Source: Acytostelium subglobosum LB1 (Eukaryota; Evosea; Eumycetozoa; Acytosteliales; Acytosteliaceae). From it: DNA of 64,000 nt. The notes beneath the pieces were generated by a model. That model worked only from the letters and a program-made list of their open reading frames with translations. It did not search any database and had not been told where the DNA came from. This document shows positions 1-64,000 of this stretch, one piece after another (position 1 is the stretch's first letter; the number at the start of each line of letters is the position of its first letter). The stretch lies in contig NW_012236523.1 in the NCBI RefSeq assembly GCF_000787575.1, positions 993,854 through 1,057,853 of the forward strand. Direction: 5' to 3'. A program made the position numbers and the translations under genes.

Positions 1-532
1 GTTCCTCGGTCCAAATGCACAGCAACAACACATGCTACCTCCTCATTCATCACCATAAAGAGCCCGACAATGTTTGAAGTTGGTCGTTGGATACATTGGC
101 CTCCGATACCTCCTTACATCTCAAGCATGATATGTGAGACTGAGTCCCGACGAGACAGAGACAGAGAGTGAGTGAGACTTAGACAGAGATAGAGAGGAAG
201 TGAAGCGACACAACCTCTACAAGAGAGAGAGAGAAAGGCACAAGTGTCCAACTACTAGAACGAGAATATGTATATTAAATAGCATTCGACCCAATACCAA
301 TAGTTGGCAACTCATTGTTGTCATCGTTCGTTCAGTATACCTTTGTCAAACCCTTACCTTACCCTTACCCTAACCCTTACCACGCCAACCTTTTGAAAGC
401 AACTCAACTTGGCAACACACGTTCATCTCCAATGCACATTGCCTCATTACAAATGCTGCAAAACAAACACAACCCTTGACCAACATTACTTGTTGTAAAA
501 GATAGAGATTAAGTAGTAGAGTAGAGATTAGA
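1..532. other. 5' intergenic region, no gene seen
   Basis: No coding region is supported here. The stretch holds purine-rich GAGA-type simple sequence (about 150-235) and a run of CCTTAC/CCCTTA-like hexamers at about 350-381 upstream of the first gene. It probably contains the promoter and 5' leader of the B-box/Kelch gene. Confidence 0.5.
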
Positions 533-2211
533 ATGGATAATATTGACGCCAACACAGGACTGAACATCGAAGACTGTGCCATACATTCAAGGAAGGAGGA
601 GTTTATGTGCCTTTCATGTCGCAAGATGTTGTGCCCCAGTTGTGTCGGCCACGAACATCTAGAACATAGCATATTCAATGTAAACGTTGCAATTGCATCA
701 ATTGCTGTGGGCAACCGACAAGACTACAAAGAACTTTGGTGCTCGCCACGTCTAACCTATCTCTGGAAAATGCTGAGGAGCCATGCATCAGCCTACGAAA
801 CGCTGGCGTCCGCCAACCATATTATCACCGACCGTTTCAATCAAGCGATCGAAGAACTAATTAGACTAAGAGACAAGATCAAGGAGCCGGTCGACGTGCA
901 GCTCGTGCGCACTGGAGAGTCCCTCGATGAAATAATGAAGGAGTTTGTCTATATCTCGTCCATCCTCAATGCTTCGCCCGGGTCCGGATCCTACTACCAG
1001 CCCATCGCCACCGACTATGGTGCCATGTACCGATTGGCTACATCGATCATATCATGCTCAACTGTGAGTGACCTCATCAATGCCGTACTGGTGTCGCCAC
1101 AACCAGTCCAGGTCGACACCGACCCTGGTCAGAATGACTTATTGTCAATGATCAAGCATCATCTCCAAACCATGCAGTCCAAGGTCTACCAGGACGCCAT
1201 CAAGTATCCATACCGATTCGATATTTGCGCCAGTAAGCTCGACACCATCAACACCGAGATGCGCAAGCAGATCGAGTCATGCTATGAGCTGATCAACGAT
1301 GTGTATGATCGCCATGTCGTCTCATTCCGCGGAGAAGAAAGCTCGTTGTTCTCGCTGGATACAAACAAGTGGACCGAACTCAATCACAGGGCCGACCCCG
1401 AGGCACCACTAATCGAGCCCATCCGTGCATCAGCCGTATATGCTCGTGGCAACATCTATGTGTTTGGAGGCGAAGGCGAGAACAGCAACAAATACACCCG
1501 CCACTCAATCTCGTTGATTCCAAACAAAATACCCTACAGTGGCGAGATGATTGGTACTCCAGGCGGCTCACAAATCTCGGCAGTCTACGATGGCACACTA
1601 CATCTATCTCGTCGGTGGCTTGCGCAATGGCGATCCCACCGACGGCGTGTACCGCTTCGACATTGACACCCAGGAGTTTGCAACCGTTGGAGAACTTCAG
1701 AAGCCAACCGCATGGCCACTCCTCCATTACCACAACGACAACATCTATATGATTGGTGGCACAACTGCGACCAATGGACAGCACAAACAACTGCTCTCGT
1801 ACAATGTGACCAAGCCTGCGACGCATGTACTTGTATCCGATCTCTTGGTGTCACAACTGCGTGGCAGTGCCAATGCAAGCGGCAACACCAGCACTCGTAT
1901 ATACTCCAGTTGCTTCGATGGCAGTGACAACATATACATCCTCATGGATGAATCATTCATAAGGTACAGGCTGTCGAACAAGGCAGCATTGTACCTGGCA
2001 ACAGAACCAGCCATGCGTCACATGCTACACAGGACACTATTCCATCAGATGATATTTGATCAACAATCAAATAGTATAGTACATCTTGGCGGTGGCACTG
2101 GTAAGAACTATCGTTACTCTCTACAAGAAGATGCATGGACATTACTCCAAGATAACGATTACATCAATGATCGTTATGGATTTGCATCATGTTTAATAAG
2201 TAACAACAACC

Positions 2212-2253
<42 letters not shown>

Positions 2254-2258
2254 TGTAA
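533..2258 (+). CDS. B-box zinc finger and Kelch-repeat protein, apparent frameshift
   Basis: Residues about 15-43 form a B-box-type zinc finger, with Cys and His spaced C-x2-H-x7-C-x2-C-x4-C-x2-C-x2-H-x2-H. A helical linker follows, then Kelch-like blades (IYVFGGEGE, YIYLVGGLRNG, IYMIGGT). The protein ends in a poly-Asn run coded by an AAT repeat. B-box/Kelch combinations are common in dictyostelids and usually act as protein-interaction scaffolds; the partner is unknown. The reading frame changes inside a blade near 1593-1600 (GGCACACTAC). Two missing bases in an AC repeat, or one extra, would explain it, and no AT-rich intron is present. Both halves are clearly coding, so this is either a sequencing error or a recent lesion. 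Expected length is about 575 residues. Confidence 0.75.
1589..1600 (+). other. Frame change within Kelch blade
   Basis: The upstream frame reads AVYDGT and the downstream frame continues HYIYLVGG, which together give a normal Kelch strand. The join falls in a short ACAC repeat, so an assembly or sequencing indel is a live alternative to a real mutation. Confidence 0.6.
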
Positions 2259-2533
2259 TAATAAACAAATAATACAATATGTACAGCATCCACACCATCA
2301 CATACTATTTGGAACTATTCCCAATCAATCATTCACTCATTCAATCAATCAAACTTGTTAATAATGGGAACTTCGGCAAGTCAGGAACTCGTTTTTATAA
2401 TTCAATTTAAATTAATTTTTTAGACAAGGGTAGGTTGGGGTTGGGCGAGTGGAGATAGACTTGATAGAGACCAAGCATCCTTCGCATACTGTTTACGCAT
2501 CGATACATTCAGACACAGAGGATACTATACACA

Positions 2534-3213
2534 ATGTCGCTCAAGTAAGCATCGATATATCGATATCAGCTATGATAGATTGATTGACACTGTTGGATGA
2601 TTCGACGATATCAATCATCGCATTGGTCGATAGCCAACAGCAATCAATCTGTCTGTCAATCAATGACAAGTTCAATGTTCTAACATTATCATTGTACTCT
2701 TTATAGGTTACATTCAACAGGAGTCGTTTTGGGATACAGAAGGTTAGTAATCATTGATCGATATATCGAAATAACAGAACAGATGGACGATGACAGATCA
2801 GAATCGATATTATGGATTGATATGCGGATACATCGTTCCAGAACATCAGAGAAACATCAGCGAGATGAAGATTGATAGGAGACAGAAGAACAGGTATACT
2901 GATACAAGATAATCAATCAATCAATCATGATAACAATAGATCACAGGCCACCCAATACCCAAACATCTCTTTGGTCAAGATTGAGGGAGTCAACACCCGT
3001 ACCGACTCTCGCTTCTACCTTGGCAAGCGTGTTTGTCTCGCTCGTCGTGTAAAGAAGACCCCAAAGAACCCACAGGGATACAAGATCATCTGGGGTAAGG
3101 TCAGCAAGTCACACGGAAGCAGCGGTGTCGTCCAAGCTCGTTTCCCACGCAACTTGCCACCAAAGGCCATGGGTGCCAAGGTCCGTGTTATGTTGTTCCC
3201 ATCTTCCATCTAA
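2534..3213 (+). CDS. rpl35a: 60S ribosomal protein eL33 (L35A)
   Basis: Three exons, 2534-2544, 2707-2742 and 2940-3213, give 106 residues, normal for this family. After splicing, residues 1-30 read as VLGYRRSQATQYPN followed by SLVKIEGV and FYLGKR, matching the plant and animal eL33 start. The C-terminal half has IIWGKV, HGSSGVVQARF, NLPPKAMGA and a terminal LFPSSI. The first coding exon is only 11 nt. A possible extra exon around 2875-2892 was left out because skipping it gives the conserved sequence. The protein is a structural component of the large ribosomal subunit. Each of the two introns contains an ATCGATATATCGA-type palindrome. Confidence 0.95.
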
Positions 3214-3447
3214 AGTATTTAAATGGAATCTTGAAGAATAATAATAAATCCCCTGTTGTCGCGAACTTTACACTATAATCACAATCCATTCCTATTTGGA
3301 TATTGAATGAATGGATGTATGAATCATAGACAACCTCTTGAGTCATAAATAACCAGCTCAGTATGGTTGGTAGTTTGTTGTTTCCATCTATCCAGGGTCC
3401 ATGGTAATTAATTGTCCAAAGACAATGTCCACCATTGGATGAATGAA

Positions 3448-3572
3448 AGGGTGTTGTCGCAACAAGGAGTCGAGCAACAACAAAGCTTGACTTTAGTTGC
3501 TGAGTCACTGGCATGCCCACACTCGTGTGTTCATTCATTAATTCAACACTTCTCTCTCATTCATCACACCCT
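3448..3572 (-). ncRNA. Candidate DUSE-driven small non-coding RNA
   Basis: The two ends of this 125-nt minus-strand segment can pair as AGGGTGT with ACACCCT. A C-box-like GTGATGA sits just inside the 5' end, and an AGCAAC/GTTGCT helix can form inside. A perfect DUSE-like element lies at the right upstream distance. I see no box D near the 3' stem, so it is not a standard box C/D snoRNA, and it lacks the class I motif CCTTACAGCAA. It is offered as a candidate only; the ends are guesses from the pairing. Confidence 0.25.
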
Positions 3573-3639
3573 CTTGTTTGATTTAATATTATTTTTTATT
3601 TTTGAATCAGTCAGGGTATCATTTTGACCTCCCTCTGGT

Positions 3640-3648
3640 TTGTGGGAT
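3640..3648 (-). promoter_or_regulatory. DUSE-like small-RNA promoter element
   Basis: On the minus strand this reads ATCCCACAA, an exact match to the dictyostelid DUSE consensus AWCCCAYAA as I recall it from D. discoideum snRNA, snoRNA and class I RNA genes. An AT-rich TATA-like stretch lies about 35-60 nt downstream, with a structured candidate transcript starting about 68 nt away. That spacing agrees with known DUSE promoters. A 9-mer match could occur by chance. Confidence 0.35.
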
Positions 3649-3835
3649 GTTCATCATACTCTTCATCAACATCACACCCTTACTACTCTCCCTCTCCTGA
3701 CTCAACCCAACACCTCATTCATTCATTCAATCATCCATTCATACTTTAGTTATCATCATACTCATTCATTCATTCATTTGTTGTTATATTAATATACTTT
3801 ATATATATATATATAGAGATCATTCCTTTTTAAGA

Positions 3836-6800
3836 ATGTCAAAGTTAAAGGAGATTCAGAATCAGGCGACATTCGCTTGGAGTCCATTGGTGGATCGTGC
3901 TGACTTGATTGCAGCTGGAACTGTCACTGGTACGATTGGTGCAGACTTTGATACAACATCCAAGATTGAGTTGTACTCGATGGATATCACCAATGCCTCA
4001 CCACAGATGACTCTAAAGGGTTCGGTCAGCGCTCCAAACAGATTCAACAAGATCGTTTGGTTGCCTGCCCATGCCGACCAGACCAATGGCCTAATCATTG
4101 GTGGTATGGAGAGTGGTGCTATTAGTATTTGGAATCCATCAAAGATATTGGAGTAAGCATTGATTGATTGATTGATCGATTGATTGATCACACCAGGATC
4201 TGACACATTCACAACTTACCAACCAACAGAGGATCAGATGACGCACTGATTGGAACTGGACAGAAGCATAATGGACCAGTACAAGCATTGGACTTTAACA
4301 TTTACCAACCAAACTTGATTGCTTCAGGAGGTTCTGATTCAGAGGTATGATCACTCAGTCATTCAATCAATCGATCACTTGATCACTCAATCGATCAATC
4401 GACTAACTCACCAATCCAATCAATCATATAGTTGTTCATTTGGGATTTGTCCAATCCATCATCGCCATCAGCATATACACCAGGCACCAAGGTTGCCAAC
4501 GCCAGCGACATCACCTCAATCTCATGGAACAGAAAGGTTCAACATGTAAGTTGATCAATCATCACACAGAAACACTTGAACCGAATGATTGACTGACTGA
4601 CTGACTGATTGAAATTCTAGATTATTGCCACAGGATGTTACAATGGTACAACAGTGGTTTGGGATTTGAAGGCAAAGAAGTCGATCATCAACTTCACCGA
4701 CAGAAATAGAAAGTGCAAAACTAGATCATTGCTCTGGAATCCAAACGAGGCCACTAGCATCGTCACAGCGTCAGAGGACGACGACTACCCCGTCATCCAG
4801 ACATGGGATCTCAGAAACAATACTGCACCCCTCAAGACTTTGGAGGGCCACCGTCGTGGCATCTGGGGCATGTCATGGTGTCCAAGCGACAGCAGCCTAT
4901 TGCTGTCCACTGGCAAGGACAACCGCACCCTTTGCTGGAACATCGACAAGGGTGAGATGCTGTGCGAGATCGAGTCGACTGGCGATGCTTCCACATGGAG
5001 CTTCGACGTCCAGTGGTCGCCACGCATCCCTGCCGTCTTTGCCACATCGTCATTCGGTGGAAACATCAACGCCTACTCGATGCAGGACGTCAGCGCCCGC
5101 AACGTTCAAGCGAGCGCCAACTCGCTCGGAGTCGTCGAGCCCCAGGCCGCACCAGTCTTTAAGCACACCCCATCCTGGTTGCGCCGTCCCGTCGGTGCCG
5201 CCTTTGGCTTTGGTGGCAAGATCGCAGTGTTTGGCCGCAAGAAGCCAACTGCCGGAGGCAGTCCACAGGTTGGCGCTTCGACCCCAGTGGCCGGCCAGCG
5301 CGTCATCCGCATCTCCAAGGTGGTGACCGATGTCGACCTGCAACAGAGAACACAGCGTCTGGAGAGTGTGTTGAAGACACGCGAGTACGAGCAGTTCTGT
5401 GACGAGAAGATTGCTGCATCGTCCACACCAGAGGAGCGCGCTACTTGGGGCTTCCTCAAGGTGCTCTTTGACGAGTCCAGCAGGAAGAAGATCCTCAACT
5501 ATCTTGGCCACGACGTCGAGACCACCAAGCAGGAGCTCCAATCATTCCTTAAGACTCTGCCAGAGCTCAAGCTCACTGGAGACAAGCAGCAACCAAAGCA
5601 GGAGCAGGAGCAGCCACAACAAGATGGCGACCAACAACAGCAACAGGAGGGCGCCGAGACGACAGAGACATCCAATGGTGAGAAGAAGGACGTATTCAAT
5701 CTGTTCAAGTCCTCTACAGATGAGTTCCCATCAGACTTTGTCAAGACACTTAATGTGACACCAATCGAGTTCCCTGCTGAGGGTGACGAGAAGCAGATCA
5801 CCAAGTCACTGCTAATTGGCGACTTTTCGACGGCGGTCGAGTGCTGCCTGCGTCTGGGACGCATGGCTGACGCACTGATTCTGGCGTCGTGCGGCAGCAC
5901 CGAGCTCTGGAAGAAGACACAGCAGGCCTACTTTGAGATTGAGCAGCGCGCATTCACCCGCGTGCTTAGCTGCATTGCCCGCGAGGACTTTGCCACACTT
6001 GTGCAGACCACCGATCTGAAGGACTGGCGCTCAACCCTGTCGGTGCTGTGCACCTACGGCACTGAGGAGAACTTTAAGTCTCTGGCCGGCGTGCTGGGAG
6101 ACCGTCTGGACGCCGCCAACGACACAGAGGGCGCCACACTCTGCTACATCTGTGCCTGCGACATTGACAAGACCGTCAACATCTGGACGCGCTCGCAACA
6201 CGGCAAGGAGTCGAACAACCGCGACCTCTTAAACCTCATCGAAAAGGTGTCCATCTTTAGAAGCGCTACCAACTCGATCACACTCTCCAACGACACCTTG
6301 GCAACCAAGTACTCGAGATACGCCGAGATCCTGGCGTCGCAGGGCGACCTGTCCGACTCGTTGCGTTACCTCTCTGCACTCAGCTCGTCGCACCCAACCA
6401 CCGATGTGTCTGGTGCCGTTCTCCTGGACCGTGTCTATCGCTCGGCCACAAACGTCCAAGGCATTGCACAGCCACAATTCCCCTTCCAGGTGGTCCCAGT
6501 CTATCCCTCTGGCGGCGCACCAAGACCACAACAGGTACCACAACAGAACATTCAGAACCAAGGTCAATTTGGTCAGCATCCACCACACCCACAACAACAG
6601 CAGTTCAACAAGCCTCCAGCCTTTGGCAACCAACCACCAATGCCTTTCGTTGGACATCAACCACAGACACACAACTTCAACCCTTCACTGCCAGGCGTCA
6701 ATCACATGCCACCCCAGCCAATGGCTCACCAACAACAACCAGTCCATCCCATTACACACCATGTACCACCACCTCCCACATCTCACAACGTCGCTCCGCC

Positions 6801-7614
6801 ATCAATGCACTCTGTTCCACCACCACAACACCAGCCACATGTCCAGCCACCACAAACATCGCACGTCCATCCACCAATGACCCACAACGTGCCTCCATCA
6901 GTCGGTGGCATGCCCCCAATGCCAACTGCACCAACCACCAATCAGTTCATGAACCCAACTCCACCACTCATGTCGCAGCATCCAACAGCACCACCTCCCA
7001 TGATGGGCGGCGGCCAGTTTGCCGCGCCACCTCCATCGATGGGCCACGTCGGACACCCACCAATGACAACGAACCAGGTCGTCCCACCATCGCAACAAAT
7101 GCCACCATCACCCGTCCACGCTGTGCCACCTCCCCACTCACCACCCCAAGCATCCACTCCACCTCCCCCAGTTTCCGCCGTGGCGCCACTCAGTGCTGCC
7201 AGACCCGGTGGCGAGGCTTTCCCACAGCCACCACCCAAGCCCAACGTGCACAACATCCAGGCCACCAACCTGGAGCCAGCAGTCGCTGCAGATATGACCG
7301 CCAAGATTACCCAGCTGACCGACTTGCTCAACTCGTCACTGCAGAACCTCTTGAGTCGTGGCGCCAACAAGCAGAAATGGGAGGATGCCAGCAAGCGTGT
7401 GCAGACACTCATTGCCAAGATGGCCAAGAACGAGCTGTCGCCACTGGCCATCCAGGCGTTGGAGGGCGTGATCATCTCGATCTCCCAGGGCGAGTTCAGC
7501 ACGGCCAGCAACAAATACATACAGATTACATCGACATCCTACTGGAACGAGATCGGATCACAGGCAATGGTTGGACTGAAGCGTATCATCGATTTGGGCA
7601 TGAAGCCAAACTAA
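3836..7614 (+). CDS. sec31: COPII coat protein Sec31
   Basis: Four exons (3836-4152, 4230-4344, 4432-4545, 4621-7614) give about 1179 residues, the usual Sec31 size. Residues 1 to about 340 are WD40 repeats (FAWSP at the start, then VWDLKAKKS, TGKDNRTLCWNI). An alpha-solenoid ACE1 region follows, interrupted by a Gln-rich stretch near 510-540. A long Pro/Gln/His-rich segment spans about 800-1060, and a helical C-terminal domain ends in GLKRIIDLGMKPN. Sec31 with Sec13 forms the outer cage of COPII vesicles leaving the endoplasmic reticulum, and its Pro-rich part contacts Sec23 and Sar1. Introns are short and carry CAAT/GATT tetranucleotide repeats. The frame is intact. Confidence 0.95.
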
Positions 7615-7889
7615 AGTAATTGATTGATCGATCTACACACAACTCCCATATTCCGATGTCGACACAAACACTCCCTCAACAACCTCCAACTCAATCATCA
7701 CAGACCCATCCATCCATCATCAACATTTAACTCAATAAACCAAATAATAATAATAGTTATAAACTAAAGTTTAATTATACATGGAACTAATTTGGATTGA
7801 ATTGGGTTGGATTGGATTACATTGATTGATTGATTGATTGAATGTACAGTGTTGGTACAACATGATGGTCGAGGTCAGGAGGTAGAGAC

Positions 7890-8413
7890 TTATATGATCT
7901 CAATGTTCCTGATCCAGATCTGAGCAGGCTCACTCAACTTGGCAATGTAACCAAAAGTACAATTCTGACCAGATAATAGAGAGCTTTGATATGATGGGAA
8001 TGAGATACCCTTCTCACCTTGCTTGGCTCCCCACAATTGAGTTTGATATGGCTTAAGTTGAGAATCATCGACCATAATATCATTCAAAAGAGCAGATCCA
8101 ACATTAGTAACAACCACCTCGACTCTAACATAGTCTGTTCCTTCCTGGTTCCAACTATTTGTTACATATTGATCCATAATAATTCTATCAACAACAGATT
8201 CTAGAAATTAAAAATAATTATTAATAATTATATTATTAATTTATGATTGATGATTGATCCAGGATAGTACTTACCACTACACAGGTAGTATGGACGCAAG
8301 GGAGTGAGGAAACAGGTCCAGTATATTCCACATACAAGTGGTCCACAAGTAAAGTAAGCTGTGGAAACAGACATTAACGTAGCCAAAAGCACTAGAGTAA
8401 TTATTATCTTCAT
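7890..8413 (-). CDS. Small secreted CBM49-type cellulose-binding protein
   Basis: Two exons on the minus strand (8275-8413 and 7890-8200, intron 74 nt) give 149 residues. The N-terminus is a clear signal peptide (hydrophobic core ITLVLLATLMSVSTA). A short Cys-containing segment is followed by a single domain of about 95 residues with NSWNQEGTDYVRVEVVVTN, QLWGAKQ, ISFPSY and GQNCTFGYIA. This pattern is that of CBM49 in plant endoglucanases and dictyostelid cellulose-binding proteins. Such proteins go to the cellulose-containing stalk, spore coat or slime sheath. There is no catalytic domain, so a structural or matrix role is inferred. Confidence 0.8.
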
Positions 8414-9811
8414 TATTATTATTATTATTAATAGTATACAATATTTGTTATATTATTCAATTAATCAAACAAAACAAACCAAGTATAAATAGTGATTTGG
8501 AGTTGATTTATGATCCAAGGTAGCTTTGTAGACTCAACAAAACATGTTTAAATTAGTTGTAACACCTAATAATCAATGGGATCATCAACTCTAACACCAT
8601 CAGCATCATCAGTATCACCATCATCAACACCAATGGTCATTGTGATTGAATGAATTGTAATAAATTTAATTATATAATTGACAACGGACTCTCACTGATC
8701 TGGCACCACAGGGTTACGCATCCATCTGATCATTGACCAAACATGTCCATCATCAACCAGCAGGCTCGGCTGAAAGTTGGAATATATATATAATTATGGG
8801 TCTGGACATCAAGTTTGAATATATATATATATAATTCAATCTCCAAATAGCAACAACAACAACATCAACAGGATCAGATTGTTGAGCTCAAGACGTCAGA
8901 CATACCCCACCAATCTGGTATCAATGCCTGTCGAATGTTAACATTCAATCACTAATTATGGACGTCCAGTATACATTCACGATGTAACTCATGAACAGTT
9001 AACCTGAACACGTGTGCCCATCGTCCACCACATATGATCATTGACATTCGCAGGACGATAACCACATCGAAGCAACTGGCAATATGATTGTGAGGTGTGT
9101 GTTGTGTGTGTGTGTGTGTGTGATATATGTTTGATTGTGGAATGGGTGTTTGATTGTGATTGATCGTTGATGGTATTGTCATTCTCCAATATCAATCAAT
9201 GAGAATGACGAGACGAGTGAAAGAAGAGAAACAAATTAATTAATTGATATCCAAATTGACAACAAGAAATAGAATTCTTGATTAGAATGAAATTGCCTAT
9301 TATCCACGTCATTCACAAGCTCATGAAGGGAGAGAGTGAACATCAGTTCGCTTCTGAAGCAAGTTTGAAAGAGAGGCGAATAGTTCTAATGTAATGTCGC
9401 ATTATCCAATCATTGAATGACCTTCGCTTCCTTGTTGTTTGTTTAAACAAACTATTCTGTCTTCGTACGTAGGCATACGAATAATAATAATAGAATGGTG
9501 ATGAAAGTGAAGAGAAGGTGAATGTGAGCGATGCTTCTGAATCCCATTCGAACCACACTAATTCGCTGCTCGAAGGTGAAATGGAATGATTCGTGACGTT
9601 TGTTGGGGGGGATGCGCGAATGCTTTTGCAAAAAAGAAAAGATCGACAAGAGAACATGAGGAATGATCATGGGTTTCAATTTGATCGATTGTCTCAATCT
9701 CCAAAGGATTTAAAAGGATGAACTCAAAGTCATTATCAATCATCATAATAATCACAACAATCTAAAGATATAATCTTATAATCAATCAATCAAATATACA
9801 CTAATACTAAA
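8414..9811. other. Long intergenic region with simple repeats
   Basis: No protein gene is supported; open frames here are short and low in coding character. Features seen are two near-identical blocks of GAATATATATATATAATT type at about 8781-8835, a TG dinucleotide run at about 9095-9121, a rather GC-balanced stretch at 9300-9660, and a TATA-like ATTTAAAAGG about 105 bp before the GST start. The region probably holds the divergent promoters of the CBM49 and GST genes. Confidence 0.5.
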
Positions 9812-10478
9812 ATGACCAAGCCAACTTTGACTTATGTATGTTCTCCTCCTCCACCCATCCATTCAATCAATTAATCAATCACAAACTAACATTCACCAAA
9901 CATTAATATAGTTCAACGGAAGAGGACTCGGAGAGGTTACCAGACTTATTCTCACATTTGTGAATGTCGAGTTCAATGATGTTAGAGTTGATAAGATCCC
10001 AGACGAGTTGAAGGCTACTCTGCCATTCGGTCAATTGCCACTTTTCGAGGATGGAATCGTCAGATTGGCCCAGTCCTCATCAATTGCTAGATACGTTGCC
10101 AACAAGCACAACTTTGCTGGTGCCAACGCCGCCGAGAAGGCCTTGGCCGACAGCTTTGTCGACAGTGCCTCTGATGTCATTACCCCATACAGAAACGCCA
10201 CTGATGATGCCAAGAAGGAGAAGTTCAGAACTGAGACCCTGCCAAAGTTCCTCGCCATCTGGGAGAAGACATTGACTGCCAATGGTGGAAAGCACTTTGT
10301 TGGCGCCAACTACACATGGGCTGATGTTGCCATCTACAACGCACTTTACGTCCTCTCGATCAATGGTTATGAAGATGTCATCAAGAGTCACACCACTGTC
10401 CAAGGTTTCAGCGCTGCCTTCGAGGCTGTCCCACAGATTGCTGCCTACCTAAAGGTTCGTCCAGCTTCCCAGTTCTAA
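9812..10478 (+). CDS. Glutathione S-transferase, sigma-like class
   Basis: Exons 9812-9835 and 9912-10478 encode 196 residues. The first exon codes only eight residues and ends on a Tyr (MTKPTLTY), placed like the catalytic Tyr8 of sigma and alpha class GSTs. Exon 2 begins FNGRGLGE. The thioredoxin-like half has FGQLPLFEDG and LAQSSSIARYVA, the glutathione-site segment. The all-helical half has NYTWADVAIYNAL, the N-capping motif. The enzyme conjugates glutathione to electrophiles, or acts as a prostaglandin-synthase-like isomerase, in the cytosol. The length is normal and the gene looks intact. Confidence 0.9.
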
Positions 10479-10925
10479 AGAGTTGCACTTTTACATCTCT
10501 CCATGTGATATATAATAAATAAATAATAATATATTTTAAATTACATCTTACTCGAGTTAATAAAGCAGGGTATATGAAAGAATGTATCACCTACCAAAGT
10601 ATATTTAGGTGATATCTTTGGGTAAACTTTTGACTTAGGTTGTTGTTATTCTGTCTGGACAACCAATGTATCTTGGAAAGGGCAAGAGTAATTCCCTATG
10701 GGAATGACCAAGGTGCTAATTACTTTAATTGGTGAGCACTTTGGACCCAAACCAATATATCTATTGTCTAAGGCTATCAAGGTTAATTTGTATTATGTGA
10801 GGAATAAAGTTGTAGGCTTTAAAATTATTTTCTTTAAAACCTACCCTCCGGATGGTATCTAAAATTGTTTTGGTTAAAAATATTTTCGACATAAAACCGT
10901 TGAATAAAATTTTTATTTCACAGTT
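10479..10925. other. Non-repetitive spacer upstream of tRNA-Lys
   Basis: No protein gene is seen. Unlike most spacers here, it lacks CAAT/ATTC tetranucleotide repeats and looks like unique sequence. A hairpin with a 9-bp stem (TATCACCTA at 10585-10593, TAGGTGATA at 10606-10614) lies near the GST 3' end. The flanks of dictyostelid tRNA genes are known landing sites for retrotransposons, but I see no coding remnant here. Confidence 0.4.
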
Positions 10926-10998
10926 GCCCGGATAGCTCAGTCGGTAGAGCGCACGGCTCTTAACCGTGTGGTCGGGGGTTCGAGCCCCCCTTTGGGCG
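10926..10998 (+). tRNA. tRNA-Lys (anticodon CUU)
   Basis: The 73-nt gene folds as a full cloverleaf. The acceptor GCCCGGA pairs with TTTGGGC (two G-T pairs), the D stem is GCTC/GAGC, and the anticodon stem CACGG/CCGTG carries the loop CTCTTAA. The T arm is GGGGG-TTCGAGC-CCCCC and the discriminator base is G. Positions 34-36 of the loop give CTT, which reads AAG (Lys). Internal A box (TAGCTCAGTCGG) and B box (GGTTCGAGCCC) are present. A T-rich tract just downstream can end Pol III transcription. No intron and no encoded CCA. Confidence 0.97.
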
Positions 10999-11472
10999 TA
11001 ACTTTTATTTTAGCCTTTAAAGTTTTTTTATGCTCTTTTGCCCAACTTGTAGGTACCGTTTACAATTGATAATATCATTTTTATTGAACAATATTAGTAT
11101 TGCTATATAGTCTGGAAAAGAGTCTATCTTTTAATATTATTTTTATTTCTCAAACTATAAATTAGTTATCCTAAATAATATGTACAAATTGATTGATTAT
11201 TATTACTTTTCCTCAAAAAATACAATCTTTTTGACATCATTACAAGATTATATTGTCGATCAAACTATGTTGTCCGGTTGATGTTTGAGACAAGAGAATA
11301 AAGCCACTCACTGAGTCTTTTAACAAACTACTTAACCAAGTGTCATTCAATCATTAATCATTTAATTAAAAAGTCGACTTGAACATAAAAACGAACGACA
11401 AAAATTTCAATCCCCATTCGTCTAATCAATCACCTTCGTCTTTAAAAACAAATAGATAGATATACAAAGAAG
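10999..11472. other. Spacer between tRNA-Lys and DDX49
   Basis: AT-rich sequence with T runs right after the tRNA gene (about 11003-11030), consistent with Pol III termination. No open reading frame, repeat family or further RNA gene could be supported. The last 150 bases probably hold the helicase promoter and leader. Confidence 0.45.
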
Positions 11473-13305
11473 ATGTCAGCAGATACTACAGCAACAGCCA
11501 ATAGAAGATTCGAGGATCTACATCTTGCACCTTGGTTATTGTCAAGTTGCAAGCAACTTGGATTCAAGGCCCCATCGAACATTCAATACAACACCATCCC
11601 AAAGATTCTAGAGGGACGCGATATACTTGCCAGTGCAAAGACTGGACAGGGAAAGACGGCGGCATTCGCCTTGCCCATCCTCTCAAAGCTCTCTGAAGAC
11701 CCTTACGGTGTGTTTGCAATCGTCCTAACGCCAACACGTGAGCTTGCCGTTCAGATTGGCGAGCAGTTCAATGCACTGGGCTCGGCGATCAACATCAATT
11801 GCTGCGTAGTCATTGGAGGCATTGACAATGTATCACAGTCACTCATACTCGAGAAGCGTCCACATATCATCGTTGCAACACCAGGTCGTCTTGCAGCACA
11901 TCTCACCAATGGACTCAAGATATCACTTCAATTCTGTCGATTCCTCGTTCTAGACGAGGCTGATCGTATGCTTGGTGCAGACTTTGAACTCGAAGTACAG
12001 GTATGTCTACACTCATTGAGATACCATGGTCTACCTGTCTAGTCTAACTCACAATCAATCAACAGAAAATAGCAGAGCATCTACCAAAGGATATTCAGGT
12101 GATGCTGTACTCTGCCACAATGACTAACAATGAGAAGAAACTGGGTATCATTGAGCTCAAGAATCCATTCACATACGAAGATAACTCAAAGTATGTTGAT
12201 TGATTTCGAGTGACCTTGAGGTCGACGCTAACTCCAACTCACTAAATCAATCAAATCATATTAGATACGATACAGTTGATACTTTGAAGCAAGAGTATAT
12301 ATTTATGCCTGCACAGGCAAAGGATTGCTACTTGGTTTATTTGTTGAAGAAGCATGAGAGGAGTTCTGTGATTGTCTTTGTAAACAATTGTAGAACTGTG
12401 GAGTCTGTCAAGGGAATGTTGAACAAGTTGGACATCAAGACCGTGTCACTGCACTCATTCCTCTCTCAAAAGGATCGTCTCAACGCACTGAAACAGTTCA
12501 AGTCTGGAAAGATCAGAGTGTTGGTAGCCACTGATGTGGCCAGTCGGTAAGTATTTTGATTGGACGGAAGTGAAATAGTTCCAGTCATGATACTAACTAC
12601 ATACGTACGTACTTATAGTGGATTGGATATACCAGATGTACAGATAGTAGTCAATTATAAGTTGTCCAACTCATCAAAGGACTATATTCACAGAGTTGGA
12701 AGAACAGCTAGATTTGGAAGGAGTGGACGTGCGATATCATTCGTCACACCTCATGACGTGGAGCTGGTACAGAATGTTGAGAAGGCCATTGGCAAGCAGA
12801 TGGAATTGTATCAAACCAATGACGATGAGGTCTTTAGGCATTTGAACGAGGCTTCAACTGCCAGGAAGATGGTGGAAATTGTAAGTCACAAACTGATTGA
12901 TTGGAATAGTTCCATGATGATGATGACTAACATTCACATATATTATAGTTCTTGGACGAAATTGAGTTTGGAGTCAAGGAGAAAGAGAGAAGAGATGAGA
13001 GGAATGAGATACAGAAGGAGTTGTTGGATGCAAAGGAAAGGAAAGCTCAAACTGCTAATGCTGATACATCAACATCATCAACTCAATCGACCAAGACCAA
13101 CAAGAAGAAGACAATCGTTACAAAGACCAAGGCTGGTACAACACCCAAACAATCATCTGCCGCCCCAATACCTGCTGCCCCTGCTACCACAACCACTACC
13201 ACCACAACAACATCCACAAAGAAAAGGACGACAGAGAGCAGAGATCATGATGATGACGAAGGAGGTATATCTTTATTCAAGAAGAAGAGGACAACAAAGA
13301 AATAA
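11473..13305 (+). CDS. ddx49: DEAD-box RNA helicase DDX49/Dbp8
   Basis: Five exons (11473-12000, 12066-12190, 12265-12546, 12619-12880, 12949-13305) give 517 residues. Helicase motifs appear in order: Q motif (GFKAPSNIQ), motif [26 protein letters not shown] in [13 protein letters not shown] in [27 protein letters not shown], and [13 protein letters not shown]. The family member with this motif set and a short basic tail is DDX49/Dbp8, which acts in 18S rRNA processing in the nucleolus. The C-terminus carries Thr-rich low-complexity sequence and Lys/Arg clusters. It is convergent with the copine gene, with 50 bp between stop codons. Confidence 0.9.
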
Positions 13306-13355
13306 AGAAAGTATAGTACAGTAATACTATCACGTGGGGATTGGTGGATGGTTGC

Positions 13356-15261
13356 TTATGGATGGACTGAGGCAGATGCTGGTGATACAGTGAGGTTGGC
13401 CATTGATGCCTCGACTGGTGCCATTGGTGCTACGATTGGAGCAACAGAGACCATTGGTTGTGGAGGTGGGACATACACTCTGGGTGGATTGGCAAAGATG
13501 GAGAAGAAGTCCACATACTTCATAAATTGTGTTGGGACCTCCTTGAGCACCTCCTCAGCCAGCAGATGGAATGGCTTGTCCTTGAAATCATTCATCGAAA
13601 CGAATTGAACAACGTCTCTCCTAGCCTCATGGAGACCATCAGTCAACTTCTTTCCATCATGATCCAACTCATGCATGTTATCAAAGTTGGCATTACCAAC
13701 TCCAACAATGATGATGGATATTGGACTATGGTTGGCGGCATTGATGACCTCCCTGACGGTATCCAACATATCATTGATGGCACCATCAGTGATGATCATG
13801 AGGATGGTATACTTTTGGTTGTCCTGTTTCATCTCGACATCCAATCTAACCTTCTCAATGAGTGGAGCGAACTTTGTTGGTCCACTAAGCTCCACACGTG
13901 TAATGTTCTGATAGTATGTATCCAGGACACCCTCTACTCCACGTGCCCTTGGCTATGTGAATGAACGAATGAGTGAGTGATTGAGTGAATGAATGAGCTA
14001 GGGTTACTTACATCTTGGGTAAGGTTCATTGGGAAACAATGGGATGTATCATTGCGGCCGGGTGGGACAGCACCGAATCCATAGGTTGGGATCCATCCAT
14101 CAAAGTCGTAGGGAGCAAGAGCATTGCCAACAGAGACGATGGCGTTGGCGTATGGGTTGGGGACGGTCGGGTGCTTGTAGTGAAGACTGCTGGGTGAGGT
14201 TGGTGATTGATTGCTGGCAGTGCAATCGATGGCCACTGTCAACTCCAATTGACAACCTCCGTACAAGTAGTCAATGAACTGTGCATCACTTCTATACATT
14301 ATCGCCTTGGTGATTACAATTGTTCCAGAGTTCTTGTAACTTGACTTCTTCTCCTTCTTCTTCTGGTTCACAAGATCAAACAATGCCACGTTGGATCCGT
14401 TTGCCAAGATGTGTTCGGTAGTAGTCTGTTATATGAGGGGAAGGGATGGTTCCAAGTTAGTCTTTGAATGATTGAGTGAGTGGAATTATTCCAAAACACA
14501 TACAACGAATGAACCGATAAAGTCATGTGCTCCAACAGAGTCGTAGTCGTAGAAGTTGAAGAGTAGCTCTCTGCGTAGGTCTCCACCGGTAAGGTCATCC
14601 AATGGCATCTGGATCTGCCTGTACTTTGGATCAAGGGTGTTCATTATGGTCTCACTTTTGTAGACTTGGGAGAAGCCATCGGCCGAACGCTTTGAGATTG
14701 TGAAGTACGGATCAGTCTTGCCAAATAGATCCTTCTTATCCAGCTTCTGACCCTCGACACAGAATCTAATGTTCTGCTTTGATCCACTGGTCATTTCTGA
14801 TTTGACCGTTATAGTTCCGGCCTTGTGCATACTCTTGGACATCAACTGGAGTTGGACAGTGGCACCTGGACTCGAGATGATATTGGCCAACGTGCACTCA
14901 GCCTTTCCAATCAGATCATCCTCCTTGTCCGTGGGGTCATAGTCAACGTCCATAACGACAAACTTCAAGTATTGAGTTTGCTCAAAGTAGTAGTCTTGAT
15001 TGATTGAGTAAGAATGATGCGATATGATATGATATGGTTGAGTGCGTAGTGTAACATACCAACAAAGACAGCAGTGTTGAACTGTGGATTGAGAGAGTTG
15101 TTGATCTTCTCAGTCCTTCCAATGAGCTTTGGTGGCTGAGTTGGTACATTGCAGTATACAAACACCTGAGGGTCAGACTTTGAGAAGGTGTCCTTGTTGG
15201 TCAAGCCCTTGCATGATATTCTCAGCTCAACCTTTGCTGTTGGTTTAGATGTAGTTGACAT
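13356..15261 (-). CDS. Copine, calcium-dependent phospholipid-binding protein
   Basis: Four exons on the minus strand (15060-15261, 14504-14994, 14012-14425, 13356-13952) give 567 residues. The order is C2A (residues 1 to about 140, with SKSDPQVFVY), C2B (about 145-290, with FGKTDPYFTI and NFYDYDSVGAHDFIG), then a copine-type von Willebrand A domain. The A domain has DGWIPTYGFGA, VEGVLDTYYQN, LIIITDGAI-like and ISIIIVGVGNANFD segments. Copines move to membranes on calcium rise; D. discoideum has several cpn genes affecting contractile vacuole, cytokinesis and development. Which paralogue this is cannot be told. The tail is Pro/Val/Ala-rich. Confidence 0.93.
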
Positions 15262-15808
15262 TTGATTATATGATTGGTTGAATGATTATTACTTTACAAT
15301 GTGTAGTTGTAATAAGGAGATTAGAGTGTTGTTTGAATATTTATAAGTGACTGATGACATGGACATGAAACCGGGGAGATCTTGATGTCACCTATTCAGA
15401 CGAGACAGACCCGATGGTTGATGGATACTTTGATCTGTCCAACCCACACCCCAACTTTGTGTTGATCAAAAATTGGAAACAAAGTTAAAGATCTTGATTT
15501 TGATCGATAAAGTGATTGTGTCTTGTGGACACCAGGGAAAACATCAAATGACGGGCATCTACACAATACCGAACAAGTCCAAGTTCTCGAAACCTAAGAA
15601 TAATATAAAATATCTCCGTAGAGATAGAATATCATGTTGATTACATTCAATTAATGATCCTTTGACTAAAATAGATTAGATCAGAAAACAGAAGTTCGAG
15701 ATAACCACGATGAAACTTCATGGGCTTCTGAAAAGATGTTGATGATTTTGAAGTGCACTTCACTCAAGAGTTCATTCATTCGAATGAATCTGATCAAGTT
15801 ATATAAAT
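15262..15808. other. Divergent promoter region, copine and PIGB
   Basis: This is the 5' flank of two divergent genes. TATA-like ATATTTATAA lies about 75-85 bp upstream of the copine start on its strand. No further gene or structured RNA could be supported. Confidence 0.45.
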
Positions 15809-17868
15809 ATGGACATCAACAAAAGTAGTAGTAGTAGTAGTAGGAGTACTACCAATCGCAATAGTAATAGTATAGTTGATAGAGTTTGGCAAAGAATAGA
15901 TCAGAGTACATTGACATTTGTTGTCATTGCATTGGTACTGAGATGTATAAATTCAGTGTTGATAATCACCTACTTTGATCCCGATGAGTATTGGCAGAGT
16001 CTTGAAGTGGCACATCATTCAGTCTTTGGCTATGGCTATCTAACATGGGAGTGGGATGTCAAGATTCGAAGTTTCATGCATCCTTCAATCTACGCTGCTC
16101 TCTTCCACTTGCTCAAACTACTAAATATAGATACTCCATACCTTGTTGTAAGTTGTTGGTCCACCGCACTCATGGAATCATTCCATTCAATCAATCATTC
16201 AATCAATCAATCAATCAATCAATCAACTAACTTGATTCATTCATCAAACAAAGTATATTACACCAAAGTTGCTCAGTGGAGTTGCTGTCGCTGTTTGTGA
16301 CGTCTATTTGTATAAGCTGGCCAATTCAATGTTTGGACAACAAGTTGCAAAGTGGACGGTACGTTGGACATCCCTCATTCATTCCCAGTAACGACCATCA
16401 TCCCTTACTAACCAACCCATCAATCATCAGCTGATATGTCACTATATGTCATGGTATACATTCGTATGTTTGGTACGATCATACTCCAACTCAATCGAGA
16501 CCATCTTGTTTGTCATATCTCTATACTATTGGCCACTACCTGGAAAGGTTCAGTATGTATCCAATATCTTTGTTATCCATGTCCTTCACTAACATACTGC
16601 CACTGCCATATGACTAAAGGCCAAACGAGAAGAACTACCGAGTATTCAATAATATACAGATCACTGTTATTATTACTACGATTGCATTTATGATTAGACC
16701 AACTACTGCATTGATGTGGCTGTACTTGGTACCATTATACATGTTGACGTCAATAAGATCGATGAAACAATTGGTTCAATTCCTGTTCAGAGATGTATTG
16801 CTTGCGGCATCGATCACACTGGCCATGGTCATTGTCGTGGACTATTGTTTCTACAAGGAGATCACATTGGTACCATACAACTTCCTATACTACAACATTG
16901 TACGCAACTTCTCTGCACTCTACGGTACACATCCATTCCACTGGTACTTCACCAATGCACTGCCTGTAGTTGCATTCACTCTCTTACCATTGGTCATACT
17001 CGGTTGTCAAAGATTATATACAGTTCAACAAAGAGGAGGAGGTGGAGGAGCGAACAGATTACACTTGGTGGGAGTCACATTGGTCACCGTAACATTGTAC
17101 AGTTGTCTTGCACACAAAGAGTTTAGATTCATCTTCCCCATTGTACCATTGATGATGATCTACGCTGGTTATTATATTAGTACAAGTGTTGATCAACAGC
17201 CAATCACTACAATCGTTGCAAATACTGGTACGGCTGCCCCTGCCAAGACCAGAGGTATCAAGAATCACAAGGCAATATTATTATTATTATTGCTAAACAT
17301 ACCGATGGCTATGTTCTTTGCACACTTTCATCAACGATCACCAATCGATGTGATGCATTACATCAGAGAGGAGATATCACCCAATCATCAGACCAACTCA
17401 ACATCAGCCTCCATCCATTTCATTATGTCCTGTCATGCCACTCCCTACCAAAGCTATGTACACAATCCACACCTGTCACTGAAGATCCTCGAGTGTCCTC
17501 CGCCGTATGTACATACTTAACATAATATTCCTGGAAGGATGGAATACCAAGAATCCATACTAACACTTCACCCAACCAGATTGAACGAAGAGGATGGAAT
17601 GAATGAGAGAGACTTATTTAGTGATAATCCTCAGAGATACTTCATTGGAACATATATTTCTTCGGATGGTGATAATGCAAAGTCATTGTTCAAACATCAT
17701 GCACTTCCAGAATACTTTGTATTGCGCCATGACTATATTCCAGTGTTTGAAGAGGTGACACAAGTGTCCAGTCACTATCAACATATTGCCACACTTACCA
17801 ATGGCCTCGATATCACCAGCACCTCAGTCTATCAACGACTTCGTACAGATACACCATCACGTGTCTGA
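15809..17868 (+). CDS. pigb: GPI mannosyltransferase 3 (PIGB/GPI10)
   Basis: Five exons (15809-16147, 16254-16358, 16431-16552, 16620-17504, 17580-17868) give 579 residues. The N-terminus has FDPDEYWQSLEVAHH and FGYGYLTWEW, the lumenal catalytic loop of GT22 mannosyltransferases. Later signatures are FMIRPTTALMWLY, HPFHWYFTNALP and HKEFRF. Many hydrophobic segments fit a polytopic ER membrane protein. The enzyme adds the third mannose to the glycosylphosphatidylinositol anchor from dolichol-phosphate-mannose. The segment just after the start is a poly-Ser tract. Intron 1 holds a long run of TCAA repeats. Confidence 0.93.
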
Positions 17869-18465
17869 CCAACGAATGGATCTACACTCCCCCTTCAAGC
17901 CAAACGCTTAGAAACACGTTAGAAGATATTCCATACCCATACCACCTTTAGTGATGTGAATGGAATAAATAGGGGTGGGGAAACGGACAACAGACCGGGA
18001 CATCTGATCAATAACAGATAGCTAATACACACTAACTCACTTAGTGCGCTCTACTCAATCAATCAAACACTGAAGTGGGGGTAATGAGGTGGTAAACATA
18101 CCCCCTATGATTTGTTTTGATTTGTTTGTTTATTTTTTTATCGATTCACACAACAAACCCACTTTTCAAACATTAAAATGGTATTGGTATATTTGATTGT
18201 TGAGTTTTGTTTTTATTCATTCATTCATCCATTCCATTCAGATACACACTTATACATACATACACATATATAACTTATTATTTATATATATATATACATT
18301 TATATATATATTTATTTAATTGTTGTCTATAACAACAAACATACAAACACATTCATTCATTCATCCATTGCTTGTTAAATTAATTAAATATAATTAATTA
18401 TATCTATCCCTGTATCTAGTTATAACCTTATATATACATTTATATAAATATATTATCTCAATACA
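17869..18465. other. Spacer between PIGB and akirin
   Basis: No gene is supported. The right half (about 18140-18460) is strongly AT-rich, with TATATA runs and ATTC repeats, as seen upstream of other starts in this window. Confidence 0.45.
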
Positions 18466-19197
18466 ATGTTAAAGTTAACAAAGAGGAATCACTTTGATGC
18501 GTTCTCTACTCAAGAGACATCATCACCATCGCCATTTGCTTTTGCACAGTTGCAACAGAATCAGCTGAAGCAGCAGAATCCATTCGGCGCTCAATCATCT
18601 TTGATTTATCAACAGCAGCAACATCAACAGCAGCAACAGCAATTCCAACAACAGCAACAGCAACAGCAACAACAACAACAGTCATCTGAGCAGCAGCAAC
18701 AACAGAATAATTATCAAATAGATAGTGCACCACTCAAGAGAACTAGATTGAGTAATAACACTGCGTCAACCACCAAATCTGATTATTCCTTCTTCAACAA
18801 CGTCGCCAGTCCCATCACAGATATTGTATTAAGTCTAGACAGGATAAAGCCCAGCAACAAGCAACAACCAATCAAACAACCACAACAACCAATACAATTC
18901 TCATCAAACTCACAACAACTAAACATTAACAACAACAGTAATACTACCAACAACAACAACAACAGCGTCAACAACAATAACAATAACAATAGCAGTAACA
19001 ACGACAAATTATTTACATTAGAAGAGGTCAAACATATTATAAAGTTGGCACTCGAGGAGCATGAGGCCAAGATGCGTAGAGAGTATGAGAGCATCGTACA
19101 GACAAAGCTTATGGAGCAGTTCCAGTGCTTCTCAAAGTACAACGAGGACTACATATCAAGACAGGTTCGCGATAGTGAATTCAGTTATATGTCCTAA
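18466..19197 (+). CDS. Akirin-family nuclear protein
   Basis: This single-exon gene of 243 residues has low-complexity Gln and Asn tracts around two short conserved ends. Near residue 88 is LKRTRL, like the nuclear-localisation motif at the akirin N-terminus. The C-terminal 70 residues (FTLEEVKHIIKLALEEHE, YESIVQTKLMEQF, a terminal SYMS) follow the akirin C-terminal helix and its SYVS ending. In animals, akirins bridge transcription factors with SWI/SNF remodelers and help import nuclear proteasomes. The family call rests on this C-terminal pattern and the terminal tetrapeptide. The Gln tract has mixed CAA/CAG codons. Confidence 0.8.
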   Translation: MLKLTKRNHFDAFSTQETSSPSPFAFAQLQQNQLKQQNPFGAQSSLIYQQQQHQQQQQQFQQQQQQQQQQQQSSEQQQQQNNYQIDSAPLKRTRLSNNTASTTKSDYSFFNNVASPITDIVLSLDRIKPSNKQQPIKQPQQPIQFSSNSQQLNINNNSNTTNNNNNSVNNNNNNNSSNNDKLFTLEEVKHIIKLALEEHEAKMRREYESIVQTKLMEQFQCFSKYNEDYISRQVRDSEFSYMS

Positions 19198-19815
19198 GTC
19201 AACCAACATTGTACTTCACACACAACTTAATAATAATAATAATAATAGTAATAATAGCTACAGCAGCAATAACTAGTTATTATCATAATATGTAGAGACA
19301 AGTAAACAACCGAGTCAGTCGTTCAGCAGCGTAGAAACAAGTGGTGCATTAGCATTGCTATTTCTACATTGCAGCTAGCTAGAAGCAGCAACAACCATTC
19401 CAGACCCCGACCATTTAGTAGTAGTTGGCCACCACCTCCGCCGTCTGTTCCACCTAGATCTACTGTCCATGACCAATGTGCAAATGAACCATTAAGATAT
19501 GTGATCGTAACAACATCCATAACATTAATAAACAACTTTAGTACATTGAACAAGGAATATATTTATAACATCTTATCATTTATTTATTGATTGTACCTGT
19601 TCCACCTTGATCACCTTACAGATTGAACGAATAATACATCTTCGATTTGAGCGACTTTTCGAAACGTCCAAACAACCCAACACCCATAATTCCATGATCA
19701 ATGCAATGCAAGTCATCATTCATTCATTAATCTACTTTAAGTTAATTAATTAAACATCATATCCCTGAGTAAACAAATACATATATCCTATATCTATATC
19801 TATATATATATATCA
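19198..19815. other. Spacer between akirin and deubiquitinase genes
   Basis: No gene is supported. It includes AAT-repeat 3' flank, a Pro/Ser-biased open stretch without start context, and TATATA sequence before the next start. A DUSE-like 8 of 9 match (CACCCATAA near 19681) has no plausible RNA downstream. Confidence 0.4.
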
Positions 19816-22415
19816 ATGATGTCCAGTCAATCACCATCATCAACGTCAACGTTGTCAACATCATCCAGCATCATCAACAATGGCATCGGACATTATTGTG
19901 TACACTCTGATGTTAACAACAATAACAATAACAATCATAATGAACATAATAATACAACAACAACATCATCATCAACATCAACAACATCAGCGGGACAAGA
20001 TAAGGCCAAACGTGTATGTCCACATCTAAAGACATTCAAGACTAAAGACAATGGACTGGCATCACTTGCAATCATCATGAGGTATCTGGCTATGTCCAGG
20101 AGTGGCGTAGTAGACTCATCAAAGGTATGTATCAATCATCATCATCATTATCATTGTCATTGACATTCAATGTAGCTGACATGTATACTCGTAACATTAG
20201 TTGTCGATACCTAGTTGTGTAGAATGTCATTGCTTCAATGGACGTATTCATCTGTGTCTGCACTGCGTGTATGCTGGTTGTTGGCGGCAGCAACATATGA
20301 TCAAACACTTCCAGGAGACAGGACATTGTCTGGCGATAGACTCCACCACCTATCAACTCTACTGTCACTCTTGCTCCGACTACATCTATGACAACGAATG
20401 TGACGAACTACTCGAAGACACTCAACTAAACATTACACTACTATTACAAGATCTAACAAGTAAGTGCTCATAGCATTCATTCAATCATTCATAATGCTGA
20501 CCGTTGTATGTACGAACTTAGACCCAACATCCAAGCGAGTAAAGTATCGCGTATGGAAGCCAACATCGAAGGAGTCCAGTCTCATTCAAACAAACTCAAA
20601 CTATAACGCATCAGCATGGCTTGGTCTACGAGGACTGAACAACCTTGGCAACACGTATGAGATCGAGCCAGCATTCAACATGTCACGTGATACTTACCTC
20701 TGACACTTCATTCATTCAAACAAACAAACAGATGCTTCATGAATGTAATATTACAATCGTTCATACATAATCCACTGTTGCGTAATTACTTCCTAAGTGA
20801 TATGCACAGTAACAACAAATGTGAGAAGAGAAGAGATCGCGAGATCCTACATCATCAACAACAACAGAGTCAGGACAGCACGAGTGATGATGGCGAGTCA
20901 TCACACGTGTCTGTGTCGTCGGCACAATCAGGGTCCACCACTGGCAGCAGCAACGGCAACGGTGGCAACAATGGCAACGGTGGCAGCAATGGCAGTGGCA
21001 ATGGCAATGGAAGAGCGTTGGCAGCAACAACACCAATGCCCACATGTTTGGGCTGCGAGATGGACATACTGTTCACACATGTGTTTAGCGGCATGAAGAA
21101 TCCATACACTCCACATCACTTCCTGTACAGTTGTTGGAGTTACTCAAACTACTTGGCGTCGTACGAGCAGCAAGACGCCCATGAATTCCTCATCTCGGCG
21201 CTCAATGGTATCCACACGCATTGTGGCGGCACACACAACAAGGACTGCAACTGCATCATACACTGCACGTTTGGCGGTCTGTTACGATCAGAGGTCAAGT
21301 GCACATCGTGCAACTTCACGTCGTCCATCACCGACCCTTTCATTGACATCAGTCTGGACATACCAAAGAGCCATGCCAGCAGCACGGCACATCATCACCG
21401 ACATTCCTCATCCGATGACAATCATGGCAATCATGGCAACAACACATCCAATGGCAATGGAGTTGATAGAGGACACAACACATTGTTATCATGTTTGGAG
21501 AGGTGAGTGTCGTTGGTCACATGATGATACGTCGACGACGACATTGGAACTAACTAATTCAATCAAACAGATTCACACAACCAGAGAAGTTGGACGACAA
21601 GTACTTTTGTAGACGATGTAATACCAAGCAGGACTCGACCAAACAGTTGTCATTCGATACACTTCCAGTGGTGTTTTGTTTCCATCTGAAACGATTCGAT
21701 CAATCAAAGAAACGAACACACAAGATTGACACATTTATCGAGTTCCCTCAGATATTGGACATGAGTCCTTATACATCCACTCATAAGAAGTATGTTACAC
21801 CATGGTGTCAAATGCAATTCTAATGGTATCCATCCAACCAGGAACAAACAACACTGACACACTGACACATAATCATCACAGGAAAAGCCTAAAGAGGAAG
21901 CATAGCGAGATTAATGTTGAACCTCAACAACAATGTACAGATGAACAGACCAATGGAAAGGTGGAGGATGAGGCAATGATCGATCAGAATACGACATCAA
22001 AAACAACAACCAACGAGAAAGATACAGAGACAGAGACAACAGAGACAACAGAGACAACAGAGCAAACAACAGAGATATTACCAACACTGCATGATGACAA
22101 CTATACATATGAACTGTTTGCAGTGGTCAATCACACTGGAAAGATGGATGGAGGTCATTACACATGCTATGTCAAACACAATGAGAGATGGTTCAAATGT
22201 GATGACTCTATCATATCAAACGCATCACTCTACAATGTTATTCAAAGCAAAGGGTAACTACATATTAATCTATCTTTGGCAATATTGTTTGGACCAATTC
22301 GCACATTTACTTACACCATACATCCATCCATCCTAGGTATCTTTTATTCTATATGAAGAAACAACTGGAATATAGAAAGTCAACACCATCCAAGACGATA
22401 CCAACTGTTGTTTAA
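19816..22415 (+). CDS. USP22/Ubp8-like ubiquitin carboxyl-terminal hydrolase
   Basis: Seven exons (19816-20124, 20201-20459, 20522-20654, 20732-21502, 21571-21789, 21882-22253, 22337-22415) encode about 713 residues. A ZnF-UBP domain near residues 60-190 has CVECHCFNGRIHLCLHCVYAGC. The USP core has the Cys box GLNNLGNTCFMN (catalytic Cys about residue 235), the QQDAHEF box, a CxxC pair, the His box GKMDGGHYTCYV (about 650) and a final YLLFYMKK. ZnF-UBP plus USP in this order matches the SAGA deubiquitinase USP22/Ubp8 acting on histone H2B. Asn/Gly/Ser inserts are typical of dictyostelids. An alternative is another ZnF-UBP USP. Confidence 0.88.
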
Positions 22416-22708
22416 TCAACAACAACAATGTAGAGATATAAATATATTGACACCAAACCAGACCTTGTTCCAACAAGTCTTTCAAGGGGTTGAGCGGGGA
22501 ATGGGGACTTGGGATTGAAAGGTGTGAGTGCGTTAATGGGTTAGACCTGGTCCATCGATAAATTGAGGTTGACCCCTTCAAACTCTGATTCTTTTAATTA
22601 AAAAAGTGAACAGAGATATATAATACATTGTTATAACATTACTATACTTAGGTACATACAGAAACTTAACAAACTTGTTGTTGATAGATTAATAGAAGAG
22701 ATAAAGGA

Positions 22709-23446
22709 ATGTCCACTTCACAAAACACAACAGATGTTGCCAATGAACATATGGTTGCCTATTGCTTTGACACATTGATCAATCATTATGATGCAACTAA
22801 ACTGAATACACCTACATTTACCAATGATCCTTAGTATGTATGATATGTGATATCATATATAGGGTACACTAACTAACTTTAATCATAGTCCTTTGTTTGT
22901 TACATGGAAGATTGACGCTAGAGGCAATGGAGACTATGACCTTAGAGGTTGTATTGGTACCTTCCAAGCACAGCCATTGATTCAAACATTGAATAACTAT
23001 GCATTGACAAGGTATGTCCATCACTCAATCAACTCATCTATCAACTTAACTCACTCCAAACAACCTGATATAGTGCTTTGAAGGATCACCGTTTCAAACC
23101 AATACCTCAGAAGGATTTACCTAAACTAAAGTGCTCAGTGTCATTGTTGGTGGACTTTGAGGACGCCAAGGATTGTTGGGATTGGGAGGTCGGTGTACAT
23201 GGCATATGGATTGAGTTTAGAGATGCCAGCAATACAAAGCTCAATGCTACCTACCTACCAGAGGTGATGCCAGAGCAAGAGTGGACAAAGGAAGAGGCAC
23301 TCAAGTCACTAGTTAGAAAAGCTGGCTACAATGGAAAAGTGGACGAACAGTTGCTACAGCGAATCAAACTCACAAGATATCAATCATCCAAAAGTGCAAT
23401 GACCTATGCTCAATATCTCGAGCACAAGAAGTCTCAACGACAGTAA
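22709..23446 (+). CDS. AMMECR1-domain protein
   Basis: Three exons (22709-22833, 22889-23011, 23074-23446) give 206 residues, essentially one AMMECR1 domain. Seen are MVAYCFDTL, PLFVTWKI, the invariant LRGCIGTF, a basic KDHRFKPI, VSLLVDFEDAKD, VGVHGIWIEF and ATYLPEVMPEQ. The domain is conserved from archaea to humans; its biochemical activity is not settled. It lacks the long N-terminal extension of human AMMECR1. The initiator lies close to the domain start and is the only reasonable in-frame start. Confidence 0.92.
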
Positions 23447-24071
23447 TCATTGGTTCCCAAACACATAGTAGCGCATCAACATCAATGTTCCACATCCTTT
23501 GGCACCAACAAGTAGTCATAGAGTCTCTCGCACATTGGATATGCCATTCATTCGTTCGTTCATTCAATCATTCAATGAACTCCCCCTGTTTCTTTCTGTA
23601 CAATACCAATAACAACAAGCGCATAAATGATGACACGTAATTCCAAATGGAACGCACGTGTATATTTATTAAGGATAATCCTTTGGGAATGAGTGTTCCG
23701 AATCGATAAGCTTGTAAAGTCTTCCAGGTCACTCTTTTGTTGTTGACCTGGTCTTTCCGATTTAAATGTACATGTCCAAAGCCTCCTCCTCGTGGTCCAC
23801 CTTCAACAAGATGACAATATTGTCGTTTTGAAATGTGTGTTTGGACCCACCCCACACATCTCAATTCCATGTTGGCACCTGGAACTTGCCAAAGATGGCA
23901 AGTGTTCCTTCCAACACTCACTCTCATCTTGGACATTCCGACTGGTCAGTCTCATGTTACCCTACAATAACAAATACTATCTCTATCTCTATCTCTATCA
24001 CTATCACTATTTACTTTGTTAACATCTAATAATAATAAGAGTACATACTCACTCAAAAATACAATGTAATT
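23447..24071. other. Spacer before the DHH-CBS fusion gene
   Basis: An open frame of about 120 residues exists on the minus strand but has poor coding character, so no gene is called. The right end has CTAT repeats and AAT repeats before the next start. Confidence 0.4.
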
Positions 24072-27000
24072 ATGAATGAACATGTACTTAAGAAACATTC
24101 ATCTTCCAATAATAATAAAGCTACAACAACAAAAACAACAACAACAACATCAGATAATCAAGGACATACATTATTGATAACAGGTCACATTGCCAGTGAT
24201 TTTGATACTTTATCATCAATTGTATCAGCATATATATTACTCACTCGTAGTGATACATCATTCTTTAATAACAACAATAACAAATTTAATAATATAATAT
24301 GTTATCTACCACCTTCACAATATAAGAATATACACAAGTTTGTTCAAGATAATGTTAATGACTTCTTAACATCATTCAACTTTGTCCAGAACCTAACAAC
24401 ACAACAATGTCAATCGATTGACTATGTGTTCGTCGTTGATACCAAACGTATATCAAGACTCAAACATATTCATCAAGTACTATTCCCATCAGAGTATCAT
24501 GATGTTTCATCTCAACCATCGCAAGGCCAGCCCAAATTCAGCCCTCGACTGAAGGGTATCTATATATCTGATCATCATCCTGCAACATCTGATGACATTG
24601 CCGAGCAGACATGTCCAAATGTTGTTGTACACTCTGAGATATGTGGATCAAACTCTGCTTTGATGGTCCGTCGATTGAAACAGAACAAGGTGGAGCTGTC
24701 TGACTTTGAAGCAACCATCATATCATTGGGCGTCTACGAAGACACGGGCAAGTTCACTTATGGAGGCACCACACATATAGACTTCAAGGCCCTCTCCTAT
24801 CTCACCAGTCGAAACAAGCTGGACATGTCAATCGTATCGCAGTTCACATCAATGGGCAAGCCATCTGCGAACGATCTGAGCACGATCGACTCCTCATTGA
24901 AGAAGTTTGAGCTCAACCTATCACAACTGTCAACGATGGAGTGTATGCAACGATCAGTCACTTCCGTCAACTTCTTGGAGCACAAGATACATATGTGCCA
25001 GCTTCCCGTCAACGATGAGTACCGATACAATCACTCACCTCTTATCCAACTGTTCATGGAGGTTCATAATGAGGTGGAGACACTCATCGTCTTTACTCGA
25101 TGTGATGAGTCTGGTACCAATGTCATTTGTCGAACATCATCCAATGGTCCACTAGACGTTGGGAAGATATGTGAGATCCTTGGAGGTGGTGGTCATCGCA
25201 ATGCTTCATCAGTTAATCTCAAAGAGGCAACACTTCCAGAGGTAAATGTGTCATTAACATTGATCGATCAATCAAACATGCTCACTCATTCATTCTTCGA
25301 TATCATAGGCCAAGAATATAATATTCTCTTTAATCTATGCAAGCATCATTGGAAAGGGTATTAAGGTCAATGACGTGATGAGCAAGAACCCAATCACGGT
25401 GTATGATGATATGTCACCTTTGGAATCATTGGCCATATTCCAACAACATCCAAGGGTGAAGCATTTGATCGTTGTTGACAGGGTGACTGGAAACTTGGTC
25501 GGCCAGGTTGAGCGCAGTAGGACCGAGTTCATTGCCAATCTTGATGTTCGTCATCACTCCAACACGGTGCTGAAGGATATCGATCACCTGATTGACAATA
25601 CATATCCAGTCAATGATACTGACTCTATATTGGACGTTGTTTGTAACCTTACAAAGAGGTCACAATGGATGCTACCTGTACTCCATGCCCAAGACAACGC
25701 CAAGACGGAAAGCAGCAGCAGTGGCTCATTGGTTGGAGTGATCACAGCAACAGATATACTCAAGTTGATCCTTTCAGAGATTGAGTGTCATCACATCACT
25801 GATGATCTATACGAGGGCACCAAGTACTACAACGAGGTATCCACCAGGCTACCAGGATTTGTATTTAACTTTATACAATTCCTTCATGAGGTATGTTCGT
25901 TCGATCAATCAATCAATCAATCAACTCGCCTCAACTAACATCCAGCCACCCAATCAATCAAACAATGTTAATAGCTTGCCAGTGATATGGACAATGATAT
26001 TTACCTTTATGGCAATTGTGTGTTTGAGTTGTTGACCTATGGCCAACATCCAACACAATGCATAGAGAGCTTCGAGTCACTCATATTCACTGACCTGGAC
26101 AATATTGACAAGTTATGTCATCATATTGAGACTGCCATCAATGCGCACAGTGACACACTCAACTGGAGTCTAAAGTCATCAGTCAACTCACAGGATGAAC
26201 GAGTACTCCACTTATTCAAAGGGAGATATAACTTTGGTATGTATCCATCCATCAATCCGTCAATCCATTATCCAACACACATACTTACAGAGTTACGCAC
26301 TCACGCGCGCATTAGCCATCAAGATCGTCTCCAATCTCTTCTATCCCAAGTCAGACTATATTTACACATTCCAGCCAACCAAGATCAAGCTGGAGTCCTT
26401 CTCCAAGATATTCACATTCTCTTCTTTGTTAATATCATTGAAGACCTATTGGTATGTTATCATGACAATAATAACATCATTATACTAACACCTCAAAGTG
26501 TTCTGGATCACTTCCTCGGATGGGAGGACATCAAGGAGAAGAGGATAAGGACACTTCATTCTTCGTCATTCTCGGATAACCCCGAAACACTGTTAAGGTA
26601 TGATGTTGGAGTGGTCGATAATAGTTATTAACTAACTAACTTTATTATATAGTGTATTTCTATTATCCAAAGAGTTGGGATTCAAGATATCCAATGAGAC
26701 CAAACGATTCATAAAGTACTCTATCAATAATGGTGTGGCCAAGCGTATCAATGGAAGATACTATATGGAGTTCTTTTGGAAACTATTCAAGTATGATGAC
26801 TACATGTCAACACTGAAAGAGCTACAGTTCTATGGCCTTTTGTCCGAGATCTCTACAAACGTACAAATCAATGCCAAGCTATTCATTCATCTGGAACAAG
26901 TATTGAATTGGTACAATGCATCACACATTGAGAAGGTAAGCTTATGACATCATAGATTGATATGATTGATTGATTAACCTTCCATGTATACTTTTAGAAA

Positions 27001-27405
27001 CCGGATGTGATCAGACTTAGATTCTTTACATTGTTCAGTGGACTGTCATTCAAGACAATTCAACTTGACTTGCTGCCAAGACTTGAGATCACTGTTGAGG
27101 AGAAGACATGGTTGGGTACATGGATAGACTTGGTGCAGACAAAGAAGAAGTTGATCAAGAAGTGGGTCAGTGATTTGGAACAGAAGCAGACACGTAACAT
27201 TGAGGAACTCAATGAGATACTGGCACCTCTACCACTGGAATGTATCATCCTTATAATGACCAGAATGATGACCGAACAAGACCTAAGTCCAAAGTGTCAG
27301 AAGGAGCATCAATACTTTATCAATCAGGCTCCATTCTCATTGTTCTTTCATCATCAAAGCTTCGAACAACGTATAATAGTTCCAACTGGTACTGATTCAA
27401 GATGA
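24072..27405 (+). CDS. DHH phosphoesterase, paired CBS and degenerate tRNA nucleotidyltransferase fusion
   Basis: Seven exons (24072-25241, 25309-25890, 25975-26236, 26316-26451, 26499-26597, 26653-26935, 26998-27405) give 979 residues. Residues about 30-250 are a DHH phosphoesterase with GHIASDFDTLSS, VVDTKR, DHHP and GVYEDTGKF. DHHA1 ends in GGGGHRNASS (about 375). Two CBS motifs follow (VNDVMSKNPITV, GVITATDILK). The last 400 residues align by pattern with class II tRNA nucleotidyltransferases: FLGWEDIKEKRIRTLH, then LLSKELGFKISNETKRFI. The nucleotidyltransferase head reads YLYGNCVFELL where active enzymes have a GG and R-D pair, and no catalytic DxD is evident. The order matches bacterial DHH-CBS-CBS-poly(A) polymerase/A-adding proteins. 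The DHH site looks intact and the transferase inactive. Confidence 0.82.
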
Positions 27406-27495
27406 TTGGATTGGCAAATCAATTCTTTGAATAAACCAGTTCTCAACAAAGACGAACGATTCATTCATTCCTTCAATTAAACACACAAACAAAAC

Positions 27496-28377
27496 ATGAC
27501 AGATAATAACAAGGATCAATATATACCTTGGTTTATGTCAGCTGACATCAATGTTGTTGATGATCAACAACAACATGTGACAACAACACCAACAGCAAGC
27601 CCATCTCCAAAGAAACAACAACAGAATACAGAAATATCAATACTATCACATTATAAAGAGTACAATACAGTGTTTGAACAGGTTGCACAACAGATAGCAT
27701 TATGGACTGCATTGGATAGGACATCATTCACATTGCTTCATAATCTAGCTGTTGTAATGGAGAGACTATCAATGTGTAACAACAGTGACAACTCAAACAT
27801 GACTTCAACATCATCGACATCAGGAGTACTATCAAACAATGTTATAGAATCACTTCGTATCAAGTACAGTGCAAGAGTTGAAGATATAATGAAGACAATG
27901 AACAAGTACATGGATGATAAACGACGTGTTGTAGATAAGTTAATTCAACAATCTATAAAGTTATCAACTTATTGGGATAGATCAATCAACTTTGTTGACA
28001 ACAACAGTAGTAGTAATAGTAGTACAAAGAGTTATCAGAGACAAGTAGAGTTTAACAGTGGTACACCATCAATGTCACCTTTGACATCATTGCATCAATG
28101 GCTTCAATATTTCTTTCATTGTTTCAAACATGAACTACTGCGGCAAGAGGACATCATCAGATCAATAGACTATTGTCTACCAGTTGAACACATTCACAAA
28201 GCCATCGATAGATGGCAAAAACAATCACTCATTGATGATAACAAGGGTATTGTGTCCATTCATTCATTCATCATCATCATTGTACATGTTGTTTCTAACT
28301 CTATCTATCCACATTCGCTTAATCATTTAGTCAAAGAGATATTGACATTGGCCAATGGAGTGATCAAAGATGATTGA
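27496..28377 (+). CDS. AIRIM/C1orf109-like ribosome maturation factor
   Basis: Two exons (27496-28246, 28331-28377) give 265 residues; the 84-nt intron is inferred from phase (AAG G then TC) and from the C-terminal family pattern. Read through unspliced, it would be 293 residues. The helical body shows FEQVAQQIALWTALDRTSF, LLHNLAVVMERL, LHQWLQYFFHCFKHELLRQ and a short terminal helix. This resembles human C1orf109/AIRIM, a partner of the AFG2 ATPases in cytoplasmic 60S maturation. The similarity is by pattern only and could be wrong. The N-terminal 60 residues are Gln/Thr-rich and unconserved. Confidence 0.6.
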   Translation: MTDNNKDQYIPWFMSADINVVDDQQQHVTTTPTASPSPKKQQQNTEISILSHYKEYNTVFEQVAQQIALWTALDRTSFTLLHNLAVVMERLSMCNNSDNSNMTSTSSTSGVLSNNVIESLRIKYSARVEDIMKTMNKYMDDKRRVVDKLIQQSIKLSTYWDRSINFVDNNSSSNSSTKSYQRQVEFNSGTPSMSPLTSLHQWLQYFFHCFKHELLRQEDIIRSIDYCLPVEHIHKAIDRWQKQSLIDDNKGIVSIHSFIIIIVHVVSNSIYPHSLNHLVKEILTLANGVIKDD

Positions 28378-28725
28378 TTAACTTGAATGCCGAATGTCTA
28401 CCTTTGGTCAAGAATGATGATGATCGCGCCTCAATCAAGAAGCATTGAAGCTACGCTTTTGATCTTTCTCAAACCCACCAAAATTGGGGTGGGAAATTTA
28501 ATTAAATTATTAATTTCAAACAACAATCCCCATTAGGAAGAATGATCATCCTCTTCAAAACAAGTTAAACAACAAGGCCTCAATGTATGGTGAGGTCTCA
28601 TGGGTGTGATGTTCAAGGAGTTACTTACTACTTTAAAGTTCACAACAATCACAATCCACATTTAAAATATATAAAACAGATATTTTGTCAAACAAATAAT
28701 AACAACAACTACAACAACAACAACA
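28378..28725. other. Spacer before glutamine synthetase gene
   Basis: No gene is seen. A TATA-like AAATATATAAAA lies about 55-60 bp before the glutamine synthetase start, with ACAACA repeats in the leader. Confidence 0.45.
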
Positions 28726-30192
28726 ATGTTGAGATTGAATAAACTCATTCCAACAACAACATCACTGCTAAAGTCGTCTTATTCGAGACACTATGCATCA
28801 GCAACATCATCATCCAATTCGGACAAAATGACACCACAAGAGTTGATCGTCAATCAGATAAAGAGTTCACCAATTCCCATGATCAAAGTGTCTGGTTCCG
28901 ATATCGATGGAGTACTCCGTGGAAAGTACCTCCAGAAGGACAAGTTCACATCATCCGTTGACAAGGGCTTTGGATTCTGCAGCGTCATCTTTGGTTGGGA
29001 CTGCGGTGATGAGACCTATGACAACGTGTCGTTCACTGGCAATCACACTGGCTATCCAGACATCACGGCCAAGGTGGACCTGTCCACTTTCCGTGAGGTG
29101 CCCTGGGAGAACAACATACCCTCGTTCCTCGTGGACTTTTATAAGAACGATGGCACGCCCCTCCCAATATGTCCACGTAACCTATTGAAGAAGGTCATTG
29201 CCGATTGTAGAGCTGAGGGCTTTGATCCAATGATGGGCATGGAGTTTGAGTGGTACAACTACTCCGAGACCAACAAGTCCATCAAGGCAAAGAACTTTAC
29301 CGACCCCATCCCATTGACACCCGGCATGTTTGGTTACTCAATGATCAGAATATCCGAGAACTCAAAGTACATGGAGGAGTTGGCCAATCTCAAGAACTAC
29401 GGCATCCCCCTCGAGGGTCTCCACACTGAGACTGGTCCAGGCGTCTACGAGGTGGCCATCAACTACTCTAAGGCTCTGGAGGCTGCCGACCGTGCCATCC
29501 TATTCAAGTTGTCCGCCAAGGAGATCGCTGCCAAGTTGGGTATCATGGCCAGTTTCATGGCCAAGCCATCGCTCAAGCTACCAGGCTGCAGTGGCCATAT
29601 GCATCAGAACTTTGCCGATATTAATACTGGCGTCAACTTGTTCCACGACAAGAGCGATCCGAATGAGATGTCACCAATGTTCAAGAGCTTCCTGGCTGGT
29701 CAGCTGGAGCTGTTGCCAGAGTTCCTGCCATTCTTTGCACCGACCATCAACAGCTACAAGCGTTTGGTCGATGGATATTGGGCACCGACCACACCGACCT
29801 GGAGTGTTGACAATCGTACTGTCGCCATCAGAGTGATCAAGGGTGGCAAAGCCACACGATCAGAGTTCAGAGTGACCGGCTCCGATGTGAACCCATACAT
29901 TGCCATTGCTGCATCCTTTGCTGCTGGCCTCTGGGGTGTTAAGAACAAGATGGAGCTGAAGCAAAAGCCCGTCGTTGGTAACTCCTACGACCTCTACAAG
30001 AAGGGTTTGGTCCAGCGTCTGCCCAGATCGCTGAGCGAGTCGACCGAGGTGCTGGCCAAGTCAAAGGTGGCCAGGGAGATCCTCGGTGCCGAGTTTGTCG
30101 ACCACTTTGTCAACACGAGACGCTGGGAGTACCGTCAGTTCAACCATCAAGTACACAGATGGGAGCATGAGCGATACTTTGAGATTATATAG
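28726..30192 (+). CDS. Type I glutamine synthetase-like protein, likely mitochondrial
   Basis: Single exon, 488 residues. The first 30 residues are basic, Ser/Thr-rich and acid-free up to SRHYAS, as in mitochondrial presequences. The beta-grasp part includes DIDGVLRGKYL. The catalytic barrel has EFEWYNYS, HTETGPGVYEVA, GCSGHMHQN, NSYKRLVDGYWAP, NRTVAIRVIKG and RSEFRVTGSDVNPY. This is the GSI class also seen in lengsin, FluG and dictyostelid type-1 enzymes, rather than the eukaryotic GSII class. It would make glutamine from glutamate and ammonia, or glutamylate another amine; substrate cannot be told. Codon use is strongly biased to C/G third bases, suggesting high expression. Confidence 0.9.
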   Translation: MLRLNKLIPTTTSLLKSSYSRHYASATSSSNSDKMTPQELIVNQIKSSPIPMIKVSGSDIDGVLRGKYLQKDKFTSSVDKGFGFCSVIFGWDCGDETYDNVSFTGNHTGYPDITAKVDLSTFREVPWENNIPSFLVDFYKNDGTPLPICPRNLLKKVIADCRAEGFDPMMGMEFEWYNYSETNKSIKAKNFTDPIPLTPGMFGYSMIRISENSKYMEELANLKNYGIPLEGLHTETGPGVYEVAINYSKALEAADRAILFKLSAKEIAAKLGIMASFMAKPSLKLPGCSGHMHQNFADINTGVNLFHDKSDPNEMSPMFKSFLAGQLELLPEFLPFFAPTINSYKRLVDGYWAPTTPTWSVDNRTVAIRVIKGGKATRSEFRVTGSDVNPYIAIAASFAAGLWGVKNKMELKQKPVVGNSYDLYKKGLVQRLPRSLSESTEVLAKSKVAREILGAEFVDHFVNTRRWEYRQFNHQVHRWEHERYFEII

Positions 30193-30563
30193 GCAGTCAG
30201 TCAGTCCTAGCAAGGATATATGATGAAGTAATAGCCTTGGATGCTGCTGCTGCTGTTTAGGCAACACCAGGTGTTTAGCGATGATAACGACGACGATGAT
30301 GACGACACACAGCTTGTTGTACTTTTAGGTAATAAAGATATCCAACATATATATTCCAATGTAGACTCTTTGTTCATTCATTCGTTGATTCAATGGAAGT
30401 GGTTACCAACTTGACAACTGACTGGTCGCATCATCATGAGCCAGTGAGCTATCAACTGTTTGTGATTCGATATCCTTATGAAGTGTGCTTGACATTGATG
30501 GTATCCAATGATCTCCTGCTGACGACGAGATTAGTCTCGTGGTAGGTACAATACATATAGAGC
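30193..30563. other. Convergent 3' region between GS and Hub1
   Basis: No gene is supported. It holds the two 3' ends, with an AATAAAG signal-like site near 30330 on the plus strand. Confidence 0.4.
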
Positions 30564-31078
30564 TCAGTTATCTGTTATTGTTGGTTAGTTAGTGTGAGAT
30601 GGAGAGAATGAGTGGATGATCGATCAACTTACAATACAACTCGAGTCCATCGCCATCATTGATCTCATCTGGTTGTTGTGGAGGGAGGGGAGGAGTGTTG
30701 ATATGTTAGTAAGTTGGTTGGATTGATCAGGAACAAGAGCATTCTATCGTCTTACAATCTGCAAGTGTGATGTCTATCGATTGATTGAGGAATGAAGTTA
30801 GAACATTGATCGGTAGGTTGACTGACTGGACGAATGATGAATACATACGATCTTTGTAAACATTATACCATTTCTGTAGTCTGATCTTCTCTGGTCTGAT
30901 ACCAATCTGAGCGGCCAAGACCTTCTTCAAATCGCCAATGGTGTCATCGGAACTGTATTGTTGTGTCGAGTTGTTGTAAGTATGATGTCCAGGAATACAA
31001 CAATATGTTTAATGATACCTACTTTACTTTGACTCTAACCTTGTTTCCTAAACGATCATTACAAACAACCTCTATCAT
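30564..31078 (-). CDS. ubl5: Ubiquitin-like splicing modifier Hub1/UBL5
   Basis: Five exons on the minus strand (31023-31078, 30849-30952, 30756-30773, 30633-30668, 30564-30571) join in phase to exactly 73 residues, the length of human UBL5. The product starts [18 protein letters not shown], continues with [14 protein letters not shown] and [19 protein letters not shown], and ends LELYYN. The double Tyr and absence of a terminal Gly-Gly mark the Hub1 family, which binds splicing factor Snu66/SART1 through its HIND element and is not conjugated like ubiquitin. The third exon is only 18 nt and the last coding segment 8 nt, so automated callers may miss the gene. All junctions are GT-AG. Confidence 0.92.
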
Positions 31079-31252
31079 CGTTATATATATGTATATTTAT
31101 GTACAGAATAGTAATCAAATGAATGAATGATTGCCTCTTTGGGTGAGTCGCATGTCTCGTTTTCTTGCCACTGACGGACTGATTGATTGAATACTCTTTG
31201 TCAATGCTGAACAGCATCACAATGGAGTCTGGTTTATTTACATGATCAACTA

Positions 31253-31588
31253 CTAGTTCGATGGTTGATGAAGTGAAGTATTGGTTGGATCTTGTTGTTG
31301 ATGTTGTTGATGATGATGTTGTGCTTGGTGATGATGTCTGTTGTACGATGATGATGATGATTGAGGAGGAATGAAAGCAATGGTCTGTGTACTCAAGTTG
31401 GTGTATCTCTGATCAGTGTCGCTATATAGATGCAATGATTTGAATTGTGGTTGTTCATGTTGTTGTTGTTGTGATGTTGCTGTCTTTGTTATATCTGCAT
31501 CACCATTCTCTTCAGTAATGTTGGTGTCTTTCTTTACATCAATATCATTGTTATTGTCATTTGTCTGTTGCACTGTATCATCACTCAT
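31253..31588 (-). CDS. Hypothetical low-complexity acidic/His-Gln-rich protein
   Basis: An open frame of 111 residues with a good start context (MSDDTVQQTND) and no recognised domain. The first 40 residues are rich in Asp, Asn and Glu; the last 40 are rich in His, Gln and Ser. It lies between Hub1 (same strand) and a divergent HMBS gene, 195 bp from the latter, as a promoter-sharing pair would. No intron is needed. It might be the N-terminal exon of a longer gene, but no good downstream exon was found. Confidence 0.5.
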   Translation of the reverse strand: MSDDTVQQTNDNNNDIDVKKDTNITEENGDADITKTATSQQQQHEQPQFKSLHLYSDTDQRYTNLSTQTIAFIPPQSSSSSYNRHHHQAQHHHQQHQQQDPTNTSLHQPSN

Positions 31589-31783
31589 TGTTGTTAATTA
31601 ATCGTTATCGTTTATCACTTTAGTCAGATCCGCATCATCAAAGTGTTAGAAGGGGAGTGATGTTGACAACCAAATGACGAGTCAGGTTGAACTTTAATTG
31701 GGATGCAACTTTCGGTCGATTATTCATTCATCACTCCATAACTCCAAAGTGACAAATAGATACACATATACAAACAAATAGAC

Positions 31784-32828
31784 ATGGCAACACCAACAGA
31801 TACTACAAACAGGAAGAATATAGTGATTGGATCACGAAAGAGTCAACTTGCTATGGTTCAGACAGAGTCTGTGATGAAGAGTTTGCAGACTCTATATCCA
31901 CATCTTACATTTGAGATACAGACCATGGATACAATGGGCGATCGTGTACTCAGTGTTGCCCTATCAAAGATTGGTGACAAGGGACTGTTCACAAAGGAGC
32001 TCGAAGATCTAATGATCTCTGGTCACATCGATATTGCTGTCCACTCTCTAAAGGACCTCCCAACACGGTATGTTGTTGACATTGTTGTTGACTGCATGTT
32101 CACCTCCTAACACAATGAGACAATACAGCTTCCCTGAGGGACTAGGATTGGGAGCTATTACAAAGAGAGAGAATAGTTATGATGCATTCGTAGCACATCC
32201 AAAGTATGGCAAGCAATGCACATTGGCTTCATTGCCAAATGGTGCCGTGATTGGTAGTTCATCACTGCGAAGAGTTAGTCAGTTGCGCAAGGCATATCCA
32301 CATCTTCAGTTCAATGATATTAGAGGCAACTTGAACACACGCTTCAACAAGTTGGACACGACTGGCCAGTTTGATGGAATGATCCTGGCCGTGGCTGGAC
32401 TCGAGCGACTCGGTTGGACCGACAGGATATCACAGATATTGGAGCCAGACACTTCTCTGTATGCAGTGGGACAGGGTGCACTTGGTATCGAGTGTCGCTC
32501 CAACGACCAGTTCATCATGAACCTTCTGGAGCCATTGAATCATTATGAGACTTCACGTTGTTGTCTGGCAGAGAGAGCAATGCTACGTGATCTGGAAGGA
32601 GGCTGTCATGTACCAATCGGTGTCAACACAACAATCAGTGGCAACCAACTAATGATCGAGGGTATTGTACTCAGTCTGGATGGTAGCAAGTCTGTCAAGT
32701 TGTCACATCAAGGAGATATTGCCACACCGGAACAAGTTGGCAGAGAACTGGCTACAATGCTCAAACAACATGGTGCCATGGAGATATTGGAGGAAATAAA
32801 CCGTTCAGCAGCAGAGGCCGCCAAGTAA
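31784..32828 (+). CDS. hmbs: Hydroxymethylbilane synthase (porphobilinogen deaminase)
   Basis: Two exons (31784-32067, 32129-32828) give 327 residues. Motifs are [41 protein letters not shown] and [10 protein letters not shown], whose Cys (about residue 253) carries the dipyrromethane cofactor. The enzyme condenses four porphobilinogens into hydroxymethylbilane, an early step of haem and other tetrapyrrole synthesis. No targeting peptide is evident, so it is probably cytosolic. It is convergent with methionine synthase, with only 54 bp between the two stop codons. Confidence 0.96.
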
Positions 32829-32882
32829 GTAATCCTTCAGGCATGGCTGCTGAACCACAATGAATGTTTATTATTATTACTA

Positions 32883-35800
32883 TTATTGCTTTGATGGCTG
32901 TTGAGCGAATGGTAACCTATCGTATGAGAGAATGGTGGACAACCAACGCTCGGCCTCCTCGACAGAGATGCCCTTTCTGACGGCGTAGTCCTGCACTTGG
33001 TCCTTGGTGATCTTGCCAACGGAGAAGTACTTGGCGTGTTCGTGTGAGAAGTAGATTCCACAAACGGCAGCACCTGGCAGCATTGCCATGTGATCGGTGA
33101 GCTCGATGCCAGTGTTCTCCTGCACGTTCATCGTGGACCAGATGGTCTTCATCTCAGTGTGGTCTGGCTGCACGGGATAGCCTGGTGCTGGACGGATGCC
33201 ACGGTACTTGACCTTGAACAGGTCCTCTGCGCTCAGACTCTCGTCCTTCTCGTAGCCCCAGTGCTCCTTCCTGACGTCCTCGTGCATGTGCTCGGCTAAC
33301 GCCTCTGCAAGACGATCGGCCAGAGCCTTGGCCATGATGGATGAGTAGTCGTCGTTCTCTTGCTTGTAGCGCTCGACCATCTCCTCAAGACCGAATCCAG
33401 AGGACAATGCAAACAGACCGATGTAGTCCTTGACACCAGAGTCAACTGGTGCGACATAGTCACCCATCGAGATGTATGGCTCGTCCACCTCCTTCTCAGA
33501 TTGCTGGCGCAGACCAAACAGTGTGGTGAGCTTGGTGGTGCGTGTCTCGTCCGTGTAGAGGATGACATCCTCGTTGACACTGGCCGCTGGGTAGAATCCA
33601 ATCACACCTCTGGCGTTGAGCAACTTCTTCTCGATGATCTCCTTGAGCATTGCCTGAGCGTCGTCAAACAGCTTCTTGGCCTCAGCACCAACGGTGGCAT
33701 CATTGAATATTCTTGGATATCCTCTGTTTGGATACTTTCCACGCAGTTGCCATGTGGCAAAGAATGGATTCCAATCGATCTTTGGCAGCAACTTGTCCAA
33801 TGCGTAGTCCTTGATCACCTTGTGACCCAAGAAGCTTGGTGTGGTCGTCTTGATGTGGCTCCAGTCAATCTTGGGTCTCAAGTTTCTTGACTTGTCCAGA
33901 CCAATGTAGATCCTGTCCTTGAGTGATGCATAATGCTTGTCTCTGAGCTCTTGGTACTGAGTGGAGATGTCGTCGGCAAAGTGCTCCTTATTGTTCTTGT
34001 CGAGAAGACTGGAGACCACTGTGACTGAACGAGAGGCATCGAGAACATGAACAGTTGGCTGAGAGTAATGGGGCGAGATCTTGACAGCCGTGTGAATCTG
34101 GGATGTGGTGGCACCACCAATCAACAATGGCACCTTGAACTTCAAACGCTCCATCTCTGAAGCCACGTAGATCATCTCGTCAAGTGATGGGGTAATCAGG
34201 CCGGACAGACCAACAATGTCGGCCTTGTGCTCGATTGCTGAGGCCAGGATCTTCTCGCAGGGTGTCATGACGCCAAGATCGATAACCTTGTAGTTGTTGC
34301 AACCAAGTACAACACCTACGATGTTCTTTCCAATGTCATGCACGTCTCCCTTGACGGTGGCCAGCACAACGACGCCAGCATTCTCAGCCTCGCCATCGGA
34401 TGTGTCACCGTTGGCTCTGCGCACTCTCTTCTCCTCCTCCATGAAGGGGATCAAATGAGCGACGGCCTTCTTCATGACTCTGGCACTCTTGATCACCTGT
34501 GGCAAGAACATCTTGCCTGAGCCAAACAGATCTCCAACGACGTTCATTCCACTCATGAGTGGTCCTTCGATAACCGAGAGTGAAGATGGCATGGTTATTC
34601 TAGCCTCCTCAGTGTCCTCAATGATGAAGTTGGTGATACCCTTGACCAATGCGTGACTGATACGATCCTCGACGGACTTTGTTCTCCACTCCTCAACCTC
34701 GGTGGCAGCCTTCTCTGTCTTGCTGCTGTTCTGAGCGTACTCGAGCAGCTTCTCAGTGGCGTCGTTGGTCCTGTTGAGAATGGCATCCTCCACCAGCTTG
34801 AGCAGGTCCTTCTCAATGTCGTCGTAGATGGGCAGCTGTCCAGCGTTCACAATACCCATGTCCATACCGGCCTTGATGGCGTGGTACAGGAAGGCAGAGT
34901 GCATGGCCTCACGCAATGGCTCGTTTCCACGGAAGGAGAATGAAAGGTTGGACACACCACCGCTGACCTTGGTCAGAGGCATAATCCTCTTGATCTCTCT
35001 GGTGGCCTCGATGAACTCGATGGCATAGTTGTTGTGCTCCTCGAGACCAGTGGCAATGGTCAAGATGTTGGGGTCAAAGATGATGTCCTGTGGCTTGAAT
35101 CCAACCACCTCTGTGAGGATCTTGTATGAGCGATGACAGATCCTGACCTTCTCATCCTTGTCGACGGCCTGTCCCTGCTCGTCAAAGGCCATGACCACGA
35201 CGGCAGCTCCGTACTGCTTGCAGATCCTGGCCTGCTCAATGAATAGCTCCTCGCCAACCTTGAGCGAGATGGAGTTGACAATGCACTTGCCCTGCACACA
35301 CTTTAGACCAGACTCGACGACGGCAAAGTTGGACGAGTCAAGCATGATGGGCACCTTGGAGATCTCGGGTTCGGAGCCAACGAAGAAGAGGAACTTCTGG
35401 ATGGCCTGCACGGCGTCAATCATACCTTCGTCCATGTTAATGTCGATGATTTGGGCACCGGCCTCCACCTGTTGTCTGGCCACTGAGATGGCCTCCTCGT
35501 ACTTGTTGGCCTTGATCAAGTTGGCAAAACGACGTGATCCAGACACGTTACAACGCTCACCAACGTTGACAAAGTTGAGTGTTGGCGTGAACACCAGTGG
35601 CTCGAGACCACTGAGCGTGGTGTATGGTGCCAATGATGGGATGTGACGAGGTGCCACGCCCTTGGTAACACGGGCAAACTCACGGATGTGATCAGGGGAC
35701 GTACCACAGCAGCCTCCGACAATGTTGAGCAATCCAGAGCGAGCAAACTCTTCGATCTGCTCGGCCATCACCTCGGGTGTCTCATCGTAGCCACCAAAGG

Positions 35801-36804
35801 TGTTGGGTAGACCGGCATTGGGATAACAGAGCACCAGACACTCTGAGCACTTGGAGATGTTCTGGAGGAATGGGCGCATCTCGTTGGCGCCCAGCGCACA
35901 GTTGAGACCAAACACCATTGGGTTGGAATGTGCGATCGATGTGTAGAAGGCCTCTCCAGTCTGACCCGAGAGCGTTCTTCCAGACTTGTCGACAATGGTA
36001 CCAGATACGAATACTGGTATCCTTGGATGATTCTTGAAGTAGTTCTCAATGGCAAACAGAGCAGCCTTACAGTTGAGTGAGTCAAACACTGTCTCCACGA
36101 GGAAGATGTCGACGCCACCCTGGGCCAAAGCCTCGACTTGCTCGTAGTAGCCATCGACCAACTCGTCAAACTTGACGTTTCTGGCCTCTGGGCGCTCGAC
36201 CGATGGTGAGATCGAAGCGGTCTTGTTTGTTGGGCCAACGGCACCAGCGACGTATCTTGGTCGCTTCTCTGGATCGGCCTGATAAACCTCAATCGCAGCC
36301 TCCTTTGCCAGACGCGCAGCCTCCAAGTTAATACGCTTGACCAGATGCTCCATCTTGTAGTCAGCCTGTGAGAATATGTTTCCATTGAATGTGTTGGTCT
36401 CGATGATGTCTGCACCTGCCTCCAAGTATTTCTGTGTATGATTATTATAGTTGTTTGAGTTGTTAGAGAGATGTTGATTGACGACTATTGACTTGATGGC
36501 AAAGCTGACTCGGTCATTACCTTGTGAATCTCCTTGATGATATGAGGTTGAGTCAATACCAAGAGATCATTGTTACCACCTAGTTCATGCGGGAAGTCCT
36601 TAAACTCCTCGCCACGGTAGTGATGATCCTTAAGCTTAAACTTCTGTATCTCAGTGCCCATAGCACCATCGAGGATCATGATCCTCTCCCTCATGGTAGC
36701 CCTGAGCTGTTCAAAGATTGCTAAATAAGAATAGTATTATATTAGTCACACAATTCCATCAGTTTGCTGTCAAAGGTATACTACATACGAGCCTCTTCTT
36801 TCAT
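32883..36804 (-). CDS. mtr: Cobalamin-dependent methionine synthase
   Basis: Three exons on the minus strand (36789-36804, 36521-36720, 32883-36431) give about 1254 residues, close to human MTR. The homocysteine domain has [11 protein letters not shown] and zinc ligands in [11 protein letters not shown] and GGCCGT. A pterin-binding barrel ([11 protein letters not shown]) follows, then the cobalamin module with DVHDIGKN (about 767, His as lower axial ligand). The C-terminal AdoMet reactivation domain has [12 protein letters not shown]. The enzyme makes methionine from homocysteine using 5-methyltetrahydrofolate and vitamin B12, which the amoeba would take from bacterial prey. The first exon codes only five residues (MKEEA), placed by phase; that start is the least certain part. 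Confidence 0.95.
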
Positions 36805-37388
36805 TCTTTTAGATTGTAGTTGTTGTTGATGTTTGAGTTGAAGATGAGTAGGAAGGTGAATGTCGATAATGAATGGTACTCCTACAAAGATGAATGAATG
36901 ATTGGTTGATATACCCTATACTCGAAAGCTTAATTATTTGTTGGTTGTTTGAAATATAGGTATTGAACATAATGAATGAATGATAAGAGGAACAGACGCC
37001 TTTGTCCTTTGAGATGTGTGCGATTGACGAGTTCAATGCCACCTCCTTCAAAGATGGGTGTACCCCATCAATCTTCACAAGCGATAATTGTGTGTGTTTG
37101 GGAACCGAGCAATGCATGACTCACACGCCAGATGTGATGCCCAAGCCCTTTTAGAGCATTAATGTCGACTGAATTAAATATCTCCTGGAGAGGATCACTT
37201 TGCGGTTACCAATAGAAACATTCTCACTGCCAGACTAGTCAGGGGAAGACACTTTTGATAGTGTGAAAGGTTTGGAAGGCTCTTTACCTGTAAACTTGTA
37301 AAGTCGAGCCTGTGTTGATGAATGAGGTGAATCTTAGTTGATGTTATTATTTATTCAAAGTTGGACACTTGTATGATTATTCTTGTTC
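36805..37388. other. Divergent promoter region
   Basis: This stretch separates methionine synthase from a plus-strand gene. Open frames exist on the minus strand (about 36810-37117) but resemble leader or chance sequence more than a gene. No repeat or RNA gene is supported. Confidence 0.4.
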
Positions 37389-40300
37389 ATGGCTCAACAA
37401 CAACAACAACCAAAACATTCTCGATCGAACGAATGGGCTGAGAAAGCAAGACATATCATTGAAAGAGACTCAATCATCATGAGTAATGATCTTGAGGTAT
37501 TCACTCGATTACACTCTACTCTGGACATCATCAATGAACTGCCAATCTTATCAAAGGTATTGAATACTGAGTGTGTATACTCCACAACAACACAAACAAT
37601 ATCACTTACTCATTCAAACCTCCAAGTTGTCCAAAGACTTTTTCTCACTTGAGACATTGATCATTGAAGTACTAGAGTCGATCACCTTTGTTAGATATGG
37701 TATACATCAATTGGAGCATAACATTATCAATGATAGTCTGTTCTTCACATTGAATGGATTGACTACATCGATGTTGGATGTAACCATGGCACTAGTGGAC
37801 ATGGCATCGATCAATAACCTCCTTGTACTTCGGTTCCTCAGGTTCCTCTTTGATGATACATTCCTTCACGGGCTTGTCCAGAAGCTGGAGAATAGTGATC
37901 ATCTGGTGGTGGATCAGATAATCAAACACTATGCCAACTTGATCATTGCCATTCTGATCGACTTCAAACTAGTATCACAACAGTGCAACAACTTTTACAT
38001 TGATCTACACAAAGCCTACGATGTGGCAACATCGATATTAGGTAGTGAACGATTGGGGCACTCGCTCGATCAATGGTTCTTGACGCCATCTCCACCAGAA
38101 TGTTTACACAGTAGTACATCCAAGGCCAAACTACTCTACCTTGTACTAATCAAAGACAAGTCTCAATCAGAGTTGTATCTCAATGTCCAGAACAGGCATT
38201 ATGCATTCGAGTAAGTAGGTCTAAGCATATCCACTTATGCACTCACTCGCTCACACACACCATCAATCAATCATTCAATCAAATTGATCAATGACCAACA
38301 GGATCATAATTACAACTTTGGAGGATTATGGAAACTACTCTAAATATTTTGAACATTTCCAGACACAGTTTGGAGAGCTTGGCATATTTATGGATATGAT
38401 GAGGATCAACAAAAAAGAGTGGCAACACTGACATCCAAACAACCTCATATCGTATATATTCTTTAAAAGCATTCCATCACTCATTCATGGTATCAACCTC
38501 AATTCCAATAACCAATCCATACATGAGGTCATCAGACATTTTGGATCAGAGTTCCCCAAGGTAAGCCAGCGATCAACCACCTTCATCATCCACTCCACTC
38601 CACTCAATCAACTCATTGTTCAAAACAACTCCGACCTTATAGATATTCAATATGTACGAACAAACTATTCTCTCCAAAGTAAGAAGAGGTGTGCTTTTCA
38701 TCCTGGATGGTATTACCAGTTGCTTTGAATCATGTGGACTGCCTCTGCCAAATGGATTGATTGATTGTCTTGCTGATTATAGATTATCATACAATAGTAC
38801 CAATTTTGAGACCATAAGAGGCTTGATCAAGGCAGCAGATGGCAACAAAAGACTACGAGCGGAAGGGTTCAGGAGTTTGATGCACATCAATGATCATATT
38901 GATATTCAATCGTTCAATCAAGAGGTCATCCAAAGATATCTATCCGAGTTCAAGGCATTCCTAGACTCTCCAGAAAAGTCAATGTCTACTTGGCGCAACA
39001 CCGATATGATCATTAGGTGTCACCAACAATCTTGGATCAGCACTTTGCAAGTGATTCACATGCTTGGATGTAGTCATCGGGGATCTGGCATCTACATGGA
39101 CAGGTCACACAGTAACAATATAATATCATTCGTTCAAACGATATGTACGGATGATCCCAACGAAGCATGGATTCAATACATTGATATAATGATGGACAGC
39201 TCACGTCTCAACGACCAGCAAGAAGGCAATGGGAAATACTACTACATGTTTGTGGAAGTAATGGCGATTGAACAGCATCTGATGGTAGTTAGACTGGTTC
39301 GACCTGTTTTCCACCTCCTCAAGTATATTTATATACTCAGTCTCGGACCAGTTGACTCAAATTACAAACGGTCCAAACATATTTTGTTTGGAACATTGAA
39401 TCATGATGATGATGAGTTTATCAAGGAACGCCAACTCTTTAAACAGTTCAAGTGTCAGTCATTCACCAAGACGCTACATACTTTCGCTCACAGACCACAG
39501 CCACTGGAGCCCCTGCCCACACTCCCTTTGAGAGTGATCAAAATGATCATACAAATTGCAATCCAAGATATAGAAACCAATGATAACTTTGAATATTGGT
39601 GGTTGGTGGACTTGGCAACAGTGAGCAGTCAGCTCCACAAGGAATGCGCTTTTATCCTTACCAATCGTGTACTCCCATCAATCAGAGTACTATCATCACT
39701 CAAACATATTGGATCGAAATATTGTTTGTTCAATGACACGCCACTTCATATGAATCCCATTGATCTGGTTCACATCCCAACAACGCACTTATCTCGATGT
39801 ATTGATCGATTGCTACATGTTACAATACCATTCATACATAACGATTGCAACTCCAACTCAAAGTACATTGTGGTGCAGGGGGCGAATAATCTGGAACATA
39901 TCACATTGGTTGAGGAGAAGGATGACTGTGCCAATTGGACAGATATCACTGAAGACCATCAATTACTATTCTATCTGTATGATAGTTGTAATCGATATCT
40001 TTATGACATGGAGGATGAGGACGAGGACGATGACGATGAGGACGAGCCATGGTTCAAGTCATTGTGCAAACAATACTTTGGCCCCAACAGAACATCTCTT
40101 CAAACAATAGAGTTTCAATCATACTCAAATATATATCATCCAAAGATCTCAAGTGCTTTGTTGAATGTGACCATCAACAATCGATTGACAATCAATGATC
40201 ATTCTTCCTTGTATGAGCCTTTGGAAGGCCACCTCACATCATTGACCATTGGAGAGTACAGCAAGGATGTTCGTAAATTTATGGACCATAGTGGTATCCC

Positions 40301-40727
40301 AAATGTACTCGAGTACATGACTGGAACCATGTCCAACATACACATCAATGAACCAAGAGAAAGCAAAAGATTCAATAAGGAACTGATTGATAAGATCCAA
40401 CAATTATACAACCGTATGAATCAATCACTACAAAAATCATATTCCCTATTCCTCAACATCCAAGACCTGAGCAATGTGATTGCATTGCTGCCACAATGTC
40501 CAACACCAATCACTTCATTATCAATCCATCTAAATGATATTGAGAGAATGATCCTTTGTCATATTAATGGATCACTCGATCGACATATGTCCACACTAAT
40601 CAATCACTTCAACCAACAATCAATCTTTGGTACACTCACATCAGTCTCGCTCGTCATCGATGACACAAACTTCATCATCACCATACCATTCCATCACATC
40701 TACTTTCCCTCACATGTTTGCCATTAA
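37389..40727 (+). CDS. Dictyostelid F-box-like long protein with in-frame TGA
   Basis: Exons 37389-37556, 37627-38210, 38302-38560 and 38643-40727 join in phase to about 1032 codons, interrupted by one TGA at 38429-38431. The frame after the TGA stays coding up to a good GTAAGC donor, so one gene is more likely than two. If two, the first ends in KKEWQH (293 residues). A 51-nt intron with a poor GTGGCA donor could also remove the stop. The N-terminal 600 residues are helical and unrecognised. From about 39500 the sequence looks like dictyostelid F-box/FNIP proteins (LPTLPLRVIKMIIQIAIQ, later an Asp/Glu run). Another frame (40700-40899) continues well, suggesting a 3' frameshift. It may be a decaying gene. 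Confidence 0.55.
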
Positions 40728-40899
40728 TGAATCCACAAGTCATCAGTCGTGCATTATAACATTAAAGAACTTAGATCCGACCAACTTGGTCAAGTTGAAC
40801 AAATTTGAATTTAAATTCAGAGATGGCGGGAGATTTGAACTGTTTCAAACAGGTCTAAACGGTGGTTCATTGTGCAGTCCCTCAATGACTTCCAAGTAA
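40700..40899 (+). other. Possible frame-shifted C-terminus of the F-box-like gene
   Basis: After the stop at 40725-40727, a different frame runs to 40899 with plausible coding sequence (CIITLKNLDPTNLVKL, FRDGGRFELFQTG). A one-base shift near 40700-40735, or a very short 31-nt intron, would attach it to the preceding gene. It has no start codon context of its own. Confidence 0.4.
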
Positions 40900-40963
40900 T
40901 TAGTTATTTAATTTAGTTCATTCACAAAGCAACACAGACAACAAGACAGTAAGAGTAGGAGAT

Positions 40964-43900
40964 ATGAGTAGTCGACCTACATTAAAGACACCTCTGTCAT
41001 CAGTAAAGAGGACACCAAAGATATCACAGGCAATGTTAGATAGAGCAATGAGCGTAAAGAATTCATTCCTGGCTAGTCGTCAGAGTACTACAGGCACAAC
41101 TGAACAATCATCAGATAATGATTCAACAACAACATCAACAACATCAACAACAACAACAACCAGTCAGCCAATTCCATTCACTCTGGATGATGGTGTTGTT
41201 GTTGCATCTAAACCACCTCAAGATGGATCACTGGAACTGTTGGAGAGTCTTGGTTCATTGTCAATCAAGAAGTCAGTCAAGTCGTCTACAAAGGATAATG
41301 GAGATGATGAGGAGCAGGGCGATGATGATGAATATATTGCACCAACAAATAGAAACATAACAAGTCAATTGCTAAAGGAGGCTGCTGTTGCTGTTAAGAC
41401 TGAGCTGACACAGAAGCAGCAACAGAGTGTTGCTGAGGACGACGAAGAGGAGGAGGAAATTCCAGTTTCAACAAGAAGAACAATCAAAAGACTGGTGTTG
41501 GATGACGAAGGTGAGAGTCCTTGTGTCGCACCACAGCACAACAACAACAACAATGTAGTAGTAGAAGAGGAGTGGGAGGACAAGGAAGAGGAGAAGAAGG
41601 AAATCAAGGAGGTGGTCCCAGCAGAGTCACAACCTTCAACACTCAATAGACTCAAGCGCAAGAAGATGCCAGAGAAGGAGGTGGAGCCACAAGATGATAT
41701 TGTTTCAGAGGAGGACGACGAGGAGGATGACGAGGAAGAAGATGAAGATGATGAGGAAGAGGAAGATGATGATGAAGACTATGAGAGTGAAGAAGAGGAG
41801 GAGGAAGAGGATGAGGAGTATGTACCAAAGAGACAAACCAAGTCAACAAAGAAATCGACAACAAAGAAGTCAATTCCAGTGGTGGAGGAAGAGGAAGACG
41901 ATATTCAAGAGTCTGGCGATGAACAGAATGAGGAGGGGGAGGAGGAAGAGGAGGAGACCAAGTATGAAGACCAACTCAATGGATTCAAGAAGAACCTCAA
42001 GACTGAGAACTACCACAGTACGACTGTGCTGGAGGATGATGTGACACTGGCCCAGCGAGAGTTTGTTGTCTCCAAGCAATCGTATGAACAGCTGTTCTGG
42101 TACCAACGCGAGGGAATCAACTGGATGTGGCAACTGTTCACGCGTGGCGCCGGCGGCATCCTGGGCGACGACATGGGTCTTGGCAAGACGATGCAGGTGA
42201 TCACATTCCTCAAGCAACTGCACCACGCCAAGTTCGTCAAGTACTCCCTGGTGGTGATGCCCGTGTCGCTGATCGAGCATTGGGTCAAGGAGTTTGAGCG
42301 CCTGCCGCCCAAGGTCACGGTGCGCGTCTACCACGGCGCCAACGTCAAGGAGAGAGAGCGCAGTCTCGAGTTTGTCCAGAAGAACGGTGGCATCCTGCTC
42401 ACCACCTATGGAATGATTGTGGCCAACACCGATCAGTTGAAGGAGCGATCGCGCAGGACCTTCCAGTGGGACTATATCATCCTGGACGAGGGCCACAAGA
42501 TCAAGGAGACCAAAACCCAGATTAGCAAGAAGCTGCGAGAGCTGCGCGCACACTACAAGATCATCATGACTGGAACCGCCATTATGAACAACCTCCGTGA
42601 GCTATGGGCCCTGTTTGACTGGGTGTGCGACGGTACCCTGTTGGGCTCAGTGCGCAACTTCTCCTCCAAGTTTGAGAAGCCAATCCTTGGCGCGCACATC
42701 TCTGACTCTACACAGTCGCAGAAGAAGATGGGCTCAGCAGTGGCAGAGTCATTGCGAAAGATCATCGCACCACACTTCCTTAGACGCGAGAAGAAGGATG
42801 TGTTCTCCACAGGAGACAGCGCACTGCCTGCAACCCATGCGCCTGGCACTGGCAAGGAGAATGATGAGAACCACTCCAACATCGAGGCCAACGCCAAGAC
42901 GTCCACGTCCACAACAACACCAACAAAGGCAGCAGGACAGCCACTGGCCAAGAAGAGAATGTCAGTCAAAGGTATCAGGACCAGGAAGAACGATCTCATC
43001 TGCTGGCTGAGTCTGGCGCAGCCACAGATCGACATCTACAAGGTGTTCCTGGACTCGGAGGAGGTGAAGAAGGCGCTCAATCAGACCGAGTCGCCACTTG
43101 CCGCGCTCACCGTGTTGAAGAAGATATCCGACCATCCACTGCTGGTGCACGACCAGATGACCACATGCAATGGCGCCGACATGCAAGAGATACTCCAAAA
43201 GGTTGGAGAGAACACATCGATCAAGTCATTGGTGCGCAACTCCTGCAAGATGCAGTTCCTCTACTACATGCTGCCGAACCTTTTGAAGGAGGGACACCGT
43301 CCACTGATATTCAGTCAGTCCACCAAGATGCTTGATGCAATCGAGAAGTTGTTGGATAATCTGGTATGTATACTTTTTGCGACCATAGTTATCATTGGAC
43401 CAAGACACTAACATTAACAATCATAGAAACTGAGCTTCACTCGTATTGATGGATCGATATCATCGACCAAAGAACGACAGAGAAGGATTGACGAGTACAA
43501 CACTGACAAGAGTATCTTTGCCTTCTTGCTCACCATCCAGGTTGGAGCACTTGGACTCAATCTCACAAGCGCCGATCGTGTCATCATCTGTATGTATCAA
43601 TACATCAGACAGACCTCTTGGACATCCAAGACAACACCCATCCTAACATATACATCCACATCAATAGTCGATCCATCATGGAACACTGTTGACAACCAGG
43701 CTGTCGATAGAGTATATCGTATTGGTCAGACAAAAGATGTCTTGGTCTACCGTCTCATCACCTGTGGAACAATGTAAGTGGACTGGTAGACACATTCAGA
43801 TTCACAATAGCCGCCAGGCCAGACCATAACTAACACACAAGTTGACGACCAGTGAGGAGAAGATCTATAGGAAGCAGGTGTTCAAAGGATCACTGATGAA

Positions 43901-44325
43901 GACCATGTTGAACCAGAGCAAAGGACAGCACAGATACTTCACCAAGGGCGAGCTGAGGGACTTGTTCACACTCAATGATACCACCGTGTCAGACACCCAG
44001 AAGCATCTCGAGGGTCTTCACTCCAAGAACAGAAAGAGCAGCAAGGAGTTGGATGACCACCTCAACAACTACTTGACCAAACTACGTATGTACATAATAG
44101 AGAACGCACTCGCCATCAACGATCATTCATTGACATCATCATTCGTATCTCTACACAATCATAGCGATGCTTGCAGGTATTAGTGACCACGACCTGTTGT
44201 TCTCTGAGCAGGTCAGCGTTGATCACGACGATGAGGATATCAAATCGTTCGAGCAAGGCGTCCAGCCAAACACTGACAGACATGTTAAGAAGAAGAAGAT
44301 CACCATTGTCACCAAAGATACGGTA

Positions 44326-44357
<32 letters not shown>

Positions 44358-45029
44358 GGTAACTGGCTCCTCACCAGTTGTATGACCAATTCATTAACAT
44401 ACTTTGTACACAACAGCCGAACAAGTCACAGGTGTTGGCCAAACAATTCATTTATGCCGACGATGACCAGGCAGACGACGATGATGTTATTGTGATTGAA
44501 GACTTCTCGTCACCACCAGTTAGGCCTGCAATAGTGCCAAACAATTCAATGGCTCATGGCTGGGGCTCATTAAACGCTCCTGTGGCCAGGCCCTTGGCAA
44601 CGAACCAGAACCAAGGCTTGGGTGGCAGTTGGCCAACACAACTCCAGTCTATCCACCAGCCAATCCAACAGCCACCATCAATGACATTGGCACAACAAAT
44701 ACATCTTCAGAGGCAACAACAGATTCAACAACAACTGCTGCAACAACAACAACATCAGCACAAGACATCACAGTACAACGTACTAATGGCAGACGCTCAG
44801 TAAGTATTGATGATGATCGTTTTCATTGATCAGGTGTTGTACATCACTCTAACATTGATCCAATCACCAACAAAGACGATTCATGCAGATTGATCAGGTG
44901 AAAGCGATCAATCTCTTGTTGGACGCACAGAGACTTTTCAACAGCAAGGAGCTGGAGGACTTGATTGTACAACAATATTCCCAATTGGTGAATGGTAACA
45001 TCCAATCGAATCCAGTGACTTCAATCTAG
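40964..45029 (+). CDS. SNF2-family ATPase, ERCC6L/PICH-like
   Basis: Seven exons (40964-43363, 43427-43589, 43668-43773, 43853-44085, 44165-44322, 44417-44799, 44876-45029) encode about 1198 residues. The first 340 residues are low complexity with long Glu/Asp runs. The ATPase core has LGDDMGLGKTMQ (motif I), LDEGHKIK (DEGH box), MTGTAIMNN, IFSQSTKM, VGALGLNLTSADRVI and VDRVYRIGQTK. A Ser/Thr-rich insert separates the two lobes. This combination resembles ERCC6L/PICH and Rad26/CSB, ATPases that translocate on DNA during mitosis or repair; the exact orthologue is uncertain. The tail is Gln-rich. One intron contains a TTG repeat run right after its donor. Confidence 0.88.
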
Positions 45030-45215
45030 TCATCACCACCCATTCCTTTTTTTGTTGTCAATGAATAATAACAAGACACCAAAAAACTCACACGTATCAT
45101 ATTTCAAACAAAACAAATAAACGATGGAGATATATAAATTATTACTTCTCACTAATAATTTGTAATTCACAAAAAAAAAACATTAATTTTCAAAATAAAT
45201 TATTTTTATTAGTTT

Positions 45216-45303
45216 TTTTATTTTATCAACTTATTCTACCCCCCCCCCCCCCCCCATCATCACACCCCAGTCGCAGGTTGAATGAAAGTTACTTTTGAAA
45301 TAC
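45216..45303 (+). repeat. C-tract repeat, copy 1
   Basis: ATCAACTT, then about 17 C, then CACACCCCAG and GAAAGTTACTTTTGAAATAC, cut by the N gap. Copy 2 lies about 410 bp downstream in the same orientation. Confidence 0.7.
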
Positions 45304-45403
45304 NNNNNNNNNNNNNNNNNNNNNNNNNNNNNNNNNNNNNNNNNNNNNNNNNNNNNNNNNNNNNNNNNNNNNNNNNNNNNNNNNNNNNNNNNNNNNNNNN
45401 NNN
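45304..45403. other. Assembly gap (100 N)
   Basis: Exactly 100 N, the usual placeholder for unknown length. It lies between two copies of a C-tract repeat, which probably broke the assembly. Confidence 0.98.
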
Positions 45404-45553
45404 TGTTGTTGATGATGTTGATTGATTGAGTGTGTGAATGATGGTCCGCTCCAACATTATCATGTGGATGTCATGGACTTGATTGAATAACAGTTTGGAG
45501 ATATAACAATTCTTGATCAATCGTCTGAACAATACATCAATATCTTGTTCCAT
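45404..45553 (-). CDS. Partial dictyostelid-type protein running into the gap
   Basis: A minus-strand frame starts at ATG 45553 (MEQDIDVLFRRLIKN) and stays open for 50 residues into the gap. The segment LFRRLIKNCYISKLLFNQV resembles the N-termini of dictyostelid ankyrin-repeat/F-box-like family proteins. An alternative in-frame start lies at 45601. The rest of the gene is missing, and it sits between the two C-tract repeats, so it may be a fragment. Confidence 0.45.
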
Positions 45554-45631
45554 CTTTGATTGATCTAAAATGATAATGATGTTTGGGTTGATGAGAATCA
45601 ATCTTGGGAGATTTAGAGCTCTCGCTCATCA

Positions 45632-45714
45632 GACTTTTATCAACTTNNTNCACCCCCCCCCCCCCCCACTCATCACACCCCAGACACATGTTGATTGAAA
45701 GTTACTTTTGAAAT
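45632..45714 (+). repeat. C-tract repeat, copy 2
   Basis: TTTTATCAACTT, unresolved bases, about 15 C, then CATCACACCCCAG and a GAAAGTTACTTTTGAAATAC end identical to copy 1. The middle differs from copy 1 by several bases, so it is a true second copy and not one read placed twice. Confidence 0.7.
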
Positions 45715-46195
45715 ACGGTCTTGAACTTGAATGTAAGTTTGAGATTCAAGGTCGTATTCAAGGTGTCAAAAGTGATTCAAGACATTTTGGGTAAGTTCTA
45801 GAGGTCCAAAAGTAAGGTTGATAAAGTCAAGTACCGTACTTTAGTTACTTAAATAAATAATATTAAGTCAGCATAAAGGATAAGAAAAGGTTAGTTAGGA
45901 CAAGATTATTAGAGCTCAACCTCTCTTTGGTACAACTTAAAGAAAATCAGATAAAGCAACATTTAAAGCCCATTAAGTTTTTTTTGGGGGTTTTTTCTTT
46001 ATTTTGTGTACAATCTGGGTGTGGTAACGTTATTGTTCTTTGATTTGAACAACACACTTTTTGTTTGTGTACTACTTGAATGACAGGAGAACATTCTTTC
46101 ATTTGTTTTTTTTACCTCTCTTTGCCAACATATTTGTTGAAGAGTCATTCACTTTAAAGTTTTAATTTGCCAGTATTCACTGCGATGGTGTACAC

Positions 46196-49100
46196 ATGAA
46201 GCGAAAGACGTACATGAATGGTCAAGACGACCATCAGTCGTCGATCTTGGACTTTGACGAGTTCAAATGGGTTCAAAATACCTTCAATTGGTAAGCAATT
46301 GGATCAATTCTAGCCATAAAACACTATCAAATCACTAACTGAATTCAACTTGTACCTTACCTAACTTATATAGTTTAAGCAGAATGGACATGCAGGCAAC
46401 ATTCGACAAAACATTGAACAAAACAACATACAAATCAGTTATTCTCAACGGAGAGACTGAATCGATAACAACAACAACAACCACAACCCAAACAACTACA
46501 ACAACTTCACTACTCTCTCCTATCAAACCAAAGCCAGCCCAAATGGCCAAGAAGCCACATCCACTCCAGAAAGAACCGAACGGTTCTGTCCTACCTGCCA
46601 AAGAACAACTGATCCTCAAGGTTAACAACAGACCTATCCAATCGGCACCAGCTTTAGTGCCTACTTCCTCTACTTCCTCCTCCTCATCCTCTGATGGTAT
46701 GGCTATAGACAAGCCAGCAAGCTTTGCAGAGCCTCCAATTGCCCTTACTTTCTCAGGACATGCCCGTCCTGCTTCTCCTCAGGTTTTACCCTCTCCTGAT
46801 ATTGTTGTTGATGTTGATGATCAACCATCGGCACTGTCTTTAAGGGGATGGGCAAAGGTCGGTAGAAAGGCAAATCGGATTGCCAATCGTTCAAACATGA
46901 ACTCTCTTGATGGAACTCCTTTTAGGAATCCTCTTAGGGAGACCTATACAAGCCCAACGTTCCTGGGGCACGAAAAGGTATTAATTGGTTGGCTAGAAGA
47001 AATGTTTTGTTTCTTTTCATTGAAAACTGACTTTTACACATCACATCCATTCCTAGGAACGATATGTATATGAACTAGAGTACGCTGAGGATACTCTGAC
47101 CGAACTGAAACGGATACTCAATATTCCCACCAACCAATCATCCATTTATTGCCCATCATTGACTGTAAGTTTTAAGTGTGACAAAAAATGTCTGTTTTTG
47201 TTTTGCAACTAACCCCCATTTTAAGGCCCAAGCCGAACAAGGTGCAGCCATACCCCCATCAACTTTTCTAGAAAGCCTCCAATAGTAAGTTAGGCAAAAG
47301 TCCACTTTGTTTGTCTTGTGCCAATGACTTCACAAAACACACCTTTATGTCTAACACACATTCCTATATTTAGTTCTATCACCTACCACCAACAACATAC
47401 GTCTGATAATGCTTGCCGTATCAAGCCTTACTTGTTGTCCTCTGTAAGGGCAGCAATCAACAAGAACTCGATACAGAACTACGTCAACGGCTCGTTGTTT
47501 CCTCAACCCAATGGACCATCTTCATTTCCCATTCACAGAGCAGGAAGTGAAAATTCTCCTGGAAAGGATTGGATCCGATCCACGAGACATATCCTCTGCT
47601 AATTTGGCTAGAATATGCGAGTAAGTACAAGAATGGTTGGAGGTTTGATTGAAATTGACGATTTGAAAGTTACTAAACACTTAAAAACGTATTTTTAATG
47701 AAATAGACTACTTCCAGGTCGTGCTGCAATTGATTGCATACGATTTTTGGATGACTATGACAAAGGCTTGCAAGAAAGCGATCCCATTACATACGAAAGC
47801 TCGAGACGAAAGAAGAATGGTAAGTTCCAAACAGCCAGATGAGCAAAGTATCATTCTCTAACTGTTTATACTCAGTAGGAGCGTCACCTCATCTGCTTTT
47901 TGACCGTGAGCTGGGGAGAATTACTCCATCTACCACATACAAGCTCACCAAGAACCAATTTCAAATGTTTGGTCTGCATAGCCGCGTCAAACCGTCCTTT
48001 GGCGGTAAGATCTTGGATGTAAAGTTTGATCCAACTGGAAATACGTATGTAGTCCTTATCAAACTTGATGTGATTCAGTTTCTTACTCACACAACTTTCA
48101 CCAAAACACATAGGGACAATGTTCTAATTGCGTCTTACAAGTCCAGATATCCTGTTGTACTCTATGATTCAAAGAAACACACAAAGAAACACTTGATGGT
48201 CAGCGATCACAAGGAGACATGCAACGAACTCCACTTCACCTACGACGGAAGGCATATGGTATCAGGTTTGGCAAACGGATCTGTCAATGTCTGGTCTACA
48301 CACAGCGCAAAAAAAGTGTTTGGGTACCACAAGGAAAAAGATACCGTTAGTCGTGTATGTGTCCATCCTGCCCAACCATTCTTCGCTACAGCCTACAAGG
48401 GAAAGTAAGTAGACTCCTGGAATCAGCCAAAAACCACTAGTCACTCACCCTTTTGTAAACAAGGTCCATTGTAATAGGAAACTATTCAGCAGCGGATGGC
48501 TCCAATGGCTCAGGCACCAAGGACCTATATAACGAACTTCAAGCAAATGAGTGGCCAGCGTAAGTACAAACATGTCAACTCATAATCATTCATAACCCCA
48601 TTCTAATGTAAAATAGACCTGTCAACGAGCTCACATTTGGACATGGATGGTATGGCAATTATTTGTTGGCGAGCCTTGGAAACGATGATCCAGATGACAT
48701 GGGCAACAGAGTCGATACTTATGTAGGTCCCAATGAAAGAATCTTGGAATCTCCTCAGCATCACATCAGCACACCAAATCTAACAAATGTCCTCTTTTTT
48801 TTCATTTAGGGTTTATTGTTTGATATCAATTGTCCAGAATATACTAGGAAGCTCAATAATCAACAAGGAATGACATTCTCTGTGGCCTGGAACCCAAGGC
48901 AGACCGCTTACTTTGCTGTTGGCTCTGGTGACCACAACAACAATGTGTGCATTTACAACATGACCGACAATATCATTGTTGGAAATCTTGTCACTGGACA
49001 CGACGATATCAACCAAATGTCATGGAGGTAAGATTGAAAACAATTAGGCAAATATTTAAAATTATTTTTCTTACTAATAACCAATGGTCCTTCAAATAGT

Positions 49101-49469
49101 CCCGATGGAGTAGAACTGGTGGTAGCTGGCAACAACAATTCTGCCCATGTTTTTGACATGCGATTCACCACAGCACCCCTTCATGTGCTCAAGCACAATG
49201 CCAAGAACAAGAGCAGACTGGTCACTGGAGCGTCATGGTCCAGAGACGGCCCTTTTTTGGTCACATGTGGAGAGGACTGCCACGTGAACATTTGGGACAC
49301 CAGTTGTGGTGATCCACTGATACAGAGGCTAGGAGAGCACAAACACACTACAAACTTTGTCGATGTGTCTGCGCGTTCCGACATGGTTGTCAGTGGAAGT
49401 GATGATGGGTTTATTGCAATTTATGCAGCAGAGAAGGGTGTCTACCTTGAGGATGAACAACACCAATAG
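46196..49469 (+). CDS. Myb-like domain plus WD40 repeat protein
   Basis: Twelve exons (46196-46290, 46374-46977, 47057-47164, 47226-47284, 47374-47620, 47707-47819, 47876-48044, 48114-48404, 48464-48559, 48617-48722, 48810-49027, 49100-49469) give about 824 residues if one base near 47525 is ignored. The N-terminal 240 residues are Thr/Ser/Pro-rich. A Myb/SANT-like segment follows: FTEQEVKILLERIG then ARICELLPGRAAIDCIRFL. The C-terminal half is WD40: VNVWSTHSAKK, MTFSVAWNPRQ, QMSWSPDGVELVV, VNIWDTSCG. No family with this order is known to me. Introns lack the CAAT repeats of neighbours, and TCT/CCT codons are commoner. A chromatin or transcription role is inference only. Confidence 0.65.
47519..47530 (+). 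other. Single-base frame change in Myb-WD40 gene
   Basis: Upstream the coding frame is SLFPQPNGPSS; downstream the coding frame resumes as FPFTEQEVK one base later. The shift maps to TCATTTCCC, where dropping one T restores the Myb-like segment and matches the phase of the next intron. A homopolymer read error is the simplest cause. Confidence 0.6.
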
Positions 49470-49779
49470 TACCCCATGTACCCTTTTTATTATATTTAAA
49501 TACATAGATCACAAGGTGGAACCAACGATGGTACACCCAAATAACACTTAGGAGATGAAGTTCACTTTTTCAGATTGTGTGAGGGTATGTCTGTGAGGGC
49601 ATGTTCCCTTTGCCTCATGAAAAACACTAAGTCTTGTGTGAAAGAACACCCCTCACACTCTCACTCAAAATTAAATTAAAACAAAAAAGATGAAAAACGA
49701 ACGAAAGCCCATTCGATTGATTCTCCTCTTTTTATAATACAATCGTACTAGTAATAATAATATAGTGATAATATAAACA
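49470..49779. other. Spacer before LTV1
   Basis: No gene seen. Two near-repeats of GAGGGTATGT/GAGGGCATGT type occur at about 49580-49605. Confidence 0.4.
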
Positions 49780-51346
49780 ATGACAAAACCATTCATTGAT
49801 AGAAAGAATAAACAGGTCTTTACACTCTATAAATCAACATCTAGAGATAGGCATGGCAAAGAACACACTCAATATGATCTCGTTGAGAAGAAAAAGGTAT
49901 TGATCGTTCACTCAATCAATCAAACAATGGTATCTCTGCTGACACATCACTCACATACAATCACATACAACAGGACGGTGCACCAGTAACAGAGGAGTAC
50001 ACCAACGATGATGAGTATGATGATGGAGAATACTATGAAGATGAAGAATATGATGAGGAGTATGATGATGAATATGATGAGGACTACGACGATGACGAGA
50101 ACCACCAGGACGGCGAGCAACCACAAAAGAAGCCAGAGGATGATGATCTCTACCTGCTGGGATTCAAGAAAGACGGATATGACTACAGCAAGCATCTGAG
50201 ACCCATTGGTGGTGGCATGTTCATCCCAGCTGTATACGATATGAACGAACTAAAGAAACATAAGGGTGGCATATTAGAGCTCGTCAAGAAGAGTGAGCCA
50301 GCACCATTCATGTATGGTCTGGAAGAGATTGCCAAGGACTATGTAAAGAATGGTAAGTGTTGTGTTGGAAACGCGAAATGTCAACGACGACAGTGATAAA
50401 TACTAATCAAACACAACAATGTAATACAGAGAAGGAGATGTTAGGACAGGTTGACGATGATGTGATTGAGGCCCTTGGACAAGAGGGAGAGTTTGAGGAA
50501 CTGGACGACGATTTCATTCTCCAAGCAAATGGAGGAACACTTGACGGCTTGGAAAAGGAGGTTTTGGAGACACGCAAGCGACTCAAGGCATTGGATATGC
50601 TCGATGATGACGATGACTATGAATACGACTACAATGATCAAGACCCCAGTGTACAAAGAGCCGATGGAAGAAGGAACAGATTGGTGGACGAGGCACTCGA
50701 GTGTCAGTTGGACGTCGCCCTGGCAGAGTTTGACGATGATGACGTTGGCGAGTTGGACAAGGAGCGCGCCAAAGGACAGTACTCGACAGAGGCCTACAAG
50801 GAGGTGTTTGACGAATTCATTGAGAACTACGAGGCAGATCACCGTCCATTGCACGAGCAGCTGGAGATTCTGAAGCGTGAGGACCCCAACGTCCCGCTGA
50901 CTGCCGAGGAGAAGAGGATCATCATTGCAAGAAACTGGGAGGAGGATGATGAGGAAGAGGTCGAAGTGGAAGAGGACGAGGACGAGAAGTGGGACTGCGA
51001 GACCATCTTGACGACCTACTCCAACATCTACAATCATCCACAATTGATCAAGGAGGTCAAGCCAATCAAACTGTCCAGGAAGACTGGTATGCCCGTCGGT
51101 GTGCTCAATCAACAAGTACCTGCTGACGATGATGAGGATGAGGAGGAACGTATCAACCTTGGTCAATCTAGAAAGTATGAAACAAAGGAGGACAAGAAGC
51201 TGCGAAAGAAAGCACTGAAAGTGGATAAGAAGGTGTCAAGAGAGCAAAAGAAGGATCTAAAGAAGGCGTTCAAGTCTGAGGAGATCAAGCAGCTCAATGT
51301 TATGAAGGCGCAGAGACTAAACAAGCTTGTGTCCATTCAGTATTAA
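49780..51346 (+). CDS. ltv1: LTV1-like 40S ribosome assembly factor
   Basis: Three exons (49780-49896, 49974-50352, 50430-51346) give 470 residues, as in human LTV1 (475). The start has FIDRKNKQVFTLYKSTSRD, the usual LTV1 opening. Residues 45-85 are a long Asp/Glu/Tyr acidic run, then FKKDGYDYSKHLRPIGGG. The second half has EEFDDDF-like acidic segments and a Lys-rich tail that starts after SRKYETKEDKKLRKKALK. LTV1 binds the small-subunit beak (uS3/eS10 area) during late 40S maturation and export. The acidic run is longer than in animals. Confidence 0.9.
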
Positions 51347-51399
51347 TAAATATCAATATCAGTTCACATAAGGATAGATATATATTTATTGTTGATTGC

Positions 51400-53460
51400 T
51401 TAGAAGAACAAGTCATTGAGGTTATTGTTGTTGTTGTTGTTGTTGACAGGACTGGCTACGTTGTTGTTTGGAGCAAATGGCTTGGCGGCCGAAGCAGCTG
51501 GCTTGACTGGGTTGGAGAACATCTTGGAGTCCAATGAAGCAAACTGACTGTTTTGCTTTGGTGCGTTGGCGTTGGCGTTGGTATTGGCGTTCATACCAGA
51601 GAATGAACTGTTGCCATAGGCACCTCCACCCATGACGTTGCTGCCTCCGGCTGGAGGAAGGAATGCGTTGAAGGTGTTGTTCATCGGCATGCCACCGTTC
51701 ATTGGCATCATTCCTCCGTTCATTGGCATCATGCCACCTTGCATGGGCATCATTCCACCTTGCATTGGCATCATTCCATTGTTCATAGGCATCATTCCGT
51801 TGTTCATTGGCATCATACCGTTGTTCATCATGCCTCCATTGTTCATTGGCATCATGCCATTGTTCATTGGCATCATACCGTTGTTCATCATACCGCCGTT
51901 GTTCATTGGCATCATACCACCACCGTTGTTCATCATGCCTCCATTGTTCATCATGCCACCATTGTTCATCATTCCACCACCGTTGTTCATCATGCCTCCA
52001 TTGTTCATCATTCCTCCGTTATTCATTCCTGGGTTGTTCATCATTCCACCACCGTTGTTCATCATGCCACCGCCGTTGTTCATGCCACCAGTGCGTGGTG
52101 CATTGGTGTCTCCAAAGTTTGACGAAAACTCAGCCAAAGGATCAAAGTTGATTGCTGGCTTTGCTTGCACTGGTGATGGATTAAAGTCTGAGGATAGTTT
52201 AGTAAGCAGTTTCCAAGACCAGACTTGTGATTGTTGACAGAAGATATCTGAGGCACATACCATCATCGATCAACGACTTCTTGCCAGATTGTGGAGCAGA
52301 GTGCCACTCGAATTGGTCGTCCATCAGAGAGGCGGTGGGCTTTGGTACAGAAGGCACACTGGTGTTGTTTCTGTTGTTGTTGGTGTTGGTGTTTTGGTGA
52401 TGGCTTGGGCTGTTGTTGGTATTGTTATTATAGTTGTTGCCCCTTTGGTTTGAGCTGTTGTTGTTTGAGCCACCTCTGTTGTTGTTGTTGCTGTTGTAGT
52501 TGTTGTTGCTTCTTGATGGTGGTGCAGAGTATCCCTCATCATCGAAATCGTTGTTATAGTTTTGGTTGCTGTGAGTGTTGCTCCTGTTGTTGCTGCTGCC
52601 ACCATTGTAGTTGTTGTTGCCACCCCTGCTGCTACCACCATTGGAGTAATTGTTGTCATAGGATGAACTATGATTGTTGTTGCTGTTGCTGTAGGTACCT
52701 CGACTCTCATGGTAGATGAAGTCATTGTCGGTTTCATTATGGTTGCTGTGGCTGCTGTGGCTGCTGTGGCTGCTGTGGCTGCTGTTTGAGCGCTGTGGGT
52801 TGTTCCTGTTGTACTGCTCATTGTAGTTCCTGGTGGTAGTCTCACTGAAGCCACCACCTCCACCCCTTCTTGTGATTGGACGTGAAGTGGATGCACCATC
52901 CTGTCTGGTGAACTCCTTCCTCTCATACTTTGCTCTGATATAATGCTCAAGTGCACTAATAATAAATAAAGTTGTGTTTGAATGTCAGTACAACAACTTC
53001 ATCTCCAACAACATCTGAAGAAGTGAACAACATAATACTTACTGAGAGTCAGAGCCAGAATCTGGCTTCCTGATTCCAGGTGGCAAGTACTCCTCGTATA
53101 TTTGGTTTGACTTCTTGTTGCCCATGTTCTTCATGTTCTCAAGTAGTTCAGGTGTCCACTTGTCCAATGAAACTGATCTGACCTTTGAGATGTGAACGCC
53201 AAGCGATCTGTGAATACCCGAACATCTCATACAAATGAAGATGCCAAGGTTGGTGGATGCCCATCGTGGAGCTGTTCAACAACATTCATCAAATATATAT
53301 GTTAGATTGAAGAACGATCATCATCTATATATCAAATCTAACAAAGCATACCCTTAGTGTTACAATCAGCACATTGCTTGTTCTCCTCGCTTTTTAGCAA
53401 GTCCTCCAAGCTGGCGATACATGCTTGACTGATCTTCTCGTCTTTGAGTGATGATGCCAT
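51400..53460 (-). CDS. ArfGAP of SMAP type with Met/Asn/Gly repeat tail
   Basis: Four exons on the minus strand (53352-53460, 53043-53271, 52261-52955, 51400-52187) give 606 residues. The N-terminal 120 residues are an ArfGAP zinc finger with [25 protein letters not shown] and [12 protein letters not shown], including the catalytic Arg. The middle is Asn/Ser/Gly-rich, with QFEWHSAPQ and SLIDD-DFNP segments. Residues about 365-500 are tandem MMNNGG and MMPMNNG units. ArfGAPs turn off Arf GTPases on Golgi and endosome membranes; the layout is closest to SMAP/Age2 proteins. The start codon is only 82 bp from the left end of the transposon, so the promoter has probably been displaced by that insertion. 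Confidence 0.88.
51686..52095 (-). repeat. Coding Met/Asn/Gly tandem repeats
   Basis: About 20 degenerate units of [19 protein letters not shown] and MMPMQGG types fill the ArfGAP tail. The DNA unit is about 18-24 nt. The tract has kept its frame throughout. Confidence 0.85.
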
Positions 53461-53541
53461 TGTAATGTGTATAGATATAGAGATATAAGTTTGTAATAAT
53501 ATATATGAAAACGAATGAAAGATGAATGATTAGTAATGTTA

Positions 53542-53623
53542 TTGTCCAGTTAGTTCAAGTCGTTGGGTAATTCAATTCATTTCGATTATTTGGAATTTTT
53601 CATAATTAATTTGGAAGTTCACT
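53542..53623 (+). repeat. Left terminal inverted repeat
   Basis: 82 bp that match the reverse complement of 55998-56078 with only a few substitutions and single-base indels. The outer end is TTGTCCAG, preceded by TA, and the inner end is GTTCACT. Confidence 0.9.
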
Positions 53624-53699
53624 GCAAAACACAGCATCATGCAGTCAGTCAGGTAGCTTGTACAGATAATAGTAATTGGCAAATACACTTGCTCATTGT

Positions 53700-54485
53700 T
53701 TATTCGTCCGATTTGGATGTATCACTGGAGTCTTTCCTGATGTAGGGAGCAAGCTCTTGTCTCTGGAGCATCTGGAGGTACGTGTCAAGCCGTGTCAGTC
53801 CGATGCGATGCTCCTCGATGTGGAAGCGCATTATTTGCGCGATGTGCTCATAATACTCCACAACCTCCTGGAGTTTGTGGAAACTCAGCTCCTCAGTGGT
53901 GTAGTCTGACTGATTGAGATCGAGGGGCCCTTCTTTTCTGGCCCTCTTGACAGGACGAGCGGGCTCCTCATCGAGTCTGATTGGTGCTTTTCGAGTGTCG
54001 AGAACAATCATCTGTGATCTGTGACCACCATGTCAGTTAAAGTGTCAAAGTCCAAGGTCAATCATACATACTTACTTGTCATTTAAGACCGTCTTGGCCA
54101 TCTGGAAGTGGCTGTGATTGACAATGGTGCTTGCCTTGAGCTGCCCAAGATCGCCTACATCCGCTCTTATCTTGTCCAATTCGGGTCGGAGTGCCTTTAA
54201 CAAATCGGCCTTGTATTTGGTCAAGAACATTCTAAGAATCGGGCCATGTGACTTGTGCAAGCAGCAAAACCAATCTACACAAGTGTTGGTACAATTGCGG
54301 CATCTGCCTGGTTGATGGCATACACCTCAAGAGTATATTCCTACCGCCTCGTCAATTTTCCTAATGGCCTCGTTTATATACTCTACACTGCCTTTTTCGT
54401 CATTGGGAAAGAGCCCATCGAGCTTAGTTCTATAGTCCTTGTAGAGATCATGGTTGTACTTTGGTGCGTATTCTTTATTTGACAT
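53700..54485 (-). CDS. Transposon-borne accessory protein of unknown function
   Basis: Three exons on the minus strand (54345-54485, 54076-54251, 53700-54018) give 211 residues and lie wholly between the inverted repeats. The first intron (93 nt, GTAGGA donor, CACAAG acceptor) is set by phase. The product is helical and charged: KYNHDLYKDYRTKLDG, ILRMFLTKYKADLLKAL, then a basic cluster ARPVKRARKEG that looks like a nuclear-localisation signal, and a helical C-terminus. I recognise no domain and no catalytic motif. By analogy with two-gene DNA transposons such as PIF/Harbinger or Mutator, it may help the transposase bind ends or enter the nucleus; that is inference. It could also be a captured host gene. 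Confidence 0.7.
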
Positions 54486-54691
54486 CGTTGTCTATCTGTA
54501 TATTGTTTATATGTATACTGTGTAAATGTCAGGTGATCACAATGAAGAGAATGTTTTGTGATGAGGACGTGTCTGAACTGCTCGTAGGATATTTTAAATT
54601 TTGGCGCCGAAATTTGATCTTTGGTTGCACTGTTGATGTGCCAGTTGAGAATCATTTGATTCACAACAACATTTACTAACACACACAAGAC

Positions 54692-55857
54692 ATGGATAGA
54701 CAAAGAATAGAGAGGACTAGAATGAGAAAGCAGTTCAAAGGCTCTCGAAGTGGACACCATCATTATCTTCAGAGACTACGATCAAAGTTGCTTACAGCAC
54801 TTTACTCAAACACACATGGAGTTGCCGCAGCATTCACTATTCAGAATAATATTATACAAGTCAACCCATCACTCACTCGCCAGTCAAAGTCGTCGATCTA
54901 CTATCACCGCAAGAAATTGAGTGCTCAAGGAACGTATCATCCTCTTCTTCATGGTGGAAAACGATACTCTCTGCTTGATGATGTCAGGTTTGAGCAGCTG
55001 AAGGATTTCCTCCATAGATACATACTCGAGGCGCAACCAGAGAGTCTCAAAGAGATAGTTGACCATGTCAACACTCAGGTCGAGGACATCCAGTTCAGCA
55101 GATCATACATACGAAACGTCATCTCAGAACACCTGATGTTCTCGTGGAAGGTGCCAATCACAGTCCAGCATCAGAAGTTCACCTTGGAGAACCTAGAGAG
55201 ATATGTCTACTTCTGTCATTGGATCAGCCAAGTCGATCTTGATTCTGTTTACTGGCTTGATGAATCTACCTTTGAGTCCAAGAGTAAGTCTTACAACTCA
55301 AACAAACACTGCACTATTATGCTGTCGCTAATATGTTTGTTCAATGTCGAATAATAGAGTGTTGGAAGAGAAAGTTGTTGGCCCCTAGAGGCAGAGTGCA
55401 ACCCATTCGCGTCAACAGAGAGTCCTTCAGGGAGTCCTTCTCGTTGATGGCCATGATCTCGATCAACCACGGATCCTACGCGAGGATGAAGGACCATACT
55501 GAGGGTGACACCAACAACAGCATCACCTTCTGCTCATTCATCATCAATGCCATGGAGGCTGACTACATCCGACCCAATACCTACATCGTGCTCGACAATG
55601 CCAGTATCCACACACAGAGGGACCGCCTCCCTCTCATCCAGGAGATGCTTGATTTGATCAATGTCAAGTTGGTGTTCTTGCCAACCTATAGCCCTGAGCT
55701 CAACATCATCGAACTGTTGTTCGCGATGATGAAGAGAGAGTGCCGAGATAAGAACAGAACTGCATCCTTCCTCGACACAATCAAAAACGCGTTCAACAAG
55801 TATTCTAGCGATCCTACTACAATACTCAACTGGTGTCACAAGTGCTACAATAGATAA
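54692..55857 (+). CDS. DDE transposase, IS630/Tc1/mariner superfamily
   Basis: Two exons (54692-55283, 55358-55857, intron 74 nt) give 363 residues. The N-terminal 120 residues are basic and helical, suited to DNA binding. The catalytic core shows the acidic triad in context: first Asp in YWLDEST (about residue 190), second Asp in IVLDNASIHTQRD and the Glu in PTYSPELNIIELLF. These are the standard DDE_3 motifs. The frame is open throughout. A neighbouring divergent gene and flanking inverted repeats show it is still part of a full element. Eukaryotic-style splicing indicates the element is adapted to this host. Confidence 0.92.
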
Positions 55858-55933
55858 TAAACAGTGCCCGTAAAGCAAAGCTATTTCAATCAATATCTAT
55901 TATCCATTACCTCACTTGAAACATCCAATATCA

Positions 55934-55975
55934 TTGAATGAATGAATGAATGAATGAATGAACGAATGAATGAAA
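55934..55975 (+). repeat. GAAT tetranucleotide microsatellite
   Basis: About ten GAAT units between the transposase stop and the right inverted repeat, inside the element. Confidence 0.85.
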
Positions 55976-55997
55976 GCATCGATCACCCTACCATATG

Positions 55998-56078
55998 AGT
56001 GAACTTCCAAATTAATTTGAAAAATTCCAAATAATCGAAATGAAATTGAATACACAACGACTTGAACTAACTGGACAA
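55998..56078 (-). repeat. Right terminal inverted repeat
   Basis: 81 bp, the inverted partner of 53542-53623. The plus strand ends CTAACTGGACAA followed by TA. Confidence 0.9.
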
Positions 56079-56704
56079 TAATAGTGTATGATAGAAGTGG
56101 TGATATGATGAAAGTTGGTCGTCAGTTGGTCCTACCACCACCACATGTGCAAAGTGTTCGGATTGTGATAGTACCTACCTGGGTGGGTGGAACATGGGAG
56201 AGAGTTATTGTCAAAAAACAATAAAATTAATTAAATATCCAACAAGTTAAAGTTGAAGACAATGTTCAAATGATTCAAGATAACCATGTTGTCTTATGAT
56301 TGTAATAATAACAAAAAAAGAATGTTACAAATACCAACTTTTAGCTCTTAGTGATAATAATGCGACGACAATTGATAACAAGATGTCCTTGTGTGGTGAT
56401 CTGTTACTAGATATGAGTGGACTTCTTGGTTGAAGCCCCTTTAAACGTGAATGAAGGCAGTTAACAAATACAAGGGAAGAGCTTCAAATAACTAACTACT
56501 AATGTCAATCAACTCTCTCTTATTTGTCGACATAAGATATTACGTGATGAGTAGGTATTTCGACTTACAAAACTGTTTCAAATCACAGTTTTGGTGATAA
56601 TCCCACGAAAGGCTGAATCCAGTAAAAGAGAGGTCTACACCTCATTTGAGTTGTTGTTGTTGTACTTGTATTATTAGATTCAAATAACAAATATATATTA
56701 TAGA
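56079..56704. other. Spacer right of the transposon
   Basis: No gene is supported. The sequence is AT-rich with an ACCACCACC stretch near 56137 and a GTTGTTGTTGT run near 56651. It was probably part of the divergent promoter between the ArfGAP gene and the next gene before the insertion. Confidence 0.4.
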
Positions 56705-57651
56705 ATGGTATGATGTTTGTTGAGTTACTTTACAGTACTTACATACTTACACACAAACAATTGTATTATAGTCACTTCTTAGATTGAATGTGTGCGATAG
56801 TCTTACAGGTATTTGCTTCTACGAGAAGATATGGAAGTGGAGTGGAACATCTGTGGCAGAGGGCATCTGTAAATTAGTTCTTACATTTCACAAGCTATCA
56901 AATGAGATTGGCGATACAGGAGGTATGTTCAATCGATGAGGTGTTGAAGAGGTGTAGACAAGTAATCATCCACTCACTCACACATTCTATACAACAATCA
57001 TTATAGAGGTTAAAGGAGTATTGTTTGAACAACCAATCGTACCGTCGAATCCTCTGAGTACCTCCAATTCAAATATACCAACTCCAACATCAACACAGTC
57101 TGGTAGTGGCAGCTCCACCAATGTCAGACATTCACTGCATCATAGAACACCATCCACCACTGGCTCATCATCCACTGCTAAACGAGTATGTGGTCCAACC
57201 AATCTTGGAACTCAACCATCATCATCATCGTTCATCATCAATATGACTAACATATCACAAACACCTACAGGTCAAGGTTGTAAACTTACCACCACCAATC
57301 AGATTGTCCTGTGAGAAAGAGGACACAATCACTGTATCAGTATTCTATGAACAACAGGGCTTTGAAGACGAGATACGAAAGTTTATATTGAATGTCTTGC
57401 AAGAGTTTAACAACAAGTATGGTTCACAATTGCCATCACTAAGACCAATACTTCACGAGATGAGCGAGTTCCCAGAGAAGTGCAAGGTATGTTATAAAGT
57501 TGTAGACGTGGTAGTAGATGTCAATCGATCAAACAATCTAGAACCATCTAACTTAATCAAAAAACAGACCAAACCAGAAGAGATAATGCAACGTTTTAAG
57601 GATTTCGAGAAGATTGCTGACGAAGTCAGGATACAATCAAAGTTAATATAA
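56705..57651 (+). CDS. Uncharacterised small protein with two conserved-looking halves
   Basis: Five exons (56705-56707, 56772-56922, 57007-57185, 57271-57486, 57568-57651) give 210 residues; the first coding exon is only the ATG. The N-terminal half (NVCDSLTGICFYEKIWKW, AEGICKLVLTFHKLSNEI) and the C-terminal half (IRLSCEKEDTITVSVFYE, FILNVLQEFNNKYGSQL) flank a Ser/Thr/Pro-rich insert of about 55 residues. The pattern of strands and helices recalls a longin-type domain as in vesicle-traffic proteins, but I cannot name the family. A GTATGT intron at 57186-57270 is required, because the read-through frame hits a stop. Splice phases all agree. Confidence 0.6.
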
Positions 57652-58218
57652 TAATAATAATAAGTAATGCATATATATCTAGATACTGTACCAACAATAT
57701 AAATAAGAGGGACATTGATCCAACAACTTAACGAAACCCGGATCTTCCCTCGTGAAGGGACCTTCCCCCTTTTACCACATTGACACTAGTGTTGATGTGT
57801 TGGCACCAATCAAACAAACAATCAATCAATCAACCATTGAACACTACCACAGCCACATTGACATTCACACACACTACCCCCAAAAAGAGAACAACACATA
57901 ACTATTGACAATGTGAATAGTTCAACTCTACCACCTTCTACCAAACATGCTCCTCCTCTTTCTTTGGGATGAGGAAGGAATGTAGGATGGAAGTGGTAAT
58001 GTGAGTGTGTTCGTGTAATTTGGTGGTGGTCTGCTTATTCCCAATGATTGATGGATGAATGAATGAATGGATTGATAGATGATGTTGATGCTCTAGCAAC
58101 GTAGACAACCCTGTTCTTCACAACTCAACTTCATAACTATTATAATTATTATTATTTGTATTCCTTTCAGTAGTTTTGTTTATTAACTATTATTAATTAA
58201 TTGACAGTAACACAAGAC
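57652..58218. other. Spacer before sortilin-like gene
   Basis: No gene is supported. Contains GAAT repeats near 58055 and AT-rich promoter-like sequence at 58140-58200. Confidence 0.45.
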
Positions 58219-60857
58219 ATGAAGGAATTATATCTATCTAAATATTACACATTGTTGTTTATTGTTCTACTGTCATCATTGTTGTATAGTAGTAGTGTGT
58301 CCTCTACTCCTTTGGATTCACCATCCGTAACCACTGTAAGTACCCTAACGATCAATCGTTTTTGGCTATAACTAACTTGTATTCTCTACCTAGTTTGCAA
58401 TCGATTGGAATGAGACATTTGGTGTCCAGTACCTCAACAAAGATGTAAGATAGTTAGAAAGATTGTTGTGATGATTGAAGAGGATCTGACGATAATTTTT
58501 CATTTAGGTTGCATTGATATTGGATAACAATGGAGTAGTTTGGCGATCTGAGGATGGAGGTATCCTCTGGGATAAGGTTAAGGACATTGGTGTGGTTCGC
58601 CAAGACCTTATTGTTGATCAAACAAACAAGTCAAATGTAAAGTGTTGATCAATCATAGAGGATTATGATCGTCATCAAAATAGTCTAACATCAATCAATC
58701 TATCAATCAATCAATAATAATTAGATAATGTTCCGTGGCTCAGATAACTCTGGAGACACATCACTCTTTATTTCAAACGACTATGGACTGTCATTCAAAA
58801 ATGTGACAGTTCCATCAAAGGTGTTCTCCTACATTGTTCCAAACATGTGGAAGTCAAAGTACCTGTTGGGCCAGGCTGGACACTCTGCATACCTGTCCAA
58901 AGACTTTGGTGAGACATGGTCATTGGTATTCAACAACCAATTGGTCCGATCAATTATGTGGGATCCATTGCAGAATGCTCAGGGCTCATCTCAGACAGCT
59001 ATATTTGCCATCCTTCAGAAGGAGAAGATGCAATTTGTCTACTCGGAGGACTTTGGTAAAACATTCAACATGTTGGTTAATGGTGCTCAGGACATGACCT
59101 TCACCGATAGCTTCATCTATGTTGGTGCCTATGATCAGGCACTAGGTGGTTCCAACCTCTTTGTCCGAAACAACATCCAACCTGCCAACACCAAGTTACA
59201 AGGATTTGTAATGTGTGACTTCCCATTTGGAGATGACATTCAACCAAATGTAAGTTGATTACAAGTGACGACATTTAAGATCTAGTCCACAACACTAACA
59301 TATATATTTCTACTATAGGAGTACAAGATCATTGATGATAGCTCTGGCGCTATATGGCTTGGAATTCAAATGAAGAGAGCCGATAGGTTTGGAAGCGTCT
59401 ATGTGTCTGACTCGAGTGGAGGAAAGTTCACTTTGTCAAAGGAGCGCATATCTCTTATGTCAGAGTACGACTTCGCACCATTCTATGGCCTCAAGGGGGC
59501 ATACGTAGCCAACCAAGTGACCACCGGTACCAACATTCAGACAATTGTCACTTATGACAATGGTGGCAAATGGTCCAACTTTGATCCACCCACAGACTCT
59601 CGTCCACAAAAGGGCAGTTCATTGAACTTCTACGGCATTTCCACGTACCTTGATGTCAAGAAGCAATACGGTCCATTCTATTCCACCGAGAATGCAATTG
59701 GTATCTCCATCGCAACTGGAACAGTTGGAAAGTCACTATCATTTGACACACCGGCAGCAAAGATCAAGACCTTTATCTCTAGGGATGGTGGAAAGAACTG
59801 GGTGTCAGTCTATGATGGACCAACTATCTATGAGATTGGCAACCGTGGTACCATTATCCTCTTGGCCAACTGCTCTGATGAGACCAATCAATTATCGTAT
59901 TCCTTGCATCAAGGTAGGAAGGACTCATTCATGGATCTCAAGCTCTCCGAGACATCGTACGACATCAAGAACATCATGACCGATCCAGATTCAGCATCGA
60001 CCAAGTTTGTTGTCATGGCCTATGACAATGATGCCAACCAAGGTTTGATCTTTGGTGTTGACTTTACCTCTTTGAGACTACCAGAGTGCAGTGATGATGA
60101 CCATGAGAACTTCACTACTCCATCGATTCTTGGACACACGACGACCTTCACCAGAGTTAAGCAAGATTCAGAGTGTTTCCAAACGAAGGAGTTACCAGGT
60201 CAGAGCACTCAAATGTTGAACTGCACCACTGACGACTATGAATGCGATATTGGATATGTCCAAGCATCACCAGACGGAGCTGACAAACTTGTTTGTGCAC
60301 TACAGAAGGACTTCACTCAACCATCATATCCACCAGAGTGGTGTCCACCAGGTTCTCAATATTATATCACCAAAGGGTATGTCATCAAATCAATCATTGA
60401 TTGTTATATATTAATCTAACATAATCATCATTTCCGTTATATAGATATAGAAAGATTGCTTCTGATCTTTGTATCGAGGGTGTTTCCTCGCAGTACGAAC
60501 CTACTTGGGTAAATTGTGGAGGCTCACCTTCCTCGGGCTCAAGCTCACATGGATGGGTCGCTGCACTGGTCATCCTGTTGGCACTTGCGATTGGAATTGT
60601 TGGAGGAGCATTCTATCTACACAGGAACCCCGATGTCAAGTTGAATTTCTATCGCAAGGTTGGAATCATCAAGGAGTTCAAGTACAGCACATTGGGTATC
60701 AGACCAAACTCATTGGCTGATGACGAGTTTGGTATTGAAGATGACGATGCTCATATCATCAACGATGACGGTATGTTGTTGAATATTCAATCAATTTAGT
60801 ACTTTGCTGACCATCATAAAATCATTTCTAGACCTTCGATTAGATGATGAGTTCTAA
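58219..60857 (+). CDS. Sortilin/VPS10-domain sorting receptor
   Basis: Seven exons (58219-58335, 58394-58444, 58508-58636, 58725-59249, 59319-60376, 60445-60770, 60832-60857) give 743 residues. A signal peptide (LLFIVLLSSLLYSSSVSS) leads a VPS10 ten-bladed propeller with Asp-box-like repeats (SEDGGILW, SNDYGLSF, SKDFGETW, SRDGGKNW). A Cys-rich module follows (CSDDDHENF to WCPPGSQYY). One transmembrane helix (VAALVILLALAIGIVGGAFYL, about 663-686 region) precedes a tail of about 57 residues rich in Asp/Glu that ends LRLDDEF. Such receptors carry hydrolases from Golgi to endosome, with acidic tail motifs read by GGA/retromer adaptors. The frame is intact. Confidence 0.93.
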
Positions 60858-60989
60858 ATGAACATAATCCAAGTAAGAACCATTCAGCTCCAGTGTACAT
60901 CCAAACAAATAATAACATTCAAACTTAATATATTATATCGACATTAATATTTTTATTTATTATTTATTATATATTTAATTTAATTCTAT

Positions 60990-61568
60990 TTAACTTGATT
61001 GACAATGTAGTCTACTTGAAGTGAAATGACCTTTATCATTGATGCATGAGCTATTTAGATCAAACTGTTGTAGTTCACCATTTCCAGAGCATGCGACTCG
61101 GTCGTCAAACACAGTCTGTGAGATGGTAGTGGAGTTGCACGTCAATTGTGAGCCACCAAAGCATATGGCCGATGGTTGGACGTAGAGATTGGCAGGATCA
61201 CCCTCACAGTTGGTATTGTAATAGATTGCCTTTACAATTGAACCACTTGGTAATACAAGTGTACTCATACAGCTTAGTTTCTCGTTGATGTCGTCCAGAC
61301 ATTGACCAGTGGGCACAGAGTATTTATCCACTAGATCTCCAGTGCAGTTGGCTGTTGTATAAAGGTTATAATATACTTTGGAGTGAGTTGGATCACATGT
61401 CATACTGACACCATTCTTGCAGGCACCATTGACTATATAGTTCAGAGGTGATACGGTGTGAGATAGATCGCATGGTTCACTAAATATATATGATGTTGAG
61501 TTGACCGATGATAACTGTATCAACATTAACATAATGACACTTAAAACTATTACTGCTATAGTAGACAT
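60990..61568 (-). CDS. Secreted Cys-rich dictyostelid protein
   Basis: A single exon of 192 residues if translation starts at MSTIAVIVLSV, chosen because it places a strong signal peptide (VIMLMLIQLSSVNS) at the very N-terminus; an upstream in-frame ATG would add 19 polar residues. The mature part has about a dozen Cys and several N-glycosylation sites (NCTG, NSTT, NSSC). Two similar halves are visible (VYYNLYTTANCTGD and AIYYNTNCEGDP), suggesting an internal duplication. No enzyme motif was recognised; an extracellular or matrix role is likely. It is convergent with the sortilin-like gene. Confidence 0.7.
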   Translation of the reverse strand: MSTIAVIVLSVIMLMLIQLSSVNSTSYIFSEPCDLSHTVSPLNYIVNGACKNGVSMTCDPTHSKVYYNLYTTANCTGDLVDKYSVPTGQCLDDINEKLSCMSTLVLPSGSIVKAIYYNTNCEGDPANLYVQPSAICFGGSQLTCNSTTISQTVFDDRVACSGNGELQQFDLNSSCINDKGHFTSSRLHCQSS

Positions 61569-62675
61569 ATTATTTGTTTGTTCTTTCTTTGTTGTTGTTG
61601 GTATGATTGATTGATTGTTGATCAATTGGAAATGTCGATAGACATACTACTTTGGATGATCAATCCAACCTGGAGCAACCTACATCCCCAGACAGTCAAT
61701 CGGTCATACGACTAGAGAGGAACGGACAACCAGCGTATCATCTCAATGACAAATCAAATAAATTTGTTACCTTATTAGTGTCTGTTTATCTGTCTCTCAG
61801 TCTGTCTGTCTTGTGCTCGCTCGCTGATAGTGATCAATTACTTTAAATACACACATAAAGGGGTGATGTTAGAGTGTGTGTGAGTGATGTAGCATCGAGA
61901 TCGACACCTTTAAAGAATACAATGTGGTGTATTTAGTGTGATGACAAATAGAGTAATAGTGAGCGTGAGAGATAGTGAGACAGAGGAGAATTGAATTCAG
62001 AGTCAATCATATAACTTCATTATTACCCATTACTCAACCAAATAGTTATAACTACTGGTCAAACAGTCAGCTTTGAGTCATGTCCACTCATGGTCTTCTT
62101 GGTGACCAAAGCGATGACACCAAACCGGTCCGTTCGCAGTCTAAAGGTATCTCAATGCAAGGCCCCATCTCCACATCATCAGGAAGATCCTGCGAATGGG
62201 AAAGAACTTTATTCAGAGAAAGGTGTCCGGACCTTGGACGATGGTGGGTGATGACAATCAAAAAGGTCATTGTGATAGATACAGAGATCTATCATCAACA
62301 GGAGGGCCTGGGCACGGACCACCCATTCACCTGACACCGAACAGAAGATATTTATTTTTTTCATCCTGATTGGCGGTTGGGGCACCCTCAAGGTGGCGAT
62401 GATGAGGCATTCCATCAACGGATCATAACCACAATGATGTTGTCGTTGATTTTTAATAATTATTTTTTTACAACAATACCTGATTTGATTTGGTTTGATG
62501 ATGATGATGACATTGTTATAAATAACTCACAGAGTCAGAGTGACAGTAATTCAGTTGGATCGTCGTGTCGTCTGTTTGTTTAGATCTTTTTCAATCATTC
62601 TTCTTAACGTTCAACAAATAATATCTATCATCTTATCTTTCTCCACACTTTATTTATTTGTATTATTACAACAAC
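61569..62675. other. Divergent intergenic region
   Basis: No gene is supported; short open frames (for example 62080-62334) lack coding character. Sequence includes GT/GA-rich stretches near 61860-61990 and a poly-T/poly-A rich zone near 62440-62480. Confidence 0.45.
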
Positions 62676-64000
62676 ATGACGTCAGTTCTCGTTGAATACA
62701 TCAACGATGGAGAGGCTGGAAGAGGTAAGTTAGAACTTTTAAAAACAAAAATGCATCAATCACTCACACACATCACTTCAATGATCATCTTAAGATGGAC
62801 AAAATGGACACAGTGGAAGCAATGGTATGTCCGATGGTGCTTCCGGTTCCAATGGTGGAAATGGTTCAAAGGGTGAGAGAGGTACCAATGCTGGTACCAT
62901 CGATGTTCAACTATATTCCACTCCTCAGAACCAGATCATGTTGCAAGCCAACTTTGGTGCAAATGAGAGGTATGTGTAACATATTCATCATACTTGATTG
63001 ATTGATTGATTGACTGACTTTATGTTTAGATCAAGAGGTTTCCAAAAGACCGATGTTATGACCTTGGGCAATGCAAAGAACCAGTTGGTGCTCAGCTCAA
63101 GGGGTGGTGACGGAGGTCATGGTGGTGCCGGTGGAAACGGTGGTAATGGTGCACAAGGCTATCGTGGAAGAGATGCCTCTAGAAGCAGCTCTGGTACCGA
63201 TGGTGGTCCAGGTGGTAATGGTGGTCATGGAGGCAATGGTGCCGATGGAGGTAACTCTGGTAGCGGTGCCAACACCACCATTCACAACAGTGAGCCCGAC
63301 ATGGATCTTCTGATGGTGCTCAAGCAAAGAGTTGGTAACACAGCAGCCGGTAACCCAGGTCACGGTGGTTCGCGTGGTGCCGGTGGCTACGGAGGTGATG
63401 GAGGTTGGGGTGGTTCATCCTACTCCTGGTCCGAGGAGCGTTACTACACCGACAGTGAGGGCAACCAGTGCTCAACATCAGAGTCATTTACCAACCCAGG
63501 TGGTTACAATGGTCCATCCGGTTCGAATGGTTCAGATGGCCACTCTGGAAGTGATGGTCATTCAGGTGCCGATGGTGCCTTCACCATCAGTCTCAAGATG
63601 AACAATGGTCAAGTGTTCCAATATCGCTCACCATACAACCTCGAGGTCAAGAAGATCGACTACTGCGACACCATTGGTTATGGCATCATTGAGCCAGACT
63701 CTGATGTCAACCTGTCCGTTACACATACCAATGTTGGAGGCATGCCCACACCCTCCGTCCAGACCATCCACTCGTACGTCTCAAACAATGAGTGGGTTGT
63801 CTGTGAGATCAACAACAGAGTGCCAATGAAGAAGTGGATCAACTCCGGAGAGACCACTGCATTGACCCGTCCCATCGTCTACCACGTCAAGGACTTCCGT
63901 CAGCAGTTCCCCCTCCCCAGAGAGCCATGGACATCCGTCGGAAAGATGGAGCATCAGGCATTGGTCGAGCGTGTCAATCAGACATTCGCCAACGTTGCCA
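62676..64000 (+). CDS. Collagen-like Gly-X-Y repeat protein, 3' end beyond window
   Basis: Three exons seen (62676-62724, 62795-62969, 63030 to window end), at least 398 residues and open at the edge. After MTSVLVEYINDGEAGR come Gly-X-Y triplets (DGQNGHSGSNG, GSKGERG), then a strand-rich segment (AGTIDVQLYS). A second Gly-rich block follows (GGDGGHGGAGGNGGNG), then a third (SGSNGSDGHSGSDGHSG-like units), then a non-repetitive domain from about 63580 with VKKIDYCDTIGYGI. No signal peptide is seen. Proteins with this Gly-rich opening are frequent in dictyostelids with no set function. Codon bias is strong, suggesting high expression. Confidence 0.8.

Follow-up and report, generated by a model that had tools for sequence, protein, structure and literature searches.

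Most Tc1/mariner elements are described as carrying one gene (PMC7731502), and for ISY100 the transposase alone has been reported as sufficient (PMC2170065). The ciliate elements TBE and Tec, in contrast, are Tc1/mariner elements reported to have three open reading frames (ORFs), one of them reversed (PMC7325037, PMC4724952); in TBE a 22-kD ORF is reversed and a 57-kD ORF is described as having zinc finger and kinase domains (PMC4724952, PMC7325037). The TBE clade is placed as sister to GIZMO, from the amoeba Entamoeba invadens (PMC7325037). Intruder DD38E elements, described from animals, are mostly 1.5–1.7 kb in length with a single ORF (PMC7731502). Harbinger elements have a Myb-like protein that reportedly interacts with the transposase, permits nuclear import, binds the element ends and diverges far more than the transposase (PMC9179366); the role of Harbinger-like second ORFs was called unclear in an earlier survey (PMC4482050).

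An A+T content of 55% was reported with the genome of the social amoeba Acytostelium subglobosum, and Table 1 of that paper has one DNA transposon (PMC4334915); a survey lists only two Tc1/mariner elements in Amoebozoa (PMC7325037), so that, as far as this table and survey extend, the families described below seem to be largely uncounted. Judged by title and the start of the abstract, none of the three A. subglobosum papers matched for transposable elements deals with such elements, and no non-ciliate Tc1/mariner element with an accessory gene was found among the literature matches listed (subscription papers and Repbase lay outside the scope of the search). Ciliates already provide examples of Tc1/mariner elements with several genes; the recurrent two-gene plan of three A. 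subglobosum families reported here is a new variant.

Organization of the Element and Its Transposase

The window, a stretch of 64,000 nucleotides from A. subglobosum LB1, contains a real element of 2537 bp at 53542–56078, flanked by the target-site duplication TA on the left (53540–53541) and right (56079–56080). The left terminal inverted repeat (53542–53622, plus strand, 81 bp) begins TTGTCCAGTTAG and has the motif TTCAAGT at 53554–53560, and its counterpart on the right (55998–56078, minus strand, 81 bp) has the same motif at 56060–56066. The two ends are 88% identical over 73 nt in a gap-free comparison and 95% alike over 82 query positions, and the 12-mer TTGTCCAGTTAG occurs exactly at both ends and nowhere else in the window. 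The repeat comparison and the sequence thus bear out the inverted ends of about 81 bp and flanking TA proposed in the first-pass annotation.

The transposase gene lies on the plus strand, with exon 1 (54692–55283, ending ...DESTFESK) and exon 2 (55358–55857, which supplies the last two residues, D and E, of the DDE triad) separated by a phase 1 intron (55284–55357). The public protein SAMD00019534_058470 is this transposase, with the same intron and a later start codon of its own. The proposed DDE transposase with D, D and E in place is confirmed by a match to Pfam DDE_3 (4.4e-23), by a score of 105.8 bits against the IS630 model NF033545 (cut-off 100) and by the invariance of all three residues across nine aligned transposase rows; the second D and the E are 38 residues apart in the window transposase. 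A DDE_3-type transposase, also present in the two further families described below, together with inverted repeats and TA at both ends of the window, C21, C39 and C52 copies, places the element in IS630/Tc1/mariner. Only the trait of a single transposase gene is absent, a second gene sitting inside the ends; as the group includes TBE and Tec, a single gene is a usual rather than a defining trait. The first-pass assignment to Tc1/mariner with a second gene therefore stands, while its premise that such elements normally encode only a transposase is incomplete, the ciliate TBE and Tec elements having three genes.

The Divergent Accessory Gene

The second, accessory gene (54485–53700, minus strand) is divergent from the transposase gene and lies wholly between the ends, with a spacer of 206 bp (54486–54691) between the two start codons that is presumed to be a shared promoter region. 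Exon 1 (54076–54485) encodes a cysteine cluster, and its frame is continuous in the C21 copy; exon 2 (53700–54018, stop codon at 53702–53700) encodes the basic stretch PVKRARK and a predicted helical C-terminal part, and gives the same protein as the public SAMD00019534_058460, which also joins the exons across the intron GTAAGT...CAG at 54019–54075. In the window copy an in-frame TGA at codon 53 (54328–54330) falls within the Cys cluster, and SAMD00019534_058460 begins downstream of this stop. C21 and C54, the other two copies that cover codon 53, are both open there.

A model with two introns (54344–54253 and 54075–54019) was dropped, as both of these copies are open through the supposed first intron; because they read straight through in the same frame, the accessory gene has one intron (54075–54019). 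The spliced opposite-strand gene noticed at first pass is therefore present inside the ends, with one intron instead of two, and its frame is stopped in the window copy. As the TGA stops that frame, the window copy is not fully intact and the description of the element as intact does not apply to it.

The two longest open stretches on the accessory strand reach 194 aa in the window copy, a length attained by 18 of 400 dinucleotide shuffles, and 251 aa in the C21 copy, attained by none of 400. All seven Cys of the C21 reading fall within residues 53–75, and downstream come a long helical stretch, the run PVKRARK and another helical stretch, the helices being predicted by low-confidence structure models (mean pLDDT 40.6 and 55.0). 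A Pfam scan of the accessory proteins gave no family above cut-off, with no Myb/SANT domain found, and a protein search using the older, two-intron model of the family 1 accessory protein recovered only the query itself.

Linkage of Both Genes among Genomic Copies

Searches of the A. subglobosum genome (30.7 Mb in 56 contigs) gave, for the window element and its copies (family 1), at least 17 matches to the ends, at least 11 to the transposase and at least 11 to the accessory gene. The first-pass annotation had named transposase-only copies, or an accessory gene alone at a host locus, as findings that would speak against a linked pair. All four copies with both ends (window, C21, C39 with internal deletions and C52 interrupted by an N gap) carry parts of both genes, and a tblastn search with the accessory protein (the earlier model, lacking the Cys cluster) placed 20 of 20 matches in element copies and none at a host locus. 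Both genes are likewise present at all five places with parts of both sides, which comprise the same four and C54, where one end only is retained. Accessory sequence occurs at 10/10 places that retain the accessory-side end or the region next to it (window, C21, C39, C52 near 130 k, C7, C14, the end of C52, C47 near 2 k, the end of C8, and C48), and the transposase side at seven (window, C21, C54, C39, C52, C20 and the start of C8). The remaining family 1 copies break off at contig ends or N gaps. A lone end on C54 near 1,662 k (84%) has neither gene, and C43, C16 and C32 have transposase fragments only, with no recognizable ends or accessory gene.

The C21 copy is 99% identical to the window copy over the full 2537 bp, with a frame shift near the accessory C terminus, and the left end is missing from the C54 copy, whose transposase exon 2 is split. 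With the window copy stopped, C21 shifted and C54 truncated, none of the family 1 copies examined has both genes fully open. Relative to the window copy there are nine substitutions in C21, 17 in C54 and seven in C39, and these small numbers suggest recent movement; the C52 row, misaligned over its N gap (155/272, transposase exon 1), was left out of the difference counts.

Two Further Families Share the Layout

A protein search with the transposase gave 15 proteins, its own included. Together with local tblastn, protein searching identified two further families in the same genome, whose transposases are 26–27% identical to the window transposase in full alignment and ~25–34% identical over matched parts. 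In a tree built from 17 transposase rows, one supported group (97/94) unites the three families with six proteins, P0003–P0008; the order within it is not resolved, and the analysis marks families 1 and 3 as long-branched. In the search for relatives, 3 of 15 candidate stretches from viral contigs gave short matches, at the DDE end only.

Family 2 is represented by C54:1488089–1490240 (TA included), with ends beginning TTGTCCTCCTGA and relatives at C51, C55 and elsewhere, and family 3 by C47:513668–516797, an element of 3130 bp with ends beginning TTGGTCGAATCA and TA on both sides. Each of the two also has additional partial matches in the genome. In both, a second, spliced gene is transcribed divergently, in the direction of the left end, and encodes 309 aa in family 2 (with three unread codons) and 377 aa in family 3; apart from the two found in the public window proteins, the splice sites are our own models. 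The two longest accessory-strand stretches of each family were reached by 0/400 shuffles. An open transposase and an open accessory gene sit in separate copies of family 2: in the C54 copy the transposase is open and the accessory gene shifted with ~0.4 kb missing, and near 173 k on C55 the accessory gene is open and the transposase cut short in the stretch examined. The accessory gene is partly present (62 aa) in the C51 copy, and a C55 locus near 1,081.7 k has transposase pieces with no accessory sequence in the surrounding 3.4 kb. One family 3 copy has an open accessory gene and, apart from two unread codons, an open transposase, and is the best-preserved two-gene element among those seen. 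No relatives of the family 3 accessory protein were found at E ≤ 1 among 7999 candidates scored.

The three families have in common a TA site, TTG ends, a spliced transposase and a divergent spliced second gene. TTCAAGT starts at position 13 in all six ends. In families 1 and 2, though not in family 3, each end also has AGTTCACT at its inner edge. The pattern TATTG-N9-TTCAAGT was found only at element ends in the window and in 272,291 overlapping bases of loci, which, having been selected for elements, are a weak control. Families 1 and 2 agree in the position and phase of the transposase intron, and the introns of family 3 lie elsewhere.

All three accessory proteins have an N-terminal Cys cluster, comprising 6/7 Cys at residues 7–39 and 5/7 at 13–40 in the two families other than family 1; simulation attained such clustering in 0/200000 (family 1) and at frequencies of 0.0003 and 0.002, for windows picked after seeing the data. 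All three also have a basic stretch, identified by eye. The Zn2Cys6-like zinc cluster has the pattern C-x2-C-x6-C...C-x2-C-x6-C, which family 3 partly follows (E 0.13 to Zn_clus, short of the cut-off) and from which the Cys spacings of families 1 and 2 differ. By sequence comparison the accessory proteins are not alignable beyond chance, except that those of families 1 and 3 match weakly at the N terminus: shuffles reached the N-terminal alignment score in 22 of 1000 cases for families 1/3, 499 for 1/2 and 149 for 2/3, and the full-length score in 72, 796 and 300 of 1000, respectively. A three-way alignment was set aside, as it misplaces the Cys clusters. The accessory genes are nevertheless likely to be homologous, on the grounds of position and build.

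Comparison with Described Elements

Like TBE and Tec, the slime mould elements combine a Tc1/mariner-type transposase with additional element genes, but they have two genes, are ~2.5–3.1 kb in length, are spliced and reside in an amoebozoan host, and the second D and the E are separated by 37 or 38 residues (our own count) as opposed to the DD34E of TBE/Tec. The features by which TBE and Tec are recognized (three ORFs, among them a zinc finger/kinase ORF in TBE and a recombinase ORF in Tec, and in TBE also telomere-like ends) are not seen: two genes are modelled in the window element, its ends (TTGTCC...) are not telomere-like, and Pfam scans of its two proteins gave neither a kinase nor a recombinase. 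With Intruder DD38E the window element shares the D-38-E spacing, inverted ends and the TA target site, as for Tc1/mariner, and it is distinguished from the description of Intruder by the second gene and larger size.

PIF/Harbinger elements have a 3-bp target site. Neither such a site nor a Harbinger-type DDE transposase or Myb/SANT partner was found in the slime mould elements, which instead have a DDE_3/IS630 transposase, a TA site and a Cys cluster; the likeness lies in the two-gene plan with a fast-diverging partner of DNA-binding type, as reported for PIF/Harbinger (PMC4482050, PMC9179366).

The same genome also contains a family that we label conventional Tc1-like (C10 near 26 k, and C45). 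The C10 element likewise has a DDE transposase between inverted repeats, but measures ~1.6 kb repeat to repeat with 41-bp inverted repeats, and shows no second gene, both frames of >90 aa in 3.3 kb being transposase pieces.

Proposed Roles of the Accessory Protein

The reading that we favour, with modest confidence, is that of an IS630/Tc1/mariner cut-and-paste transposon with two genes, present in at least three families, in which the accessory protein would act as a zinc-cluster partner of the transposase and might be needed for transposition. The "helper protein" of the first-pass annotation is a fair description on this analysis, if a provisional one. The N-terminal Cys cluster is probably a zinc finger, as predicted from its cysteines, and may contact either the transposase or element DNA; nuclear targeting is the probable function of the basic stretch, which could carry both proteins into the nucleus. 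The helical part may pair with itself or with the transposase. The model for such a function would be the Harbinger Myb-like protein.

The main rival, which we consider unlikely, is a regulatory role, in which the Cys cluster of the accessory protein would bind the 206-bp spacer and damp transposase expression, so repressing the promoter or transposition. The divergent start codons 206 bp apart suit a shared, self-regulated promoter. In addition, the NF033545 match spans residues 53–332 of SAMD00019534_058470, so the transposase may bind the ends alone, and the ISY100 transposase is reported to act alone (PMC2170065). Set against these points, the nearest two-gene precedent is that of Harbinger-type partners.

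A role as a passenger, i.e. a captured fragment of a host gene with no part in movement, appears improbable. It would accord with the poor conservation of the accessory proteins between families and with the weak selection signal: the one diverged accessory fragment, on C48, differs by 15 changes in 77 codons with a dN/dS of 0.69, one in-frame codon insertion and a more changed region past the stop codon, so that purifying selection is not clear and the sequence comparison gives at best a hint of constraint. However, no host parent was found, since all 20 tblastn matches (with the earlier gene model) fall in element copies, and the three families match in orientation, position, Cys cluster and splicing, which could hardly result from repeated chance capture. 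It is very improbable that the accessory frame is an antisense ORF present by chance or otherwise spurious, for although the window copy is only mildly beyond chance and has a stop, the stretches in C21, family 2 and family 3 were never equalled by shuffling, GT-AG introns link long frames and the public SAMD00019534_058460 has the identical exon join.

Returning to the partner reading, if the gene is fixed in three diverged families of one small genome, part of the superfamily would have become two-component, and the role of the partner, whether in end binding, nuclear entry or self-control, would become testable. More tentatively, the elements may represent a distinct social-amoeba branch of IS630/Tc1/mariner whose transposase depends on an always-carried, fast-evolving zinc-cluster partner, which would be a further independent multi-component invention beside Harbinger/Myb and TBE.

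Degraded and Derivative Copies

Apparent accessory subfamilies (~91–96% alike; C7, C8, C14 and C47 near 2 k) were rejected because their differences are nearly all runs of any base to T/A; lying near contig ends or N gaps, these runs are probably base-call artefacts of the public assembly. The C16 fragment (stretch positions 1536–1993) retains transposase exon 2 in decayed form, with 62% identity to family 1, and represents an older lineage in which no accessory gene is recognizable. C48:1221600–1224200 holds, at positions 1660–1996, an old truncated copy with the last ~78 accessory codons and a shortened end; the accessory portion sits within a 224-aa stop-to-stop frame, and the copy is possibly a remnant, or possibly a fusion with a neighbouring frame. 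In family 2, the C51 copy has a nested repeat at ~858–1200 of the stretch, which matches C43, C13, C41, C21, C8 and C20 over about 190–350 bp, and a stretch of ~590 bp with family 2 ends on both sides (C26:304727–305318) is likely a non-autonomous (MITE-like) derivative of that family.
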